From: a bacterium A37T11
Lineage (GTDB): Bacteria; Bacteroidota; Bacteroidia; Sphingobacteriales; Sphingobacteriaceae
DNA: 64,000 nucleotides
Reading direction: 5' to 3'
Assembly (NCBI GenBank): GCA_900109895.1
Contig: FOBR01000003.1
Coordinates: 233,690 to 297,689, forward strand
Shown piece after piece: positions 1-64,000 of the stretch. The first letter of the stretch is position 1; every line of letters starts with the position of its first letter. Made by a program: the position numbers and the translations under genes. The notes beneath the pieces were generated by a model, which saw only the letters and a program-made list of their open reading frames with translations, had not been told where the DNA came from and searched no databases.

Positions 1-1
1 A

Positions 2-118
2 ATCGCTGAGCCGGGAAAAATAACTGCACTACTCACCAAGCATCCACGTAATAAGATCGTCCGGACTATACCAGGTGAAGAATGGGGCGGTGGGATGAAT
101 AAGTATGTCTTGGTTTAG
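2..118 (+). CDS. C-terminal end of an HTH regulator (cut by window edge)
   Basis: Only the last 38 codons are inside the window; the gene begins to the left. The readable tail contains LLTKHPRNK and EEWGG and ends NKYVLV. It matches, with substitutions, the last part of the 179-residue XRE-type HTH protein at 61545-62084, whose tail has LLTKHPRNK, EEWGG and NKYVLI. This is therefore probably the C-terminal domain of a paralogous regulator. As at the right end of the window, it is followed by a hairpin and then by a convergent Rpn-type gene. The function of this C-terminal domain is not known to me. Confidence 0.7.
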   Translation: MAEPGKITALLTKHPRNKIVRTIPGEEWGGGMNKYVLV

Positions 119-154
119 TTTTTAAGATTAAGTCGTGCTCATACCAAAAACAAA

Positions 155-181
155 AACCACCCGATGAATCAACGGATGGTT
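155..181. terminator. Hairpin between convergent genes
   Basis: Arms AACCACCCG (155-163) and CGGATGGTT (173-181) pair with one mismatch around a short loop. The hairpin lies between the HTH tail on the plus strand and the Rpn remnant on the minus strand, so it can serve as a two-way terminator. A closely related hairpin with a perfect 10-bp stem sits in the equivalent place at 62215-62245. Confidence 0.5.
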
Positions 182-208
182 ATGTATTATGTATAAGGTA
201 TACCGGCC

Positions 209-733
209 TTAATTTTTTGCTTTCTTTGCTAAAGAAGCTCTGATTTTACGAACGAATTCAACGGAGACAGTGGCTACATCTGCAGCTTGATCGTCTGATA
301 GACCAAGTTTCTGAATAAGATTTGTAACAAACTCTTTTTTTTCTTCATTTCGGGTTTTTGCTTCTGTTTTTTCCCGTTCCAACATTCTTACGGTTTCTAT
401 TACGCCCATAACTTTTTTCCTTCCTAATAGCTGATCCATTGTTGAGTCAAATTTACTGTTTAATTCTGAATTATCAATATACATCAATGTTTTTATTATG
501 TAAAGTAGTGTGTCTATTCGTTCCGGGTCGATTTTTCGGCTTTCTATTAGCGCTTCACTGGCTTTTTTGTTAATCCAGGCGCTTTGCAAGGTGGCCATAA
601 TAGTGGCAAATGGGTTATCCATGGCCAGCAGCTGCTCAATACTATGGTCAAATACATGATATGTTTTATACCGATAGGAAATGCTGGTTATAAGTAAATC
701 TTTTTGGTATATGGAAGCACGGCTTTGGTCTTT
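209..733 (-). pseudogene. Rpn/YadD-type nuclease-transposase, N-terminally truncated
   Basis: The frame stays open from about 733 down to 209, well upstream of the first ATG at 622. Reading it gives the middle and C-terminal parts of the Rpn (PD-(D/E)XK, RpnC/YadD-like) family: a segment with YHVFDHSIEQLLAMDNPFA, then a helical region, then a C-terminal part with LGLSDDQAADVATVS. The N-terminal nuclease domain, which would carry the catalytic PD-(D/E)XK residues, is absent. The open frame runs into the REP-like hairpin at 734-807, so the break point is there. The family is associated with recombination-promoting nucleases. A related but differently damaged copy lies at 62269-62708. I infer a non-functional remnant; translation of the C-terminal part from the ATG at 622 cannot be excluded. 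Confidence 0.65.
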
Positions 734-807
734 TCTGTCCGGGCTGGGGAGTGGCGATTAGGGTCTGGAGCGAAGTGAAGACCCGGGCCACGACCAGCCC
801 GGACAGA
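734..807. repeat. REP-like nested inverted repeat
   Basis: The outer arms TCTGTCCGGGCTGG (734-747) and CCAGCCCGGACAGA (794-807) are perfectly complementary over 14 bp. Inside them GTGGC (751-755) pairs with GCCAC (787-791), and GGGTCT (761-766) pairs with AGACCC (778-783). The whole 74-bp stretch can fold into one long interrupted hairpin, as expected of a REP/MITE-like element or a structured RNA. It is GC-rich compared with the AT-rich flanks and marks the point where the Rpn remnant is cut off. No second copy was noticed in the window. Confidence 0.7.
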
Positions 808-819
808 ATAAAGAGCCTT

Positions 820-1674
820 TTATGCCGGAGTACCAGGTTTCATTTTATAGGCTTCCTTTACGAGTTCATCAGGCTTTCCGACCACTGGTTCGTTCTGTTG
901 CAATGTCCACAACGCATCCATTTGTTTCTTGGATTCCTGCTCTGACTGTAAGGGTACTACATTTCGGTAAAAAGTATTGGCACCAATGGCTACTTCAACA
1001 ATCCTTTCCACCACTACAGCAGGATCAAATTGTGCATGAGGAAACGCTATTTTGTTATAATCAAATACATTTTGATCAGTAGGTTTCTCCCAATCTTTCC
1101 ACGTCTCAAACATGCGATCATTAAAACCAGTGAGGAAAGGCCCTGGATTTACTACTGCGACCTGAATGCCAAATTCTTTCACTTCTTTATTTAAAGCCAT
1201 TGCAAAGGCTTCAATAGCATGTTTAGAAGCCGAATAGGCTCCGGTAAAGGGATCGGTCGTCAAGCCTGCAACGGAGGATATAAATACCACTTTCCCTTTT
1301 TTATTTTTAATCATTTTCTTGACAAAGCCTTGTGTAAGGCCTATAGGGCCTATGACGTTTACCTCAAACTGCTTTCGGATATGGTCAGCAGGGATATCCA
1401 CAACAGCCCCACCTTCAGAAATTCCGGCATTGTTGATCAGTACATCAATATCCCAATCCCACGCTTTTACATGGTCAGCAGGCTTAGATACATCCAATTT
1501 TTCAATACGTAATTTGAGGCCTTTGCTCTCCGCCAGTTTTCCAAGCGAACTAACCTGTGACGGAATTTCCACCGCAGCAATGACGTCATGACCTTCCTTC
1601 ACCAATGCTAACGCAACATCACATCCAAACCCGGTGCCTGCACCAGTGATCAGAATTTTCAACCGTTTACTCAT
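820..1674 (-). CDS. SDR family NAD(P)-dependent oxidoreductase
   Basis: Classical short-chain dehydrogenase of 284 residues, a normal length for the family plus a short C-terminal extension. The Rossmann glycine motif TGAGTGFG is at residues 10-17, NNAG at 81-84, the catalytic serine at 134 in SSVAG, and the YSASK motif supplies Tyr147 and Lys151. The catalytic set is complete. There is no signal peptide, so it is cytoplasmic. The substrate is unknown. It is a single gene, divergent from the fucosidase gene with only 66 bp between them, so their promoters share that gap. Confidence 0.92.
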   Translation of the reverse strand: MSKRLKILITGAGTGFGCDVALALVKEGHDVIAAVEIPSQVSSLGKLAESKGLKLRIEKLDVSKPADHVKAWDWDIDVLINNAGISEGGAVVDIPADHIRKQFEVNVIGPIGLTQGFVKKMIKNKKGKVVFISSVAGLTTDPFTGAYSASKHAIEAFAMALNKEVKEFGIQVAVVNPGPFLTGFNDRMFETWKDWEKPTDQNVFDYNKIAFPHAQFDPAVVVERIVEVAIGANTFYRNVVPLQSEQESKKQMDALWTLQQNEPVVGKPDELVKEAYKMKPGTPA

Positions 1675-1740
1675 TCACATTTTTTGTTTATACTTGTTCA
1701 ACTTTGATGATTTAAACAGCATGAGCCAAAAAAAGTTTCT

Positions 1741-3870
1741 ATGTGCATGAAAAAAGCGGGTTATATATGGATGTTGATGCTCTGGAGTGTCGCTGCCTTT
1801 GCGCAACCAGGAACAGCGCAGCTCAAAAGATGGCAGGACGAACGTTTCAACATGTTCATACATTGGGGAGGCATTTACTCGGTATTGGGAAGTGTATGGG
1901 ATGGCAAGCCCGTGACAAGGGGATTGGGAGAACAGATCCAGGCACATGCCGGGATCTATAGTGACAGCTATGCCAATGTAGCCCATCAGTTCAATCCGGT
2001 AAAGTGGAATGCAGACTCTGTAGTAATGCTGGCAAAGCATGCAGGCATGCGGGCTATCGTGTTTACATCAAAGCACCACGATGGTTTTTGTATGTGGGAC
2101 ACCAAGACCACCGACTTTAATGTAGTAAAGGCTACACCTTATAAGAAGGATGTGGTGAAAGAGCTTTCAGAAGCCTGCAGGCGGCACGGCATTAAGTTTG
2201 GGCTTTATTTTTCAAATATCGATTGGCATTTGCCGGAGGGCTCACCGATCTCCAGCCATAACTCTGACTCTATTCCGCCGCGCCATCATCAATACAATTT
2301 GGCGCAGGTGCGTGAACTGCTCAGTAACTATGGCGAAATATCTGAACTTTGGTTTGACATGGGCTCTAATACCCTTGAGCAGAGCAGGGAGATGCGGGCA
2401 TTGGTGCATGAGTTGCAGCCTGATTGTATGGTCGGTAGCCGCCTGGGAAATGATATGGGCGATTTTACGGTCACTTCAGATAATCATCAGCCAGATTATG
2501 AAATAGGGGTTCCCTGGCAGTCGCCAGCTTCTTTTTTTGATGAGACCTGGGGTTACCGTTCCTGGCAGAAGCGCGTGCCAGCGGATGAAAAATACAGGGA
2601 GAAGCTCACGAGCCTGATCCATGTAGCAGGCAGGGGCGGCAAATATTTACTCAACATCGGCCCAAAAGGGGATGGAGAAGTGGTGCCGTATGAGAAAGAT
2701 ATCTTATTGCGCATGGGAAAGTGGCTGGAGGTGAACCGGGAGGCTATTTACGGTACGGCACCAGATCCATTTCGGGAGACCTTTGCATGGGGTACGGTGA
2801 CCAGCACACCCAATAAAATCTATTTAATACTACTGCAACAGCCAGAAAATAATGTGATACGGTTGCCCCGGATTCAAGGGCAGGCTATAGCGGCTGCTGT
2901 GCTGGGTGAGCCAGGAGCAAAGCCTAAAGTAGAAAAAGGGAAGGAGCAATGGACGGTTAGGTTGCCTAAAGGTTTTTCTGCGGCAGAAGAGTTTAAAGTA
3001 GTCGCACTTACTTTTGCCAAGGGATATACCATCACACCTGCGCACCTGATCCAAGTGGCCGATCAGCCCTTAAGGCTCAATCATAAAAACTCATTTAAGG
3101 CTTTCAGTAATTCGGGGATCGATTATAATAGTCGTTTTAACAGTACGATAAAAGAAACTTGGAATTTAGTGGCCGAAAAGCGTAAAGTGCTCAAACCGGT
3201 ATTGTGGTATTCCGACCAGGAAGCAGGCCGCCAATTATCCTTGGTAGTGGCCGGAAAAGAAACAGTGATAGATTTGAAGGATGGCAAAGAGGAACCTATT
3301 GGGCAGAAGGATGCCAATATCCAATGGGGTAGTCTGTATGTGGCAGGTCCTTTTGAAGAGGGAATAGAAGAAGTAGGTGGCTATAAAGGTTTGGTGGATG
3401 TGACCAAGCTTTGGAGAGGTAAGCCTTGGACGGAAAACCAACATAAAAGTAAGATTGTCCTTGAAGCTGACCGTAGGAATTGTTATTATTTTGAACAGCA
3501 AGTAACGGCCGATAAAGAGACGGATGTGCTGGTGAAAGTTACCTCTGGAGATGGGATCGCCCTTGCCCTAAACGGCGACAATATCTTGCTGCATAACAAT
3601 GAAAAACGTGGAGGTGAAAAGTCTGATATTGTGCTTTTGCATTTAGCCAAAGGCATCAACCAGCTCATCATCAAATCAAATAATATGTTCCAGCAGCAGG
3701 TGATATTTCAACTGGATAAGGATATACCTCAGCGGTTGTACCAAAAGGAACTGTCTTCATGGGATGTACACAAAGGGGGGATTTATGAAATAAGCTGGTC
3801 TCTGTACCATCCAACAACGATACACGAAACGATGAATATGCCCAATATCTCTTTGCACGTACCATTATGA
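1741..3870 (+). CDS. GH29 alpha-L-fucosidase, exported
   Basis: Protein of 709 residues with an N-terminal signal peptide (MLMLWSVAAFAQ; start either Met1 or Met3, the latter giving a cleaner MKK n-region). The GH29 fold is shown by WQDERFNMFIHWG near residues 31-43, KHHDGF at 111-116 and LWFDMG, whose Asp206 sits where the GH29 nucleophile is expected. The catalytic domain is followed by a long C-terminal beta-rich extension of about 300 residues that is not needed for GH29 activity and may bind carbohydrate. The likely role is periplasmic or surface release of L-fucose from glycans. No SusC/D pair is adjacent, so it stands alone rather than inside the utilisation locus 7 kb downstream. Confidence 0.88.
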   Translation: MCMKKAGYIWMLMLWSVAAFAQPGTAQLKRWQDERFNMFIHWGGIYSVLGSVWDGKPVTRGLGEQIQAHAGIYSDSYANVAHQFNPVKWNADSVVMLAKHAGMRAIVFTSKHHDGFCMWDTKTTDFNVVKATPYKKDVVKELSEACRRHGIKFGLYFSNIDWHLPEGSPISSHNSDSIPPRHHQYNLAQVRELLSNYGEISELWFDMGSNTLEQSREMRALVHELQPDCMVGSRLGNDMGDFTVTSDNHQPDYEIGVPWQSPASFFDETWGYRSWQKRVPADEKYREKLTSLIHVAGRGGKYLLNIGPKGDGEVVPYEKDILLRMGKWLEVNREAIYGTAPDPFRETFAWGTVTSTPNKIYLILLQQPENNVIRLPRIQGQAIAAAVLGEPGAKPKVEKGKEQWTVRLPKGFSAAEEFKVVALTFAKGYTITPAHLIQVADQPLRLNHKNSFKAFSNSGIDYNSRFNSTIKETWNLVAEKRKVLKPVLWYSDQEAGRQLSLVVAGKETVIDLKDGKEEPIGQKDANIQWGSLYVAGPFEEGIEEVGGYKGLVDVTKLWRGKPWTENQHKSKIVLEADRRNCYYFEQQVTADKETDVLVKVTSGDGIALALNGDNILLHNNEKRGGEKSDIVLLHLAKGINQLIIKSNNMFQQQVIFQLDKDIPQRLYQKELSSWDVHKGGIYEISWSLYHPTTIHETMNMPNISLHVPL

Positions 3871-3926
3871 TAATGTAAGAATAGCATAGGCTTAAGGATT
3901 TTCTGCCTACAGGTTGGCGAGATCAC

Positions 3927-4694
3927 TCAGGCCTGTACGATTTTGAAAGTATTTTGAACAAGCTGTACCCGGCCTATAGCAATATTAGTAGAATGATAGA
4001 ACAGCACTACCCAGTCTTCAGCAGCAGCCAGCTCACCATACTGTTGCCGTAGTTCCATACTTTTACGCCCATCATAATCATACTTAGCAGCAAACTTATG
4101 CTGTAACTCCTCGGGCTCAGGAAGCACATCAGCCCCGAAAAAATAATGATCCCCGTCAGCATTGACATGAAAAGCCTGGTGATAGGGCGTATGGCCTCCC
4201 GTCAGCTCGTAGGTAACCTCATCATTCAGCCGGCCGCTGCCCTCCACGAAATGCAAGTTGCCACTGCGCTGCAAAACATCCATTACGTCGGTTTTGTATG
4301 ACCCGCTACCCGAATAACCATATTCCCACTCACCACGTTGCACAACATATTCAGCATCCGGGAAAGCAAGGTTGAGGCGTCCGTTTTTTTTGGTCACCAT
4401 ACCACCCACGTGGTCCTGGTGCAAGTGCGATAACAGCACCAAGCTTACCTGGGAAGGCTCATAACCCGATTTACGGATATTTTGATGAAGCACCAGTTCC
4501 TCGTCGGCATCAGCATAACCCAGGCCACTATCTAATAAGATGAGGTCACGAGCAGTCTGAATTAGGAAAGGATGGACGTGGATAAACATGGAACCCTTAC
4601 GATCCGCTTTCTTATCAGTCTTTTCATTAAAAGGAACAAATTTTTTAGAACTGTCAACGGAATAGGAACCTTCATCTAAGGAATATGCTGTCAT
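3927..4694 (-). CDS. MBL-fold metallo-hydrolase
   Basis: 255 residues with the metallo-beta-lactamase zinc signature SHLHQDHVGG (HxHxDH), a preceding LILLDSGLG segment, a TGGHTPYHQ motif giving the next metal-binding histidine, and FFGADVLPE giving the bridging aspartate. These fit the lactonase/glyoxalase II-like branch of the fold. There is no signal peptide, so it is cytoplasmic. The substrate cannot be told; quorum-lactone hydrolysis is one option for this branch but nothing here proves it. It is divergent from recJ and convergent with the fucosidase gene. Confidence 0.85.
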   Translation of the reverse strand: MTAYSLDEGSYSVDSSKKFVPFNEKTDKKADRKGSMFIHVHPFLIQTARDLILLDSGLGYADADEELVLHQNIRKSGYEPSQVSLVLLSHLHQDHVGGMVTKKNGRLNLAFPDAEYVVQRGEWEYGYSGSGSYKTDVMDVLQRSGNLHFVEGSGRLNDEVTYELTGGHTPYHQAFHVNADGDHYFFGADVLPEPEELQHKFAAKYDYDGRKSMELRQQYGELAAAEDWVVLFYHSTNIAIGRVQLVQNTFKIVQA

Positions 4695-4726
4695 TGTTTT
4701 TTATGTATATTTACGGCCGTAACATA

Positions 4727-4758
4727 CAAAATTAGCTAAACTTGCAGGGATATGCAAA
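4727..4758 (-). promoter_or_regulatory. Bacteroidota-type promoter for the MBL hydrolase
   Basis: Read on the minus strand, TTTG (4758-4755) is followed after 20 bp by TAATTTTG (4734-4727). This fits the Bacteroidota housekeeping promoter, TTTG at -33 and TAnnTTTG at -7, including the spacing. Transcription would begin about 25 nt before the MBL start codon. The -33 element lies inside the first codons of recJ on the other strand. Confidence 0.5.
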
Positions 4759-6473
4759 TGCAAAAACGATGGATACAACAGCCGGAAGCAGACGTAGGCA
4801 AGGTTACAGCGCTTAGCGAAGCGTTGGGCGTGAATGCCATAATAGCACGCTTGCTGGTAAACCGGGGTATCGAAAGTTTTGATGACGCACACCGGTTTTT
4901 CAGGCCACAACTGGCGGCATTGCACGACCCATTTGAGATGAAAGATATGCAAGCCGCCGTTAACCGTATAGGGGAAGCTATTGCCGCAAAAGAAAAAATA
5001 CTGATCTACGGCGATTACGATGTAGATGGTACAACGGCCGTAGCGGTGGTTTATGGCTTTTTGTCCAGATACTGTAATGGCATAGGATATTACATTCCCG
5101 ACCGGTATAAAGAAGGTTATGGTATATCCATAAGTGGCATTGACTATGCCAGCAGCAAGGGATATAGCCTAATTATTGCGCTGGATTGCGGCATTAAGTC
5201 GGTACGGGAGGTAGCCTATGCCAAAGAGCTGGGTATAGATTTTATTATCGGCGACCACCACTTGCCAGAAAGCGAATGGCCGGCAGCCTGTGCAGTACTG
5301 GACCCCAAAAGGCCCGATTGCTCCTACCCGTTTAAAGAACTATCCGGATGTGGCATTGGCTTTAAACTCATCCAGGCGTTTGCCAAAGAGCATCGGATGG
5401 ATGAATTATCCGTCATGGCCTATTTAGACTTGGTAGCAGTCAGTATTGCGGCTGACATGGTGCCCTTAACCGGTGAAAACCGGATATTGGCACATTATGG
5501 CATGAAAAAATTGAATAGCGAACCATGTGCGGGCTTGCGGGCGCTAATGAAGCAGTGTAGTGAAAAAAGCTTTTTTACGTTGGCAGATGTGGTATTCCAG
5601 ATAGCTCCACGCATTAATGCTGCCGGACGGATTAAGCATGGCGAAGAGGCGGTGCAGCTTTTGACCACAGCCAACCAGCTAAACGCGGAACAGTTTGGCG
5701 CGCCCCTGAATGACCATAATTTGCGCCGAAAGGAGGTGGACACTCAAATTACAGCCGAGGCATTGGCCATTATTGCAGCAGATAGCAGTAGGCAAAAAAA
5801 CACCACCACGGTGGTTTTTAAGCAAGATTGGCACAAAGGCGTGATCGGCATTGTGGCATCCCGGCTTACGGAAAGTTATTACCGGCCCACGGTAGTGCTG
5901 ACAGCTGCAAATGGGGCCGTGACGGGATCTGCACGATCGGTAGAAGGATTTGATCTTTACGATGCATTGCACGCCTGCGGAAGCTTGTTGGAGCAGTTCG
6001 GGGGGCACCGTTATGCAGCCGGGCTAACCATGAAACCCGAAAATGTGGAGGCTTTTAGCCAGCTATTTGAAGAAGTGGTTGCCAGCAGGATCCATCCAGA
6101 TCAGCTGGTGAAAGGTTTAACGATCCATGACTGTGTTCCCCTGAAGGCGATCGATGCCCGATTTCTACGCATTTTGAAGCAATTTGAACCCTTTGGTACT
6201 GATAACCCACAACCATTATTTATGAGCTGCGGGGTATATGCTGTAGGCCATGCTACGCTGATAAATCAAAAGCATCTTAAAATGGTGCTTAGGCAGGAGG
6301 GATCGCCTCCTTTTGAGGCGATCGGTTTTCAAATGAGCGAATACGACGCATTGGTGAACAGCGGTGCGGCCATTGATATTTGTTATACAGTGGAAGAAAA
6401 TAATTGGCGGAATAAAACAAACATTCAATTAAATTTGAAAGGGATTCGGCTAGCCGGATCCATAAAAAATTAG
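4752..6473 (+). CDS. recJ: Single-stranded-DNA-specific exonuclease RecJ
   Basis: 573 residues, the usual RecJ length. The DHH phosphoesterase motifs are present: IYGDYDVDG (Asp88, Asp90, Asp92), ALDCG near 144-148, and GDHH with DHH at 168-170. A DHHA1 domain follows with FGGHRYAAG, then the C-terminal OB-like region. RecJ is a 5'-to-3' single-strand DNA exonuclease in recombination and repair and acts in the cytoplasm. It begins an operon with lptB (1-bp gap) and the GH3 gene. A second in-frame ATG two codons later is an equally possible start. Confidence 0.96.
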
Positions 6474-6474
6474 T

Positions 6475-7209
6475 ATGATTTTAAGAGCGGAACACCTTAT
6501 TAAGAAATATAAACAACGTACAGTGGTAAACGATGTTTCCTTTGAGGTTTCACAGGGTGAAATTGTGGGGTTGCTTGGACCTAACGGTGCTGGTAAAACT
6601 ACTTCTTTTTATATGATTGTGGGCCTGATTAAGCCCAATGAAGGCCATGTATACCTGGATGAGGTAGAGATAACCACTGACCCGATGTACCGCAGGGCGC
6701 AAAAGGGGATAGGATATTTGGCCCAGGAAGCTTCCGTATTCCGTAAGCTTTCGGTAGAAGACAACATTATGGCCGTATTGGAGATCCATTATAAAAATAG
6801 GGAAGAGCGCAAAGAGAAACTGGAAGAACTGATCAATGAATTTAGCTTGGGCCGTGTGCAAAAAAATAGGGGCGACCTCCTTTCCGGAGGAGAACGCCGA
6901 CGTACTGAAATTGCCCGGGCACTGGCAGCAAAACCCCATTTTATTCTATTGGATGAACCCTTTGCCGGTGTGGACCCCATTGCCGTGGAAGAAATTCAAA
7001 GCATTGTATCTAAATTAAAGAAACGGAATATTGGGGTGCTGATCACCGATCACAATGTGCAGGAAACCCTTTCAATTACAGACCGGGCCTACCTACTGAC
7101 GGAAGGAAAGATTTTTCTGACGGGTACGCCCGAGGAAATAGCCGTTAATGAGCGGGCACGTAAATTTTACCTGGGACAAAATTTTGAGCTTAGACGAAAG
7201 AAGCTTTAA
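6475..7209 (+). CDS. lptB: LPS export ABC transporter ATP-binding protein
   Basis: 244-residue ABC ATPase with Walker A GPNGAGKT at 35-42, signature LSGGE at 136-140, Walker B ILLDEP with Asp160-Glu161, and the H-loop histidine at 193 in TDHNV. The length, the RAEHLIKKY opening and the ERRRTEIAR stretch after the signature are typical of LptB. It powers the LptFG complex that extracts lipopolysaccharide from the inner membrane. It follows recJ after one base, so the two are translationally close. The LptF/G/C partners are not in this window. Confidence 0.94.
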
Positions 7210-7238
7210 TAAACTTACTAACCAATTATTAGAAATAC

Positions 7239-8747
7239 ATGGCCATCGTTAACTCCATCTTTACCTGGATTATGAAAAAGCGCATCCACCAGATAGAGCT
7301 TTTTATGAAATATCCGCACGAAGTGCAGGAAGAATGGTTTAATAGCCTTATTATGGCTGCCCAGGGCACAGAATGGGGAAGAATGTATGATTATGAATCG
7401 GTACTTACGCCAGCGATTTATAAGGAACGGGTGCCCATCCAAAATTATAATACCTTGAAACCCTACATTGACCGCATGGTGCTGGGTGAGCAAAATGTGC
7501 TTTGGCCATCAGACATTAAATGGTTTGCCAAGTCGTCGGGCACGACGGCCAATCGCAGCAAGTTTATCCCGGTTAGTGAAGAGGCTTTGGAAGATTGCCA
7601 TTTTCAGGGAGGAAAAGACCTTTTGACGATCTACTGCCATAACCGGCCGGATGCAAAGATCTTTACGGGCAAAGGGTTGGTATTGGGTGGCAGCAGCCAG
7701 ATTAGCCAACTGAATGCCGAGTCAATGTATGGCGACCTGTCGGCCATACTGATCCGCAACCTGCCTTTCTGGGCAGAAATGTACCGCACACCGGACATTG
7801 CGGTTACGCTGAATCCGAATTTTGAAGAAAAAATAGAGGATATTGCACGCATTACCATTAATGAAAATGTAACCAACCTTTCGGGCGTGCCTACCTGGAA
7901 TGTGGTTTTGGCTAAACGCATCCTGGAGATGACAGGTAAAGATAACTTGCTGGAAGTTTGGCCAAACCTTGAATTTTACTTTCATGGCGGGGTAAGCTTT
8001 AAGCCCTATAAAGAACAGTTTAAAAAACTGATCCCGTCAGAGGCGATGTACTACCTGGAAAATTACAATGCTTCAGAGGGTTTCTTTGCCATGCAGGATC
8101 AATCAGATTCTGACGACTTGCTGCTCATGCTCGATTACGGTATTTTCTATGAATTTTTACCCATGGATCATTTTGGAGAGGAAAACCCGCAAACAGTGGG
8201 CCTGGACGAAGTGGAGCTGGGCAAGAATTACGCCATCATTATTTCTACCAATGCGGGTTTATGGCGCTATCTTATAGGTGATACGGTTAAATTTACGAAC
8301 TTATCCCCTTACCGTATCTTAATAACAGGTCGCACCAAACATTACATCAACACGTTTGGAGAGGAACTGATTGTGGACAATGCTGATGATGGCCTGAAGG
8401 CAGCTTGTGCCTCAACAGGCGCTATTATTAGCGATTATACGGCAGGCCCGATTTATTTTAGCGATCAGGATGCAGGGGCCCATGAATGGATCATTGAATT
8501 TGAACAGCAACCGAACAACTTTGAGCACTTTTGTGAGGTTTTTGACCAAACGCTCCGGGAGGTAAATTCCGATTATGATGCAAAACGCTTTAACGACTTG
8601 GCGTTAAAGAAACCACTGATACATAATGCGCCTGCTGGCACTTTTTACAAGTGGCTTAAAAAACAGAATAAGCTGGGCGGGCAGCACAAAGTGCCACGAC
8701 TTTCAAATGATCGGAATTACCTGGAAGAAATATTGAGCCTGCTTTAA
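7239..8747 (+). CDS. GH3 auxin-responsive-promoter family protein (acyl-adenylating fold)
   Basis: 502 residues. The family is recognised from the N-terminal helix region (GTEWGRMYDY), the phosphate-binding loop KSSGTTANRSKFIPVS near residues 98-113, the YNASEG motif, and the LIGDTVKF and ITGRTKHYINTFGEEL motifs. In plants GH3 enzymes join amino acids to acyl acids through an adenylate; the bacterial homologues have no established substrate. It is the third gene after recJ and lptB, with a 29-bp gap, and probably co-transcribed. Only 4 bp separate its end from the convergent regulator gene. Confidence 0.9.
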   Translation: MAIVNSIFTWIMKKRIHQIELFMKYPHEVQEEWFNSLIMAAQGTEWGRMYDYESVLTPAIYKERVPIQNYNTLKPYIDRMVLGEQNVLWPSDIKWFAKSSGTTANRSKFIPVSEEALEDCHFQGGKDLLTIYCHNRPDAKIFTGKGLVLGGSSQISQLNAESMYGDLSAILIRNLPFWAEMYRTPDIAVTLNPNFEEKIEDIARITINENVTNLSGVPTWNVVLAKRILEMTGKDNLLEVWPNLEFYFHGGVSFKPYKEQFKKLIPSEAMYYLENYNASEGFFAMQDQSDSDDLLLMLDYGIFYEFLPMDHFGEENPQTVGLDEVELGKNYAIIISTNAGLWRYLIGDTVKFTNLSPYRILITGRTKHYINTFGEELIVDNADDGLKAACASTGAIISDYTAGPIYFSDQDAGAHEWIIEFEQQPNNFEHFCEVFDQTLREVNSDYDAKRFNDLALKKPLIHNAPAGTFYKWLKKQNKLGGQHKVPRLSNDRNYLEEILSLL

Positions 8748-8751
8748 CGCG

Positions 8752-9381
8752 TTACAATATTTTTGTAGAGATCATTCCTTTTACCAGAAATAGGCGAATA
8801 ATTGCCGTTATCGGTATAACAGCCTCATCGTAGTCCTGCAGGTTTTTCGGGATGAGTCGCAAGCTTTTCGGATCATTTTCAACCGTGCGGATGGTTTTGA
8901 TGGTGCTATAGTTCTTGGTAACCACAAAATAAGTTTCCCCAGGCAGAATAAGCTCCTTTGATATTTCTTTAAGGGTGACGATGGAGCCGGCCGGAATTTC
9001 GGGTTGCATAGAGTTGCCTACACATATAATGGCAAATTCGGCATCCATAATGAGGGGTACTTCAATAAAGTAAGAAGGCTCTGGCAGTTTTCCATCTGTT
9101 TCATTTAAATCTGAAAAGCCGGATTCATAGTAAGGTATCTTTTTGCCTGAAGGTTTATCCTGGTCAGTAAGCATGTGGCCGTCGCCAGTTAAAAGCCAAG
9201 ATCTGCTAATGGTGGTATATTTTTTTGTAATTTTTGCTGCCAGCGACTGGCTGATCGCATTATTGCCTTTTTTAATCTGGTAAAGGTTTTCAGCACGTTT
9301 AAGGCCAATGGATAACGCAAAGGCGTTAGTTGATAGTCCACTCCAATGTATTACTTGTTCTAATCGTTTCCAGTTTGTCAT
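8752..9381 (-). CDS. HTH regulator with S24 (LexA/CI-like) peptidase domain
   Basis: From the ATG at 9381 the protein has 209 residues. Residues 1-60 form an XRE/CI-type helix-turn-helix (SGLSTNAFALSIGL). The C-terminal half is a peptidase S24 domain: GNSMQPEIPAG supplies the nucleophile Ser124 and STIKTIR supplies Lys162. Such proteins are repressors, often inactivated by self-cleavage after DNA damage; a cleavage site is not obvious here and many Bacteroidota homologues have no known inducer. An upstream TTG start at 9483 would add 34 residues unlike the family, so I prefer the ATG. The target genes are unknown. Confidence 0.85.
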   Translation of the reverse strand: MTNWKRLEQVIHWSGLSTNAFALSIGLKRAENLYQIKKGNNAISQSLAAKITKKYTTISRSWLLTGDGHMLTDQDKPSGKKIPYYESGFSDLNETDGKLPEPSYFIEVPLIMDAEFAIICVGNSMQPEIPAGSIVTLKEISKELILPGETYFVVTKNYSTIKTIRTVENDPKSLRLIPKNLQDYDEAVIPITAIIRLFLVKGMISTKIL

Positions 9382-9680
9382 TTCTGTAATTTTACTATAT
9401 ACTTTATGGTTAATGCTGCAATCAGACCTTGTTAAATTTAAAATATATACTTTTCTGTTCGGCGCCTTATCGTTAGCTATCAAAGTTATTAACTAAGCTT
9501 ATAACTTATATTAAACAGATTTGTTTGTTTAGCCTCAAGGAATGCTTTCCTAAAGTTCAAATTTAAGAAATCCTTTACAAATTATTTCGTAAGAAATATT
9601 AATTTATTGTGAGGTATGTACAATATTTACCCATCAAATTAATTTATACAAAGATCGGGCCGAGAGGCTATAAGTTGAAC

Positions 9681-9688
9681 TAAGTTTG
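9681..9688 (+). promoter_or_regulatory. -7 box of the aldose-epimerase gene
   Basis: TAAGTTTG fits the Bacteroidota -7 consensus TAnnTTTG and lies about 48 bp before the galM-like start codon. No TTTG is seen at the -33 position. It lies in the 354-bp AT-rich gap (9382-9735) between the divergent S24 regulator and the epimerase gene. Nothing else in that gap looked like a gene; it presumably also holds the regulator's own promoter. Confidence 0.35.
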
Positions 9689-9735
9689 TAATTATGGTTT
9701 TATATCATTAACTATGCAACATTAATTTATAGACC

Positions 9736-10911
9736 ATGATAAGAATCTTTTTCCTTGGTGGGCTTATGGCCCTGATGTCCTGTGGTAACCCGCAACGGCA
9801 AGATACAGCACATGCACAAAAAGGGGATACTACTGCCACCAATACGAACACTCTATTAGCAGATACCAATGTTTTTAAGGATACGATAGACGGTAAAGCG
9901 GTTAGGTTATATACCATCAGGAATGCTTCGGGTATTACGGCGTCCATCACCAATTATGGCGGCAGGCTGGTAAGCCTCTTGGTTCCGGACAGTGCCGGAA
10001 AACTGACCGATGTGATTGTGGGTCCTGGATCATTGAAAGACTATGAGGCGTCTACAGAACCTTATTTTGGTGCCAGCATTGGGCGTGTGGGTAACCGCAT
10101 TGCCAAAGGGACATTTACACTGGACGGGAAAACCTACCATATTTTTACCAACAATGGTATAAATACATTGCACGGTGGTAAAAAGGGTTTTCAATATGTT
10201 GTTTGGGATGCAGCCCAACCGAATGATTCTACGCTGCAGCTTAGCTATAACTCTCCGGATGGCGAAGAGAATTTTCCGGGGAACCTGGCTGTCAAGATTA
10301 CTTTTACCTTAAAAGGCGACCGGTCTTTAAACTTGGAATATGAGGCCAAAACCGATAAAAGGACACCGGTGAACCTGACGAATCATGGATTTTTCAATTT
10401 GAATGGTGCAGGAAGTGGCACAATTGATAGGCATATCCTGCAGATTGATGCTGACCGGTATACTCCTATTGACAGCTCATTAATACCTTTTGGGCGTCTT
10501 GACAAGGTAGCAGGAACCCCGTTTGATTTCAGAACGCCCACAACTATTGGCAGCCGTATCAATGAAAAAAATGAACAGCTGGCATTTGGTAAAGGTTATG
10601 ATCATAATTATGTACTGAACAAGCCTGCTCCAGGGGCTTATAGCCATGCTGCGAAGGTAGTGGGCGACAAAAGTGGGATTGTGATGGATATTTATACCAC
10701 GGAGCCTGGGCTGCAGTTTTACAGTGGTAATTTTATGCTGGGCGCAAATTTGCTTAAACATGGGCTTAAAGATGATCACCGCACGGCAATTGCCTTAGAG
10801 ACCCAACATTTTCCGGATGCAGTAAATCAACCGGCATTCCCATCCATTATTTTAGAGCCTGGAAAAGTGTATCAAACACATTCGGCTTATGTGTTTTCGG
10901 TTAAAAAATAA
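9736..10911 (+). CDS. galM: Aldose 1-epimerase (mutarotase), lipoprotein
   Basis: 391 residues. The N-terminus has a lipoprotein signal ending LMSC (Cys16), followed by a Thr/Asn-rich linker to about residue 45, so the enzyme is membrane-anchored in the envelope, not cytoplasmic. The GalM fold is shown by TNYGGRLVSL, GRVGNRIAKG, TNHGFFNL with the catalytic-site histidine, DHNYVL and ALETQHFPDAVNQP near the C-terminus with the catalytic glutamate. It interconverts alpha and beta anomers of aldoses such as galactose or glucose. The anchored form suggests it acts on sugars freed outside the inner membrane. Confidence 0.92.
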   Translation: MIRIFFLGGLMALMSCGNPQRQDTAHAQKGDTTATNTNTLLADTNVFKDTIDGKAVRLYTIRNASGITASITNYGGRLVSLLVPDSAGKLTDVIVGPGSLKDYEASTEPYFGASIGRVGNRIAKGTFTLDGKTYHIFTNNGINTLHGGKKGFQYVVWDAAQPNDSTLQLSYNSPDGEENFPGNLAVKITFTLKGDRSLNLEYEAKTDKRTPVNLTNHGFFNLNGAGSGTIDRHILQIDADRYTPIDSSLIPFGRLDKVAGTPFDFRTPTTIGSRINEKNEQLAFGKGYDHNYVLNKPAPGAYSHAAKVVGDKSGIVMDIYTTEPGLQFYSGNFMLGANLLKHGLKDDHRTAIALETQHFPDAVNQPAFPSIILEPGKVYQTHSAYVFSVKK

Positions 10912-10991
10912 TACTGAGTTCTGTTATGAAATAGTACTGCGGTCAAAATTTCTTTGCAGAAATTGCCCGGCAGGGGTATTAACCTTAATTC

Positions 10992-11058
10992 TGTACTGCA
11001 ATGATGAGCTTACCAATATTAGCTCACTACAATAATGGTAAGCCATCATTGCAGTACA
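10992..11058. repeat. 67-bp imperfect palindrome between convergent genes
   Basis: TGTACTGCAATGATG (10992-11006) is exactly complementary to CATCATTGCAGTACA (11044-11058). The next part, GCTTACCAATATT against AATAATGGTAAGC, continues the pairing with two mismatches, leaving a 10-nt loop (11021-11030). It lies in the 263-bp gap between the epimerase gene and the convergent pectinase-like gene. It has no clear U-run, so it could be a two-way terminator or a small palindromic mobile repeat. Confidence 0.6.
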
Positions 11059-11174
11059 CTAAAGTTGGACACCAAAGTATCGCACCAAATCTTCCACCGC
11101 GATCAGACTTATCAACCATAAGAAAAAAAATAATTACCCGATATCTCAAAAATCAATTTAAAGAGCCTTAAATA

Positions 11175-11918
11175 TTAAAAAATAGGGATACCCTTCGCAT
11201 CTGAAGTGTGCTTCACCTCCATATCCACATTGTTTCCCTCGTCTAAAAACGGTTTACCAGATGTCTCTACATAAGAGTCGGTCAGCGATACAGCCGAGCA
11301 GTTGGAAAAGATTAGCCCGGTGTTGCCCGTACTTATCTTACTGATGACGGCAATCCTGGTAATTCGTACTTGCTTACATGCTGAGTAAACCTGTACCTTC
11401 CCAGCGGCCCCCCAGAAGTTTACAGAATCTACTTGAATACCCTTACACTGCCTAAAATCTAATAGCCCGGGGATGGTGGGGCTTTCCTTTGTCAGAAACC
11501 CTTTTTCCTGCTGGTCATGTATGGCATCCAGGAGGTAGCGGCCATTGCCTTCTATAACACCTAGCCCCGATATGCCAATGTTTTCTTGGCCCTCGGCATG
11601 AATGAGTGCTTGTGGCTGGCCATTGGCCATGTAATCATAGACAGAGGTGGCGCCAACCAGCACGGCGCCCTCATGTAGTTTGAGGGTGACATTGGACTTG
11701 AGTTGGATACTGCCGGTGAGGTAGCGACCTACATAAAATACCAGGCGGCCACCACCCTGGTCATGAATATAGTCGATGGCTTTTTGGATGGCTTTGGTGT
11801 TTAGTGTGCTGCCATTTGATTTGATGCCAAACAATGAAGCTTGGTAATCTTTACTGATAGCCAGGAAAGGCGAGCAGAAGCCCAACAGGAGGCCAAATGT
11901 CGTGAAGAAGCGTTTCAT
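11175..11918 (-). CDS. Small exported beta-helix protein, GH28/pectate-lyase-like
   Basis: 247 residues with a signal peptide (FTTFGLLLGFCSPFLA). Residues 30-75 (NTKAIQKAIDYIHDQGGGRL, then YLTGSIQLKSNVTL) match the N-terminal strand-loop region of the GH28/pectate-lyase-3 superfamily and resemble the neighbouring 494-residue protein. The protein is about half the usual GH28 length, and the NxD and DD catalytic motifs of the neighbour are not found. It may be a lyase-like or binding variant, or a degenerate duplicate. It overlaps the upstream gene by one base and closes the minus-strand operon. Confidence 0.65.
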   Translation of the reverse strand: MKRFFTTFGLLLGFCSPFLAISKDYQASLFGIKSNGSTLNTKAIQKAIDYIHDQGGGRLVFYVGRYLTGSIQLKSNVTLKLHEGAVLVGATSVYDYMANGQPQALIHAEGQENIGISGLGVIEGNGRYLLDAIHDQQEKGFLTKESPTIPGLLDFRQCKGIQVDSVNFWGAAGKVQVYSACKQVRITRIAVISKISTGNTGLIFSNCSAVSLTDSYVETSGKPFLDEGNNVDMEVKHTSDAKGIPIF

Positions 11919-13402
11919 TATTTTTTTATATATTTAGATTGATGGATAAAAAGCTGTTTCTTTTTTTTGCTGTCAGGCTCATTAAAGCTTAGGCCTTTCA
12001 CCATGGCATTAGTCACATAGTCTAGTACGACGGCAGGGCGGTAGTCTCTTTGTTTGGCGGTGAGGCGGACGTTCTCAAAATGAATGCCCTGTGCATAGCG
12101 TACATATACTCCCCAGGCAGGAAGTTCCTTGAACTGGGAGAATTCAGGGTATTTGTCAGCCATAAGTGGTACGCTGTCCAGTTCTGCATCGGTAGTGCCA
12201 CGTTTGGCATAATAAGGGTTGCCACCGCCGGGATATACCATCTCAATGTTTGTGAGGTATACATCCTGGATAAGGTATTGAGGCATGCCCACAATGCTGG
12301 CTGGTGAGATATTACGGGGCAGATCTTCAACAGGTCCCTCGTAGTTGTAACCCGAGTCTGGCTTGCTGGCCGGCACTTCAGCATAGACATTAGAGATTCG
12401 GATGTTTTTCATGATTGGTTTTTTTCCTCCACTCCACCGATCCCCAATCCGCAGGTAAATGACATTACCTGTATGAATGGCTTTAAGGCCATCTACTTCG
12501 ATATTTTCGATCTCAGCTCCATCCACCGCCGCAAAGGTGATGGCTGAACGGTAGGTATCAAACACGTGCAGGTTGGTGACCTTGAAATTTTTAAAGCCAC
12601 CCCGTGATACCGTTCCAAATTTCAGTCCATTAGCACTTGAGCGGATTGTACAATTGTCAACCACCACGTTCTGGCAAATCTTTGTAAAGTCATGAGATTT
12701 AAAGCAGATACCGTCATCTGCCGCGTCAAAATATGAATTCCGAATAACCACGCTATCGCAGTCAACCACGTCTATGCCGTCGTTGTTCCAATATGACTTG
12801 CTGTCTACGCGGATGTTTTCAACCAGGAGGTTCTTACACTGATCATATGTTTCATTCCAGCTGCCGGGGTCCTTGAGGGTGATGCCCTGTATGTGCACCT
12901 GCGTGCATTCCCTGAAGTAGAGATTCTGCGGGCGCATGGTCTCATTGGGGCGGTCATTTTTGAGTTGATCGCTTATCAGTCCGCTGTGGATGTAGTCAAT
13001 GACCCGGTTGGCAATTTCAAAACCACGACCATCGATCATACCTTCGCCGCTGATGCCAATGTCGTGCTGGCGGTAAGCAAAAAGAAGGGAAGTCCATCCG
13101 ATAAGTGAGTCCCTGACGTAGTCAAATGGCTGGATGGATCCGGCCAGCACCGCTCCTTTTTCCAAATGGAGCGTAACACCCGATTTGAGGTACAGGCTCC
13201 CGGTCACATAGATCCCCGAATCAAAGACCAACCTGCCCCCTCCCTGTTGGCTAACGTAGTCAATGGCATGTTGGAGAATAGCCGTATTGACATAAATGCC
13301 ATCGGCACGTGCGCCAAAGCTCTTGACCCGATAATCAGCCGCTTTAACAGCATCAAAGGTTGATACAACTAAAAAGAGTAAAAAAAAGAGGATTTTCTTC
13401 AT
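11918..13402 (-). CDS. GH28 family glycoside hydrolase (polygalacturonase-like)
   Basis: 494 residues with a signal peptide ending near AVKA (about residue 21). The right-handed beta-helix family is shown by NTAILQHAIDYVSQQGGGRL near 39-58, the NND-G-I-D motif at 206-211 and the paired aspartates Asp229-Asp230 in ADDGICFKS, which correspond to the GH28 NTD and DD motifs. The usual G-H-G motif is not obvious; SSANGLKFG occupies the expected place. GH28 enzymes cut alpha-galacturonosyl or rhamnogalacturonan bonds by inversion. Between a GH106-like enzyme and a second beta-helix protein, it probably attacks a pectic side chain. Confidence 0.85.
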   Translation of the reverse strand: MKKILFFLLFLVVSTFDAVKAADYRVKSFGARADGIYVNTAILQHAIDYVSQQGGGRLVFDSGIYVTGSLYLKSGVTLHLEKGAVLAGSIQPFDYVRDSLIGWTSLLFAYRQHDIGISGEGMIDGRGFEIANRVIDYIHSGLISDQLKNDRPNETMRPQNLYFRECTQVHIQGITLKDPGSWNETYDQCKNLLVENIRVDSKSYWNNDGIDVVDCDSVVIRNSYFDAADDGICFKSHDFTKICQNVVVDNCTIRSSANGLKFGTVSRGGFKNFKVTNLHVFDTYRSAITFAAVDGAEIENIEVDGLKAIHTGNVIYLRIGDRWSGGKKPIMKNIRISNVYAEVPASKPDSGYNYEGPVEDLPRNISPASIVGMPQYLIQDVYLTNIEMVYPGGGNPYYAKRGTTDAELDSVPLMADKYPEFSQFKELPAWGVYVRYAQGIHFENVRLTAKQRDYRPAVVLDYVTNAMVKGLSFNEPDSKKKKQLFIHQSKYIKK

Positions 13403-13415
13403 GTGATGGTTCGCT

Positions 13416-16265
13416 TTAATAGATTGTTACAGGGCCAATAAGCCCCATGGAAATGTTAGGTTGTGGCACCCGCTTACCATTCGTCCAGTATTGAGCTATG
13501 GGGTTGTCTGCCAAAGATTTCATATAGTTTCCCATGGTGGTGATGACGTGTATCTCTATCAGGTTCTCACCTAGCACTAGATAAGGGCTAATATCAAAAC
13601 TATAACGGCCGAACCAACGGGTCCCTGCGTCTTTACCATTTATAAATACCTGTGCAATACCATACACCTTGCCAAGATCTGCATAAGTTGCCTCACTTGC
13701 AGTAGCCGAAAAATTGTTCTTATAGATTACTGTCCCGGCAAAAGGCACGGCGCCGGGCAAATCTTTTAGATCTATGGGGTCAGGCAATGTGAGTTCCTGG
13801 ATGGCACCGCTGATGTGCTTAAACGTTAGCTTCCATGGGCTGGCGAACCGAATGACACCAGCAACAACTGGTGGCTGTTCTTTATATATAGGAACACTCT
13901 TTTCCTCCTTTGCAGCATTTTTATCAAATACGATTACGCGCAGATCTGCAGGAGCAAGAGACAGCTCGATACGCCGGTCGTTTTCCAAACGGTACCGCTG
14001 GCCAGTGTAAGGATCCCAATACCAGCCCGTCCGTCCGTGGTATAAGTCCTTGTGTGGCAGAATTGACACCGGATAGCTGTTTTCGTAGCTGGAGTTAAAA
14101 ATGAGAAGGATCTCCTGATCTTTTGCCTGATAGCGTACCTGGGTGATGAATGGGTTTCCTCCCACGATGTGTACATAAGGCGTGAGCTGATAACCGGCCT
14201 GCAGCTGCAGGTACCAGTCACCAAAATTGGCTTCCGGCTTTTTTATAAATACGTAGCGGTCGCTATAGGTCCGGATCTCGTTCATGATATGCTGTACCTC
14301 AGCCGTATGGACTACAGCCTGCTGCAGTCCCAACGATTGGTGAGGCTCGGTTTCCACACAAAAAAGCTTGCCTCCTGCTTTGACAAAGTTGAGTACCTGC
14401 CGGGCTGTCTGTGGAGACAGGCTATCCACCTGTACCAAGAACAAGCTGCTGTAGCGGCGCTGTCCGTAAATAATATAGCCGTCTTTAATGCGTGCCTGGT
14501 CCAGCAAATGATCTGAGATGTAGTCGCAGGCATTGCCATGCTGGTTCATAGCCTCCCAGATGAGAGATAAATAGGTAGGATAGGTAAGCGAAGGAAACGG
14601 TTCGTTCTGTGCTCCATATTGTGTCCACATATCATATACGGGTGGAAGTATGGCGATGTCGGCGTACATTTCTCCCTGTTGCAACAACGCAGACATACGC
14701 CCTTTATAGGCGTTCAGTAGCGAAAACCAAGGCCAGTAAGTATTGCGCTCGTTCATAAAGTTGCCATAGCGAATCCAGCCAGGGAACGGCGCATTAGGTG
14801 GTGAATAATTAAAACCATGGTAAATTGAGTGGGTGATGCCACTGATGAGGCTTTGGTCAGAGCAAAGTTTGATCATCTGCAGGGTTTCATTAAACACCAT
14901 ATCAGTATTAGTACACTCTTCGCAACTGATCAGGCGCTTGCCCTGCAAGTGTGCAGCCGAACTGACAAATTTATTGGTCATTGTATATGCGCGGCCTATC
15001 CGGTAGTCGGCCTCACCCATTTCTTCCCCGACACCATATTTTATCCAGGATTCACCCTCAGGGATATCCATGTTAAGGCTACCCTCAAGCGGATGATAGC
15101 CACGACCATAAGATTGTACGCGAGACTTCATGCCATTCCGGGTGCACCAGCTCTGGAAGGTTTCGATGAAGCGTTCGCGCATGAGTTCGGTTTTGGTCAG
15201 GTCAAAATCAAAACGAACGCGATTTATCGTGTCTAGAAAATTCTTCTCAAATTCAACCCCATAAGCATAATCATATACATTACCCATACCACCTATTTTG
15301 AATAGGATAAGCGGGAGGTAAGGCATTAGGTCATAACCACGCCGTTTCTGAAATTCATCCATCATATCCGCACACCAGTTAGCACCCTCCAACTCCATGC
15401 TGTCTGTAAACAACGCCCTGACCCTACCTTTTAACGGGCCAATTCGCTGTTGGATAGCATCAGTCATATGGTTCAGGTACTTCTCTACCGCAGCCTTATT
15501 AAAATGGTTAAGAACTTGGCCATTAGCACCTGGTGCTCCGTTTATCACTTGCAAAAATCCATGGGTTTTGATCAAGGCATAGATAGCATATCTTCCCTTA
15601 GGCAGGCTTTTTTTTATAAAACCACTGGGAATCTGGTCAGAAAGGTCCATAACCTCGTCCAATGACCGCATGGGGTTTGGCACTGCAAATACGCGAACTA
15701 CTTCCAGTTCACGGTGTGGAAAAGGACTAGTTGTTGCAGGGTCGGCCTCTTTGTAGAAATCGAGAAGCGGTGCTTCAAAATCGACAGCGCCCTCCACTTT
15801 TTTAACAGCAATAGTCATGATCTGGGCTTTTTCTTCCCCTTCCAGATATTCGGCGCCAAAAGGCCAGCCCGATCCAACGATGAGATCACAGACCAAATCC
15901 AGCTTGTTTGCCTCGGTCAGGGTAAAATCAAGTATGTCGATCCACTCATTGCTCAGCCATTGCAAGGAAGGAATGTCCAGGTCGTCAGTGCGCTGAGGGA
16001 ATTTGATCGGGTTGATCTCTACCCCGCCTATTCCGGCTTCCTTTAATAACATGAGTTCCCGTGCCAACTCATCTTTTTGCACCTTATCACCATTCCACCA
16101 CCACCGGACATAGGGGTGGTATAGGCGCGGAGGATCCTGAAACAGGCTATATAATGTATCTGAGGCAGGTGACTTTGCAGGACCAGCCATTGTAAAATAG
16201 GGGCGAATTAATAAGCTGCCGAACGACAGGGCAGTACTCTTTACAAGGAATGATCTTCTATTCAT
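13416..16265 (-). CDS. GH106-like glycosyl hydrolase (putative alpha-L-rhamnosidase)
   Basis: 949 residues, the usual size of the family. The N-terminus MNRRSFLVKS with a hydrophobic stretch looks like a signal (RR present, so Tat export is possible). YVRWWWNGDKV near residue 53, the AGIGGVEINP segment, and FTDSMELEGANW followed by FQKRRGYDLMPYLP are characteristic of GH106-type proteins. A C-terminal jelly-roll region (VFINGKDAGTRWFGRYSFD) resembles the sugar-binding domain of GH2. GH106 enzymes release L-rhamnose from rhamnogalacturonans. Its start overlaps the end of the upstream isomerase gene by 8 bp, so the two are probably translated together. Confidence 0.85.
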   Translation of the reverse strand: MNRRSFLVKSTALSFGSLLIRPYFTMAGPAKSPASDTLYSLFQDPPRLYHPYVRWWWNGDKVQKDELARELMLLKEAGIGGVEINPIKFPQRTDDLDIPSLQWLSNEWIDILDFTLTEANKLDLVCDLIVGSGWPFGAEYLEGEEKAQIMTIAVKKVEGAVDFEAPLLDFYKEADPATTSPFPHRELEVVRVFAVPNPMRSLDEVMDLSDQIPSGFIKKSLPKGRYAIYALIKTHGFLQVINGAPGANGQVLNHFNKAAVEKYLNHMTDAIQQRIGPLKGRVRALFTDSMELEGANWCADMMDEFQKRRGYDLMPYLPLILFKIGGMGNVYDYAYGVEFEKNFLDTINRVRFDFDLTKTELMRERFIETFQSWCTRNGMKSRVQSYGRGYHPLEGSLNMDIPEGESWIKYGVGEEMGEADYRIGRAYTMTNKFVSSAAHLQGKRLISCEECTNTDMVFNETLQMIKLCSDQSLISGITHSIYHGFNYSPPNAPFPGWIRYGNFMNERNTYWPWFSLLNAYKGRMSALLQQGEMYADIAILPPVYDMWTQYGAQNEPFPSLTYPTYLSLIWEAMNQHGNACDYISDHLLDQARIKDGYIIYGQRRYSSLFLVQVDSLSPQTARQVLNFVKAGGKLFCVETEPHQSLGLQQAVVHTAEVQHIMNEIRTYSDRYVFIKKPEANFGDWYLQLQAGYQLTPYVHIVGGNPFITQVRYQAKDQEILLIFNSSYENSYPVSILPHKDLYHGRTGWYWDPYTGQRYRLENDRRIELSLAPADLRVIVFDKNAAKEEKSVPIYKEQPPVVAGVIRFASPWKLTFKHISGAIQELTLPDPIDLKDLPGAVPFAGTVIYKNNFSATASEATYADLGKVYGIAQVFINGKDAGTRWFGRYSFDISPYLVLGENLIEIHVITTMGNYMKSLADNPIAQYWTNGKRVPQPNISMGLIGPVTIY

Positions 16266-17103
16266 GGAGGTGTGGCTGATATCGGGTTTGCAAAAGATTT
16301 TTTATCCAAAGGTTCAGTCGCCATTGCTCCTGCTGCGGATCTATTGGCCGGCCGGCCATTGGTAAATAAGGTGGCGGCCCGAATTCGGGGGTAAAAGTAA
16401 CAGCGGCATGCCCACTTTTTTCCATCGCGTTTACCCATCGGTCCCACACGGTTAAATGCGCCTGCAATGCTTCCTGGTATTCCGTAAAGGCGGGGTCGAC
16501 CACTTGTGGCCCTTCCATATGGCCCACCCGTGCATGGACATGCTTGGCGTGCGCAATGGCTGCATCTACCGCTTCAGCCTGGTCCTCCAGGTAGCTCTCA
16601 GACACGCAATACCAGTGCGATATATCTAAGGTCAGCGAAAGCTCAGGATGTTTCTGTAAGACCGGCAAAGTGGCGTGGGCGGCATACGTCCATTTATTGC
16701 GATGCGTTTCCAGGTATATAGGAATGCCTGTTCGTAGCTCTGCTTCCCGGCAAATGCCGATGCAAGCTTCCTTTTGCCCGGCCGTGAAATACTCCCGGCC
16801 CGGCTGCACACTTAGGAACAATGGTGGCAGAGTGCCTGCTCCAATCCCAAGCAGACGTTGGAGGTCCTCGTCCAGGTAATTTAGGTATTCATCCACATCG
16901 CACCATTGCCGGTTCACTGTCATAACAATAATATGCGCCAACCCCTGCTGCCGCAAGAGGGTAGGTACCTCATCACTCTCAGCCGTGCTGACCTGTGGAA
17001 ACCACTCGATCCCGGCATAACCGGCCTGTTTGACCCGCGGTAAAAAATCTTCCCATGCAACGTTTTCAAAGCCCCAGCGGGGGCAAAAGAACTTAACTTC
17101 CAA
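16258..17103 (-). CDS. Sugar phosphate isomerase/epimerase-type TIM barrel
   Basis: 281 residues of the xylose-isomerase-like TIM-barrel superfamily. Likely metal ligands are Glu in IYLETHRN, Asp and His in LDISHWYC, the histidines in HVHARVGHMEG, and Glu in FTPEFGPPPY. There is no signal peptide, so it is cytoplasmic. The family isomerises or epimerises sugars and sugar phosphates. In this locus it may act on the imported sugar, possibly rhamnose or an oxidised derivative, but no substrate can be read from the sequence. It lies between the PhyH and GH106 genes with gaps of 11 bp and minus 8 bp. Confidence 0.82.
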   Translation of the reverse strand: MEVKFFCPRWGFENVAWEDFLPRVKQAGYAGIEWFPQVSTAESDEVPTLLRQQGLAHIIVMTVNRQWCDVDEYLNYLDEDLQRLLGIGAGTLPPLFLSVQPGREYFTAGQKEACIGICREAELRTGIPIYLETHRNKWTYAAHATLPVLQKHPELSLTLDISHWYCVSESYLEDQAEAVDAAIAHAKHVHARVGHMEGPQVVDPAFTEYQEALQAHLTVWDRWVNAMEKSGHAAVTFTPEFGPPPYLPMAGRPIDPQQEQWRLNLWIKNLLQTRYQPHLHE

Positions 17104-17114
17104 TTTTCCTCCGT

Positions 17115-17930
17115 TTATTTATGGTAAATTAGCGGATTCTGGGCATCGTTATCAAGCACGTCACCTATGGTTAAGGTATCCAAATACGCTTGCGGAAGGA
17201 TGTTGGCCTTCCCGTTAAACACATTGCCTTCTGGCATATACGCACAAGTCATGGCCCGGCGGTAGCCCGGCGTCATGTTTGGCCCAGCGCCGTGAATGGT
17301 AAGCCCGTTATGGAAAGAGCATCCGCCAGCTTTCAATTTTGAAACAACCGGGCGCGTTTTTTTAAACTGAGGGTAAATTTCAAAGATGCTGTCCATATTC
17401 TTGCCAATAGGTTTATTGTCAAAGGAGGTTTCTTTAAAACTTTCAGGAAGGAAATACAGGCAGCCATTTTCGAGGGTTGCATCATCAAGCGCAACCCAGA
17501 TAGACAATGCCTTTCGATCAGAAAAGGACCAAAAAGGTGTGTCCAGGTGCCAAGAAGTTGGGTTAGCCCACGGTTTTTTAAACAAGGCCTGATCATGCCA
17601 AATGCGGATACCGTCAACACCGGCAAGTTGGGCGGCCATTTTTCCAATGCGCTCATCAAACATGATCTTTTTTACCTGCTCATTGGTTTGCCATAGATTA
17701 AGCAGCTGGTCAAACACTTTTGAGAAGTACTCAGCATCTTCGTTTATGCCGTCATCCATACCTACCTGAATGTTTTGCCCTGGAATTTTTATGCCGTTCC
17801 GTTCGGCAATGGCTACGGTGACGGCCACCCGCCATTCTTCAAGTTCTTCAGCATTCAAAAAGTCTTCAATAACAAGGAACCCGTTCTGTTGATATGATTC
17901 GATCTGTTGTTTTGATAATTCGGTATTCAT
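17115..17930 (-). CDS. Phytanoyl-CoA dioxygenase (PhyH) family protein
   Basis: 271 residues of the Fe(II)/2-oxoglutarate PhyH family. The iron ligands are visible as SWHLDTPFW (His128 and Asp130) and LTIHGAGPN (His213), with the 2-oxoglutarate-binding arginine probably Arg224 in GYRRAMT. The protein is complete and lacks a signal peptide. PhyH enzymes hydroxylate small molecules or open rings with oxygen. Its position directly after susD in a glycan-use operon suggests oxidation of a sugar or aglycone part of the substrate; this is inference. Confidence 0.88.
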   Translation of the reverse strand: MNTELSKQQIESYQQNGFLVIEDFLNAEELEEWRVAVTVAIAERNGIKIPGQNIQVGMDDGINEDAEYFSKVFDQLLNLWQTNEQVKKIMFDERIGKMAAQLAGVDGIRIWHDQALFKKPWANPTSWHLDTPFWSFSDRKALSIWVALDDATLENGCLYFLPESFKETSFDNKPIGKNMDSIFEIYPQFKKTRPVVSKLKAGGCSFHNGLTIHGAGPNMTPGYRRAMTCAYMPEGNVFNGKANILPQAYLDTLTIGDVLDNDAQNPLIYHK

Positions 17931-17970
17931 ATGAATGATTTGTATAGCTTTATTTTTAGTTAACCCAGGT

Positions 17971-19545
17971 CTAATAACCCGGGTTCTGGGTGAGCAATTT
18001 GTTCAGGTCCCGCTCGTGTTTTGGGATGGGATACAGCAAGCGATCCTGGGTTACATTATAGGTTTGCGGCAATAAATACGGATGCCTTGCCTTGGCAGCT
18101 GCCCCAAAAGCCGTCATTACGGAAATAGCTTGCCCGGTACGTATCAGGTCTGGCCAGCGTTTGTTTTCAAAGGCCAATTCCTTTCGGCGTTCGTTTGCGA
18201 TAATAGTACGTAACTGAGTCTGATCAGTCGTTGTTATTTGACCTTTACCAGCACCAAAGGCACGTGTACGCACGCGATTAAGCGGTACCAGAGCATCCGA
18301 TGACTTGCCGATCTCGTTAAGGCATTCAGCGAGGGAGAGCAAGGCCTCACCAAAACGATATATCGGCCAGTTCTGGTCCGTATTCTGGTTTATATTGGGA
18401 TACGGAGGATAGTAGTATTTTTTGCAGAACCAGCGGATCTCGGTATTCGTGGGAGGGGTATATCCCACTACACTTGTCACTACTTTTGCCGGCAGAAAAT
18501 CAGCGCTTATGTCAAGCGTGCCCTCAATTACGCCAATGGAGGCATCCAACCGACTGTCGTCCGTTTCAAAAAGCTGGTAAAGATCGGGGGTAGGCACGTC
18601 CCATCCGCCAATGGTGTTATTAAAGTCGACTCCCAGAATAACCAGGGTATGCGGGGTGAGTGGCGTAAACCGGTATGGGAAATTGCTGGATTGACCCGTA
18701 TTTCCCGATTGATATTGAATGTCTAAAATCATCTCCCTGTTGCTGTTTTTATTAGCCGGGTTAAATATATCGTGAAAGTTGGGCAATAGGTTGTAACCCA
18801 TAGTATAGATATTTTGCAGAAGAGGCAACGCCTTATCATACGCTTTTTGCTGCATATATACCGTCGCGAGCTCCATAGTCGCTGTACCTTTGGTCACCCG
18901 GCCCGTCTGGCCTGCAGAAAAGTCTGGTTTGGATAATAGGTTGATGGCATCTGTCAGGTCGGCAATGATTTGTGTGTAGACACTATCGGCCGATGACCTT
19001 GGCAGATAAGCTTCAGTACCTCCTGTAGTGACCTCATGCAGATATAGGGGCACGCCGCCATAGTTTTTGACCAAGTCAAAATAGTAGTGGCCACGAAGTG
19101 CCTTTGCCTCGCCTGTCAACTGGTTTTTTACCGTATCACTCAGACTGAAGGTAATCTTGCCCAGGCGGTCTAATATGACGTTGGTGCGGGAAATGCCATT
19201 GTAGTCGGCCTGGTATCTATTCACATTGATCACGTTGTCAGGTGCATCTAAAAAATTAGTGAGATTTTCGGCAATCTGGTTGCCACGATCCTTTGCATAA
19301 TAAAAATACTCCGCATTGTCTGAGCGCATCTCGTCCATAAAGTACGCATTATTGGCCACGTCCCTTAGCGGTACATAAGCGCCTACTACGGCCTGTTGGA
19401 AATCGGCAGCAGAAGCATAGAAATTACCCTCGTTCAAATTTCCCTGAGGGTATAAAGTTAGGAAATCCTTGCTACAGGAACCAATGAATAGCATGCCGAC
19501 CAGGCAGATATAAGGTATATTTTTTATCTTTTTCATGATGTTCAT
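17971..19545 (-). CDS. SusD/RagB family glycan-binding lipoprotein
   Basis: 524 residues. The N-terminus carries a lipoprotein signal (GMLFIGSC, Cys24 from the first ATG; a second ATG three codons later is as good). The opening DFLTLYPQGNLNEGNFY is typical of SusD, as are the TPR-like helices and the C-terminal GEALLSLAECLNEIG and ERRKELAFENKRWPDLIRTG segments. SusD sits on the cell surface as the lid of the SusC channel and binds the glycan. It lies 8 bp after its susC partner. Confidence 0.95.
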   Translation of the reverse strand: MNIMKKIKNIPYICLVGMLFIGSCSKDFLTLYPQGNLNEGNFYASAADFQQAVVGAYVPLRDVANNAYFMDEMRSDNAEYFYYAKDRGNQIAENLTNFLDAPDNVINVNRYQADYNGISRTNVILDRLGKITFSLSDTVKNQLTGEAKALRGHYYFDLVKNYGGVPLYLHEVTTGGTEAYLPRSSADSVYTQIIADLTDAINLLSKPDFSAGQTGRVTKGTATMELATVYMQQKAYDKALPLLQNIYTMGYNLLPNFHDIFNPANKNSNREMILDIQYQSGNTGQSSNFPYRFTPLTPHTLVILGVDFNNTIGGWDVPTPDLYQLFETDDSRLDASIGVIEGTLDISADFLPAKVVTSVVGYTPPTNTEIRWFCKKYYYPPYPNINQNTDQNWPIYRFGEALLSLAECLNEIGKSSDALVPLNRVRTRAFGAGKGQITTTDQTQLRTIIANERRKELAFENKRWPDLIRTGQAISVMTAFGAAAKARHPYLLPQTYNVTQDRLLYPIPKHERDLNKLLTQNPGY

Positions 19546-19553
19546 CCTGTCAG

Positions 19554-22500
19554 TTAAAAATTGATGTTTGCGCCTATCATAAACGTGCGGGGTACCGGAT
19601 AGGTACTTAGATCCTGTCCCACGGTACTAATGGCATCGTCCTGTGATACGCTGGCTTCCGGGTTTTGTCCCTTATATTTCGTAAAGACAAACGCTTGTTG
19701 AACGCTTAAGTATATCCGTGCAGATTGCAGGTATTTAAGGACGTTTGATTTAAAGGTATAACCCAATGCAATATTTTTAATTGTAAAGAAATTGCCGCTG
19801 GAAAGCCAGGTCGTGTTGGCCAGTCGGTACAACTCCGTACTCCCACTTCGCGTACTGGGCACCAGTCCATTCCCTGGATTGTCTTCGGAGCGCCAAGTGT
19901 TCAGCATATCTTTACTAAGGTTCATGATGCCGTCCAGGTTCGTGAGGTCTGCCCGCGCAACATTCATGATTTGGTTGCCGCCCTGCCCGGCGCAGATGAT
20001 GTTAAAATCAAAATTCTTATAGCGGAAGGTATTGGTGATTCCGTAAATGTATTTTGGGTTTGGGTTGCCAATGAGGGTACGGTCGTCGGCATCCACGTCG
20101 TTATCATTATCAGTATCTTTCATCCGCACAGACCCCACAACGGAAGTGGCCGCCTTGGGCTGGCTGTCAAATTCCTGTTGATTCATGTAGACCCCGTCAA
20201 ACACATATCCGTAGAATTCGCCGATACGGTGACCAACAACCGAACGGTTATAGCCAGAATAGGTGGGCCCGCCTCCAATAAAGAGCGTATTTGGTGGCAG
20301 TTCAAGCACCTTATTATCATTGAAAGAGATATTCAGTCCTGTTTCCCACTCAAACGCGCCGGTTAAATTACGTGAATTCAGCTGGAACTCATGACCCCAT
20401 ATTCGAAACTTTCCCACGTTTAGGGTCACGCTGCCATAGCCAGAACCATAGGGCAATGACGTAGGGTATAGCATACCATTGGTATTCTTGTTATAGTAAT
20501 CGTAGTTAAGTGTGATCCGGTCGTTCCAGAAGTTGACGTCTAATCCCACATCGGCTTGGGTAGAAATTTCCCAGGTCAGGTTTTTGTTGCCCAGGGAAGT
20601 GGTAGAAAAACCGGGTGTAAGACTTCCTCCAAACACATAATTGGTAGATGTAATGTTAGATACCTGCACATAATTGCCGATATTAAAATTCCCCGTCTTT
20701 CCGTAGCTACCTCTAAATTTCAAGAAGCTAATGGCGTTGTTTTTCGGGAAAAATGATTCGTCACTGGCCACCCAGCCTGCCGATACCGAAGGAAATGTAC
20801 CATATTTGTTGTTCACCCCAAAGCGGGAAGACCCATCTTGCCGGATTGTTGCGTTCAGGATGTAGCGGTCTTTAAAATTGTAGTTGACGCTACCGAAGAA
20901 TGAGGCCAGGCTCCATTCCTCGCGATTTGTATTTCCCGTTGTCACGGCAGCCCCTGAAATCCACGGGATGCCATCACCAGCAAAGTTGCTTCCATTAATT
21001 GTACGGTAGTTTCTGCCCCATTTCTGCGCGCTGTATCCAGCTAGAATATCCAAGCTGTGATCATCTAATTTTAGGCTATAATTTAGGGTGTTTTCATTCA
21101 GCCATGACACGTAGTTGTATGAACTGTGAGATGCGGCAGAAGAGGTGGTAGGTCGCGGAATAGCAGCAGCACCAAGCCCAATGCCATACATCGTTCCCTG
21201 AAATGCGTTGAACTCACTACTCCCTAGATCAGTATTGATGGTAGTTTTGAAGCGCAAATTTTTGATCGGCTCTACCTCCGCGTATAGGTTGCCCAGGAGA
21301 CGGAAGGTTGTTTGTTTAGCATTTAGGTTCTCGAGCTGTTGCACCGGGTTGTTCAGGCCCAGCATGCCAGTAGAACTTACCCGGCTATTAAATCTGCCAT
21401 CAGCAGCGTATATAGGAATAATAGGAGATGCAGCTGTCGCATTGGCTATCAGTTGACGGTTGCCATCGGTTACGCCGGTGGTATTAAAGTCTTGCTGGTA
21501 AGACGGAGCCAGGTTCATGCCTGCTTTAAACCAATTAACAGGCCGGTATTCATTGTTGGTGCGGAAAGAATATCGTTTTACATTTGTGTTAAGCAAGACC
21601 CCGTCTTGGTTAAAATAGGTGAGGGTGGTGCTTGACGATACCTTTTCAGTTCCGGCCGACAGATTGACTGAATAATTTTGCATAGTGGCCGTACGCAGGA
21701 TGGCATCATACCAGTTCGTCCCGGCACCATATTGATCAGGGATGGCATATACGTCCGGCACCGGATTTGTCGCTCCCTCGTATTTGATCTTATCTTCGTA
21801 AAACCCTTTCATATAGGTGGCAAATTCCTTGGCATTCATAATGTCTGGCCGTCCCCGTTGTGGCACAGTTTGCCAGCCAGTATAAACATCAGCCGATACT
21901 TGGGTGCTGCCTAATTTAGCATGCTTTGTAGTGATCAGTACCACGCCATTAGCTGCCCTTGAACCATAAAGAGCAGCTGCAGAGGCATCTTTTAATACGC
22001 TAATTGACTCTATATCAGACGGGTTTATTAGATTCATGCCTCCGCTTCTTGAGTCCGCTCCTACCAATGGCTGTCCATCAACAACCACGAGCGGCTGAAA
22101 ACCGGATGATAATGAAGCGGCCCCCCTTACTCTGAAATTCATTGGCTGTCCGGGGCGGCCATTAGTCTGTGATACTTGTAAGCCAGGAATTTTACCCTGT
22201 AATTTCTGCCCGAGTTGCGACCCAGGCACATCCCTGGTTTCCGAAAGGTTAAGGTTGGCGACAGCATTGGTCAGGTCTCGGGCTTTGCGCGTACCATAGC
22301 TAACCACGACTACCTCATCCAAATTTCCGCTTCCTGAAGAAAGGGTGATGTTTAGCGGAGTCGTATTGCGCACATTTATTTCTTTGGTGTTATATCCCAC
22401 CCGAGAAATAATCAAGGTAGCCGGAAGTTTAATTGACAAGCTGAATTGTCCTTTGGCATCCGTTGTTGTGCCTTGCAGGAGTCCTTTAACGTTGATGGAG

Positions 22501-22664
22501 GTGCCGGCCGCATCATCTGTAGCGTTGCTCAATGCTACACGGCCGCTAACAGTGCTGGGCTGCGTTTGACTATAGGTCAATTGTGGCACACGTGCCATAA
22601 TTATAGCCAGTAGCATAAAAGCACGGTTGGTTATGCATGGATTAAACAGACTACGGAGTTTCAT
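19554..22664 (-). CDS. SusC/RagA TonB-dependent outer-membrane transporter
   Basis: 1036 residues. After the signal peptide comes a carboxypeptidase-regulatory-like beta domain (about residues 38-105), then the plug with VVVSYGTRKARDL and RVRGAASLSSG and GSRAANGVVLITTK, then the 22-strand barrel, ending in TFMIGANINF with a terminal aromatic residue. There is no STN domain, so it does not signal to a FecR. It imports oligosaccharides across the outer membrane with SusD, driven by TonB. It is the first gene of the minus-strand operon reaching to 11175 and is divergent from the AraC regulator. Confidence 0.96.
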   Translation of the reverse strand: MKLRSLFNPCITNRAFMLLAIIMARVPQLTYSQTQPSTVSGRVALSNATDDAAGTSINVKGLLQGTTTDAKGQFSLSIKLPATLIISRVGYNTKEINVRNTTPLNITLSSGSGNLDEVVVVSYGTRKARDLTNAVANLNLSETRDVPGSQLGQKLQGKIPGLQVSQTNGRPGQPMNFRVRGAASLSSGFQPLVVVDGQPLVGADSRSGGMNLINPSDIESISVLKDASAAALYGSRAANGVVLITTKHAKLGSTQVSADVYTGWQTVPQRGRPDIMNAKEFATYMKGFYEDKIKYEGATNPVPDVYAIPDQYGAGTNWYDAILRTATMQNYSVNLSAGTEKVSSSTTLTYFNQDGVLLNTNVKRYSFRTNNEYRPVNWFKAGMNLAPSYQQDFNTTGVTDGNRQLIANATAASPIIPIYAADGRFNSRVSSTGMLGLNNPVQQLENLNAKQTTFRLLGNLYAEVEPIKNLRFKTTINTDLGSSEFNAFQGTMYGIGLGAAAIPRPTTSSAASHSSYNYVSWLNENTLNYSLKLDDHSLDILAGYSAQKWGRNYRTINGSNFAGDGIPWISGAAVTTGNTNREEWSLASFFGSVNYNFKDRYILNATIRQDGSSRFGVNNKYGTFPSVSAGWVASDESFFPKNNAISFLKFRGSYGKTGNFNIGNYVQVSNITSTNYVFGGSLTPGFSTTSLGNKNLTWEISTQADVGLDVNFWNDRITLNYDYYNKNTNGMLYPTSLPYGSGYGSVTLNVGKFRIWGHEFQLNSRNLTGAFEWETGLNISFNDNKVLELPPNTLFIGGGPTYSGYNRSVVGHRIGEFYGYVFDGVYMNQQEFDSQPKAATSVVGSVRMKDTDNDNDVDADDRTLIGNPNPKYIYGITNTFRYKNFDFNIICAGQGGNQIMNVARADLTNLDGIMNLSKDMLNTWRSEDNPGNGLVPSTRSGSTELYRLANTTWLSSGNFFTIKNIALGYTFKSNVLKYLQSARIYLSVQQAFVFTKYKGQNPEASVSQDDAISTVGQDLSTYPVPRTFMIGANINF

Positions 22665-22697
22665 ATATTTGGGTTTTTAAGTGGAATAATCAATAAT

Positions 22698-22705
22698 CAA
22701 AGGTA
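22698..22705 (-). promoter_or_regulatory. Possible -7 box of the utilisation operon
   Basis: On the minus strand this reads TACCTTTG, which fits TAnnTTTG, about 34 bp before the susC start. No -33 TTTG is seen at the right distance, which would suit a promoter that needs an activator such as the divergent AraC protein. The 222-bp gap (22665-22886) is AT-rich and would hold the operator sites; no clear repeat pair was recognised. Confidence 0.3.
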
Positions 22706-22886
22706 AGGCATGACATTTGGTTGACATTTATACATTTTATCTTTTCATTTGTACTTTCTGATATTTTTTAAATAACATAACTGGTTACAAATCTCGGTTA
22801 GAACTGATCCTTATTTGGTTTAACTGGTATATTTTTTGCTTATTGTATACAAAACCACTACATTTCGACATTGACCTTTTATAAAT

Positions 22887-23771
22887 ATGAGAAGTTTTCA
22901 TAAATATCTTTCTATAAGCTGTGTTGAAGAACAATGGGGGCTATACGTCACTACGGCAGGCTATTCTAAAGTGGCTGCAGGAGATCAATATCCTGTGGAT
23001 GAAGACCATCCTGCCTCTCATCGATTCACTTGGAACACAGGACGGATTCTCAACGACTACTATTTGGTATTTATATCAAAAGGCAAGGGACTGTTTGAAA
23101 GCGATCATGTGGCCCCTACAGTGATCGGTGAAGGACAATGTTTTTTGCTTTTTCCAGGTAGTTGGCACCGATACAAACCGCAAATGAATTGCGGGTGGGA
23201 AGAATACTGGGTAGGCTTTAACGGTTATTACCCCCAAAGTCTTATGAATTCAGGTTTTTTTGATGGAGCCAAGCCTTGTGTGCAAGCAGGGCTGGATGAA
23301 CGGATCCTACGGGAATTTATGCACCTCATCGAAATCATCCAAAACAGTGAGCCCGGCTACCATCAGCTCGTATCAGGATGTACACTCCAGTTACTCTCGC
23401 TGGTATATCTAGCGTCCACTTATAAAAATAATACCAATGACGATCACTTACATTATATTTCAAAAGCCAGATTTCTATTGCAGGAGTCTATTGATAGGGA
23501 TATAAAAATGACCTTTATTGCAGATAAGCTGGCCGTAAGCTACTCCAAATTCAGGAAAGACTTTAAACAGGTCACCGGTATAACACCCCATCAATACCAT
23601 CTGGAGGTCCGACTTGCACACGCCAGGGAGCTATTAGTTTCCACTGCTCTTCATATTAATGAAATTAGCTTACAGACAGGTTTTGAAACCGTTTTTTATT
23701 TCTCAAAATTGTTTAAGAAAAAGTACAAACTTTCCCCCCGACAATTCCGGAACAGTAATATAAGGCTTTAA
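22887..23771 (+). CDS. AraC family transcriptional regulator
   Basis: 294 residues. Residues 1-150 form a cupin-like sugar-sensing domain (GEGQCFLLFPGSWHRYKP). The C-terminal 100 residues hold the paired helix-turn-helices: MTFIADKLAVSYSKFRKDF and then HINEISLQTGFETVFYFSK ending in KKYKLSPRQFR. It is divergent from susC across 222 bp, the usual position of a local activator. Control by AraC rather than a hybrid two-component sensor fits a locus responding to a cytoplasmic monosaccharide, possibly rhamnose or galacturonate; this is inference. Confidence 0.93.
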   Translation: MRSFHKYLSISCVEEQWGLYVTTAGYSKVAAGDQYPVDEDHPASHRFTWNTGRILNDYYLVFISKGKGLFESDHVAPTVIGEGQCFLLFPGSWHRYKPQMNCGWEEYWVGFNGYYPQSLMNSGFFDGAKPCVQAGLDERILREFMHLIEIIQNSEPGYHQLVSGCTLQLLSLVYLASTYKNNTNDDHLHYISKARFLLQESIDRDIKMTFIADKLAVSYSKFRKDFKQVTGITPHQYHLEVRLAHARELLVSTALHINEISLQTGFETVFYFSKLFKKKYKLSPRQFRNSNIRL

Positions 23772-23893
23772 AACCCTATAGGTACCCACAATCCGTATTA
23801 ATATCCAAATTCAAGTAGTAGGTCCACATCTTATTTAATTCAGAAATTTCATTTTTATTTTCCATAAATTCAGAAATCCAACAATTTATTTTC

Positions 23894-23901
23894 TAGATTT
23901 G
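23894..23901 (+). promoter_or_regulatory. Possible -7 box and direct repeats before the first ECF sigma gene
   Basis: TAGATTTG fits TAnnTTTG and lies 20 bp before the start codon of the sigma gene. Upstream, AATTCAGAAAT occurs twice (23837-23847 and 23867-23877), exactly 30 bp apart, which is close to three helical turns. The second copy overlaps the expected -33 region. This could be a regulator site or an alternative sigma element. Confidence 0.3.
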
Positions 23902-23921
23902 TCATGAAGATAACCCACTAA

Positions 23922-24485
23922 ATGGCAGATTGTAGTAAATACACCGAACCAGAGTTGCTGCTTTTATTAAAAGAGGGCAATGAGCGTGCTTTTACGGAAA
24001 TCTATAAGCGGTATTGGGATAAACTCTATTATTTAGCGCATCGCACGCTTCGTTCAGCCGCCGAAGCTGAAGAAGTGGTGCAGGATGTGTTTGTAAAACT
24101 TTGGAATAAGCACACCAGCCTGGATATTCAGGTACTGCCCGTATACCTGGCAGCTATGACCAGGTATGCTGTTTATCATCACCTTGCCGGTCAAAAATTG
24201 CAGCAGGAACGTATTGCAGCCCTAAAGCTGGAGCTGCCCACCTCCACCAGCATGGAAAACAGCATTGAGCATAAACTGATGCTGGAGATCATTACTGAAC
24301 TTTCTAACCAGCTGCCGGAAAAATGCCGCCTGGTATTTCAATACAATAAACTTCAGGACAAAGCCCTCATCGACGTCGCCAAAGAACTGAATATCTCCGA
24401 AAAAACCGCGGAGTCACACCTCACCAAAGCCCTAAAAATCATCCGGAAAAAATTTGGCGAAGGCCTTTACAGTATTTTTTTATAA
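23922..24485 (+). CDS. ECF (FecI-like) RNA polymerase sigma factor
   Basis: 187 residues. Region sigma-2 is visible as AFTEIYKRYWDKLYYLA and EEVVQDVFVKLW, and region sigma-4 as LPEKCRLVFQYNKLQ followed by the helix-turn-helix IDVAKELNISEKTAESHL. The length and motifs are typical of the Bacteroidota ECF sigma factors paired with FecR. It should direct transcription of the SusC/D operon once the FecR protein is triggered. The FecR gene begins 69 bp downstream. Confidence 0.95.
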   Translation: MADCSKYTEPELLLLLKEGNERAFTEIYKRYWDKLYYLAHRTLRSAAEAEEVVQDVFVKLWNKHTSLDIQVLPVYLAAMTRYAVYHHLAGQKLQQERIAALKLELPTSTSMENSIEHKLMLEIITELSNQLPEKCRLVFQYNKLQDKALIDVAKELNISEKTAESHLTKALKIIRKKFGEGLYSIFL

Positions 24486-24554
24486 AAATTTCATTTTCCA
24501 CTAAGGGTAAATTTACCTTTCTACACTCTATATATTCAACCAAGAGAAAGAAAA

Positions 24555-25727
24555 GTGAATGAACTAGATCATATACGTGAATTAGCCACCCGCTACATCA
24601 GCGGTCAGGCCACCGCAGCCGAGAAAACCGAGCTTCACCAGTGGTATGACCAGCATGCAGGAGATGACAAAGACGAGATCGTAAACGGTCAAGGCAGCGC
24701 CGCAGATGTCAGCAAGCGTATTTATAAGCGCATCCATTCATACATCCATACCGATAAGAAGAAACAATTCCATTGGTATTACACCACTGCAGCCGCAATA
24801 TTTATCGTAACACTAGCAACAGCATTATATTTCTATCGAAGCACATCAATCGTCAATCGTCCATCAAAAGTCGTAAATGAAGTCGGGCCCGGAAAAAACA
24901 GAGCCATCCTGACCTTAGCAGATGGCACAAAAGTAAACCTCGACAGTGCCAAATCCGGCATACAGATCAACGACGAGAACATTAATTATAATGACGGAAC
25001 AAAAATCATTGCGCCTATTCATCATTCATCCGCCGGTAGTCGGACACAGTCATTCATAACTTATAATTCATTGACCACTCCTAAAGGCGGCCAGTACCAA
25101 ATAATACTCGAAGACGGCACCAAAGTATGGCTCAACGCAGCATCTACGTTGACCTATCCAGCCCGGTTTTCTGGAGATAGGAGAGAAGTGTCTTTGGAAG
25201 GGGAGGCCTATTTTATGGTAGCCAAAAGCCAAAAAACCGGAAATCCATTTATCGTAAAAAGCCGAAATCAAGAGACCATGGTCATGGGCACGGAATTTAA
25301 CCTCAGTGCCTATGCAGATGAATCGTCTATCAAGACCACTTTAATTAACGGTTCAGTACGGGTTAGTCATAAAAGCCCTGTCGGTAGTCCAACCGCTGCT
25401 GCCTATGTGAGCTTGCAGCTCGTACCCAATGAACAATCAACCTTAACTGGTATCCAACTTACCAAAGCCAAAGCCGATGTCAGCAAAGCCATCGCATGGA
25501 AAAAAGGTCAATTCCGGTTCACCGGCGAAACCCTCGGCGAAGCCATGCAGCAGATCGGTCGGTGGTATGACGTCGACGTGGTATTTGCGGATGGAGGACT
25601 TCGACAGGCTCCGGTTTCAGGTATTATTAACCGAAGTGAAAGACTATCCGTCTTGTTAAACCTGTTTGAACGGGTAGGAGATGTCCATTTTGAGTTTCGA
25701 GACAGAACATTAATTATCAAAAAATAA
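24555..25727 (+). CDS. FecR family anti-sigma factor
   Basis: 390 residues from a GTG start preceded by AAGAGAAAGAAAA. The cytoplasmic part (1-75) binds sigma; a transmembrane helix follows (AAAIFIVTLATALYFY, about 78-93); then the periplasmic FecR domain (ILTLADGTKVNLDS, EVSLEGEAYFMVA) and a C-terminal STN-like DUF4974 domain (FRFTGETLGEAMQQIGRWYDV). It passes the signal from the STN-SusC at 25918 to the sigma factor. Codons in 24811-25138 are identical in DNA to those of the second FecR gene, although the rest of the two genes is clearly diverged. Confidence 0.94.
   Translation: MNELDHIRELATRYISGQATAAEKTELHQWYDQHAGDDKDEIVNGQGSAADVSKRIYKRIHSYIHTDKKKQFHWYYTTAAAIFIVTLATALYFYRSTSIVNRPSKVVNEVGPGKNRAILTLADGTKVNLDSAKSGIQINDENINYNDGTKIIAPIHHSSAGSRTQSFITYNSLTTPKGGQYQIILEDGTKVWLNAASTLTYPARFSGDRREVSLEGEAYFMVAKSQKTGNPFIVKSRNQETMVMGTEFNLSAYADESSIKTTLINGSVRVSHKSPVGSPTAAAYVSLQLVPNEQSTLTGIQLTKAKADVSKAIAWKKGQFRFTGETLGEAMQQIGRWYDVDVVFADGGLRQAPVSGIINRSERLSVLLNLFERVGDVHFEFRDRTLIIKK
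24811..25138 (+). repeat. Exact 328-bp block shared with the second fecR (copy 1)
   Basis: By reading both stretches base for base, 24811-25138 equals 36615-36942. It starts inside the transmembrane helix (LATALYFY) and ends in the FecR core at the codons for LNA. Both flanks drop at once to ordinary paralogue divergence: on the left GTAA against ATAG, on the right AGCATCTACGTTG against CGCATCGACCCTA. This is the mark of gene conversion. Confidence 0.92.
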
Positions 25728-25813
25728 AGATCAATCCATTGAAGGTTTCACTTAAAACAATAAATATGGCAAAATAGGACAAGCAATAAATGAGGCAGTA
25801 TCAGCAAAAAAAA

Positions 25814-25838
25814 TCAGGAGCGTTCGTTCCGCCCCTGA
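25814..25838 (+). promoter_or_regulatory. Hairpin in the fecR-susC gap
   Basis: TCAGG and CCTGA close a stem extended by GCG/CGC with one mismatch around a 7-nt loop (TTCGTTC). It lies in the 190-bp gap between fecR and the STN-SusC gene. It may lower read-through from the sigma/anti-sigma genes into the transporter or act in the leader of a separate susC transcript. No convincing reading frame was seen in the gap. Confidence 0.3.
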
Positions 25839-25917
25839 TATATACGCTGGTCAAGCCCAAGGTCATTTTGAGAAAATTCATTAGATTATTAACCAGCCAT
25901 GCAAACATAGTATTTTT

Positions 25918-28900
25918 ATGTTTAAAAAACGATATAACACCCGTTTTTGCCTTCCTGTGGGCCATTTTATCAAAACAGGACTTATGTGGTTAAACACAAC
26001 CCTAGCATTCCTCCTCATTGGGCTCCTTCAGATCCGCGCCGAAGTTCATGCCCAGCAGGTCACCATTCACCAGCATCAGATCACACTGGATGATGCCTTT
26101 GCAGAAATCAACCGGCAAACCGGCTATCAGTTTCTTTGGATGCCGACGCATCTGAAAAGTGATCGGAAGGTCGATGTACAATTAAACGAGGCCGACTTAA
26201 ACGAGGCCCTTGATCAACTATTGAAAAAACTTCCGCTGGACTATGTGGTGGATGGAAAAATCATCCTGATTAAGGAACGGATCAAGGCTACGCCCAGAAA
26301 ATCCCTACCCGCAGATAACGATGTTTCCAGGCCACTGGTCATTACCTATTCTGAAATCCAAGGCAAGGTGGTAGACACGCTTGGCCAGCCCCTGGCAGGA
26401 GCCTCTGTTCGTGTAAAAGGCTATAAGCTCAGTACCATGACGGCCAGTAACGGCACGTTCAAATTGGAGAATGTACCCCAGAATGCCGTGCTTGAATGTT
26501 CATACATGGGCTACATCAGTCGGGAAGTGCCCGTCCAAGCCCAGGTATATGTTGTCTTGAAACCTAGCGAAAGCCCGCTGGATGTCGTGCAGGTCATTGC
26601 TTACGGCACTACCTCCAAACGGTATACCACTTCGAGTGTGACCACGGTAACAGCAGAGGAGATTGAGAAGCAACCCATATCCAATGTGCTTCAGGCGCTA
26701 GCGGGCAAGGTGCCCGGCTTGAAATCAATTCAGCAGGATGGACTGCCAGGTGGGTGGTTTGATTTGAATATACGTGGAACAAATTCCCTCAGTTCGGGAA
26801 CCCGACCATTGATCCTTATAGACGGTATCCCTTTTTCCAACGAAAGTACTACTAACCGATTTCCGGGGACTAACAGTTACGATAGTCCCTTGAATGTGTT
26901 GAATACCTTTGATATACAAAGTGTAGATGTTCTCAAAGATGCCGATGCAACAGCCATATATGGATCCCGAGGTTCAAATGGTGTTATTTTAATCACGACC
27001 AAAAAAGGCCGTGCCGGCAAACCTCAGTTAAAGGCCGAGGCATATGCCGGGGTGACTACTGCGACAAGGTTTATGCAGCTTTTAAATACGCAACAATATC
27101 TGGAGATGCGTAGGGAAGCTTACAAAAACGATGGGGTCGAGCCAACAGTAACTGATGCTCCAGACCTGTTGCTTTGGGATACCACCAAATATACGGATTG
27201 GAATAAAGAATACCGAACAGGCAATGGAACTTCAAAAAATTTGCAACTAGACTATTCGGGAGGAAGTGAAAAGTATCAATTCAGGGTTGCTTATGGCTAT
27301 CATCGTGAAACACCTCTTTATGGAGATGTGCGCGAACGCATTACTGGCAAGAATACAGCTTATGATAAACATTCCGTGCAGTTGAGCTTTTCGAACCAAT
27401 CCTTGCAAGACAAGTTACGAGTTAATGTAAATGTAGGCTATAATTTTGATTTTAGCAATTTTGCCAGCTCAGGTGGTATGATTATTCTTCCGCCAAATGC
27501 GCCCGACCCGATCGACAAGAATGGCGAATTATACTGGCTTGGGCAAGGAATTGGGCAGACCAATCCAATCGCTCCACTTTATGAATCTTACGATGCCCAA
27601 AATAAGCTTTTGAATGCCACGACGACCATTAGCTATGAAATCCTTAAAGGCCTGCAAGTAAAAGTAAATGGTGGATACAATACCCTTGATCACGACGATA
27701 TCCGGTCAGTCCCAGCAAAGGCAAAAATGAGCAGTGAAGCTACGGGCAATTCAAATTTTACCTACAACACCGTTAGCTCATGGCAAGTTGAACCCATCGT
27801 TGAGTACAAAAAACAGATTGATCAAGGAGAATTGGATGTATTAGCAGGTGGAAGTTGGCATCGTTCGTTTTCAGAGCCAAAAACAATTACTGCTTCTGAC
27901 TATCAGGACGAAGATTACGTGGGTACCCTCTTTGGTGCAAATTCTGTGACCGTTGGTGGTAGCAAAATTGATTATACTTACCAAGGCATATATGGAAGAT
28001 TAGCCTATAATTGGCAGAAAAAATGGCTGTTAAATTTAACAGCCAGGCGGGATGGCAGTTCTCGTTTTGGACCGGATAGTCGATATTCCAATTTTGGTGC
28101 CTTGGGTATGGCCTATATTTTCTCTGAAGAGAAATGGCTCAAACGGACGATACCTGCTTTAAGTTTTGGTAAATTCAGATCAAACTATGGCATAACTGGC
28201 AATGATAACATAGGGAATTTCATGTTTGAGGATTTATGGACCAATTATGGTTCAGGCTATAGTTATGATGGTTCTGCTATTGTATATCCAATCATCTTGT
28301 ACAATCCGGAACTTCGGTGGGAGAAAAACAAAAAACTGGAGCTTGCAACGGATTTAGGTTTTTTCAATGATCGGTTGTTGCTTACGGCCAACTATTACAG
28401 AAGTCTGGCAACCGATCAGTTAATAGGCTATACCTTACCTAGTCAAACTGGATTTGATCAAATTGCAAAAAATTTTGAAGCAACCGTTTTGAATTATGGA
28501 TGGGAATTCGAATTAGGAGGAAACCCCATAAGAACCCGCTCCGTTAATTGGCGTATCGATGCTAATATGTCGATAGCGCGTAATAAGTTGAAATCGTTCC
28601 CGGGCATGGAATCTACCTACTATGCCAGCCAATACATCATTGGAAAACCTATTACCGGAACCTATTTTTATCCCTATTTGGGTGTCGATCCGAATACTGG
28701 GCTGTATAGTTACCCAGGAACATCCCTAGCTGACCGTAACTTGTTCTTAGATTATTATGGCACCCCTACGCTATATGGAGGAATTACCAATACGTTAACT
28801 GTCAAAGGTATTACGCTCGAAGTCTTTTGCCAGTATTCAAAACAAAATAGGCAAAGTTATCTCTCAAGCCTTACCTACTATCCCGGATACATGGTTAACC

Positions 28901-29244
28901 AGCCTGCTGTAGTCATGGACCGATGGAGGCAGCCAGGTGATGTCTCAGAGATTCAAAAATTTACGGCAGGTTTTAACCCGGATGCTACGCAGGCTTTTAA
29001 TTTGCGAAAAAGTTCTGTTGGTGATCTGGAAGACGCCAGTTTTTTACGCATCAAAAACGTATCGTTATCTTATGAACTGCCAAAGAGTTGGTTAAAGAAG
29101 TCAGGGATTTCATCGGCAAGGATATATTTTGAAGGCCAGAATATTGGAGTGATCACTGGATATAAAGGTATGGATCCGGAAAGCGCCGGCTTGGGCAATC
29201 CACTTAACCGTGTTTTTACCGGAGGCTTATCACTCACTTTATAG
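25918..29244 (+). CDS. STN-domain SusC/RagA TonB-dependent transporter
   Basis: 1108 residues. A signal segment is followed by an STN domain at about 46-120 (TLDDAFAEINRQTGYQFLW and the LNEALDQLLKKLPLDYVV motif), a carboxypeptidase-like beta domain (IQGKVVDTLGQPLAGASV, about 145-220), the plug (VIAYGTTSKRYTTSS, NIRGTNSLSSG, GSRGSNGVILITTKKG) and a long barrel ending SLTL. The STN domain contacts the periplasmic part of FecR, so the transporter reports its own substrate to the sigma factor. The partner SusD gene starts 9 bp after it. Confidence 0.95.
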   Translation: MFKKRYNTRFCLPVGHFIKTGLMWLNTTLAFLLIGLLQIRAEVHAQQVTIHQHQITLDDAFAEINRQTGYQFLWMPTHLKSDRKVDVQLNEADLNEALDQLLKKLPLDYVVDGKIILIKERIKATPRKSLPADNDVSRPLVITYSEIQGKVVDTLGQPLAGASVRVKGYKLSTMTASNGTFKLENVPQNAVLECSYMGYISREVPVQAQVYVVLKPSESPLDVVQVIAYGTTSKRYTTSSVTTVTAEEIEKQPISNVLQALAGKVPGLKSIQQDGLPGGWFDLNIRGTNSLSSGTRPLILIDGIPFSNESTTNRFPGTNSYDSPLNVLNTFDIQSVDVLKDADATAIYGSRGSNGVILITTKKGRAGKPQLKAEAYAGVTTATRFMQLLNTQQYLEMRREAYKNDGVEPTVTDAPDLLLWDTTKYTDWNKEYRTGNGTSKNLQLDYSGGSEKYQFRVAYGYHRETPLYGDVRERITGKNTAYDKHSVQLSFSNQSLQDKLRVNVNVGYNFDFSNFASSGGMIILPPNAPDPIDKNGELYWLGQGIGQTNPIAPLYESYDAQNKLLNATTTISYEILKGLQVKVNGGYNTLDHDDIRSVPAKAKMSSEATGNSNFTYNTVSSWQVEPIVEYKKQIDQGELDVLAGGSWHRSFSEPKTITASDYQDEDYVGTLFGANSVTVGGSKIDYTYQGIYGRLAYNWQKKWLLNLTARRDGSSRFGPDSRYSNFGALGMAYIFSEEKWLKRTIPALSFGKFRSNYGITGNDNIGNFMFEDLWTNYGSGYSYDGSAIVYPIILYNPELRWEKNKKLELATDLGFFNDRLLLTANYYRSLATDQLIGYTLPSQTGFDQIAKNFEATVLNYGWEFELGGNPIRTRSVNWRIDANMSIARNKLKSFPGMESTYYASQYIIGKPITGTYFYPYLGVDPNTGLYSYPGTSLADRNLFLDYYGTPTLYGGITNTLTVKGITLEVFCQYSKQNRQSYLSSLTYYPGYMVNQPAVVMDRWRQPGDVSEIQKFTAGFNPDATQAFNLRKSSVGDLEDASFLRIKNVSLSYELPKSWLKKSGISSARIYFEGQNIGVITGYKGMDPESAGLGNPLNRVFTGGLSLTL

Positions 29245-29253
29245 AAAATAGTT

Positions 29254-30651
29254 ATGAAATTTTATAGCAAACAACTGATTGTATTTTTAATAGGGTTCAC
29301 GATAAATTATTCTCTGGTGGGATGTAATGGTTTTTTAGATTTACAGCCGCCCGCTACCCAGCCCTCTACCGCCGAAGTTTTTTCTTCTGATGAAAAAGCG
29401 GAGACCGCAGTGGCAGATTTATATGGCGGTGAGTTCCCTCGGTCTTTTGCCGAAGCCAGTTCATATACGGCCGGTTTATATGCCGATGAATTGGATTATA
29501 CACTGACATCTACTGCTCTCCTCGAATTTAAAGTTAGCTCGTTATTGCCAGACAATACGTATATCACTAATCAATTTTGGGCAAACATTTACAAGCAGAT
29601 CTATAATTGCAATATCATCATGGAAAATTTGCAAACTTCTCCGGGAATTAGTGAGGTTGCCAAGAATCAATATCGAGGTGAGGCCCTGTTTTTTCGCGCC
29701 TTAAGCCATTTTACATTAACAAATGCATTTGGAGCAATTCCGCTAATCACTGTAACTGACTACAGAACCAATTCGACAATACCCAGAACTGATACTGCGA
29801 CCGTACTTAATCAGGTGATAGCCGATTTAGAGGAAGCTAAAAGCCTGTTGGGCGAAGAATATCCACATGGAACACACATTCGTGCAAATAAATGGGCTGT
29901 AAAAGCGCTTTCTGCAAGGGTTTACCAGTCACGACAAGAATGGCAGAAAGCATATGATGCATCCTCAGAAGTTATTCAGTCCGGATTATATGGTCCATTG
30001 CCGGCGCCCGAATCAGCTTTTTTGGATCCTTCGCCTGAATCTATTTTACAAATTGGCCCTAATAAAACTACGGCTACCAGTAATCCAGAGGCGGTATACT
30101 TTATTCCAACAACCAGTACCCGTGTTCCCTCGTACTCCGTGCGCACCGGATTACTTGAGGCTTTTGAACCGGGAGATCTGCGTTATAATGCCTGGATGAA
30201 CAACCAGACGATTGATGGAATTACTTATTATTATCCGGCCAAATATAAATCCAGGACAGCTGCATTACCGAAAGAAGATGTCATTCTATTGCGCCTGGCT
30301 GAAATGTATTTAATTCGCGCTGAAGCTGCGGTACATCTTGGCAACGTAAATGAGGCTATTTCAGATGTGGACATTATCCGCAGCCGGGCAGGGCTGCCTC
30401 ACATTGCCGATACTGAACCTAACATCGGAAGCAATGAAATGCTGGAAAAAATCTATCAAGAACGCCGTATAGAACTTTGCTTTGAGCACGGTTTCCGCTG
30501 GTACGACCTAAAACGGACGGGGAAGGCAGACGATATTCTTTCTGAACTAAAGCCGACCACGTGGAAATCGACAGGGATTCTTTATCCTATTCCAGAGAGC
30601 CAACTACTTGCCAATCCATTCCTCGAACCTAATCCGGGGTATTATAAATAA
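29254..30651 (+). CDS. SusD/RagB family lipoprotein
   Basis: 465 residues with a lipoprotein signal (NYSLVGC, Cys24) and the SusD opening FLDLQPPATQPSTAEVF. Further signs are ALFFRALSHFTLTNAFG, LLRLAEMYLIRAEAAVHLG, and ERRIELCFEHGFRWYDLKRTG near the end. Surface-exposed ligand-binding partner of the STN-SusC before it. Its ligand cannot be inferred; no glycan-degrading enzyme follows, instead an ABC system and a thioredoxin. Confidence 0.95.
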   Translation: MKFYSKQLIVFLIGFTINYSLVGCNGFLDLQPPATQPSTAEVFSSDEKAETAVADLYGGEFPRSFAEASSYTAGLYADELDYTLTSTALLEFKVSSLLPDNTYITNQFWANIYKQIYNCNIIMENLQTSPGISEVAKNQYRGEALFFRALSHFTLTNAFGAIPLITVTDYRTNSTIPRTDTATVLNQVIADLEEAKSLLGEEYPHGTHIRANKWAVKALSARVYQSRQEWQKAYDASSEVIQSGLYGPLPAPESAFLDPSPESILQIGPNKTTATSNPEAVYFIPTTSTRVPSYSVRTGLLEAFEPGDLRYNAWMNNQTIDGITYYYPAKYKSRTAALPKEDVILLRLAEMYLIRAEAAVHLGNVNEAISDVDIIRSRAGLPHIADTEPNIGSNEMLEKIYQERRIELCFEHGFRWYDLKRTGKADDILSELKPTTWKSTGILYPIPESQLLANPFLEPNPGYYK

Positions 30652-30682
30652 CGAGAACCATAGTTCTATAAAATTAAAACAA

Positions 30683-31609
30683 ATGAGTACGACTATTATT
30701 TCCGTTGAACACCTTTCCCACCGGTATGCCAGCACCTGGGCCATCCATGATATCAATTTCCAAATAGAAAAAACTGGTATCCTGGGGCTGTTAGGCTCTA
30801 ACGGAGCCGGTAAATCGACCACCATGAACATTATGTGCGGCGTGCTGAACCAGACCGAAGGGCGTGTAATCATTAACGGCATCGACCTGCGCCAGCATCC
30901 GGAGCAAGCAAAAAGGGAAATCGGTTTTTTGCCACAACAGGCACCGCTCTATATGGACCTGACCGTTGACGAGTACCTCACTCATTGCGCCTACCTGCGG
31001 CAAATGGGAGCCAAAACCATCCCGCAAGCGGTGGAGGAGGCCAAGGAGCGCTGCGGACTAGGGCATTTCAGCAGCCGTCTCATCAAAAACCTATCCGGTG
31101 GCTATCGCCAGCGGGTAGGTATTGCTCAAGCGATTATCCATAAACCTAAACTGGTGGTGCTGGATGAACCCACTAACGGGCTAGACCCCAATCAGATCAT
31201 TGAAGTGCGGGCGCTTATCCGTGAGATCGCTCTGGAGCGGGCCGTTATTTTCTCTACTCACATCCTCTCGGAGGTTCAATTGTTGTGTAAAGAAATCCGC
31301 ATGATCGAACAGGGAAAACTGGTCTTCGCAGACAGCATGGAAGCCTTTAATAATTACATCTCTCCGCAAAGTGTACGCGTGGAAATGTATTATCCTCCCA
31401 CCGACGAGGTGCTGCAACAGCTAGAGGGAGTTACCAAGATAGACCGGCTGACTGAGCACAGCCTGCGCATCTATTTTGACGGAGACCCGAATATTACCGA
31501 CCGGATCATCCGGGCAAGCGTCCAAAAGGACTGGTTCCTAAGGGAGATTTATTTGGATAAGGGTTCCTTGGATGATGTGTTTGCGCAGTTATCTAATAGG
31601 AATAATTAA
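30683..31609 (+). CDS. GldA-like ABC transporter ATP-binding protein
   Basis: 308 residues from the ATG at 30683; an upstream in-frame ATG at 30608 lies inside susD and is not credible. Walker A GSNGAGKST is at 38-46, the signature LSGGYRQR and the Walker B VVLDEPTNGLD follow, then IIFSTH-type switch sequence VIFSTHILSEV. The long C-terminal part and overall form match GldA, which works with GldF and GldG. Those two partners are encoded next as a fused protein. GldA/F/G proteins are linked to gliding and type IX secretion in Flavobacterium, but many homologues occur in non-gliders. Confidence 0.88.
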   Translation: MSTTIISVEHLSHRYASTWAIHDINFQIEKTGILGLLGSNGAGKSTTMNIMCGVLNQTEGRVIINGIDLRQHPEQAKREIGFLPQQAPLYMDLTVDEYLTHCAYLRQMGAKTIPQAVEEAKERCGLGHFSSRLIKNLSGGYRQRVGIAQAIIHKPKLVVLDEPTNGLDPNQIIEVRALIREIALERAVIFSTHILSEVQLLCKEIRMIEQGKLVFADSMEAFNNYISPQSVRVEMYYPPTDEVLQQLEGVTKIDRLTEHSLRIYFDGDPNITDRIIRASVQKDWFLREIYLDKGSLDDVFAQLSNRNN

Positions 31610-31649
31610 CCCCATAATCATACATTTATTAAATACCCAAAATATCACA

Positions 31650-33950
31650 ATGAGAACCATCTTTCGCATTGCCCGCGTAGAACTAAGCACGCTATTTTAT
31701 TCTCCCATTGCCTGGTTTTTGCTCATCTTGTTCTATGTTCAGGTGGCGATGGCTTATGTAAATAAGGTAGAATCCTATGTCACCACCCAAGAACTCGGAC
31801 AAGCCCTGCAGGGCCTCACCTTTAATTTTTTTGCCAATCCTATGGCAGGAGGTATTTTTATCTCGGAGGTATTAAGCAATCTTTATCTTTATATTCCGCT
31901 TATTACGATGGGGCTGATCAGCCGCGAGGTGAGTAACGGAACCATTAAATTGTTATATTCCTCCCCATTGAAGTTGTCCCACATTGTCCTTGGGAAATAC
32001 CTGGCCATGCTGGTGTTTAACTTGTGTATGATCGCAGCACTGGCCATTATCGCCATTTTTGCCGCCTTTCACATTGATGCGCTGGATTGGGGAATCGTTG
32101 GTGCGGGGTTGTTTGGTATTTTTTTGCTGCTGAGTGCCTATGCCGCCATCGGTTTGTTTATGTCGTGCCTTAGCAGCTATCAGGTAGTCGCCGCCATCGC
32201 GACATTTGCCGTATTCGCGCTACTTAAATTTGTAGGCAGCTTGTGGCAAGATTATGATTTTTTGCGTGACCTGACCAATTATCTGTCTATTTCCGGGCGA
32301 ACTGAAACGATTATCATGGGTTTGATCAACACCCGGGATATTTTATATTACCTGCTTATCACTGGCCTTTTCTTATGCTTGGCCTGGTTTAAACTGCAAG
32401 GAGAACGGGCGCTAGCCAGCTGGCCATTGGCTTTTGCCAAATACACCTTGGTTATTGGCGTAGTTTTGATGATCGGCTATGTGACCTCCACCCCTGGGTA
32501 TATTGGATATTGGGACGTTACCCGTACCCACATGAATACGCTCAGCGTAAAAACTCAGGAGGCCCTGAAAGCAATTGGCGATGAAACCCTGGAAGTGACC
32601 AACTATATTAATTTACTGGATCGAACGTATTATAATGGCAGCCCTAAAAACCGTAATGCCGATAAGAGAAGGTGGGAACGTTATCAGCGCTTCAAACCCA
32701 ATATTAAACTCAAATACGTTTATTATTATGACAGCGCTTTCAATGATTACCTATATAATTCAAACAAAGGGCTTTCACTGGACGGCCTAGCCGAAAAATA
32801 TGCCAAATCGTATAAGATCGATCTGGGACGTTTTAAAAAGCCAGCAGAAATACAGCAGGAAATCAATCTTTACCCTGAGAAGAACCGCTTGGTGATGCTG
32901 CTGAAGTTCAAGGGAAAAAGCACGTTCCTCCGTACCTTCGATGACATGATGTTCTGGCCTTCAGAGACAGAAGTAACAGCCGCGTTGCGACGGCTCACCG
33001 TACCTTTACCGGTTATTGCGTTCCTGCAGGGTGAAGAAGAACGTCGTATTGATCGAAAGGGAGATAAACATTATAAGCTGGCAACTAGCGAAATAAACGT
33101 GCGTGCTTCATTGATGAACCAAGGGTTTGACGTGAAGGGACTATCTTTAAAGGACGACGAAATACCCAAGGGATTAACCGCACTGGTTATCGCTGACCCC
33201 CGTGCAGACTTTGCACCGCAGGTACTGGAGAAAATAAATCGGTATATCGACGAGGGTGGCAACTTGCTGCTCGCGGGTGAGCCCGGAAAACAGTCAGTGC
33301 TCAACCCCATCCTGTATAAATTGGGCATGCACCTGATGGATGGCACGATCGTGCAAGGTAATACCGAGTATGCACCCGAGGAGGTCAAATCCTTGGTAAC
33401 GTCGCTGGGTGCACAGTTTGGCCGGAAAGTAACCAATCTGTACCAGATGAAACTGCCGGTAAGTACACGTAGTGCTGCAGGATTGACCTATCAGCATAAC
33501 ATGGGCTTCACAGTACGCGAACTGCTGCGCACGGATGCAGCACTTACTTGGAACAAGACTGGTAAAATCGTGTTGGATTCAGCTGATATTGTCTATAACC
33601 CTAAAAGTGGTGACGTAAAAGCCGCCATTCCAACGGCACTTGCGCTCACTCGAAAAGTAAAAGGTAAAGAACAACATATTCTGGTCACCGGCGATGCCGA
33701 TTTTCTAAGTAATGCCGAACTGGCAAATGGCTATTCGCGCGCCGGCAATGCCGATTTCTATCAAGGTTTTTTGGGGTGGTTCACGTATGGACAATTCCCC
33801 ATTGAACCGACCTGGCCAGACCCGGTCGATAATACAATGACGATTAAAGGTACGAGCGTGACCCCACTACGGTGGACCATGCTGGGATTGCTTCCGGCTT
33901 TGGGACTTATTGCAGGAACTGTATTGCTTATTAGGCGTAAACGGAAATAA
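31650..33950 (+). CDS. GldF-GldG fusion, ABC permease with auxiliary domain
   Basis: 766 residues from the ATG at 31650. The N-terminal 240 residues are a six-helix ABC-2 permease (GldF-like: FYSPIAWFLLILFY, GLISREVSNGTIKLLYSSP). The rest is GldG-like: a transmembrane segment near 265-285, a long soluble ABC-auxiliary domain (IADPRADFAPQVLEKINRYI, GNLLLAGEPG, HILVTGDADFLSNAEL) and a last membrane helix at the C-terminus (LLPALGLIAGTVLLI). Its length equals GldF plus GldG. It is placed 40 bp after the ATPase and together they form an inner-membrane exporter or envelope complex. Confidence 0.87.
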   Translation: MRTIFRIARVELSTLFYSPIAWFLLILFYVQVAMAYVNKVESYVTTQELGQALQGLTFNFFANPMAGGIFISEVLSNLYLYIPLITMGLISREVSNGTIKLLYSSPLKLSHIVLGKYLAMLVFNLCMIAALAIIAIFAAFHIDALDWGIVGAGLFGIFLLLSAYAAIGLFMSCLSSYQVVAAIATFAVFALLKFVGSLWQDYDFLRDLTNYLSISGRTETIIMGLINTRDILYYLLITGLFLCLAWFKLQGERALASWPLAFAKYTLVIGVVLMIGYVTSTPGYIGYWDVTRTHMNTLSVKTQEALKAIGDETLEVTNYINLLDRTYYNGSPKNRNADKRRWERYQRFKPNIKLKYVYYYDSAFNDYLYNSNKGLSLDGLAEKYAKSYKIDLGRFKKPAEIQQEINLYPEKNRLVMLLKFKGKSTFLRTFDDMMFWPSETEVTAALRRLTVPLPVIAFLQGEEERRIDRKGDKHYKLATSEINVRASLMNQGFDVKGLSLKDDEIPKGLTALVIADPRADFAPQVLEKINRYIDEGGNLLLAGEPGKQSVLNPILYKLGMHLMDGTIVQGNTEYAPEEVKSLVTSLGAQFGRKVTNLYQMKLPVSTRSAAGLTYQHNMGFTVRELLRTDAALTWNKTGKIVLDSADIVYNPKSGDVKAAIPTALALTRKVKGKEQHILVTGDADFLSNAELANGYSRAGNADFYQGFLGWFTYGQFPIEPTWPDPVDNTMTIKGTSVTPLRWTMLGLLPALGLIAGTVLLIRRKRK

Positions 33951-33987
33951 ATAACATAACTTTTAACGTAATAATAGCTATTATAAC

Positions 33988-35394
33988 ATGATAAAGCTTT
34001 TCAACATCACATTGCTGGCAGCACTTTGCTTTGCAATCCCAAAAATCATATCCGCCCAAGCTATACACCGAATGAACATCGGCGACGACATGAAAAATGT
34101 ATCTCTCACCGGTCTTGACCATTATCCGCAAAAAGATGTGCGCATTGGTGAATTGAAAGGAAAATTCATCCTGCTTGATTTCTGGTCAACCGGATGCACT
34201 AGCTGTGTTTCCTCGTTTCCCAAGATGGAAGGCTTACAAACACAGTTTAAAAAAGACCTGCAGATCATCCTGGTCAATCCATTCCAGGACAGTACAAAGA
34301 TGGCAACCAGCATAGCAACTTCAAAGCAGTGGATTTTTAAGGGCTTTAAAATGCCCAATTTACCTTCCACCGTAGGCGATAGCAGCTGGTTGGTGCGATT
34401 CCCCACCCGTACAGTGCCCCATCATATCTGGATTGACCGCAACGGCAAAGTGATGGCCATCACTAATATGCATAATGCCAATGCCGAGAACATACAGGCC
34501 CTTATTGCAGGGGCACCTGTTAAAATGACCTATAAATCGCCTTTCGTTTACGATTTAAGGAAGATCAAGTTGGCAAATGCCTGCCCAGGGCATGCTCAGA
34601 AAATCAGTTTATATACTCATATTGGCCCTTATTATGATGGTGAAGGCGGCCATGTATATGGAAACATGTTGGATCCGTTTGTTGACTCCACTGTCCATAC
34701 GATACGTATAGGCATGATCAACGTCGATATCCCGGGCATCATTCAGGAGATCTTTGCTATTAAACAAGGGCGCCCGCCCTATGACCGGGTGAGCGATGCA
34801 TTTATCTATTGGAACCTTTGTACACCCCAGTGGTTCCAAGAACCGGAATATGGTGCCCGATATGATGACTGGTCGCGCCGGACAAAACTATGTTTCGAAA
34901 TAGAAGTGCCGCTTTCTAAAAAAGATCAGCTGGCAGATTTGGCCTTGAAGGATTTGAATATATACCTAAAAAAGCAGTTCGGTGTGGAAGCGTCATTCCC
35001 AAAACGGCGTATTCATTGCAAAGCGCTGAAAGTGGCTGATAAGAGCAAAATACCCTTCAGTTCCGGGAAAAAAGCATATGGAACTAATGACAAGGGGGCC
35101 ATCACCACCTATTTATATAAAAATTTTGAATTTCCTTTTATCAGCAACGACATCATCAATTCATTTGGCGCTAATGGTCGCTCCGAGCTTGAGTCCAACC
35201 CGCACCGGCCCATTGCCGTGGTGGATGAAACTGGGCTCAAAGATATCGTGGATATGACGCTGCCCTATGCTTATGGCAAGCCCGATCCACAGTACGAGGA
35301 GCACCTCACGCAGGCGCTGGCCGGCTATGGCCTATCGTTGGTGGATGCCGTGCAGGACGTGCAGGTCATCCAGATTTCGGAAACGACGGATTAA
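33988..35394 (+). CDS. TlpA-like thioredoxin-fold protein with C-terminal domain
   Basis: 468 residues with a signal peptide (LLAALCFAIPKIISAQ). Residues 45-180 form a thioredoxin fold with ILLDFWSTGCTSC, the redox pair being Cys70 and Cys73. The rest (about 185-468) is a second domain ending in a segment with VVDETGLKDIVDMTLP and YGLSLVDAVQDVQVI, which resembles DUF3738. A protein with the same two-part plan is split in two at 54536-55815. Likely a periplasmic or outer-membrane-facing thiol-disulfide protein serving the SusC/D system. It ends the operon; a hairpin follows. Confidence 0.88.
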   Translation: MIKLFNITLLAALCFAIPKIISAQAIHRMNIGDDMKNVSLTGLDHYPQKDVRIGELKGKFILLDFWSTGCTSCVSSFPKMEGLQTQFKKDLQIILVNPFQDSTKMATSIATSKQWIFKGFKMPNLPSTVGDSSWLVRFPTRTVPHHIWIDRNGKVMAITNMHNANAENIQALIAGAPVKMTYKSPFVYDLRKIKLANACPGHAQKISLYTHIGPYYDGEGGHVYGNMLDPFVDSTVHTIRIGMINVDIPGIIQEIFAIKQGRPPYDRVSDAFIYWNLCTPQWFQEPEYGARYDDWSRRTKLCFEIEVPLSKKDQLADLALKDLNIYLKKQFGVEASFPKRRIHCKALKVADKSKIPFSSGKKAYGTNDKGAITTYLYKNFEFPFISNDIINSFGANGRSELESNPHRPIAVVDETGLKDIVDMTLPYAYGKPDPQYEEHLTQALAGYGLSLVDAVQDVQVIQISETTD

Positions 35395-35408
35395 CTTCTG
35401 TAAAATCT

Positions 35409-35441
35409 CATGAGCCGATTAAAGAAAATAATCGGCTCATG
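35409..35441 (+). terminator. Terminator hairpin after the first ECF/SusC/TlpA operon
   Basis: CATGAGCCGATTA (35409-35421) pairs perfectly over 13 bp with TAATCGGCTCATG (35429-35441) around an A-rich 7-nt loop. The U-run is short (CTTTAT). The remaining gap to the next sigma gene (35442-35700) has no gene-like reading frame and presumably carries the promoter of that sigma gene. Confidence 0.7.
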
Positions 35442-35700
35442 CTTTATCATTGGCAACATCCGGGATGGCCGGAATTCACGTATGCGGTTGACGAAATACA
35501 GCCACTGATCCTTGTTTTCGCGCAAGAAACAGGGGTGATGAACGGCAATTAAAAGTTATTAACAAGATGCTGGAAAAAGGTGCGGGGCGAGCCGTACACT
35601 ACCAGTTAAACTTACCCTAACATGTAGCAACACCCTTAACCAAAAATTAATTTCAAAATTTCGTATTAATCACCTACATTTATCCCATTAACAGAAAATA

Positions 35701-36423
35701 ATGGGCTTAACAGACGTAGAAATCCTGGGCTTGGCCAAAAAAGACCCTCACAAGGCCTTTCATGCGGCATTTAATCAATATTGGGAGGAGCTTTACCGGC
35801 ATGCGCTGGGCAAGGTGGCCTCTGATGATAATGCTAAGGACCTTGTGCAGGAAGTGTTTATTGCCTGCTGGGACCATTTTGATACCCTGACAACCCAAGA
35901 TAAATTATTGCCTTATTTATATGCCATCCTGCGCAATAAGATCATTAAGCAGTTTGACAAGGATGCCGTGCGGTTACGGTATGCCGTGCAGTATGCCGCG
36001 GCCGAGATACCCACCGAGCCCTCCCCGCAGCAGGTGCTGCTTAGCAAGGAGCTGGAGCAGATCATCACCGATGAAATAAAACGAATGCCCGGCCGCATGC
36101 GCGAAATCTTTCAGCTCCGCAGGGAAGAGGGCCTTTCCATCCGGGAGATCGCAAACCAACTGGGGCTATCCGAGCAGACCATCAAAAACCAGCTGCACAC
36201 CGCCACTGATAAACTTAAAAAAAGGCTCAGTGATTATGGCCTCACCATCCTGCTGATAGGCGGCTCTATATTTTTTATTCCTGCGCATAGTACTTTTGGC
36301 GGACTTAGCGGATATACTAATAAAGGCCCCCAAAAAAAGCCTTTGATACCAGCGCATGAGCAACCAGGAAGAGATACAACAACTAATCATCCTCTACACG
36401 GATGGTACCGCCAGTCCGGCTGA
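35701..36423 (+). CDS. ECF (FecI-like) sigma factor with C-terminal hydrophobic tail
   Basis: 240 residues, about 50 longer than the usual ECF factor. Sigma-2 appears as DNAKDLVQEVFIACWDHF and sigma-4 as MPGRMREIFQLRREEG followed by IREIANQLGLSEQTIKNQL. After it comes a hydrophobic stretch (LTILLIGGSIFFIP, about 181-194) that could tether the protein to the membrane, seen in some Bacteroidota ECF factors. The last 23 codons overlap the start of fecR in another frame (36356-36423), so the two genes are tightly coupled. Confidence 0.93.
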   Translation: MGLTDVEILGLAKKDPHKAFHAAFNQYWEELYRHALGKVASDDNAKDLVQEVFIACWDHFDTLTTQDKLLPYLYAILRNKIIKQFDKDAVRLRYAVQYAAAEIPTEPSPQQVLLSKELEQIITDEIKRMPGRMREIFQLRREEGLSIREIANQLGLSEQTIKNQLHTATDKLKKRLSDYGLTILLIGGSIFFIPAHSTFGGLSGYTNKGPQKKPLIPAHEQPGRDTTTNHPLHGWYRQSG

Positions 36424-37609
36424 GCGGCAGCGCCTGGAAAACTGGTATGAAACCATCCAGGCCCCACAGGCCCCCTTTAGCAGCGAAGCCGCCAAAACCC
36501 TACTACAGCAACAACTCCTGCAAGGCATCTATCGCCAACGGCCAGCCCTCAAACCCCGCCATCAAGTCCGGTACATCCGCCTATATTATTCATCCGCCGC
36601 CATTTTACTCATAGCACTAGCAACAGCATTATATTTCTATCGAAGCACATCAATCGTCAATCGTCCATCAAAAGTCGTAAATGAAGTCGGGCCCGGAAAA
36701 AACAGAGCCATCCTGACCTTAGCAGATGGCACAAAAGTAAACCTCGACAGTGCCAAATCCGGCATACAGATCAACGACGAGAACATTAATTATAATGACG
36801 GAACAAAAATCATTGCGCCTATTCATCATTCATCCGCCGGTAGTCGGACACAGTCATTCATAACTTATAATTCATTGACCACTCCTAAAGGCGGCCAGTA
36901 CCAAATAATACTCGAAGACGGCACCAAAGTATGGCTCAACGCCGCATCGACCCTAAAGTACCCCAGCCGCTTCAGCGGAGAAAAAAGAGAAGTCTTTTTA
37001 GAAGGCGAAGCCTACTTCGAAGTAAACAACAATCCTTCAATCGGCGCCGTGCAGGAAAATCGTAAATCGTACCTCGTACCTCGTAAATCAAATGAGCCAT
37101 TCATCGTTAAAAGCAAAAACCAAGAAATTACCGTCTTAGGTACCAGTTTTAATGTCAAGGCCTTCGCAGATGAAAAAGTAACAAAAACCACTTTAGTAAC
37201 AGGAAAAGTCCAAGTTAGGTCGAAAAACTTAAAACTTAAAACGTATAATCCCGATATATCGGGACAGGCTATAAAACTTCTAAAGCCAGCGCAGCAAGCC
37301 GTACTAAAGGGCGACAGCCTAACGGTAAACTCAGTAGATGTTAATAAAGAAACAGCTTGGCGCAGCAATAAATTTTCATTCACCGGGAAGACTTTTAAAC
37401 AAGTTATTGACGAGCTGGCACGCTGGTATGACTTGGAGGTAGTTTATACCAACGGCATCCCCGATGAAACCTTTGTGGGCAGCGCTTACCGCAATGAAAA
37501 ACTGTCGGCTGTGCTCAAGATACTTAAAAGCTACAAGGTTAATTACCACATAGCTGAAGGAAGAAAACTAATTATTGAAAACTTAACCCAGGAAAGGATC
37601 AGCCCATGA
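36356..37609 (+). CDS. FecR family anti-sigma factor (second copy)
   Basis: 417 residues. Cytoplasmic sigma-binding part (1-75), transmembrane helix (AAILLIALATALYFY, about 79-93), FecR domain (ILTLADGTKVNLDS, EVFLEGEAYFEVN) and C-terminal DUF4974 (FSFTGKTFKQVIDELARWYDL). It is 27 residues longer than its paralogue. The extra length comes from in-frame insertions: ENRKSYLVPRKSNE near 233-246 and a stretch with NLKLKTYNPDISGQA near 295-310. The 36615-36942 DNA equals that of the first fecR. It should regulate the overlapping upstream sigma factor in response to the STN-SusC at 37769. Confidence 0.94.
   Translation: MSNQEEIQQLIILYTDGTASPAERQRLENWYETIQAPQAPFSSEAAKTLLQQQLLQGIYRQRPALKPRHQVRYIRLYYSSAAILLIALATALYFYRSTSIVNRPSKVVNEVGPGKNRAILTLADGTKVNLDSAKSGIQINDENINYNDGTKIIAPIHHSSAGSRTQSFITYNSLTTPKGGQYQIILEDGTKVWLNAASTLKYPSRFSGEKREVFLEGEAYFEVNNNPSIGAVQENRKSYLVPRKSNEPFIVKSKNQEITVLGTSFNVKAFADEKVTKTTLVTGKVQVRSKNLKLKTYNPDISGQAIKLLKPAQQAVLKGDSLTVNSVDVNKETAWRSNKFSFTGKTFKQVIDELARWYDLEVVYTNGIPDETFVGSAYRNEKLSAVLKILKSYKVNYHIAEGRKLIIENLTQERISP
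36615..36942 (+). repeat. Exact 328-bp block shared with the first fecR (copy 2)
   Basis: Second member of the identical pair with 24811-25138, same orientation, 11,804 bp apart. The identity includes synonymous positions, so it is more recent than the general divergence of the two genes. Direct repeats in this arrangement could also recombine and delete the first SusC/D-Gld-TlpA operon between them. Confidence 0.92.
37058..37092 (+). repeat. Short in-frame repeat insertion in the second fecR
   Basis: The stretch is built from repeats of TCGTA with variants (AATCGTAAATCGTACC, then TCGTACCTCGTAAATC) and is absent from the first fecR. It is translated as SYLVPRKS. It looks like a small low-complexity or palindromic genomic repeat accepted inside a tolerant loop. 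Confidence 0.55.
37249..37264 (+). repeat. 16-bp perfect palindrome inside the second fecR
   Basis: TCCCGATATATCGGGA reads the same on both strands and encodes part of NPDISGQ. It directly follows an A-rich run with the repeated words AACTTAAAACTTAAAAC. The first fecR has no matching segment, so this is a second small insertion in the same gene. Confidence 0.6.
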
Positions 37610-37628
37610 CATAAAAATACCGATAGTA

Positions 37629-37686
37629 TTTGGTTCACCCGCGTGGAACCAAAACGAAAACAGGAAGGTGTGTCACCACCTCCCTG
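37629..37686 (+). promoter_or_regulatory. Two hairpins in the second fecR-susC gap
   Basis: TTTGGTTC (37629-37636) pairs with GAACCAAA (37646-37653). A second stem follows at 37661-37686 with CAGG/CCTG and GGTG/CACC. They lie in the 159-bp gap between fecR and the STN-SusC gene, the same position as the hairpin at 25814-25838 in the sister locus, though the sequences differ. A leader or partial terminator role is possible. Confidence 0.3.
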
Positions 37687-37768
37687 CCAGTAGTTCCGGA
37701 TAGCCATCGCTTATCCCTTTTGCAAAAAATAAAAACGTGTTTTACTATCCAAAAACTGTGTAAAGTTA

Positions 37769-40700
37769 ATGAATAAAACTTACTATTTACGGGTTATGCG
37801 CATTGTCATATTCCTACTTACATTCGGCTTCCTTCATTTGAGCGCCGCCAGCTATTCACAAAAAGTCAGCCTTTCAGTCCGGGAGACCACACTAAAGAAA
37901 GTACTGCAGGCCATCGAAGAACAAACGGGATACGAAATATCCGTTTCTTCCTCTGTATTGTCTACAGCTAGAACCGTTAGCATTGATGCACGGCAAATGC
38001 CACTTGCCGATTTTCTGGCTGCCATATTCAAAGACCAACCCATTGACTATGAAATGGGAAAGAAAAGCATTATGCTTTCGAAGAAAGAGAAAACCATCCT
38101 GGATCACATTCGTGACGCCATAGGTAGGAATGGAGAAGGCGACGTGCAGACATCCCAATCCACCGGGAAGGCTCTCCAGCAACTCCTCGCCGGCCGCGTC
38201 ACTGACTCACTAGGCACCCCCTTAGAAAACGCCACCATCCGCATCAAAGGAACGAATCGCGCCACCTTCACCAACACAAATGGTGAATTTACCTTAAGAG
38301 ATGTAGAAAACGGCAGCATTCTCCAAATTTCTTTTCTCGGATACTCCACCCGCGAAATAACTGTTTCAGGCCCAATTGGCACCGTCATCCTGTCCCGAAC
38401 CAATGCTGAACTGGAAGAAGCGGAAGTAATCCTTAACACAGGCTATCAAACTTTACCAAAAGAAAGAGCAACCGGATCCTTTAGTTTTGTAGACAATAAA
38501 ACCTTGAACCGTATTGTCGGGCCAAACATTCTAAGCCGATTAGAAGACGTAACCAGTGGGCTATTATTTGAACCGCACATCGGCATTAGTTATGGCACTA
38601 CCAGTGCAACCAATATCAGTATACGGGGTCGCAGTACTATCCATTCAAATACAGACCCCTTAATTGTTCTGGATAATTTTCCTTATGATGGGGATATTAA
38701 TAATATTAATCCAAATACAATTCTTAGTGTAACAGTATTGAAAGATGCGGCTGCTGCCTCAATTTGGGGAGCTAAAGCGGCTAACGGTGTGATCGTGATC
38801 ACCTCAAAAAAGGGGCAGTATAACCAGCCCTTGAATGTTGCATTTAACACCAACATAAAAATTGGAAATAAGCCAAATCTATTTTATTCGCCTATTTTAA
38901 GTAGCAGTGATTATATCGATATTGAAAAGTATTTGTTTGATAATGGAAATTACGATTATCAAATTGGAGATATGTATAATATATATCCATTTACCCCGGC
39001 CGTAAATGCCATGATAGATAACAGAAATGGACTAATAACAACAGAACAATTACAGGAAAAGTTAAATGTGTTAAAGACGCAAGATGTAAGAAATGATATT
39101 TCAAAATATGTATACCAACAATCCGTTGCCCAACAATATAGTTTAAATATTTCCGGTGGAAATAATACAGATAATTATTTCCTTTCAGGAGGATATGATA
39201 AAGGTTTTTCCAATGTTAAGGGATTAAGCAATGACCGTATAACATTAAATTTCAATAATACTTACTCTATCATCAAAGGTAAACTAGAGTTTCAAGCTGG
39301 TTTTAATTTCACAAAGACCAAACTTAAAAATAATATTGGGGATGGCACGAGTCCGGCTTTTAGTAATATGGGCACAATTTATCCTTACGCACAGTTAGCG
39401 GACGCAAATGGTAATGCGCTGGCTATACCAAGATATATCAGTCCGTTAATAGATACGATTGGCCATGGGCAGCTTTTGGATTGGAGTTATAAGTTTTTAG
39501 ATGAGCAGAAATATGCTAATAATGTAACTCGAAATACTGATTACAAGCTGAATTTTAGTTTAAATTGTAACATTACAAGGCATATAAAAACCAATTTAAA
39601 CTACCAATATAGTAAGGGAGATATGGTAAATGACAATTTGCACAGCCTGGATAGCTATTATACCCGTGACTATATTAATCAATTCAGTATAATAGATAAT
39701 TCTTCTAATACCGTAACTAGGCCAGTTCCATTAGGCGCTATTTTGGATAAAAGTTCAAGTTTATATACGGGTCAACATGGCCGCTTCCAAATCAACTATG
39801 ATCAGGAATTTGGAGAACATCAGGTAACGGCGATCGCTGGTGCGGAGATAAATGATGTTTCAACAAATGGACAAACTGGCAGGTTTTATGGTTATGATGA
39901 GAAACACTCAGCAATTACACCGGTAGATTATATTTCAAATTTTACAAATATTCTTTCAGGATATGGAATGCAAATTCAAAACAATGACAACCTAACAATT
40001 TATAGTGATCGTTTTGTTTCCTATTTTGGAAATTTGGCGTATACTTATTTAGGGCGTTATACGCTTTCGTTAAGCGGCAGAAAGGACGGTGCTAATATTT
40101 TTGGTGTAAACGCCAATCAGAAAATTAAACCATTTTGGTCTATGGGTTTAGCTTGGAATGTTAGTCAGGAACCTCATTATAGCTTGAGTTGGTTGCCATT
40201 GCTTAAACTAAGAACAACTTATGGGTATAATGGCAATGTTAACCGAGGTATTTCTGCATTACTAACTACTGCTTTAAATGGGGTTAATCTTTATAATCAA
40301 TTAGAAAGCTATATAGCCAATGCCCCTAATCCGGACTTACGCTGGGAAACTTCTAAGCAGCTAAATATCGGTATTGATTTTTCTATTTTGAAAAGTAATC
40401 GGATTTTTGGAAGTATAGATTATTATCACAAAAATGGGATTAACTTAATAGGCGATGCCATTTTGCCGCCTACTTCTGGCTTTACCTCTTTTAGAGGAAA
40501 TACGGCTGATATGCGGGGCGAGGGAATTGACCTAATTTTAAATGGGAAAATTTTGGATAAGCAATTTAAATGGTTAACGACGCTGCAATATAGTACAGCA
40601 ACAAATATAGTGACCAACTATAAAGTTTCACCACCTACAAATGGCTATATAATTCAAGGAAATTTGCCGGTCGTAGGATATCCTGTCGGTGCAGTATTTG

Positions 40701-41317
40701 CCTATAAATGGGCGGGTCTTGACCCTGAAAATGGCGACCCACAAGGATATGTAGATGGAAAGATTTCAAAAGATTATGCTTTGATGCAAGCATCAACAAA
40801 TAAGGAAGATTTGGTTTACAAGGGCTCCCAACTACCAACTGCATTTGGAAATTTTATGAACACTTTTACGTTTAAACAGCTTTCTTTATCTGTAAACATC
40901 TCGTACAAATTTGGGTATTATTTCGGCAGGCCTTCGATTTCATATGGAGGAGTATTTAGTGGTAGTACCTTAGGCAGTGCCGATTACGAAAAACGCTGGC
41001 AAAAGCCGGGAGATGAAAAGTTCACAAATGTTCCCTCGATGATTTACCCATATGATTCAAGCAGGGATCATATTTATAGTCATTCGGAGGTGTTAATAGA
41101 TAAGGGTGATCAGATCCGGTTGAAGGATATCCGCCTGAGTTACGATTTGACAAAAATACAGATGCACCGGTTTCCATTTTCACATGTTCAATTTTATGCT
41201 GTTGCTGAAAATATTGGCTTAATATGGAGGGCCAATCATGATCATTTTGATCCGGATAATATTAATACATTTCCTATTCCGCTAGCGATTAGCGCAGGAT
41301 TAAATCTAAATTTTTAA
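37769..41317 (+). CDS. STN-domain SusC/RagA TonB-dependent transporter
   Basis: 1182 residues. Signal peptide (IVIFLLTFGFLHLSAAS), STN domain at about 35-110 (TLKKVLQAIEEQTGYEISV), carboxypeptidase-like beta domain (VTDSLGTPLENATIRIKG, 145-225), plug (ILNTGYQTLPKERATGSF, SIRGRSTIHS, WGAKAANGVIVITSKKG) and barrel ending SAGLNLNF. The TGYQ-PKERATGSF plug start is shared with the SusC at 57227, so these two are close relatives. By eye the base composition becomes much more AT-rich after about 38.6 kb, where the barrel begins, than in the signalling domains before it. Confidence 0.95.
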   Translation: MNKTYYLRVMRIVIFLLTFGFLHLSAASYSQKVSLSVRETTLKKVLQAIEEQTGYEISVSSSVLSTARTVSIDARQMPLADFLAAIFKDQPIDYEMGKKSIMLSKKEKTILDHIRDAIGRNGEGDVQTSQSTGKALQQLLAGRVTDSLGTPLENATIRIKGTNRATFTNTNGEFTLRDVENGSILQISFLGYSTREITVSGPIGTVILSRTNAELEEAEVILNTGYQTLPKERATGSFSFVDNKTLNRIVGPNILSRLEDVTSGLLFEPHIGISYGTTSATNISIRGRSTIHSNTDPLIVLDNFPYDGDINNINPNTILSVTVLKDAAAASIWGAKAANGVIVITSKKGQYNQPLNVAFNTNIKIGNKPNLFYSPILSSSDYIDIEKYLFDNGNYDYQIGDMYNIYPFTPAVNAMIDNRNGLITTEQLQEKLNVLKTQDVRNDISKYVYQQSVAQQYSLNISGGNNTDNYFLSGGYDKGFSNVKGLSNDRITLNFNNTYSIIKGKLEFQAGFNFTKTKLKNNIGDGTSPAFSNMGTIYPYAQLADANGNALAIPRYISPLIDTIGHGQLLDWSYKFLDEQKYANNVTRNTDYKLNFSLNCNITRHIKTNLNYQYSKGDMVNDNLHSLDSYYTRDYINQFSIIDNSSNTVTRPVPLGAILDKSSSLYTGQHGRFQINYDQEFGEHQVTAIAGAEINDVSTNGQTGRFYGYDEKHSAITPVDYISNFTNILSGYGMQIQNNDNLTIYSDRFVSYFGNLAYTYLGRYTLSLSGRKDGANIFGVNANQKIKPFWSMGLAWNVSQEPHYSLSWLPLLKLRTTYGYNGNVNRGISALLTTALNGVNLYNQLESYIANAPNPDLRWETSKQLNIGIDFSILKSNRIFGSIDYYHKNGINLIGDAILPPTSGFTSFRGNTADMRGEGIDLILNGKILDKQFKWLTTLQYSTATNIVTNYKVSPPTNGYIIQGNLPVVGYPVGAVFAYKWAGLDPENGDPQGYVDGKISKDYALMQASTNKEDLVYKGSQLPTAFGNFMNTFTFKQLSLSVNISYKFGYYFGRPSISYGGVFSGSTLGSADYEKRWQKPGDEKFTNVPSMIYPYDSSRDHIYSHSEVLIDKGDQIRLKDIRLSYDLTKIQMHRFPFSHVQFYAVAENIGLIWRANHDHFDPDNINTFPIPLAISAGLNLNF

Positions 41318-41333
41318 TTTCAGAATAGTTTAC

Positions 41334-42704
41334 ATGAAACAGAAAAAAATTATTAGGCATATATTGCTTTTAACCTTGATCTTTGGAGTGTCTTCCTGTC
41401 AAAAATTTTTGGATAGTGTGCCTGACAAACGTTTAGCGATTCCGACTTCGATAGCAGAATTACAATACATTTTAAATAATACATACGACATGAACGTCGG
41501 CGCACCATGTTTAACCGATCTGGCGACCGATGATGCCTATTTCACAGAGACTCAATTAGGAACTATGCTTAAACAAGCACGAAATAGTTATAGTTGGGAA
41601 AAAGATATCTTTAACGGAGAACCAGCTCAAGACTGGAGTCCATGTTATAAAACCGTTTATAATTCAAATGTAGTATTAGAGGGCTTAAGTAAGCTCAGTT
41701 CTAAAGGCCAGGAACAAGCCTATAACACCACTATAGCAAATGCGTTATTTTATAGGGCTTTTGCATTTTTTAATCTCCAAGAGGAGTTTGGTCAACCTTA
41801 TGATCTAAACACAGCAGAGAGTGATTTAGGAATAGTTTTAAAGCTAAATACAAATTTAAATGAATCTGTTCATCGAAGTTCGGTAAAGGAAACCTATGAT
41901 CAAATAATCAAAGATTTAAATGAAGCTTTGGATTTGTTTCCCAACAATTTTAATCTGGATGTCATTACAAGCCCCATAAAACCGGCTGCATATGCGCTAC
42001 TGGCTAGGGTGAACCTTTCTATGCAACAGTATGAAGAAGCCGGTAGGAATGCAAAACACTGTCTCCAGCTATATAATCTACTAACAGACTATAATGATAT
42101 AAATGCGTCAGTTAGTTTTCCTTTATATCGACAGAAAAACGTGGAAACGTTATTCGAACACACCCAAGCAAATAATTTTGTATCTACTCAAACTGGCATT
42201 GACCAAGAACTTTATAGCCAGTATGATAATAATGATTTAAGAAAAAATCTATTTTTCCGATCGGGTACTAACGGATCAGTTCAGTTTCAGGGATTTTATA
42301 CCTATAGATTAAATGTGCAATGGAGTAATGGTCTTTGTGTCGATGAAGTGTATTTGATAAGTGCTGAAGCCGCAGCAAGGGTTGGTGAATTAACTTCTGC
42401 ATTAAATGATTTAAATACACTACTTATAAATAGGTATAAAACAGGTACATATATGGAATATTTCTCGGACAATCCAGATACTGTTTTAGACAAAGTGTTG
42501 CTAGAAAGAAGAAAGGAGTTATTATTTAGAGGATTGCGATGGTCAGATCTTCGGCGATTAAATAAAGAACCAAAATTCGCAAAAACAATTAGTCGGTCTT
42601 TAAATGATCAGACTATTTCTCTAGCGCCGAACGACCCTAAATATGCTTTCCCTATTCCCGTAGAAGAAATAAAATTAAGCGGATTAATTCAAAATAATAG
42701 ATAA
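41334..42704 (+). CDS. SusD/RagB family lipoprotein
   Basis: 456 residues with a lipoprotein signal (LIFGVSSC, Cys22). KFLDSVPDKRLAIPTSIAEL at the N-terminus, FYRAFAFFNLQEEFG in the middle, and ERRKELLFRGLRWSDLRRLN then FPIPVEEIKLSG at the end mark the family. It resembles the SusD at 55832 (AIVPTSLADM, FPIPPYIIQLTG), in line with the relation of their SusC partners. It is AT-rich like its neighbours and lies 16 bp after susC. Confidence 0.94.
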   Translation: MKQKKIIRHILLLTLIFGVSSCQKFLDSVPDKRLAIPTSIAELQYILNNTYDMNVGAPCLTDLATDDAYFTETQLGTMLKQARNSYSWEKDIFNGEPAQDWSPCYKTVYNSNVVLEGLSKLSSKGQEQAYNTTIANALFYRAFAFFNLQEEFGQPYDLNTAESDLGIVLKLNTNLNESVHRSSVKETYDQIIKDLNEALDLFPNNFNLDVITSPIKPAAYALLARVNLSMQQYEEAGRNAKHCLQLYNLLTDYNDINASVSFPLYRQKNVETLFEHTQANNFVSTQTGIDQELYSQYDNNDLRKNLFFRSGTNGSVQFQGFYTYRLNVQWSNGLCVDEVYLISAEAAARVGELTSALNDLNTLLINRYKTGTYMEYFSDNPDTVLDKVLLERRKELLFRGLRWSDLRRLNKEPKFAKTISRSLNDQTISLAPNDPKYAFPIPVEEIKLSGLIQNNR

Positions 42705-42711
42705 AACAATA

Positions 42712-44277
42712 ATGAGGCATATATATATATGGATTGTCCTAACAATTCTTAGTGTAAAATTACACGCGCAGGACACGCAATCAGTAGCAAAGGCTGCAAA
42801 TGTGGTTTCATTTAAAATTAAAATAGTGAACGATTTTGGAGGGGATTCATTAAACTTAGATATTGATACTTTGGCTTTATTTTATTTTGATAATGGATTA
42901 TCCGATTATACAGATGAAAGGCTCCCGCATAAAGAAATTCTTTCCGTTAAATCTTTGGATGGATATTTTTATTTTCATATTCCTAAAATCAACAAACCAC
43001 AATATTTTAGTTTAGGAAGCTACAAGAGAATAGGTATGGGCTATCCGCCTAACGGAAAAACCATTTACTATATGGCCAATGACTTTTTCAATCCCGTGTT
43101 ATCAATGTACTTAATGGAACCGGGAGATGATGTGACGATGACCCTTGCCGGATACATTGACCCTAGTGAAAAATGGAAGGTTGTTTACAATCTAACCTTT
43201 CAAGGAACGGGTTCCGCTAAATACATTTGTAGATTTAATACCGATAATTTTCAAAGCCGGATCGATTTTGGTAACATGGAAAACCCCATGTTGTTTGAAG
43301 GTCATTATATGGTAAATAATGGTTTTGACAAAAGAACATCACTATCTTTAAATGTAATTGATGGTTACAAATCCCTAATATCAGATATTGCCTATAATGT
43401 TTTGCGTGCTGACATATTCTCGGAATTTGAGCTTCAGAAGTATCGGATTTATGATTATAGAATTGTGCCTAACTTGGAAAAAACTAAAATTTCAGAAATT
43501 GTCTTGTTTGGGAGGGAAATGCTTGCGCAAAAAGAACCTTCATTTTCAAATGAAGCAAAGTTGATTTCAAAACGTTATGCCGACATGCAGGTACAAAAAA
43601 TGTTACTAGGGACAACTCTATTTTCAAAAAAGGATTATAATGCAGTTTTTAACAAAATTTTGCTTTGGCCAGATATAAATCTTAAAGAAAAATTGATTGC
43701 ACAATATCTGAATAATTACAACAAAGCTGTCCCAGAACTGACCAATACCATAGATAGATCCTTAACAATTGTTAAAGACCCATACCTAAGAGGTGTCATT
43801 GAGAACCTAAACCATTTAAAGATTGGCAATCCTGCGTTTAACTTTTCTTTGAGAGATACCACCGGGAAAACTGTCCAATTAGCTGACTTTAAGAATAAAG
43901 TGGTTTTCATGGATTTTTGGTATGTTGGATGTACCGCTTGCGCAAAATATTTTAAAGGCGAATTGTTGGAGGTTGAACATCAGTTTAAAGAAAATCCAAA
44001 TGTATTTTTTATTACCGTTGCTTTAGATGGAGATCTATCACAATGGAAAAGGGGTCTTGCAAGTGGCAATTACACTTCAGAAGAGGCAATCAATGTATAC
44101 ACCAATGGCCAAGGCTGGAAACATGAAATCGTCAATTATTATAATATTACTGGCGCTCCTTTTCCAATAGTGATAGATGGCAAAGGAAATCTTTTTGCTG
44201 TGGGTAATATTTTGAGGACCAAAGAGAAACTAACAGCATTCATCAATCAAGCTATAGCCAAATTAACAAAAAATTAA
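42712..44277 (+). CDS. TlpA family disulfide reductase with large N-terminal domain
   Basis: 521 residues with a signal peptide (VLTILSVKLHAQ). The first 370 residues are a beta-rich and helical region that I do not recognise, perhaps DUF4369-like. The thioredoxin domain fills about 375-521: NFSLRDTTGKTVQLADF, FMDFWYVGCTACAKYF with Cys407 and Cys410, and the cis-proline motif GAPFPIVIDGKG. It starts 7 bp after susD. An envelope thiol-disulfide protein tied to the transporter is the simplest reading. Domain order is opposite to that of the TlpA-like protein at 33988. Confidence 0.88.
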   Translation: MRHIYIWIVLTILSVKLHAQDTQSVAKAANVVSFKIKIVNDFGGDSLNLDIDTLALFYFDNGLSDYTDERLPHKEILSVKSLDGYFYFHIPKINKPQYFSLGSYKRIGMGYPPNGKTIYYMANDFFNPVLSMYLMEPGDDVTMTLAGYIDPSEKWKVVYNLTFQGTGSAKYICRFNTDNFQSRIDFGNMENPMLFEGHYMVNNGFDKRTSLSLNVIDGYKSLISDIAYNVLRADIFSEFELQKYRIYDYRIVPNLEKTKISEIVLFGREMLAQKEPSFSNEAKLISKRYADMQVQKMLLGTTLFSKKDYNAVFNKILLWPDINLKEKLIAQYLNNYNKAVPELTNTIDRSLTIVKDPYLRGVIENLNHLKIGNPAFNFSLRDTTGKTVQLADFKNKVVFMDFWYVGCTACAKYFKGELLEVEHQFKENPNVFFITVALDGDLSQWKRGLASGNYTSEEAINVYTNGQGWKHEIVNYYNITGAPFPIVIDGKGNLFAVGNILRTKEKLTAFINQAIAKLTKN

Positions 44278-44361
44278 ATGATAGTAGGTATGTTGGTATT
44301 AAATTATTAGCTGGAAAAATTGTACATTTTATGCGCACAGCTATCAAAAAACACTCAACAG

Positions 44362-44386
44362 AAAAAGGCCTAAACAGGCCTTTTTT
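44362..44386 (+). terminator. Rho-independent terminator after the second TlpA operon
   Basis: AAAAAGGCC (44362-44370) and GGCCTTTTT (44377-44385) form a perfect stem with a 6-nt loop TAAACA, followed directly by T residues. This is the clearest terminator in the window and ends the operon that starts at 35701 or 37769. Confidence 0.85.
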
Positions 44387-44403
44387 ACCCATAATTCTTT
44401 AAA

Positions 44404-44411
44404 TATCTTTG
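44404..44411 (+). promoter_or_regulatory. -7 box before the lipoprotein gene
   Basis: TATCTTTG matches TAnnTTTG exactly, and a T-rich stretch sits about 20 bp upstream. Transcription would start near 44418, after the ATG at 44416, which supports translation from the ATG at 44440 instead. Confidence 0.45.
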
Positions 44412-44439
44412 AACTATGTTAAACATATTCATAAATACA

Positions 44440-45018
44440 ATGAAAACAATTCTATTTCTTACAATTCTCGCTATCAGCACAATGCTGTATAGCGCCTGCG
44501 GCGAAGGAAAATCCGCAACCGCTACAACCGGTCAACGGACCAGCATCCCCGATTCGGTCAAAGTGCCCTATGAAGTAGCCCTGCAAATGGTGGCCAACTA
44601 TGCCCCCCGTGCTGGGTACGTGGACCGAGGGGAACAAACGCTGCCCGACAGCCGGGCCGTATGGTTCAGTATTGAACGGCTCAATGCCCTGCTGGCGCAG
44701 CTCAATGCCGAAAAGGCGGATGGCATCCGCTTTTACTTCTCCACGTACAACGACACCTACAAGCCTGGAGAGAAGGGGGCGCACGTACCTCCGCCGGATT
44801 ATTGGGGATACAACACCCTGCTGATGGTCTCTACCAAAGACAGCCTGGTAAAAGGGGTGAGCCTGCATCGCGACTACTTTACCGATACGCAGACGGCGGG
44901 CAAACAGTCCCGGGGATTTGTCGTAACGGCCGAAGCCGAAAACTTTGGCGGCCTGTGCCCGCCGCCGCCCTGTTGCTACAACCAAGGGGCACTCTTGTTA
45001 AAGCACGCAAAAAAATAA
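44440..45018 (+). CDS. Conserved lipoprotein of unknown function
   Basis: 192 residues from ATG 44440. Lipoprotein signal AISTMLYSAC with Cys17. The body carries VPYEVALQMVANYAPRAGYV, WFSIERLNALLAQL, then YWGYNTLLMVSTKDS, and ends with GGLCPPPPCCYNQGALLL, a proline-cysteine cluster. I know this only as a conserved Bacteroidota hypothetical family usually followed by a small membrane protein, as here. Its role is unknown. The upstream ATG at 44416 would put eight residues before a good signal peptide and is less likely. It begins a run of genes that ends with a two-component system. Confidence 0.75.
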   Translation: MKTILFLTILAISTMLYSACGEGKSATATTGQRTSIPDSVKVPYEVALQMVANYAPRAGYVDRGEQTLPDSRAVWFSIERLNALLAQLNAEKADGIRFYFSTYNDTYKPGEKGAHVPPPDYWGYNTLLMVSTKDSLVKGVSLHRDYFTDTQTAGKQSRGFVVTAEAENFGGLCPPPPCCYNQGALLLKHAKK

Positions 45019-45032
45019 CCCTTCAGAAGGCT

Positions 45033-45683
45033 ATGACCATGTGGATCTCTTATCTATTCTGGGAAATAGTGGCTTTAGTGGCCGCTTGGTATTTCCTGCG
45101 GGGCGATACGGGTGCCTGGAGATGGCAGCGGTGGTTCCTGGCAGTGGTACTGGTGGTTGAGCTGGCAGGTACTGCTATCAGCCAGTACGGGCACCGGTCC
45201 AACCACTGGCTGTACAACGCATTTATACCCGTGCATTTCTCCTTTATCAGTTGGTTCTTGTACACGCGCATCAACGTGCTGAAACCCCACCCGGTGTATG
45301 TGCTGTATAGTTGGCTGGTGCTGTTTGGTATATACTATAGTGGGGAAAGCTGGCAGCACGGTTTCCGGGAGTTCAGCCGAAAATCCATGATCATTGTCGA
45401 AGTAGCACTTTGCCTGGCCTGCTCGTATTACTACATCCTGATTAGTCCTAAACGGCAGGTAAACTTTTTTAAACTCCAGGCTGACCTTTTCTGGGTGCAT
45501 GGCGTGTTAATCTTCTATAGTTTACGGCTAGCTTTTGATTTTTTCCTGCCTGGTTTATTGATGCATGCCTATCGTATGGCAGGTGTCTACGTTTCGGTAT
45601 GGATCAATATTTTTCTCAACCTATTAAATTATGCTTTATGGAGTTACTCATTTTATTGCTATTACCAGAAGAGCAGGATGTAG
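45033..45683 (+). CDS. Polytopic membrane protein of unknown function
   Basis: 216 residues from the ATG at 45033, which has AGAAGG before it. About six to seven hydrophobic helices can be seen, for example FWEIVALVAAWYFL, WFLAVVLVVELAGTAIS, PVYVLYSWLVLFGIYY and MIIVEVALCLACSYYYI. There are no recognisable catalytic motifs. The open frame extends upstream to 44802 but that part overlaps the lipoprotein gene and reads unlike protein. Its end overlaps the histidine kinase gene by 46 bp, so it may supply membrane sensing for the kinase; this is inference. Confidence 0.75.
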   Translation: MTMWISYLFWEIVALVAAWYFLRGDTGAWRWQRWFLAVVLVVELAGTAISQYGHRSNHWLYNAFIPVHFSFISWFLYTRINVLKPHPVYVLYSWLVLFGIYYSGESWQHGFREFSRKSMIIVEVALCLACSYYYILISPKRQVNFFKLQADLFWVHGVLIFYSLRLAFDFFLPGLLMHAYRMAGVYVSVWINIFLNLLNYALWSYSFYCYYQKSRM

Positions 45684-46453
45684 GGGCTATTATCCTGCAA
45701 CTGACTGGCTTGTTTGGACTGGGCGCAGTGACGTTCATTGTGTTAACTACGCAGCACCTATTTTGCCGGCAAAAGGACCAGCAGATGGATGTTGATTTGC
45801 AGCGGCAGCATGCCGTTGATTTACAGGTGGAAGGGCAGGAGGTGCGCCATTTTATCCATATCCAGGTTGCCGCAGATCTGCACGATGACATCGGCCAGGT
45901 ATGTTGCATGCTGTTAGGGCAAATTAAAAATTATCAGGTGCAATCTGCTTCCATCCGGAATGATACAATGAAAACCATTGTGCAGCTGGCGCATAAGCTT
46001 TACCATTCGCTCCGTCAATTCAGCCACGCGCTTACCTGCGATGTTCCGGCCCGGTTACCGTGCGGCTTGCTGAAAGCCATGCGCCAGCACGCTAAAGCGA
46101 TGAGTGAGCAGGTGGGTTTTCGCATTGAGCTGACCATCGCCCCTGGCTTTGCGCCTGTGCTGAATCCGGACCACGAAGTACTGCTGTTCCGTATTTTTCA
46201 GGAGTCGATCACCAACTGCTATAAGCACGCGCAGGCAACTTGTTTATGGGTACAATTGCAACCCGAAGGGGATAGGCTGTGTCTTCAAATAAGCGACAAT
46301 GGGCGCGGCTTTGACCCCCGGATGCTGGTTAAAGGCATCTCTTCGGGTCTGGACAACATCAGGAAACGGGCTTGCTTACTGGGCGGCAGCGTGGATATCT
46401 GCTCGAAGCCTGGCGAAGGTACAATGATCACCCTTAAAATACCACTATCATGA
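45638..46453 (+). CDS. Sensor histidine kinase, NarL/HisKA_3 type
   Basis: 271 residues from the ATG at 45638. One N-terminal membrane helix (AIILQLTGLFGLGAVTFIVL, about 17-36), no recognisable input domain, a HisKA_3-like region with ADLHDDIGQ whose His82 is the phosphorylation site, and an HATPase domain with SITNCYKHAQ, ISDNGRGFDP and GLDNIRKRA then GEGTMITLKIP. The start overlaps the membrane-protein gene and the end overlaps the response-regulator gene by 4 bp, so the three are one unit. Confidence 0.9.
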   Translation: MELLILLLLPEEQDVGAIILQLTGLFGLGAVTFIVLTTQHLFCRQKDQQMDVDLQRQHAVDLQVEGQEVRHFIHIQVAADLHDDIGQVCCMLLGQIKNYQVQSASIRNDTMKTIVQLAHKLYHSLRQFSHALTCDVPARLPCGLLKAMRQHAKAMSEQVGFRIELTIAPGFAPVLNPDHEVLLFRIFQESITNCYKHAQATCLWVQLQPEGDRLCLQISDNGRGFDPRMLVKGISSGLDNIRKRACLLGGSVDICSKPGEGTMITLKIPLS

Positions 46454-47130
46454 ATCGGAAAGCATTGGATATTGCCATTGTTGATGACCACCGGTCATGG
46501 GCCAGCTTGTTGGCTAAGGATCTTATCCAGACATCTGAAAACCACATCTGCGTTTTGTTTACGGCCACGCACGGCAAAGAAATGCAGGAGCGGATCCTGC
46601 TGCACGGCGCACCGAAGGTAATGTTCATGGACTTGCAGATGGATGGGATGGACGGTTATCACAACACGTTATGGTTGAGGAATCATCATCCGGATGTCCG
46701 GGTTTTGGCCATGTCGGCTTTTGATAACCATGCGGCGGTGCTGGAGATGCTGGCTTGTGGTGCCCGGGGGTTTGTTTCTAAAAATGGGGATGCTGCCAGC
46801 ATTTATGCGGCGCTGGTTGATCTGCGTGAAAACGGCGTGCATCTGAACGAGTTTGTTACGGAGGATGTGTGGCAGCGTGTTCACCTGCGCTCCCAAAATG
46901 GGTATACGGCGCTTACGCCTTGGCTGAATGAGCACAGGATGGCTTTTTTACAGCTTTATTGCCAGGATATCAAATTATCGGTCATTGCTGATAAGTTGTG
47001 CCGCTCGGAGCATACCATCAAGCACATGGGTGACGAGATGCAGGCGCATTTTAGGGTGCATTCCCGCCATGCGGTCATCCACAAGGCGCATGAGATGGGC
47101 TTAGTTAATTTATTAAATGAATTTTATTGA
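46450..47130 (+). CDS. NarL/FixJ-type response regulator
   Basis: 226 residues. The receiver domain has the acidic pair in IAIVDDH (12-13), the phosphoacceptor Asp61 in MFMDLQM, the threonine/serine position in AMSAFD and the lysine in FVSKNG. The C-terminal LuxR-like helix-turn-helix is diverged (IKLSVIADKLCRSEHTIKHM). It pairs with the kinase encoded just upstream (ATGA overlap). The target promoters are unknown; the HTH gene that follows and the lipoprotein before are candidates. Confidence 0.9.
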   Translation: MNRKALDIAIVDDHRSWASLLAKDLIQTSENHICVLFTATHGKEMQERILLHGAPKVMFMDLQMDGMDGYHNTLWLRNHHPDVRVLAMSAFDNHAAVLEMLACGARGFVSKNGDAASIYAALVDLRENGVHLNEFVTEDVWQRVHLRSQNGYTALTPWLNEHRMAFLQLYCQDIKLSVIADKLCRSEHTIKHMGDEMQAHFRVHSRHAVIHKAHEMGLVNLLNEFY

Positions 47131-47147
47131 TTTTAAATTTTTACGTT

Positions 47148-47462
47148 ATGACAATGAAAAACAACGCAATTCCTGAGCTGATCCTGGTCAGGGTTACTGA
47201 AATCCTGGAGATCCTGATTGAAACGAAGGAGCTTCAAACCGGCCGCATTCCGGCCCGCACCTTGGTCCCCCAGCATGTGGACAATTACTGGATTATGGAC
47301 TACCTGGGCATTAAGCGCACCACGTTCTACACGCAGGTTCGCAACAAACTCCTATTTCCTGTCTTTAAAATTGGCAAACGGGAGTATTTTGACCGGGAGG
47401 ATGTATACGCTTTAATGAGACACCGGGACGGTGGTGATCAGTCCCATCCTAAGGCTGCCTGA
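47148..47462 (+). CDS. Helix-turn-helix (excisionase-like) DNA-binding protein
   Basis: 104 residues from ATG 47148. The C-terminal half has NYWIMDYLGIKRTTFYTQV and a KLLFPVFKIGKREYFDREDV wing, the form of HTH_17/MerR-like excisionase domains common in Bacteroidota mobile and regulatory contexts. The N-terminal half is helical. It sits 17 bp after the response regulator and before a hairpin. No integrase is near, so the role is probably regulatory rather than excision. Confidence 0.8.
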   Translation: MTMKNNAIPELILVRVTEILEILIETKELQTGRIPARTLVPQHVDNYWIMDYLGIKRTTFYTQVRNKLLFPVFKIGKREYFDREDVYALMRHRDGGDQSHPKAA

Positions 47463-47480
47463 AACTTCCGGATGGTTTTT

Positions 47481-47513
47481 AAAAGCCCGTTTCCTGTATA
47501 GGTACGGGCTTTT
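47481..47513 (+). terminator. Terminator hairpin after the HTH gene
   Basis: AAAAGCCCGT (47481-47490) pairs perfectly with ACGGGCTTTT (47504-47513). It is preceded by a T-run and followed by TTTTGG, so it could end transcripts from both sides. Confidence 0.75.
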
Positions 47514-47567
47514 GGCGGAATAAACTGACTTACGTACTTTTTAAAGCGGTTAAAAGATTAAAAAGAA

Positions 47568-49958
47568 TTAATTTTTATATTCAAAATCAGCTAAATAGGA
47601 GCAAGATTCTAACGCTTCTTTATAAAATTTTGTTTCGTGGTATTTTAGTTTTAGCTCTTTAAAATATTTATTTTGCAGGCTATACAACCAAAAGGGGTCT
47701 GGCTTATTATCTTGGTTGAGCCACTGATCATAATAAGCGGCTATGGTTGGGTAAGTATAAAGTTTCTGTTCACATTTGGCAAGCATAAATGTACATGTGG
47801 CTTTAAACTCTTTGTTTGAACTTAATTTTCTAGCCATTTCATACCATTTGGATGCTTGGCGTGCTTCATGAAAATCAGCCGCATAATAATAGTTACCTTT
47901 GATATAGTTGTCAGAACTTGTCCAACTGTAACTGATCAATGACCAGGCATTTCCATAGGCCCCGGTTTGGTAAACACCGTTTGCCATTTGAAAGTAATAT
48001 TTCGAGGCATGAGCAGGATCTTTTTTAATGTGCTGCTCCAGGTCAACCATCTTTTTGGCAAAGCTTATTTTATTTTCCGGTACATTTCCCCACTCTTTTG
48101 GATAATCGTTAATGGATGCAATAAATGGCTTTACATACAGTGTATCTTCTTGGGGGTTGCTATACCAATCAACTATATAAGAAGTCGGGTATTTTTTAGA
48201 AAGCTTATTAAATGCCCTTAAGGCAGCTGAATAATCATGTATACGAAGGTATGCTGTTCCTAATAAATCATAATACTTATCGGTTTTGAGGCTATCCAAT
48301 TCTTTCTTAAGGAGGCCTGACCACGGATTATTTATTCCCTTATCCGCCCATTTGCCTAATTTTTCCAAAGCCTTAGGTTGCAATTGTTCTTCCCAGAATT
48401 CTTCAGAAGATAGCGAAAAACCCAATCTGGGAATATCGCCTTTTTTCATCATCAATGCGGCCATAACTGTATCTTTAAGTTTTAAGAAATGGGGGGTTAA
48501 AACCGACTGGTATATATTGGTGGCTACCCGGCTAAATCGCATGTCTTTTTCAGCAACGTCAACTTCCGCTAATCTTTTTTTGTCCAGCCATTCCAGGGTT
48601 GGTAACAGGTATTGACTAGCTATTTGGTCTGCTGTTTGGATGGTTTGTATCTGTAATAATAAATCAACGATATGGTACTGGTCGCATAGCCGTTGGTTGA
48701 GTTTTTCCGGATCAAGGGTTGAAAGAATTTTGCGCGAGCCCTCTTCATCGTGCAACAGCCACTTTAAATAGGCTTCTGCAATAACTCCTAATGCTGGTTG
48801 ACTGTATTTTTTGTCGGCTGAAAGTTGATGAGAAAATCGGGCGACGTTTTCAGCGTGTTTTCTGGCTAGTGTTAGTGCAGAATCAGGTCTGCCATAGTTA
48901 GTCCACCAACCTTGGTCATAATAGGGGGATGCCTCTGTCAGATAGTTTTCCAATTTATTGATTTCACGGGTTAGTAATACACCTGTGAGTATACTTTTTG
49001 GGGCTAATGAATAGACTTCTGCTAAGGTGTTATAGTCAAAGTTTTCGTTGTTAAATCCTTCAATAGCTTTTATGGCGGCCTTTTCTTCATTGTTCTTGGC
49101 CAGTGCAAGTACATCTTTTTCGGGAATATTAATGTAGTGATAGTTCTTATAGGCTTGTACGCGACGCTCTGGATTGGCCGCAAAAACCTGTGAAAAATGG
49201 TACGCTGCTGCTGCATTGTTACCCATGCGACGCTCAGCTCCTGCTTTTAGCGCCAATGCCCAACCTCTGAGGGCAGTTTTGTTGTGCAAGTTATTAAAAA
49301 ACTCGTCGTATACTGCCAGGCATTTGAGGTATGCTCCTGCGTAATGGTACATACGCAGTGCTTGGTAAGCAAGTCTTAAGCGCAGGAAATTATCCTGGTT
49401 TTTATTATTCGCAGCAGTTATAGCGCGGTTTGCCAAGTTGATCATACTAGCTGTATCTCTGGATTCCGGATCCCAATAGTCAGTAGTCGATGATAATGAC
49501 ACGACTGCATATAATTCAGCCTGTTTTGAAAACAGATAATACTGTTTTGCTTGTTCTTTTTCTTGTAAAGACTTTAAATAGGTGTTTCCAAGTAAACTAT
49601 CCGGCAATGCTGGTTTTTTTTGAGTTAAATAATCGTCGATAAAACCATCTGTTGCTGAATCTGTTGCATACATTACGGCATATACATCTGAAGGGGTTAC
49701 TTTTTTTCCCAAGTATTGAGCCCACTCTTCACTGTTAATTTTTGACTCACTTTGTGGTTCCTCTTCATCGTATAAAAAGCTTAATTCTGTGAATGAAAAT
49801 GGCTCATATCCATTTCCGGCAGTATTATTTTGAAAATAGGATACGTAATAATCATAGGGGTCTGGTTCTGGCCCACAGGCCACATTAAGGGCTATTTCGC
49901 AAAAATAAGCGAGGATAAATGTGCTAAAAACAATGGATAATTTTTTTAAGCTGTTCAT
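47568..49958 (-). CDS. Large exported TPR-like protein of unknown function
   Basis: 796 residues from the ATG at 49958; the frame is open further but the upstream part overlaps another gene and has no export signal. The N-terminus is a signal sequence (IVFSTFILAYFCEIALNVAC) with Cys at its end, so it may be a lipoprotein, followed by GPEPDPYDYYVSYF. The rest is a helical-repeat array of TPR-like pairs (for example LRGWALALKAGAERRMGNNA, and GTAYLRIHDYSAALRAFNKL). No enzyme motif is seen. It overlaps the end of the upstream lipoprotein gene by 35 bp, so the two are coupled. Confidence 0.8.
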   Translation of the reverse strand: MNSLKKLSIVFSTFILAYFCEIALNVACGPEPDPYDYYVSYFQNNTAGNGYEPFSFTELSFLYDEEEPQSESKINSEEWAQYLGKKVTPSDVYAVMYATDSATDGFIDDYLTQKKPALPDSLLGNTYLKSLQEKEQAKQYYLFSKQAELYAVVSLSSTTDYWDPESRDTASMINLANRAITAANNKNQDNFLRLRLAYQALRMYHYAGAYLKCLAVYDEFFNNLHNKTALRGWALALKAGAERRMGNNAAAAYHFSQVFAANPERRVQAYKNYHYINIPEKDVLALAKNNEEKAAIKAIEGFNNENFDYNTLAEVYSLAPKSILTGVLLTREINKLENYLTEASPYYDQGWWTNYGRPDSALTLARKHAENVARFSHQLSADKKYSQPALGVIAEAYLKWLLHDEEGSRKILSTLDPEKLNQRLCDQYHIVDLLLQIQTIQTADQIASQYLLPTLEWLDKKRLAEVDVAEKDMRFSRVATNIYQSVLTPHFLKLKDTVMAALMMKKGDIPRLGFSLSSEEFWEEQLQPKALEKLGKWADKGINNPWSGLLKKELDSLKTDKYYDLLGTAYLRIHDYSAALRAFNKLSKKYPTSYIVDWYSNPQEDTLYVKPFIASINDYPKEWGNVPENKISFAKKMVDLEQHIKKDPAHASKYYFQMANGVYQTGAYGNAWSLISYSWTSSDNYIKGNYYYAADFHEARQASKWYEMARKLSSNKEFKATCTFMLAKCEQKLYTYPTIAAYYDQWLNQDNKPDPFWLYSLQNKYFKELKLKYHETKFYKEALESCSYLADFEYKN

Positions 49959-50964
49959 TCGAATAATGTTTGAATAGTTCGGGATCCAGGTGAAAAAATA
50001 ACAATGTAAAATCTTCTTTACGTTTATGGGAAGATAGGAATTTTGCGGCTTCCAGTAAATCATTGACACGCGATTGTTCATATCGGACCTCATCTCCAAC
50101 CCGGATACCAGTATTTGGTAAAAATTTTTTCGCGCGATATATTATTGATCCGGATGCGTTATGAAATAGGCTGGTGTCAGCCAGCAAATCCGTGTTAAGT
50201 TGTTTGCTAATGCCCATGTAATTACCTTTTCGGAAAACGACTGGCCAACTAAAAAGTGGCAGGGCTATATCTACGGGTAATGGATAGTCTAACAGAAAAT
50301 CTTTGAGGTAGGTATTTATTTCTTTTATTGATATAATGGAATTATGTTCGCCATATTGGCGAAGATTACCCATATTATAACACATCAGCATGGCACGGTC
50401 TACCGGTGGAATTCCGCTACCCTTCATATTACGCACTTGGTGTAGTCTCAATGTTGCACTTAAGCGTATCGTAGATGCCATTCGTTTGCGAAGCGCTTTT
50501 AAAAATTTAAAATAGGCTTCCCGGGTAGTTGCCGTCCAATCACAGTCTATTTGAAGTTCGCTAAAATTTGCTGCACCTGATTGTTTAACCTTGCCTTTTA
50601 CAAACCGGTCAATATGATTGGCTAGGGTTTCCAGGTTTACGTCGTCAATTGCCTTAAACACTTGGTTGACGATGAATACTACCGGAACTACACCCGTATG
50701 TGCAGGCAACTGTTCTTTAAAATTTATGCTGGCTACTGGTATGGCTGCTCCTCTTGGACCTTGATTGTCTACGTCCATTATACGTATGAAGAGTCTTTTA
50801 ATATGGAAATCTTTTAATTGTTGATTTTGTATGCTATCAAGTTGAAAACCGGTTTTCCAAAAATAAAAGGATGTTTCCACTACAGTGGGATTTCTGCTAC
50901 AAGATAGGTGTAGTAAGCAAATGGCTATTATTCCTGTCCAGTATTTATATTTATTTACTCCCAC
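49924..50964 (-). CDS. Lipoprotein with TIM-barrel-like domain (DUF3142-like)
   Basis: 346 residues starting at GTG 50964. Lipoprotein signal ICLLHLSC with Cys22. The segments FHIKRLFIRIMDVD, ELQIDCDWTATTREAYFKFL, IRLSATLRLHQV and DRAMLMCYNMGN follow the strand-helix order of a TIM barrel and resemble glycoside-hydrolase-like domains such as DUF3142. Asp and Cys in QIDCDW are candidate active-site positions, but no activity is known. A reading frame through the 21-bp repeat array ends at TAA overlapping this start, which may couple them. Confidence 0.7.
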   Translation of the reverse strand: MGVNKYKYWTGIIAICLLHLSCSRNPTVVETSFYFWKTGFQLDSIQNQQLKDFHIKRLFIRIMDVDNQGPRGAAIPVASINFKEQLPAHTGVVPVVFIVNQVFKAIDDVNLETLANHIDRFVKGKVKQSGAANFSELQIDCDWTATTREAYFKFLKALRKRMASTIRLSATLRLHQVRNMKGSGIPPVDRAMLMCYNMGNLRQYGEHNSIISIKEINTYLKDFLLDYPLPVDIALPLFSWPVVFRKGNYMGISKQLNTDLLADTSLFHNASGSIIYRAKKFLPNTGIRVGDEVRYEQSRVNDLLEAAKFLSSHKRKEDFTLLFFHLDPELFKHYSNEQLKKIIHCF

Positions 50965-50985
50965 TGTTCAAAAATACGCAAGATC

Positions 50986-51405
50986 TCGTTATTACCAAAG
51001 TTTTGTAGGTCCATACCTTGAAACGGGATCACGGTAAGAGGATGGCTTATTTTTATGCAGTGATCCGTTATTTCCATACGGTGATTGACTATTTTGCTAT
51101 GGTTAGACGCTGTCACGGTATGGGAACGTAAAATATGCATAGGGTGAAATCCCCTCACCATATGTTGATAGACCAGCCTAATATCGGGATTACTTATGAC
51201 GTTGCGATGATTATCTATGGCTATCAAGTGACGTTAAATTTCCATACAGTGATGGCTAGTCACGGTATGGTGGTGCGGCATGACTTTACGTGGATGGAAG
51301 ATTATTGCATCGTGATAATGGATTTCCATAGCGAGATGTAAAATTACCACTGGGTGATGATGGATTTTTATAGCGTGGTGTTAAATTATCATACGGGAAT
51401 TCTCC
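50986..51405. repeat. Degenerate tandem array with an exact 21-bp period
   Basis: The gap 50965-51551 holds no clear gene. From 51028 to 51405 it divides into 18 units of exactly 21 bp with no insertion or deletion; two to three weaker units precede it. Aligned on 51028, position 2 is T in 17 of 18 units, position 1 A in 15, position 8 T in 16, position 9 A in 14, position 12 G in 14, position 14 G in 15, position 15 A in 16 and position 16 T in 14. Other positions vary and no two units are the same. Core example: ATTTCCATACGGTGAT (51070). Some units carry the inverse word, as GTCACGGTATGG (51112 and 51259). 21 bp is both two DNA turns and seven codons. Confidence 0.9.
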
Positions 51406-51551
51406 GGGAGGGTACGGAAAAATAGGTCTTTTAGACCGGTCTATTGTTCTTCTTAGTTCGTAAAACAGTGTTGTTGTTCGTTGTTGTTCGTTGATTTTTA
51501 ATGATTTAAAAATCTATTTATCATTGCATTATTATTTAGCAATGAATAGAA

Positions 51552-51983
51552 ATGAAAGAACAACTAACAACAAAATATACGCAGCGGGAGGGAGTCCTGC
51601 TGCGTAAAGTAAGCGATGCAGGGGACTATGTGGATTTCCTGCATGACCGGGTAAGCAGTGGCTGGCGGGAGTGGCCAGATCGATTGGCGTGGTGGCTATG
51701 GCCACTTTTATTGCCTGGCATCTTATGGCTGTTCCTGAACGCAGGGCCGCTGTTGCGCCGCTGGGATGAAACAGCCGCCGTTGCTGACATCGGTCTGCTG
51801 AGCCACGTCATGCTGGCCCTGCTGTCTGGGCTGCTATTCTGGCTGCTAGCCATATGGCTGGTTATCAAATTCTTTCCGATCATCTTTCAATCATTAAACA
51901 CATGGCAACAATGCAGTATCTATCTGGCTGCCTTCTTATCCTTATTTTGGGGATGGGTGGTGGTGTTGGTAGGGATGGTATAA
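51552..51983 (+). CDS. Small membrane protein, holin-like topology
   Basis: 143 residues. A soluble helical N-terminus (1-44) is followed by three hydrophobic helices at about 45-63 (LAWWLWPLLLPGILWLFL), 85-110 (HVMLALLSGLLFWLLAIWL) and 121-142 (SIYLAAFLSLFWGWVVVLV). No family motif was recognised. The size, three-helix form and an overlap with a following peptidoglycan-hydrolase-like gene (82 bp) resemble a holin placed before an endolysin, but the protein could equally be an ordinary membrane partner. The short charged C-terminus typical of many holins is missing. Confidence 0.6.
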   Translation: MKEQLTTKYTQREGVLLRKVSDAGDYVDFLHDRVSSGWREWPDRLAWWLWPLLLPGILWLFLNAGPLLRRWDETAAVADIGLLSHVMLALLSGLLFWLLAIWLVIKFFPIIFQSLNTWQQCSIYLAAFLSLFWGWVVVLVGMV

Positions 51984-52429
51984 GTAGAAGGAGTAAGGTG
52001 GAAGCCGGAAAGGCAGGCATGCGGGTTAAGCTACAGCAAATCTATAGCAAAGAAATCGGGGTGCACGAAGCCACCGGCCACAACGACGGCAAAAGTGTAG
52101 AAGAATACCTGCGATACTGCGGGGTAGGCAAAGGAAACAATTGGTGCAGTGCCTTCATCTGTTGGTGTTTGGGCCAGGCAGGGATAGCTAACCCGAAGAA
52201 CCCTTGGGCCCCAGCCATGTTTCCTGCAAAAAGGTTGGTCACAACTCCCCTGAAAGGTACCATCTTTGGCCTGTATTTCCCCGAATTAAAACGCATCGGG
52301 CATTGCGGGTTCGTGGACACCTGCGACGGCAAATGGATCACGACAGTAGAAGGCAACAGCGGCAATGCGGTGGTGAGGAAACGGAGGTTGGTATCGACGA
52401 TTGATAGGGTGGCGGATTGGGTGGATTAA
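51902..52429 (+). CDS. CHAP/TIGR02594-like peptidoglycan hydrolase (endolysin-like)
   Basis: 175 residues from ATG 51902. The N-terminus has a short, glycine-rich hydrophobic segment (YLSGCLLILILGMGGG, 6-21), which could be a signal-anchor-release type export signal or a plain signal. The catalytic domain shows EIGVHEATGHNDG, NNWCSAFICWCLGQAG with Cys82, RIGHCGFV with His134 and VEGNSG, the Cys-His-Glu/Asn order of CHAP-type amidases and the phage-linked TIGR02594 family. It starts inside the preceding membrane-protein gene. Likely cuts peptidoglycan in the periplasm. Confidence 0.75.
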   Translation: MATMQYLSGCLLILILGMGGGVGRDGISRRSKVEAGKAGMRVKLQQIYSKEIGVHEATGHNDGKSVEEYLRYCGVGKGNNWCSAFICWCLGQAGIANPKNPWAPAMFPAKRLVTTPLKGTIFGLYFPELKRIGHCGFVDTCDGKWITTVEGNSGNAVVRKRRLVSTIDRVADWVD

Positions 52430-52467
52430 TTAATTAACAAAATATTTCATTTAAAACAATTAACAAA

Positions 52468-53100
52468 ATGAACAAACGAATAGCCAGAGGTGGCTTAAAA
52501 CACATTAAAGACACGGATTTGCTGAATATTGGCAATACGGTAGAGGCGGCGATGACCGGCAACACTAATTTTACGACGCCTAGCCCGGCACTAACGGTGC
52601 TTACGGCGGCTAATGATGATTTCAGGGCCAAAATGGAAGTGGCCAGCCGTAAGGGCAGCCCGCTGGATAAGAGCCTGAAGAACGACAGCCGCGAGGTACT
52701 GGAACAGGTATTGAAGGAATTGGCATTTTATGTAAATAAAGTAGCTAACGGACAGCTGTCTGTAGTGCTGAGCTCGGGTTTCCCGGTAACTGGGCAACCG
52801 GTGAAGTCTACCCTGCCGGGCATCCCGGAACGGGTAAAACTGGCCGACTGGCTGCAAAGCGGGCAGATGATGCTCAGTTTTGACCCGCTGCCTGATGCCT
52901 GGATCTATGAATACTGCTACACAGACCAAAAAGATGCCGAAGGAAATATCGGCTGGACAGAACCGTTTACCACCACGCGCAGCCGGAATAACTTACTGGC
53001 ACCGGTAACGCCTGGCGTGACCTATTACGCCCGGGTAAGGGCCAGGAATGGTAATGGGGTTAGTGATTGGTCGTTAACCGTTTCATTGATTGCCAGGTAA
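52468..53100 (+). CDS. Fibronectin type III domain protein
   Basis: 210 residues without a signal peptide. The N-terminal half is helical (DLLNIGNTVEAAMTGNTNF, VLEQVLKELAFYVNKVANG). The C-terminal half is a fibronectin type III-like module (MLSFDPLPDAWIYEYCYT, VTPGVTYYARVRARNGNGV). I know such proteins as Bacteroidota hypotheticals and as phage-related proteins. It lies 38 bp after the endolysin-like gene and 73 bp before the spanin-like gene, so it appears to be part of the same cassette; its role is unknown. Confidence 0.72.
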   Translation: MNKRIARGGLKHIKDTDLLNIGNTVEAAMTGNTNFTTPSPALTVLTAANDDFRAKMEVASRKGSPLDKSLKNDSREVLEQVLKELAFYVNKVANGQLSVVLSSGFPVTGQPVKSTLPGIPERVKLADWLQSGQMMLSFDPLPDAWIYEYCYTDQKDAEGNIGWTEPFTTTRSRNNLLAPVTPGVTYYARVRARNGNGVSDWSLTVSLIAR

Positions 53101-53110
53101 ACGAATTGGG

Positions 53111-53148
53111 ACACCTGGCAGGGAAATAAAAAAAGCCTGTCAGGTGTT
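53111..53148 (+). terminator. Hairpin after the fibronectin III gene
   Basis: ACACCTGGCAGG pairs with CCTGTCAGGTGT with one mismatch; the loop is A-rich and the stem ends in TTTT. A terminator or attenuator before the next lipoprotein gene. Confidence 0.6.
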
Positions 53149-53173
53149 TTCAAATAATTAAAAAATAGAGGAC

Positions 53174-53662
53174 ATGAAAAATCTTTACATGGCAATATCC
53201 ATAATTATGGCCTGCTGTTCCTGCAAAACCCAAAAAGTCACACAGACCAGGCTAAACGAACAGCAACATCTGGAAACCCACCAAACAGAAAGCGCTGACA
53301 GTTTGGTGCAAAACACCCAAACCAAACATTTGTTGATCAGCAACCAGCAGGAACATGCCGAGGCGGAGATCATTCCGGTAGGCCCCTTTACCTACAGCCC
53401 GGACAGCGGCTTTCGCGGATCGGCTGCAAAAGTTACCATTAAGAGGAAACGGAATCAGCAGCAGCTTGAAAAGGACACTACGGCACAGCACACGAAAGCC
53501 GTAAAGAAGCAGAAAATACAGCAACAAGTAACAGACTTACATAAACAACAAGATACCCAATCAAATAGCAAAAGCCAAACCGGCTTTTCCACGTTTCCGT
53601 TAACCCTATTAGTACTCGTTTTAGCAGGCGTCACTTACGCTGCCATCAGAATCCGAAAATAG
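53174..53662 (+). CDS. Lipoprotein with C-terminal membrane helix (unimolecular-spanin-like)
   Basis: 162 residues. The N-terminus is a short lipoprotein signal (AISIIMAC, Cys14) and the last 25 residues hold a single membrane helix (FPLTLLVLVLAGVTYAAI) ending in positively charged residues. Between them is a polar, glutamine-rich helical linker (residues 18-135). A lipoprotein anchored at one end in the outer membrane and at the other in the inner membrane is the layout of phage unimolecular spanins, such as T1 gp11 by published description. No sequence family was recognised. It follows the endolysin-like and fibronectin III genes on the same strand. Confidence 0.65.
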   Translation: MKNLYMAISIIMACCSCKTQKVTQTRLNEQQHLETHQTESADSLVQNTQTKHLLISNQQEHAEAEIIPVGPFTYSPDSGFRGSAAKVTIKRKRNQQQLEKDTTAQHTKAVKKQKIQQQVTDLHKQQDTQSNSKSQTGFSTFPLTLLVLVLAGVTYAAIRIRK

Positions 53663-53710
53663 GCCTATTCGGGCCTACTCCAGTATTTGGGTATGGAATA
53701 CCTTTGTGAT

Positions 53711-54184
53711 ATGAAAATGAGACAACATACTGTCGTTATCTATGTGCTATTGATCATCGCATTACTGGGGGTTTTCGCTTACTTCTGTGCGATGAAATTA
53801 CGGCACCATGCAGCTTTTGAGGAAGGACTTGCCCTGGCACCGCAATTACCAAAAGCGGCAGCACCTTATCTGGCCTGGATCATACCTTTATTGTGCTTCG
53901 CGGTCTCTGCCCTGATCATTTATGGGTGTGTGCAGCCCAAGTTGTTAACGCTGGGTCTGTGGATCTACCTGGCCTTGATGCTGCTCTTTACAGGATTTAT
54001 TGGTTACATCCTTCTTCATCCAAAAGAGGCCCCCTGTGAATGCTTAGGTTTGGATGAAAACTGGAGCTGGAAAAAACACTTATGGGTAAACACCGGCATT
54101 CTATTCATAACGGGTCTAGCCATTTGGCTTCATTATAAACGCATTGTTGCAACAATAGGGAATGAGGACTCTGAAAACCCTTGA
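53711..54184 (+). CDS. MauE/DoxX-like redox-associated membrane protein
   Basis: 157 residues from ATG 53711 (a second ATG two codons later is equally possible). Four membrane helices can be placed at about 7-28, 53-72, 79-101 and 125-141. Before the last helix is APCECLG with Cys109 and Cys111, the CxC pair typical of MauE-like proteins, which pass electrons or disulfides across the inner membrane to exported redox partners. TlpA-like proteins are such partners, and one is encoded 0.8-1.6 kb downstream on the other strand. It is followed by the DUF6520-like gene after 44 bp. Confidence 0.75.
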   Translation: MKMRQHTVVIYVLLIIALLGVFAYFCAMKLRHHAAFEEGLALAPQLPKAAAPYLAWIIPLLCFAVSALIIYGCVQPKLLTLGLWIYLALMLLFTGFIGYILLHPKEAPCECLGLDENWSWKKHLWVNTGILFITGLAIWLHYKRIVATIGNEDSENP

Positions 54185-54228
54185 TAAAAGTAAGAGATAT
54201 GGTTTCACCGATTAAACAGGAGGCCGTC

Positions 54229-54468
54229 ATGAAAAGGACCCTTTTAAGTTTGATCGCCCTTGGCGCATTTGTCACTTCTTTTGCAGGAACAATTGTAAAA
54301 GAGGTGATGGATCCCCCGAAGATCTGGGTTTACCAGAATGGAGATCGTACCAGCAACCCAAGTTGCCTCGGTACTGGGGATCCTTGTGCCACAGAATACT
54401 ATTTGAATGCAAATGGTAGTCTGGGGGCACCAATTTGTGATGTACGCTATGGCGTACGTACCAACTAG
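54229..54468 (+). CDS. DUF6520-like small exported cysteine-containing protein
   Basis: 79 residues from the ATG at 54229, preceded by an unusually good Shine-Dalgarno (AGGAGG) for this phylum; an in-frame start at 54181 overlaps the previous gene and is less likely. A signal-like N-terminus (LLSLIALGAFVTSFAG) leads to a short body with Cys46, Cys53 and Cys70 and the C-terminal word VRYGVRTN. This fits my recollection of the Bacteroidota DUF6520 family, whose role is unknown. It lies beside a MauE-like gene, and a perfect terminator follows. Confidence 0.72.
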   Translation: MKRTLLSLIALGAFVTSFAGTIVKEVMDPPKIWVYQNGDRTSNPSCLGTGDPCATEYYLNANGSLGAPICDVRYGVRTN

Positions 54469-54488
54469 GAGAGAGCGGGCTCTTTCTT

Positions 54489-54535
54489 AAAGTCTTAACA
54501 CCGGCCGTTCAAGGAACCGCCGGTGTTAAGACTTT
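54489..54535. terminator. Strong two-way terminator
   Basis: AAAGTCTTAACACCGGC (54489-54505) is exactly complementary to GCCGGTGTTAAGACTTT (54519-54535), a 17-bp stem with a 13-nt loop, followed by T residues on the plus strand and preceded by A-rich DNA for the minus strand. It separates the DUF6520-like gene from the convergent TlpA operon. Confidence 0.88.
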
Positions 54536-54940
54536 TTAGGGGGCGTCTTCCAAAACGAGCATATCAATTATACGCTCCTCCGGTATTAAATCCAGTCCAT
54601 ACCGTTGCAGGTCTTTTCGCAGTGATTCCAAGCTAGCCGGATAATTGTTTAACTGAATGTCTAAATTATCCGAATAGGATGTTTCGTTCAATATGGGACG
54701 GGCACTGTCGCCGAAGTGGTAGGTCATCTCTTCCAGCAAGTTTATGAGTTTTCCCATAGGTAGGTTATGGATCTCGGCTTGCGCACCTTTCCCCAATTCG
54801 TAATTTGGCCGGTATCGCCATTCACCGCCAATAGATCGTATCCGGTCTGTGCTGTCGATTTTTTTAAGTACCCAGCAGGCCACATGTTGCTTTTCAAGCC
54901 GGCTGCTGATGCCAAACAGCTGGTCCAGATCTTTCTTCAT
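54536..54940 (-). CDS. C-terminal half of a split TlpA-like protein (DUF3738-like end)
   Basis: 134 residues. The opening KKDLDQLFGISSRLEKQHVA aligns with the LNIYLKKQFGVE region in the middle of the 468-residue TlpA-like protein at 33988, and the end (LQRYGLDLIPEERIIDMLV) matches its C-terminal YGLSLVDAVQDVQVI. It has no signal peptide and therefore makes sense only as the second half of the protein encoded just upstream. The two reading frames meet in TGATG, stop and start sharing a base. Either one base was gained or lost in a formerly continuous gene, or the split is natural with re-initiation. Confidence 0.65.
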   Translation of the reverse strand: MKKDLDQLFGISSRLEKQHVACWVLKKIDSTDRIRSIGGEWRYRPNYELGKGAQAEIHNLPMGKLINLLEEMTYHFGDSARPILNETSYSDNLDIQLNNYPASLESLRKDLQRYGLDLIPEERIIDMLVLEDAP

Positions 54941-55815
54941 CAGCGGAACAGGCGGTCGGCAAAGGCAGGTTTAACGCTGATCTCGTAGGCATACGTGTTG
55001 TTTACTTTCCAAGTATCCTCTTGCGTCCGGTCTTTGGGCCATTGCAGGCGTGACGGATCTTTTATTTGAAGAACAACCCGATTATCATATTTGTACACAC
55101 TGGTCGCTGACTCACCGTAAGCCAACTGATAAAGTTGTAATATGGACGTATTGATGGCCTTTACACATGTTCTTGTACCATCTGGTTCTTTTAATACGCC
55201 AGCTTGGCTGAAATCTGTTGGCATGCGTGTAGTAAGGATGCTATAATAAAGCATGCGCTTAAGCTGGCGACCTCCCCCTTCTAGTAAAAGCGGGGCATCA
55301 AAATCGTAGTCTTTCTGTTCCCGTTTTACCGGTAATTTGGGATCCATGCCTTGTAAGTATGTCCCAATACTCTCTTTGGTGGTATTCTGCCCATTAGTCA
55401 TGTACCGGATGATGCCTTCTGGCCCCACCCACACATGGGCGGGCACCGAGGCAAAGGGAAAATGCCTGAAAAGGCTGGTATCACTAACTAACATGGGTAA
55501 ATGTACTTGTTGAACAATTTTAGATCGTTCTTTGAGTTTGTCCACCTTTTCCTGGGAGTCAGTGGTGACCAGCAGGATCTGGATACGGTCACCGAAGGTA
55601 TCTTGCAGTTCTTGCATTTTGGGAAAAGCGGCTATGCACGGCAAACAGCTCACATCCCAAAAATCCAGGATCAATAATTTGCCGCGATACGCTTCCATAC
55701 CCGGAATGGGCATGCCGATGTCCAGTTGGCTATCGGCAGATTTGGTTTGTGCCTGCAAAAAGGATAATTGTAAAGTCATTAGCAGCGTACATAAACAAGC
55801 ATTATAATAGTTCAT
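54940..55815 (-). CDS. TlpA-like thioredoxin-fold protein, first part of a split gene
   Basis: 291 residues with a signal peptide (LLMTLQLSFLQAQ). Thioredoxin fold at about 35-165 with ILDFWDVSCLPC, the redox pair being Cys57 and Cys60. The second domain follows the plan of the TlpA-like protein at 33988 but stops at AFADRLFR, where that protein continues. The missing part is encoded next at 54536-54940 in another frame. It follows susD by 16 bp and closes the third SusC/D operon. Confidence 0.83.
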   Translation of the reverse strand: MNYYNACLCTLLMTLQLSFLQAQTKSADSQLDIGMPIPGMEAYRGKLLILDFWDVSCLPCIAAFPKMQELQDTFGDRIQILLVTTDSQEKVDKLKERSKIVQQVHLPMLVSDTSLFRHFPFASVPAHVWVGPEGIIRYMTNGQNTTKESIGTYLQGMDPKLPVKREQKDYDFDAPLLLEGGGRQLKRMLYYSILTTRMPTDFSQAGVLKEPDGTRTCVKAINTSILQLYQLAYGESATSVYKYDNRVVLQIKDPSRLQWPKDRTQEDTWKVNNTYAYEISVKPAFADRLFR

Positions 55816-55831
55816 GATCAGGTTAATTCGT

Positions 55832-57208
55832 TTATCGTTCGTTTTGGGTGATGCCTGTCAATTGGATAATGTATGGAGGAATAGGAAAAGTATACCTAGG
55901 ATCGTTTGGTGGTAAGGTATAGGTTTGGCCTTTTACCTGCCGGGAAAGCGTTACGGCATGTGCCGGTTCCTGGTTTAGGCGCCGCAGATCATTCCATCGC
56001 CGGCCGCGGAATGCAAGTTCCTTTCGCCTTTCTACAAGGATAAGGCTTAAAACATCCGGCGTATTTTCAATGTTATACGGTACAAATCCTTCCGAAGTAT
56101 AACGATATTTAAGCAAATGATTTAGGGTGACCAATGCTTCTTCATTCAATCCCTGCCGCGCTTCGCCTTCTGCTTTTATGAGGTAAACCTCATCGCTGGC
56201 CAGGCCGCTAAATGGTAAAGCATTGCCTGTATAGCTTCCGCGGAAACCGCCGGTATATCTGAAAAATAAAGAGCGTCGCTTATCACTTTCTGTATACAGA
56301 TTTAACAGTTCTGGAACAACGGAGTTTAGGGAGTTGGCATCAAAAATAGAAAGAGGGGTTAGTACCGAAAAAAGAATCGTCTCGGCATTCATTTCTGCGA
56401 ATGGATAGATGTTGTCTGCAGCAGCCGTTACCTCCCGGTAATCCATCAGTGTAGGAAATAATTGAAGGGCTGAGTCTGCATAAAGTCCAGCCTTTTCGTA
56501 TTCGCGCATGCTGAGGTAACAACGCGCCAGCAGCGCATAAGCGGCCGGACGTGAAGCATCGGTTTTCAGTGCGGGCTGTACACGCAGCAGGGGAACGGCT
56601 TTTTTTAAATCACCCAGTACCTGCTCGTAACTTTCTGAAAGAGATGCCCGGGTAGTGGGTATCCCGGGATCTGGCCCCAAGCGAAGCGGAATACCTAGTT
56701 TACCCGAAGCCGTTTCTGCCTGGTACGGTGCGGCAAAAACCTGAAGAAGATTATAAAAAGCCTTCGCCCTAAAAAATAAAGCGCCACCTTTTACATCGTC
56801 CCATTCTGTTGCATTGTCGGGTATACGATTTATTTTCGCAACTCCTTCAAGTATCACATTAGCATTTAGTACCTGACGATATGAATCGTCCCATTCTGAA
56901 ACGGGCTTGGAGTTGTCGTCATAAATGTTTGAATTCCAAATGTAATTATTTCTTTCGGATGGGGCACCAAAATTAAACACGGCATCGGTGACTTGCTGTT
57001 CACCAGCGGCACTCTGCTGCATCCCGGCATAATCGTCTGCCATGGATGGACTGGTGGCATTATTTAAAACTGCACGCATATCGGCTAGGGAGGTAGGCAC
57101 GATGGCATTGAGGTCGCGCTTGGCGTTGAGCCAGTCTTTTTCGCAGCCATTGAACACTATGGCCAGTACTAATAAAAGACAAGCGTGATAAAGATACGTT
57201 ATGTTCAT
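55832..57208 (-). CDS. SusD/RagB family lipoprotein
   Basis: 458 residues with a lipoprotein signal (AIVFNGC, Cys22), the opening DWLNAKRDLNAIVPTSLADM, ALFFRAKAFYNLLQVF and the C-terminal ERRKELAFRGRRWNDLRRLN and FPIPPYIIQLTG. The latter three resemble the SusD at 41334, which makes the two loci paralogues. It lies 18 bp after its SusC. Confidence 0.94.
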   Translation of the reverse strand: MNITYLYHACLLLVLAIVFNGCEKDWLNAKRDLNAIVPTSLADMRAVLNNATSPSMADDYAGMQQSAAGEQQVTDAVFNFGAPSERNNYIWNSNIYDDNSKPVSEWDDSYRQVLNANVILEGVAKINRIPDNATEWDDVKGGALFFRAKAFYNLLQVFAAPYQAETASGKLGIPLRLGPDPGIPTTRASLSESYEQVLGDLKKAVPLLRVQPALKTDASRPAAYALLARCYLSMREYEKAGLYADSALQLFPTLMDYREVTAAADNIYPFAEMNAETILFSVLTPLSIFDANSLNSVVPELLNLYTESDKRRSLFFRYTGGFRGSYTGNALPFSGLASDEVYLIKAEGEARQGLNEEALVTLNHLLKYRYTSEGFVPYNIENTPDVLSLILVERRKELAFRGRRWNDLRRLNQEPAHAVTLSRQVKGQTYTLPPNDPRYTFPIPPYIIQLTGITQNER

Positions 57209-57226
57209 TGTTTTTGATTTAAAAAG

Positions 57227-60200
57227 TTAACGAAATGATGCTCGTAAACCCAGGGAAAGCGTCTTGGGTTTGGGCAACGTAGTGTTACCCAATACTGGGT
57301 TGCTGTTATAGTCAGGATCTACGTGGTGGGTGTTGGCGCGCCACAGGATGCCCAGGTTGCTGGCGTAGGCGTAAATTTGCAAGGCTGACAGTGGGCTATG
57401 TGCCAAAACTGGCGAAGGTAAGTCATAACTCAGCTGGATATCCTGCAGGCGCACGTGGTCACCTTTGTCCACTAAAACTGATGACCGCTGATAAAAAGTA
57501 TTGCGGCTGGTATTTTGCGGATAAGCCACTAAAGGAATTTGAGTATTTTGTTCGTCACCGGGCTGTTGCCAGCGTTTGGCATAATCGCTGGTGTACAGCT
57601 GTACATCAGGCACAATATTCAGACTGGTGCCCTGACGCCTGAAGTAGTAGTCTAGTTTCCAAGTTACATTGACGGAAAGCGACCAATGGCCCCACTGAAG
57701 CGTATTACGGAAACTACCCAATGAAGCCGGTGTGGCCCGCCCGCTGTACAGCAGGCTATCCATGGCAGGTACACGAAGCAGGGATGCATAGTCTCTGCTC
57801 ACCTGCCCGTGGAGGTATCCTTGCGGGTCACCGGTTTGCGGATCCAAGCCAGCCCACGGATAGCTGTAAACTCCAAAAAGTGGCCGGCCGTTGAGTGGGT
57901 TAATCTCAAAGGCATAGCCGCTCAGGCTGCCATCGCTGAAATAGTAATTTGCGTTGGTGGCTGCCTTATAATCAAGCACCTTATCGTTTGTATAACTCCA
58001 GAACAGGCTGCTGCGCCAACTGAAACGACCAGCTTGAACATTCAACGTATTTAGCTCGGCATCCCAGCCATGTCCCTGCATCCCGGCCACATTGCCGCGG
58101 AACGTGTTTTTTCCGGTGGTAGCATCAAAAGGTGTCTGACCGATCAAATCTTTTCCCCGTTTAAAATACAAATCAAAGCGACCGCTGATGCGATTATTAG
58201 AACTGGCGAAATCCACCCCCAAATTGTTTACGGCCGTTCTTTCGCCTTTAAGTAGCGGGTTAGGGAGGCTTTTGACCCTCGCCTCGCGACTACCAAACCG
58301 GGTTGTTCCAAACTCGGCAGTAACAAAAGCTGCGGCAGTTTCATCAAAGTTTCCGTTAAAACCGTAGGACCACCTCAGGTTTAGCTGTGGTAACCAAGTA
58401 AGGTGATAAAAATTTTCTTTGTCCAGGTCCCATTTTAACCCCGCAGACCAAAGCGGAATGCTGCGCTGATTGGCCCTGACGCCAAAGAGGTTTGTCTGAT
58501 CGATGCGGGCGCTTGCCGACACCGTATACTTGGAAAGGTACGAATAGGAGCCATTGGCATAATACGAGCGGAAACGGTTTAACGTGCCACTAATAGACTG
58601 CACATCCGGAATATTGGCTGTCCACCCGTCCGGATATTGCGTATAGAGGTTGGCCAGATCGACCGGTACAGCTGTGCCCGTGTTTTCATCATAACCGTAG
58701 TAGCGGTTACCAAAGCTTTTACTTTTGCTTTCACGCACTTCAAACCCTGCCAGCAGGGCCACTTCATGTTGGTCTGACCAACGATGCTGATAGTTAAGTT
58801 GGGCGCGCCCGTTATACGCATCCAACGAACCGGTAGTACGGTCCAGAATGGTTCCTTGAGGCACGGGATAGCGGATGCCGTCATCGCTGATGGCCGTGAA
58901 CCGGTTGATCAGGTCGCGGGTAAAGTATGAATTAGCGTTAAACAAATAATTTTGATCGGTACTTTGGTGCTCATACTGATAAAAAATAGCGGCCTTCAAA
59001 CCTTGCAATAGGGTATACGTCGCGCTGGCACTGGCACGATAATGCAGTAAATTTGTTTGGTCAGATTGGTTGTTGGGTTCTTCCAGGGGATAATACTGCC
59101 AGTTGAGCCGACCGTTTTCTTCAGCTGCCGCGGCGAAGGAAGCCCTGAAATCTCGAACAATAGGCAGTGGATTGCCCGCATCATCAGCCAAACGCTGGTA
59201 AGGGTAGGTATTCTGCAGCCAATATAGGGTGTAGTCTGTAGTTGTCCGGCTATTGGTCACCTCAAGAGAGGTATTGACCTGTAGTTTCTGAAAGAAGGTA
59301 AATTGGTCCCTTGCGGTAAGGTTGATCCGGCGATAGGTATCTGAGGCAACAGACTGTTGATTACGGTCCATATCAGCTGCATAGTAATAGCTGTGTTGCT
59401 CACCTCCACCGTGCAGGTTGAGTGCATATTGCTGATTAACGGCCTTGCGATAAAAATACCGCCCGATATCAGCGCGAATATCCTGTCCGCGTAACACATC
59501 CAGCTTTGCTTGTTTTTGCGCTTCTGACAAGGAGGCATCCGCCATAATCTCCACGGCCGGGCTAATGGCCGGATAGGAATAGGTATCGCCCAGGGAATAA
59601 TCATAATATTGTTGCCCATACAGGTATTGTTCTACCCCGATAAAGTCGTCAGGTGCGATGGCTGGTTTATAAAATAAGTCGGGCTTTTCAGAAACGGAGA
59701 TGTTGCTATTGAAACCGACTTGCGTTCGCTGGTTCAATTTCCCCCGTTTGGTCGTAATGACAAGGACCCCATTCCCTGCCCGAATCCCCCAAATGCTAGC
59801 AGCAGCGGCATCGCGCAGGATGGAAACATCGGCGATATCATTCGGGTTGAGGTTGGATAGGTCGCCTTCATAGGGGAAGTTATCAACAACGATTAGCGGC
59901 TTTGCATTGCCGTAAATGGTGCTGATACCCCGGATGCTGAGTTTAGGAGTGCCACCTGCCCGTTCATCAAAAAGCAGGGAAGGGGTAATGCCTTTCAGTC
60001 GGCTAATAACATCGGTAGAAACCGCCCGGTTAAACAGCGCGCTGTCAATGTGTACAAAAGAACCCGTAGCCCGCTCTTTAGGGATTGTCTGGTAGCCTGT
60101 AGATACCGTAACTTCATCCAGCTGGATGGTGTCTTTAAGGGCTGCCCGGACCGTATCCTTGTTTTGGCCATAAATGCATCCAAAAAAGCATAAGTATCCA

Positions 60201-60229
60201 AGCATGAATAGTATAAATTTTTTATTCAT
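57227..60229 (-). CDS. SusC/RagA TonB-dependent transporter lacking STN and CTD
   Basis: 1000 residues. After the signal peptide (FMLGYLCFFGCIYGQ) the plug begins almost at once with TVSTGYQTIPKERATGSF at about 41-58; the STN and beta domains of its relative at 37769 are missing. SIRGISTIYGN, IWGIRAGNGVLVITTKRGK and the barrel ending LSLGLRASF complete it. Without an STN domain and with no sigma or FecR gene nearby, it is not part of a trans-envelope signal chain. The genes 55832 and 54940 follow it in one operon. Confidence 0.94.
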   Translation of the reverse strand: MNKKFILFMLGYLCFFGCIYGQNKDTVRAALKDTIQLDEVTVSTGYQTIPKERATGSFVHIDSALFNRAVSTDVISRLKGITPSLLFDERAGGTPKLSIRGISTIYGNAKPLIVVDNFPYEGDLSNLNPNDIADVSILRDAAAASIWGIRAGNGVLVITTKRGKLNQRTQVGFNSNISVSEKPDLFYKPAIAPDDFIGVEQYLYGQQYYDYSLGDTYSYPAISPAVEIMADASLSEAQKQAKLDVLRGQDIRADIGRYFYRKAVNQQYALNLHGGGEQHSYYYAADMDRNQQSVASDTYRRINLTARDQFTFFQKLQVNTSLEVTNSRTTTDYTLYWLQNTYPYQRLADDAGNPLPIVRDFRASFAAAAEENGRLNWQYYPLEEPNNQSDQTNLLHYRASASATYTLLQGLKAAIFYQYEHQSTDQNYLFNANSYFTRDLINRFTAISDDGIRYPVPQGTILDRTTGSLDAYNGRAQLNYQHRWSDQHEVALLAGFEVRESKSKSFGNRYYGYDENTGTAVPVDLANLYTQYPDGWTANIPDVQSISGTLNRFRSYYANGSYSYLSKYTVSASARIDQTNLFGVRANQRSIPLWSAGLKWDLDKENFYHLTWLPQLNLRWSYGFNGNFDETAAAFVTAEFGTTRFGSREARVKSLPNPLLKGERTAVNNLGVDFASSNNRISGRFDLYFKRGKDLIGQTPFDATTGKNTFRGNVAGMQGHGWDAELNTLNVQAGRFSWRSSLFWSYTNDKVLDYKAATNANYYFSDGSLSGYAFEINPLNGRPLFGVYSYPWAGLDPQTGDPQGYLHGQVSRDYASLLRVPAMDSLLYSGRATPASLGSFRNTLQWGHWSLSVNVTWKLDYYFRRQGTSLNIVPDVQLYTSDYAKRWQQPGDEQNTQIPLVAYPQNTSRNTFYQRSSVLVDKGDHVRLQDIQLSYDLPSPVLAHSPLSALQIYAYASNLGILWRANTHHVDPDYNSNPVLGNTTLPKPKTLSLGLRASFR

Positions 60230-60302
60230 TTGATTTTTATCTAGTTAATAATTTAAGAATGGATGCAGATTGATGCAACCGTTACAACTTGAAGCGTTCA
60301 GC

Positions 60303-60839
60303 TCACTCCGGATTCTTTATAATATTTTTATACCGGTTTTGGTATTGCACATAAACAGCAATCAGGATCTGACGGAGCAGGCCACCGAACTGGTGGAGTT
60401 CTTTTATTTGGGGGTCAGGATAGCCTGGATGATTTTCGGCAGCAGTGGTGAGGTCGCCCAGGAGTTCAAGGGCTTTATAGAGCCCGGTATGTTCGAAAAG
60501 TAACCGGCCGGGTTCTACTTTCAGCATCGCTCCCTCATCAACATCACCCAGGACCAGTTCATCACCAAGTTTTTCGGCTTTGAGCCGATGGTCAAATTGT
60601 TCGGGTGTGAGGGGTTCCACCAGGGAATGTATCTGTTGAAAAAGTGCATTGGTTGCCTGCAGGTATTCCAGCAAGGATTGCCGGCGGGTATAGGAGAGAC
60701 CTGCAAGCTCATCCAAGTAGCAAATGCGAAACACGTCTGCCGACATGTCGAGGTGCTGCATGTACGGATAGCTCTGGAAAAATTCCTGGATGAGCTGCTG
60801 AATGCCGTTAAGGGATGGTTTCGTATCGGGTTTATGCAT
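60303..60839 (-). CDS. Protein of unknown function
   Basis: 178 residues, no signal peptide, mainly helical: IQQLIQEFFQSYPYMQHLDM, YTRRQSLLEYLQATNALF, TGLYKALELLGDLTTAAENH and GGLLRQILIAVYVQYQNRYK. No family was recognised. It is 73 bp before the SusC gene on the same strand and may be its first operon partner. The gap 60840-61027 before the next gene is AT-rich; it contains ACTCT/AGAGT arms near 60960-60976 that might be an operator for the HTH gene at 61028. Confidence 0.65.
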   Translation of the reverse strand: MHKPDTKPSLNGIQQLIQEFFQSYPYMQHLDMSADVFRICYLDELAGLSYTRRQSLLEYLQATNALFQQIHSLVEPLTPEQFDHRLKAEKLGDELVLGDVDEGAMLKVEPGRLLFEHTGLYKALELLGDLTTAAENHPGYPDPQIKELHQFGGLLRQILIAVYVQYQNRYKNIIKNPE

Positions 60840-61027
60840 GGCTGTCAGTATCCAAATGTCTGGATAATTTTTTTATGTGTTAAAATTTAATCTATATGTC
60901 GTTGTTTTTGTTTGTCGGATAAAGGTACAGCATTGTTTTGGAATCTCCAAATAAATCTACTCTTAAAAGAGAGTAATATACTGTTTTCATTATAGGGATT
61001 TTTAGACCCTTATATAAATACGCTATA

Positions 61028-61294
61028 ATGAGCAAAAAAGTCAGAGAAAATTATCCGAAGGACATCAGGAAAATTGGTTTGAGGCTGAAACAGATCCGAA
61101 AGGACCTCGGCTTCACCAACTCCGACGATTTTGCCTATAAATATGAATTAAACCGTTCGCAATATGGTAAGTATGAGGCTGGATCTGAGGATCTGCGCAT
61201 CAGTTCTTTAGTCAATATCCTTGACCGTCTCCATATTTCATTGCCAGAATTTTTCAACGACGAATACGACAACATCGAAGTACCGGAGCCCTGA
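61028..61294 (+). CDS. XRE-type HTH regulator, small
   Basis: 88 residues. Helix-turn-helix of the XRE/CI type: RKIGLRLKQIRKDLGF, DDFAYKYELNRSQYGKYEAG, then ISSLVNILDRLHISLPEFF. The domain fills the whole protein, so it is a DNA-binding unit without a sensor. The following 250 bp (61295-61544) carry no gene that I can support; they contain a weak hairpin around 61360-61390 and an AT-rich leader for the next regulator. Confidence 0.88.
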   Translation: MSKKVRENYPKDIRKIGLRLKQIRKDLGFTNSDDFAYKYELNRSQYGKYEAGSEDLRISSLVNILDRLHISLPEFFNDEYDNIEVPEP

Positions 61295-61544
61295 TTTTAG
61301 GAATTTCCATAATTTTTCCCATCTTTACTGTTTGTTTATGTAATTGCATGACTTTTTTGCACAGCCAGGCCGGCAAGCTACGGCTGGGCAAATTGTTTAC
61401 GGATGATACCGCTGTTCCTTTAAATGACTAATTTAAATGGCTAAAAAATCAGTTTCATCCATCCCTTTCCTTGAAATGGATAGGCAAAGATAGTAATTAA
61501 ATAAACATTAGCAAATTAATAAGAGTTTATTTTAATAAATTATT

Positions 61545-62084
61545 TTGAAAAACAACACACACGACGAGCCTGCCAGAATCCAATTTGGAAAGCGCTTGCG
61601 GCAATACCGGCAGATCTATCAATTATCACAGGAGAAATTCGCAGCAGCGATGGGTACCAAAGGAGCATACATATCCCAGGTGGAAGATGGCGAGATCAAT
61701 ATCGGCATTGATAACATCGAGAAGTATGCCAGTTTCTTTGGCGTCAAATACTATGAGATGGTCAACCCGTACCATGCGCTTCCCACCGGCACAAGCGAAC
61801 CGTCAAACATCCGCGACCTCAAGGATGAATTAAAAAAGTACAAAGCTAACCTCCCCAAAAACCCACGCATTAAACTGGCTCCGTTTCTGGATGAGCTGCT
61901 TGCTACCAATTTCCTGAAGAAACCACGCTCCATTGCCGAAATAGCCGCTGCGCTAAAAGATAAGGTGGTAGTACCACATAATAAAATAACCGTACTGCTT
62001 ACCAAACACCCCCGCAATAAATTTATCCGGGTCATTGCCGCGGAAGAGTGGGGTGGGAAAGTGAATAAATACGTCTTGATTTAG
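61545..62084 (+). CDS. XRE-type HTH regulator with C-terminal domain
   Basis: 179 residues, starting at TTG 61545; no ATG is available before the HTH. Residues 11-68 are the helix-turn-helix (FGKRLRQYRQIYQLSQEKF, GAYISQVEDGEINIGI). The C-terminal part (about 110-179) contains RIKLAPFLDELLATNF, a segment like a second winged helix (RSIAEIAAAL), LLTKHPRNKF and EEWGGKVNKYVLI. The fragment at 2-118 has the same end. It is convergent with the Rpn remnant that follows. Target unknown. Confidence 0.85.
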   Translation: MKNNTHDEPARIQFGKRLRQYRQIYQLSQEKFAAAMGTKGAYISQVEDGEINIGIDNIEKYASFFGVKYYEMVNPYHALPTGTSEPSNIRDLKDELKKYKANLPKNPRIKLAPFLDELLATNFLKKPRSIAEIAAALKDKVVVPHNKITVLLTKHPRNKFIRVIAAEEWGGKVNKYVLI

Positions 62085-62191
62085 TTTATAAGATTAATGT
62101 GGAGCATTTTCCTTCGAATGATTTTTTCTCAATGAGAATTTATGAATGATGGGTTATGGACATGATATTGGTGAATTGTTTAATGAGATGA

Positions 62192-62205
62192 CGGTTGAGT
62201 TATTA
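62192..62205 (+). repeat. Member of the CGGTTGAGTTATTA repeat family
   Basis: CGGTTGAGTTATTA here recurs at 62991-63005 and 63013-63026 on the far side of the Rpn remnant, and similar words stand just upstream (GGTGAATTGTTTAATGAGA, 62170-62188). The units are about 22 bp and degenerate. Confidence 0.5.
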
Positions 62206-62214
62206 TAAAACAAT

Positions 62215-62245
62215 AAAACCATCCGATGAATCAGTGGATGGTTTT
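62215..62245. terminator. Two-way terminator hairpin
   Basis: AAAACCATCC (62215-62224) pairs perfectly with GGATGGTTTT (62236-62245) around an 11-nt loop. It lies between the HTH gene and the convergent Rpn remnant, like the related hairpin at 155-181, and its loop GATGAATCA is the same in both. Confidence 0.8.
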
Positions 62246-62268
62246 AATATATATAAGGTATACCGGCC

Positions 62269-62708
62269 TTATTTTTTATGTTGCTTAGCTAAAGAAGTCC
62301 GTACCTCTCGTACAAATTCGGCAGAGACCTCAGCAATATCGGCAGCCTGCTCATTTGAAAAGCCTAGCTTTACAATGAGATTTTTGACTACTTCAGTTTT
62401 TCCTTCAATTTTTCCTTCAATCTTGCCTTCTTCTTTATTTATGCCTTTCACTGTCTCTATAATTCCCATGGTTATTTTACCTCCCGTAGTTTCTTTGATC
62501 GTGCTATCAAAAATACGATTTAAATCTGGATTATCAATATCGTTATGCCCCGGCTGAAATCAAAAATATCGTCCGCATCAGGATACATAAATCGCAGAAA
62601 CCAGCTAAAAAATTCCTCCATGGCAGATTTAATTAATTTGTCATCCTGTTTCCGTGGCGGTTTGTTAGGTCTTTTAATTTTTTTTCGAAGTACTTGTTTT
62701 AATTTCAT
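62269..62708 (-). pseudogene. Rpn/YadD-type nuclease with internal deletion
   Basis: Two frames together give the ends of one gene. The first (62708-62520) has the family N-terminus: PPRKQDDKLIKSAMEEFF, RFMYPDADDIFDFSRG. Right after FSRG it loses the frame. The second frame, open from about 62540 down to 62269, gives IDNPDLNRIFDSTIKE and the C-terminal KLGFSNEQAADIAEVSAEFV. The whole middle, with most of the nuclease core, is missing. The C-terminal part matches the remnant at 209-733 (YIDNSELNSKFDSTM, LGLSDDQAADVATVS). Non-functional deletion derivative. Confidence 0.75.
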
Positions 62709-62769
62709 AAATGTCTAATTTGATTATTAAATAAATTCAATTTAACAAGTATATAAAATATCAAATAAT

Positions 62770-62834
62770 TATCAAATAAATAAAAATATTCAAATTAAAA
62801 TTGATTTAATTTGAATATTTTTATTTATTTGATA
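62770..62834. repeat. 65-bp AT-only perfect inverted repeat
   Basis: The 30-bp arms at 62770-62799 and 62805-62834 are exact complements, starting TATCAAATAAATAAAAATAT and separated by 5 bp (ATTGA). They contain almost only A and T. The repeat lies upstream of the Rpn remnant in the 448-bp gene-free gap 62709-63156. It could be a terminator, a cruciform or the end of a mobile element. Confidence 0.75.
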
Positions 62835-62902
62835 TAATTTTTTCAATTATCTTTGGCTTCTTCGTTTCGATTTTAAATTCAATTTTAATCTCACACAAAA
62901 TT

Positions 62903-63032
62903 AACTCAGCCGGTCAATCGAACGGCATGGGGATAATAGCGTAGCGGTTTTCCCCGCCGTGAGATGAACGGCTGAGTTATGTATCATTACTGGTTGAGTT
63001 ATTAGATCATGACCGGTTGAGTTATTAGATCA
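62903..63032. repeat. Cluster of direct and inverted GGTTGAGTTATT units
   Basis: GGTTGAGTTATTAGATCAT is present twice without change (62992-63010 and 63014-63032). A diverged copy, CGGCTGAGTTATGTATCAT, is at 62969-62987. An inverted copy, AACTCAGCCG, at 62903-62912 pairs with 62969-62978, and between them ACGGC/GCCGT and GGGGA/TCCCC allow an inner stem. The cluster lies between two Rpn copies and no gene was seen in it. Confidence 0.65.
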
Positions 63033-63156
63033 TTGGTTAAATAATATGGAGTACCGAATATTTGAACTGGCATTAACTTAAACTTCATATAAAACAAAAA
63101 ATCACCCGGTGTTTTACAACGGATGATTTGTATAATGTATATAATTATAAATATAC

Positions 63157-63540
63157 TTAAAGTTTCTCCACAACACCAAGTGGTAAGTTTAAACTAGATG
63201 ATATAACATTTAATTCAACACCTGATTTCTTTAACGTTCTGGCACCTTCCAGTTTTTCAGCTTCTGCTCTGGCCTGTAGTTTGGCTATTTCCTGATCAGC
63301 CTTAGCACGCTCTTCACGACGACCCTGTTCCAAGCCTTGTTTTAGCTTAAAATCCAGGGCATTTTGATTATCCCATCGCTTTTTTAATTCCATATCGTAC
63401 AACATCCTTTCTTCGTCCGTTAAGTTATTATATTCAGCAATATTAAACAGTCGCTTAAAAACAGGTTTGTTAAGCACCCTTGGTAATTTTTTGAGCTTAC
63501 TCAGGTGCCGTAAAGAATAGAGCCAGTCGTCAAGATCTGT
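63157..63540 (-). pseudogene. Rpn-family (PDDEXK_2) 3' end, tandem duplicate
   Basis: The frame is open from 63540 to 63157 and a TAA stands directly before it, so only the last 127 residues exist. They contain LDDWLYSLRHLSKLKKLPRV, RLFNIAEYNNLTDEERMLYD, a coiled-coil (GLEQGRREERAKADQEIAKL) and the end LPLGVVEKL. The DNA is nearly the same as 63578-63994, which shows a tandem duplication of the 3' end of the neighbouring gene. Relative to that copy it lacks 33 bp in the coiled-coil. Probably not functional. Confidence 0.75.
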
Positions 63541-63577
63541 TTACGACAGATGATTTGTATTATGTATATAAATACAC

Positions 63578-64000
63578 TTAAAGTTTCTCCACAACTTCCA
63601 GCGGAAGGTGAAACTTCTCGGCTATTTGGTGATTACTTAGCACACATAGTTCTTTAATGGAACGAGCGGTTTCCAGTTTATCAGCTTCTGCTTTTAGTTT
63701 GTCAGCTTCCGCTTTATCCGCTCTGGCCTTCAGTTTGGTTATTTCCTGATCAGCCTTAGCACGTTCTTCACGACGACCCTGTTCCAAGCCTTGTTTTAGC
63801 TTAAAATCCATGGCATTTTGATTATCCCATCGCTTTTGTAATTCCGTATCGTACAACATCCTTTCTTCGTCCGTTAAGTTATTATATTCAGCAATATTAA
63901 ACAGTCGCTTAAAAACAGGTTTGTTAAGCACCCTTGGTAATTTTTTGAGCTTACTCAGGTGCCGTAAAGAATAGAGCCAGTCGTCAAGATCTGTTTCCAA
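63578..64000 (-). CDS. Rpn-family recombination-promoting nuclease/transposase, 3' part (cut by window edge)
   Basis: The gene continues past the right edge; 140 codons are visible. The family is recognised from DDWLYSLRHLSKLKKLPRVL and NLTDEERMLYDTELQKRWDN, as in PDDEXK_2 (Rpn-like) proteins, followed by a coiled-coil with the repeat KAEADKLKAEADKLE and the end LPLEVVEKL. The nuclease motifs would lie outside the window, so activity cannot be judged. It appears to be the parent of the partial copy at 63157-63540. Confidence 0.75.
   Translation of the reverse strand: METDLDDWLYSLRHLSKLKKLPRVLNKPVFKRLFNIAEYNNLTDEERMLYDTELQKRWDNQNAMDFKLKQGLEQGRREERAKADQEITKLKARADKAEADKLKAEADKLETARSIKELCVLSNHQIAEKFHLPLEVVEKL

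Follow-up and report, generated by a model that had tools for sequence, protein, structure and literature searches.

Phased arrays of 21-bp palindromic units recur with differing motifs beside HTH_17 genes and lysis-type cassettes in a bacterial genome

The window analysed here is a stretch of 64,000 nucleotides (C17:233690-297689) from a 5.09-Mb genome in 60 contigs, the sole genome of its genus in the genome collection used. It contains an array of short palindromic sites framed by a gene for a small predicted DNA-binding protein and a group of lysis-type genes on the forward strand (Table 1). The presumed array binder matches Pfam HTH_17 at E 8e-6, with 26.5 bits against a cut-off of 27. 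In its predicted structure, residues 5-28 form a helix and residues from about 41 to 92 a confidently predicted winged helix-turn-helix (HTH) (mean pLDDT 80), and the nearest solved structures, at modest scores, include Pukovnik Xis, a putative excisionase, BldC-DNA complexes, RdfS and Cox. The same protein (47127-47462) also matches, weakly (27 bits, where the NCBIfam cut-off is 80), the MAD1 HTH protein of a methylation-associated defence system. Judged from topology, the genes beyond the array resemble the components of a phage lysis module, namely candidates for a holin, an endolysin and a unimolecular spanin. The first of these is a putative holin by position and topology, and each of the 19 members of its family in the scanned DNA has two to three hydrophobic segments. 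The CHAP gene probably starts later than 51854. Members of the spanin-like lipoprotein family carry a C-terminal hydrophobic segment in 16 of 20 cases and a strict lipobox in 12 of 20. A genome search with the protein bearing the fn3-like stretch (fn3 protein) gave 27 matches, including two fragments; no match at E 1e-5 was found in phage or plasmid collections and no relative among viral contigs.

Table 1. Features of the window (window positions) and motifs of further dyad-symmetric arrays in the genome (contig:position).
Feature	Position	Strand	Basis or remark
HTH_17 (Xis/BldC-like winged helix-turn-helix) protein, 111 aa, presumed array binder	47127..47462	+	Pfam, predicted fold, context
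Lipoprotein (49924-50964) and second long ORF (47568-50099), between HTH_17 gene and array	47568..50964	-	
Array of 19 dyad-symmetric 16-bp sites, 21 bp start to start, 5-bp spacers	51007..51400	none	
Array-to-cassette gap, presumed promoter region	51401..51551	+	sequence; promoter function putative
Holin-like small membrane protein, 143 aa, 2 long hydrophobic stretches	51552..51983	+	position, topology
CHAP-domain peptidoglycan hydrolase, endolysin-like	51854..52429	+	Pfam CHAP E 7.7e-6; PHROG tail lysozyme/endolysin matches
210-aa protein, weak C-terminal fn3-like stretch; cassette marker gene	52468..53100	+	
Spanin-like lipoprotein, lipobox near N-terminus, C-terminal hydrophobic segment (unimolecular spanin topology)	53174..53662	+	function putative
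Array motif TGACGnnCGTCA	C15:284977		
Array motif CACAATATTGTG	C24:14208, C14:136326		
Array motif TGCAGTACTGCA	C17:49745, C8:2768; related form C34:26662		
Array motif AAGTTTAAACTT	C52:97449		
Array motif TTGGAnnnnTCCAA	C33:8077		

The array had been described in a sequence-only reading as 18 units of exactly 21 bp at 51028-51405 under a fixed base mask. The exact register stands, while the extent changes to 19 sites at 51007-51400, with one more at the left. The unit at 50986-51006 falls outside the register (score -5.8) and that at 51406 is marginal (1.2). Identity at lag 21 is 0.449 against a maximum of 0.351 in 20,000 mononucleotide shuffles (mean 0.262, SD 0.022), so that the periodic array stands as real. 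The best other 378-bp stretch of the window reaches 0.341, and within the array identity at lags 42, 63 and 84 is 0.476, 0.423 and 0.467. The mask also holds over the 19 units, with T2, T8 and A15 each kept in 17, A1 and G14 each in 16, A9 in 15, and G12 and T16 each in 14. A separate 23-bp tandem repeat of 3.1 copies lies at 62964-63033, near two similar ORFs (63157-63477 and 63578-64000).

The feature overlooked in that reading is the palindromic nature of the mask. Columns 1-16 form a 16-bp palindrome with the consensus ATYWCCRTAYGGWRAT, and the remaining 5 bp are spacer. The position weight matrix of the unit correlates with its own reverse complement at r=0.77 for one of 21 shifts (next best r 0.21), and none of 5,000 column permutations reached the observed self-match. 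Spacers are nearly blank, with 0.24 bit at column 17 and 0.01-0.08 bit at columns 18-21, and agree between units at 1.16 of 5 positions, which is the random level. Some units had been seen to hold the inverse of the core word, as they do because the site is dyad-symmetric. Complementary pairs between the half-sites of a unit number 70 against 74.8 expected, and 93% of shuffles reach 70. This lack of covariation identifies the symmetry as that of a dimer-binding DNA site rather than a hairpin. At E<=0.01, motif model R1 matched only the window array within the source genome, where 150 of 1,074 first-look candidates were scored, and a matrix search of 99 relatives, as the sequence-only reading had proposed, gave one weak and unconvincing match of 15.4 bits (E 0.0098; 55 candidates scored per genome). 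With at most two mismatches, the ATYWCCRTAYGGWRAT pattern occurs at 76 forward places, at least 5 of them inside the array, vs 64 for a reversed control.

Arrays of the same period are found at many places of the genome. The scan covered 2.39 of 5.09 Mb, with 17 stretches picked around fn3 genes, and array densities are therefore biased. In the 2.02 Mb chosen before the link to fn3, a scan of lags 10-70 gave 22 periodic places, of which 13 have a period of 21, 42 or 63. Across the 2.39 Mb, 40 places reach z>=5 at lag 21, against 0, 0, 2, 0 and 0 at lags 19, 20, 22, 23 and 28; the coding-multiple lags 18, 24 and 27 give 10, 5 and 10 places. At z>=5.5, 29 places carry the 21-bp phase, and 21 of these are dyad-symmetric at p<0.01, as assessed per array from 300 column permutations. 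The other eight comprise two borderline cases (p 0.013 and 0.02) and six without a dyad; one of the six is a homogeneous repeat within an ORF (C24:54066), and two adjoin HTH_17 genes (C24:224516 and C15:384367). Pairwise alignment placed 10 of the 21 dyad arrays in four related groups and left 11 single, amounting to about 15 motifs. The motifs in Table 1 are not exhaustive, and further dyad arrays have other palindromes. The arrays share with REP and MITE elements that intergenic palindromes occur at many places of one genome. REP repeats, however, have one sequence common to all places, whereas here the period is common and the sequence mostly differs. No description of arrays of this kind was found in the open-licence PMC literature.

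The arrays recur within a co-directional gene order of HTH_17, array, and then the holin-like, CHAP, fn3 and spanin-like genes. An HTH profile recognised 14 HTH_17 genes in the scanned DNA, with a fifteenth match (E 0.0098) left out. Eight of the 14 are followed by an array at z>=6 within 750 bp on the 3' side, compared to 1.7% of 1,968 control ORFs even at z>=5. The array lies between HTH and fn3 at nine of the 14 HTH loci (the window, C15:285488, C33, C27, C16, C34, C24, C59 and C15:384692), two of which, C24 and C15:384692, lack a significant dyad. All four cassette genes are present at five of the nine, one locus misses the spanin-like gene only and three have fn3 only. Among the other five HTH loci, C12 (twice) and C29 have fn3 and no clear array, C19 has an array after the cassette, and C20 has an array and no cassette. 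The association also holds from the side of the fn3 genes. An array (any of the 29) lies within 2.5 kb upstream of 13 of the 27, downstream of 4 and on either side of 16, and random placement gave 0.8 fn3 genes with an upstream array on average and 6 at most in 2,000 trials. The window locus is unusual in its spacing. From HTH gene to array, the distance over the nine loci is 0-75 bp at six, 287 bp at C24, 797 bp at C16 and 3,543 bp in the window. The minus-strand pair in the window is probably an insertion, because the array begins 0-75 bp after the HTH gene at those six other loci.

The minus-strand lipoprotein gene has one copy in the genome, and its closest named relatives are in Sphingobacteriaceae, e.g. 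Parapedobacter, Olivibacter and Pedobacter. A period at orthologous loci had been put forward as a check. Upstream of 80 loci with relatives of the lipoprotein no such degenerate array was seen, only an unrelated minisatellite at one of them (L107), and none of 80 and 29 loci (overlapping sets) holds an array of the window motif. This check is beside the point, since it is the HTH_17 gene and the fn3 cassette, and not the lipoprotein, that accompany the arrays. Among 11 lag-21 places in relatives' loci tested for a dyad, the lowest p values were 0.037 (L099) and 0.04 (L128).

Not every array has a recognised HTH_17 neighbour. Such a gene stands beside eight of the 21 dyad arrays, within 180 bp at six, at 0.8 kb in C16 and at 3.5 kb in the window. 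At the other 13 none was recognised, and seven of these 13 adjoin a cassette. The closest paralogues of the window HTH protein are without clear arrays. Small genes that were not recognised occupy the HTH slot directly 5' of dyad arrays at C31:124423-124824, C52:100687-101202 and C14:135945-136301. They were considered as diverged HTH proteins and rejected, as the HTH profile misses all three and Pfam misses those of C31 and C52. These genes may encode other array-binding proteins.

Related units occur in other genera. A search of 151 genomes of the family (source genome included) with the HTH alignment found matches in 54, and a protein search with the alignment found 9 proteins. The fn3 protein is present in 21 of the 151 genomes and 9 of 25 genera, with 7-12 copies in the relatives G003, G150 and G131. 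Five loci around the closest HTH relatives were compared, and three of them (L362 of genome G003; L363 and L364 of G150, which is another genus) have the order of HTH gene, 21-bp dyad array and cassette. Their arrays start within about 25 bp of the end of the HTH ORF, and in L363 and L364 fn3 precedes the holin-like and CHAP genes. In L360 a cassette is present and no strong array follows the HTH gene; a weak array (z 4.8) lies beyond the spanin-like gene. L361 has neither strong array nor cassette. L356, from the genus of G150 and cut out by the search itself, carries an HTH gene and fn3 together with an array of 17 units (dyad p 0.010). The HTH domains of L362 and L363 are 88% identical across different genera, and their arrays of 35 and 21 units have the palindrome CGcAAGC..GCTTcCG in common. 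Across 13 HTH-array pairs, HTH identity correlates with motif similarity (r=0.62, p=0.00015), mostly from two close pairs, and leaving out two near-duplicate rows gives r=0.24 (p=0.049). The same correlation could arise if the whole unit were inherited by common descent. In genome G131, a locus upstream of an fn3 gene (L365) has holin-like and CHAP genes and no array. Another G131 locus (L366:1972-2160) carries a 21-bp array (z 8.9) upstream of fn3, with no HTH_17 gene in the 3 kb examined. Three loci in other genera (L333, L335 and L336) have, downstream of more distant HTH_17 genes, periods of 22 and 33 that reflect an 11-bp repeat, with z at lag 22 of 9.5, 6.4 and 9.8, respectively. Eleven base pairs are one helix turn and not a codon multiple. 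No cassette gene was recognised within 1.5 kb on either side of these three arrays, in which the same design may exist with a single turn per unit.

Exact phase, dyad symmetry, near-blank spacers, many differing motifs and the recurrent HTH_17-array-cassette order in three genera characterise these elements. From this combination, we infer binding by HTH_17 dimers, a filament on one face of the DNA and control of the cassette. Two helix turns per unit with one protein contact per unit on one DNA face, as the sequence-only reading had proposed, remains the best reading of the sequence. As the best explanation, about as likely as not to be right, we suggest that the 19 phased palindromes serve as a cooperative operator track for the HTH_17 protein encoded 3.5 kb upstream, which would switch the predicted phage-type lysis cassette about 150 bp downstream. 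An HTH_17 dimer would read one 16-bp palindrome, and at 21 bp per dimer all dimers would sit on the same DNA face, touching and coating the array. The coated track might gate, or repress, the promoter of the lysis cassette beyond the array, and many weak in-phase sites could yield a sharp on-off response. Each paralogue would have changed its DNA specificity in step with its array, and having a motif of its own would keep the switch copies separate and without cross-talk. Arrays without an HTH neighbour might be bound in trans by a paralogue whose own array has that motif (the C34 protein in the case of C17:49745 and C8:2768) or alternatively by a candidate from another family. More broadly, the arrays could represent a new class of chromosomal element, in which paralogous Xis/BldC-type regulators, each with a private co-evolving track of 10-35 palindromes fixed at two helix turns, form a couple dozen insulated filament switches for phage-derived self-lysis cassettes. 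This generalisation is possible, if doubtful. If true, one genome would hold a natural library of regulator-operator pairs with a common fold and 21-bp geometry that differ in the base sequence read. Such a library would provide a test bed for specificity change in winged HTH proteins and for sharp switching by long phased operators. The bacterium would also maintain numerous lysis cassettes under separate control, a point relevant to why domesticated phage lysis genes are retained.

Among the closest known systems is BldC, the Streptomyces MerR-like winged HTH protein that multimerises on repeats; the window protein is predicted to have a winged HTH of HTH_17 type. In the passages cited, filament formation along DNA or in crystals is reported for both BldC and RdfS, and the cooperative filaments of BldC are said to leave one DNA turn between bound subunits (PMC5859096, PMC11963761). 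BldC is described there as binding head to tail on direct repeats that vary in number, and as having no coiled-coil dimerisation domain (PMC5859096). The present arrays differ in that each consists of 9-35 palindromes spaced at a fixed 21 bp. The window HTH protein, unlike BldC as portrayed in that passage, has a predicted N-terminal helix.

The arrays might instead be centromere-like or anchoring sites, comparable to plasmid parC sites bound by ParR or to iterons bound by Rep. A DNA-binding protein would load on them to position, pair or handle DNA, and the lysis cassette would simply adjoin. In plasmid iterons and type II centromeres, repeats in helical phase adjoin the gene for the protein that binds them, and every replicon has its own motif. 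The arrays are similar in having phased repeats and private motifs beside a presumed binder gene, in the manner of parR-parC and rep-iteron units. Some arrays are moreover without any cassette, and at least 20 sites are many for a promoter switch. We nevertheless regard an anchoring role as unlikely. The arrays stand on long contigs and often near lysis-type genes, more than 20 arrays per chromosome are unlike a partition system, and the array is placed between HTH gene and fn3 at most HTH loci (9 of 14). Furthermore, the eight flanking ORFs of the window include no ParM/ParA-type ATPase or other motor and no replication initiator.

A role in DNA movement appears improbable. The HTH_17 protein would then be excisionase-like and the arrays accessory sites for the excision or movement of mobile cassettes. 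Phage and ICE excisionases (Xis, RdfS, Cox) are small winged HTH proteins as well, the predicted fold is common to both, and these proteins and a putative excisionase are among the nearest solved structures. The 27 fn3 matches imply spread, and related arrays occur without cassettes. No integrase or other recombinase, however, is seen among the eight flanking ORFs scanned in the window. Motifs also vary from copy to copy, whereas mobile copies usually share their ends. RdfS is reported to have an extra N-terminal helix that drives oligomers and to have no consensus motif. Each dyad array here does have a consensus, which sets it apart from the reported RdfS sites.

That the arrays are functionless tandem repeats of 21 bp that have drifted, i.e. 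decayed minisatellites, was already disfavoured and is very improbable. Whole units have been gained and lost in the arrays, and a 63-bp higher order exists at C17:79931. Near a locus with a relative of the flanking lipoprotein, Pedobacter chitinilyticus has a homogeneous 21-bp minisatellite (L107:5149-5450; units about 92% identical) between convergent genes. This repeat is without a significant dyad (r 0.27, p 0.76) and is thus probably unrelated to the dyad arrays. Dyad symmetry and near-blank spacers argue against decay, as does an identity that stays flat with distance. Near units of the window array are no more alike than distant ones (9.6, 10.3, 9.1 and 10.0 of 21 positions at distances 1-4, with no trend), leaving no trace of tandem duplication. 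Comparisons between related arrays are in line with the claim that the register looks selected. Three pairs align with gaps that add to whole units (21, 42 and 21 bp), namely C17:49745 with C8:2768 (535 bp aligned, 72% identity), C24:14208 with C14:136326 (438 bp, 77%) and C10:9522 with C47:16182 (267 bp, 72%). Departures from this are a single gap of 2 bp, lying within the outermost 15 bp of C24, and some paired gaps of 3 bp that offset each other. Units therefore come and go while the phase stays. Dyad columns are kept, in phase, between related arrays. Column identity on the ungapped diagonal tracks column information (Spearman 0.68, p=0.0007, and 0.65, p=0.0013), reaching 0.88 at the dyad centre and 0.30 in the spacer of the first pair, and a shared motif by itself would produce part of this correlation. 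Identity exceeds that of unrelated units by 0.20 and 0.11 on average in two related pairs.

A protein-coding heptad repeat, as the sequence-only reading had considered, or an array of RNA hairpins is scarcely credible: 21 bp do equal seven codons and one frame is open throughout in 5 of the 21 dyad arrays, but stops interrupt all six frames in the other 16, including the window array (15, 10, 2, 17, 7 and 2 stops), and window units show no complementary covariation within themselves, with a slight excess between neighbouring units in one array of 13 (C10, z 2.2). A few adjoining units are perfect inverted copies, as a hairpin array would have them, while the arrays overall show no general excess of such copies and the window array has none of 11 nt or longer. 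Inverted neighbours of this kind were seen in C8 (L268:3214-3258), with arms of 22 nt, and in C10 (L225:9729-9762), with arms of 15 nt, which suggests template switching or the inversion of units in place.
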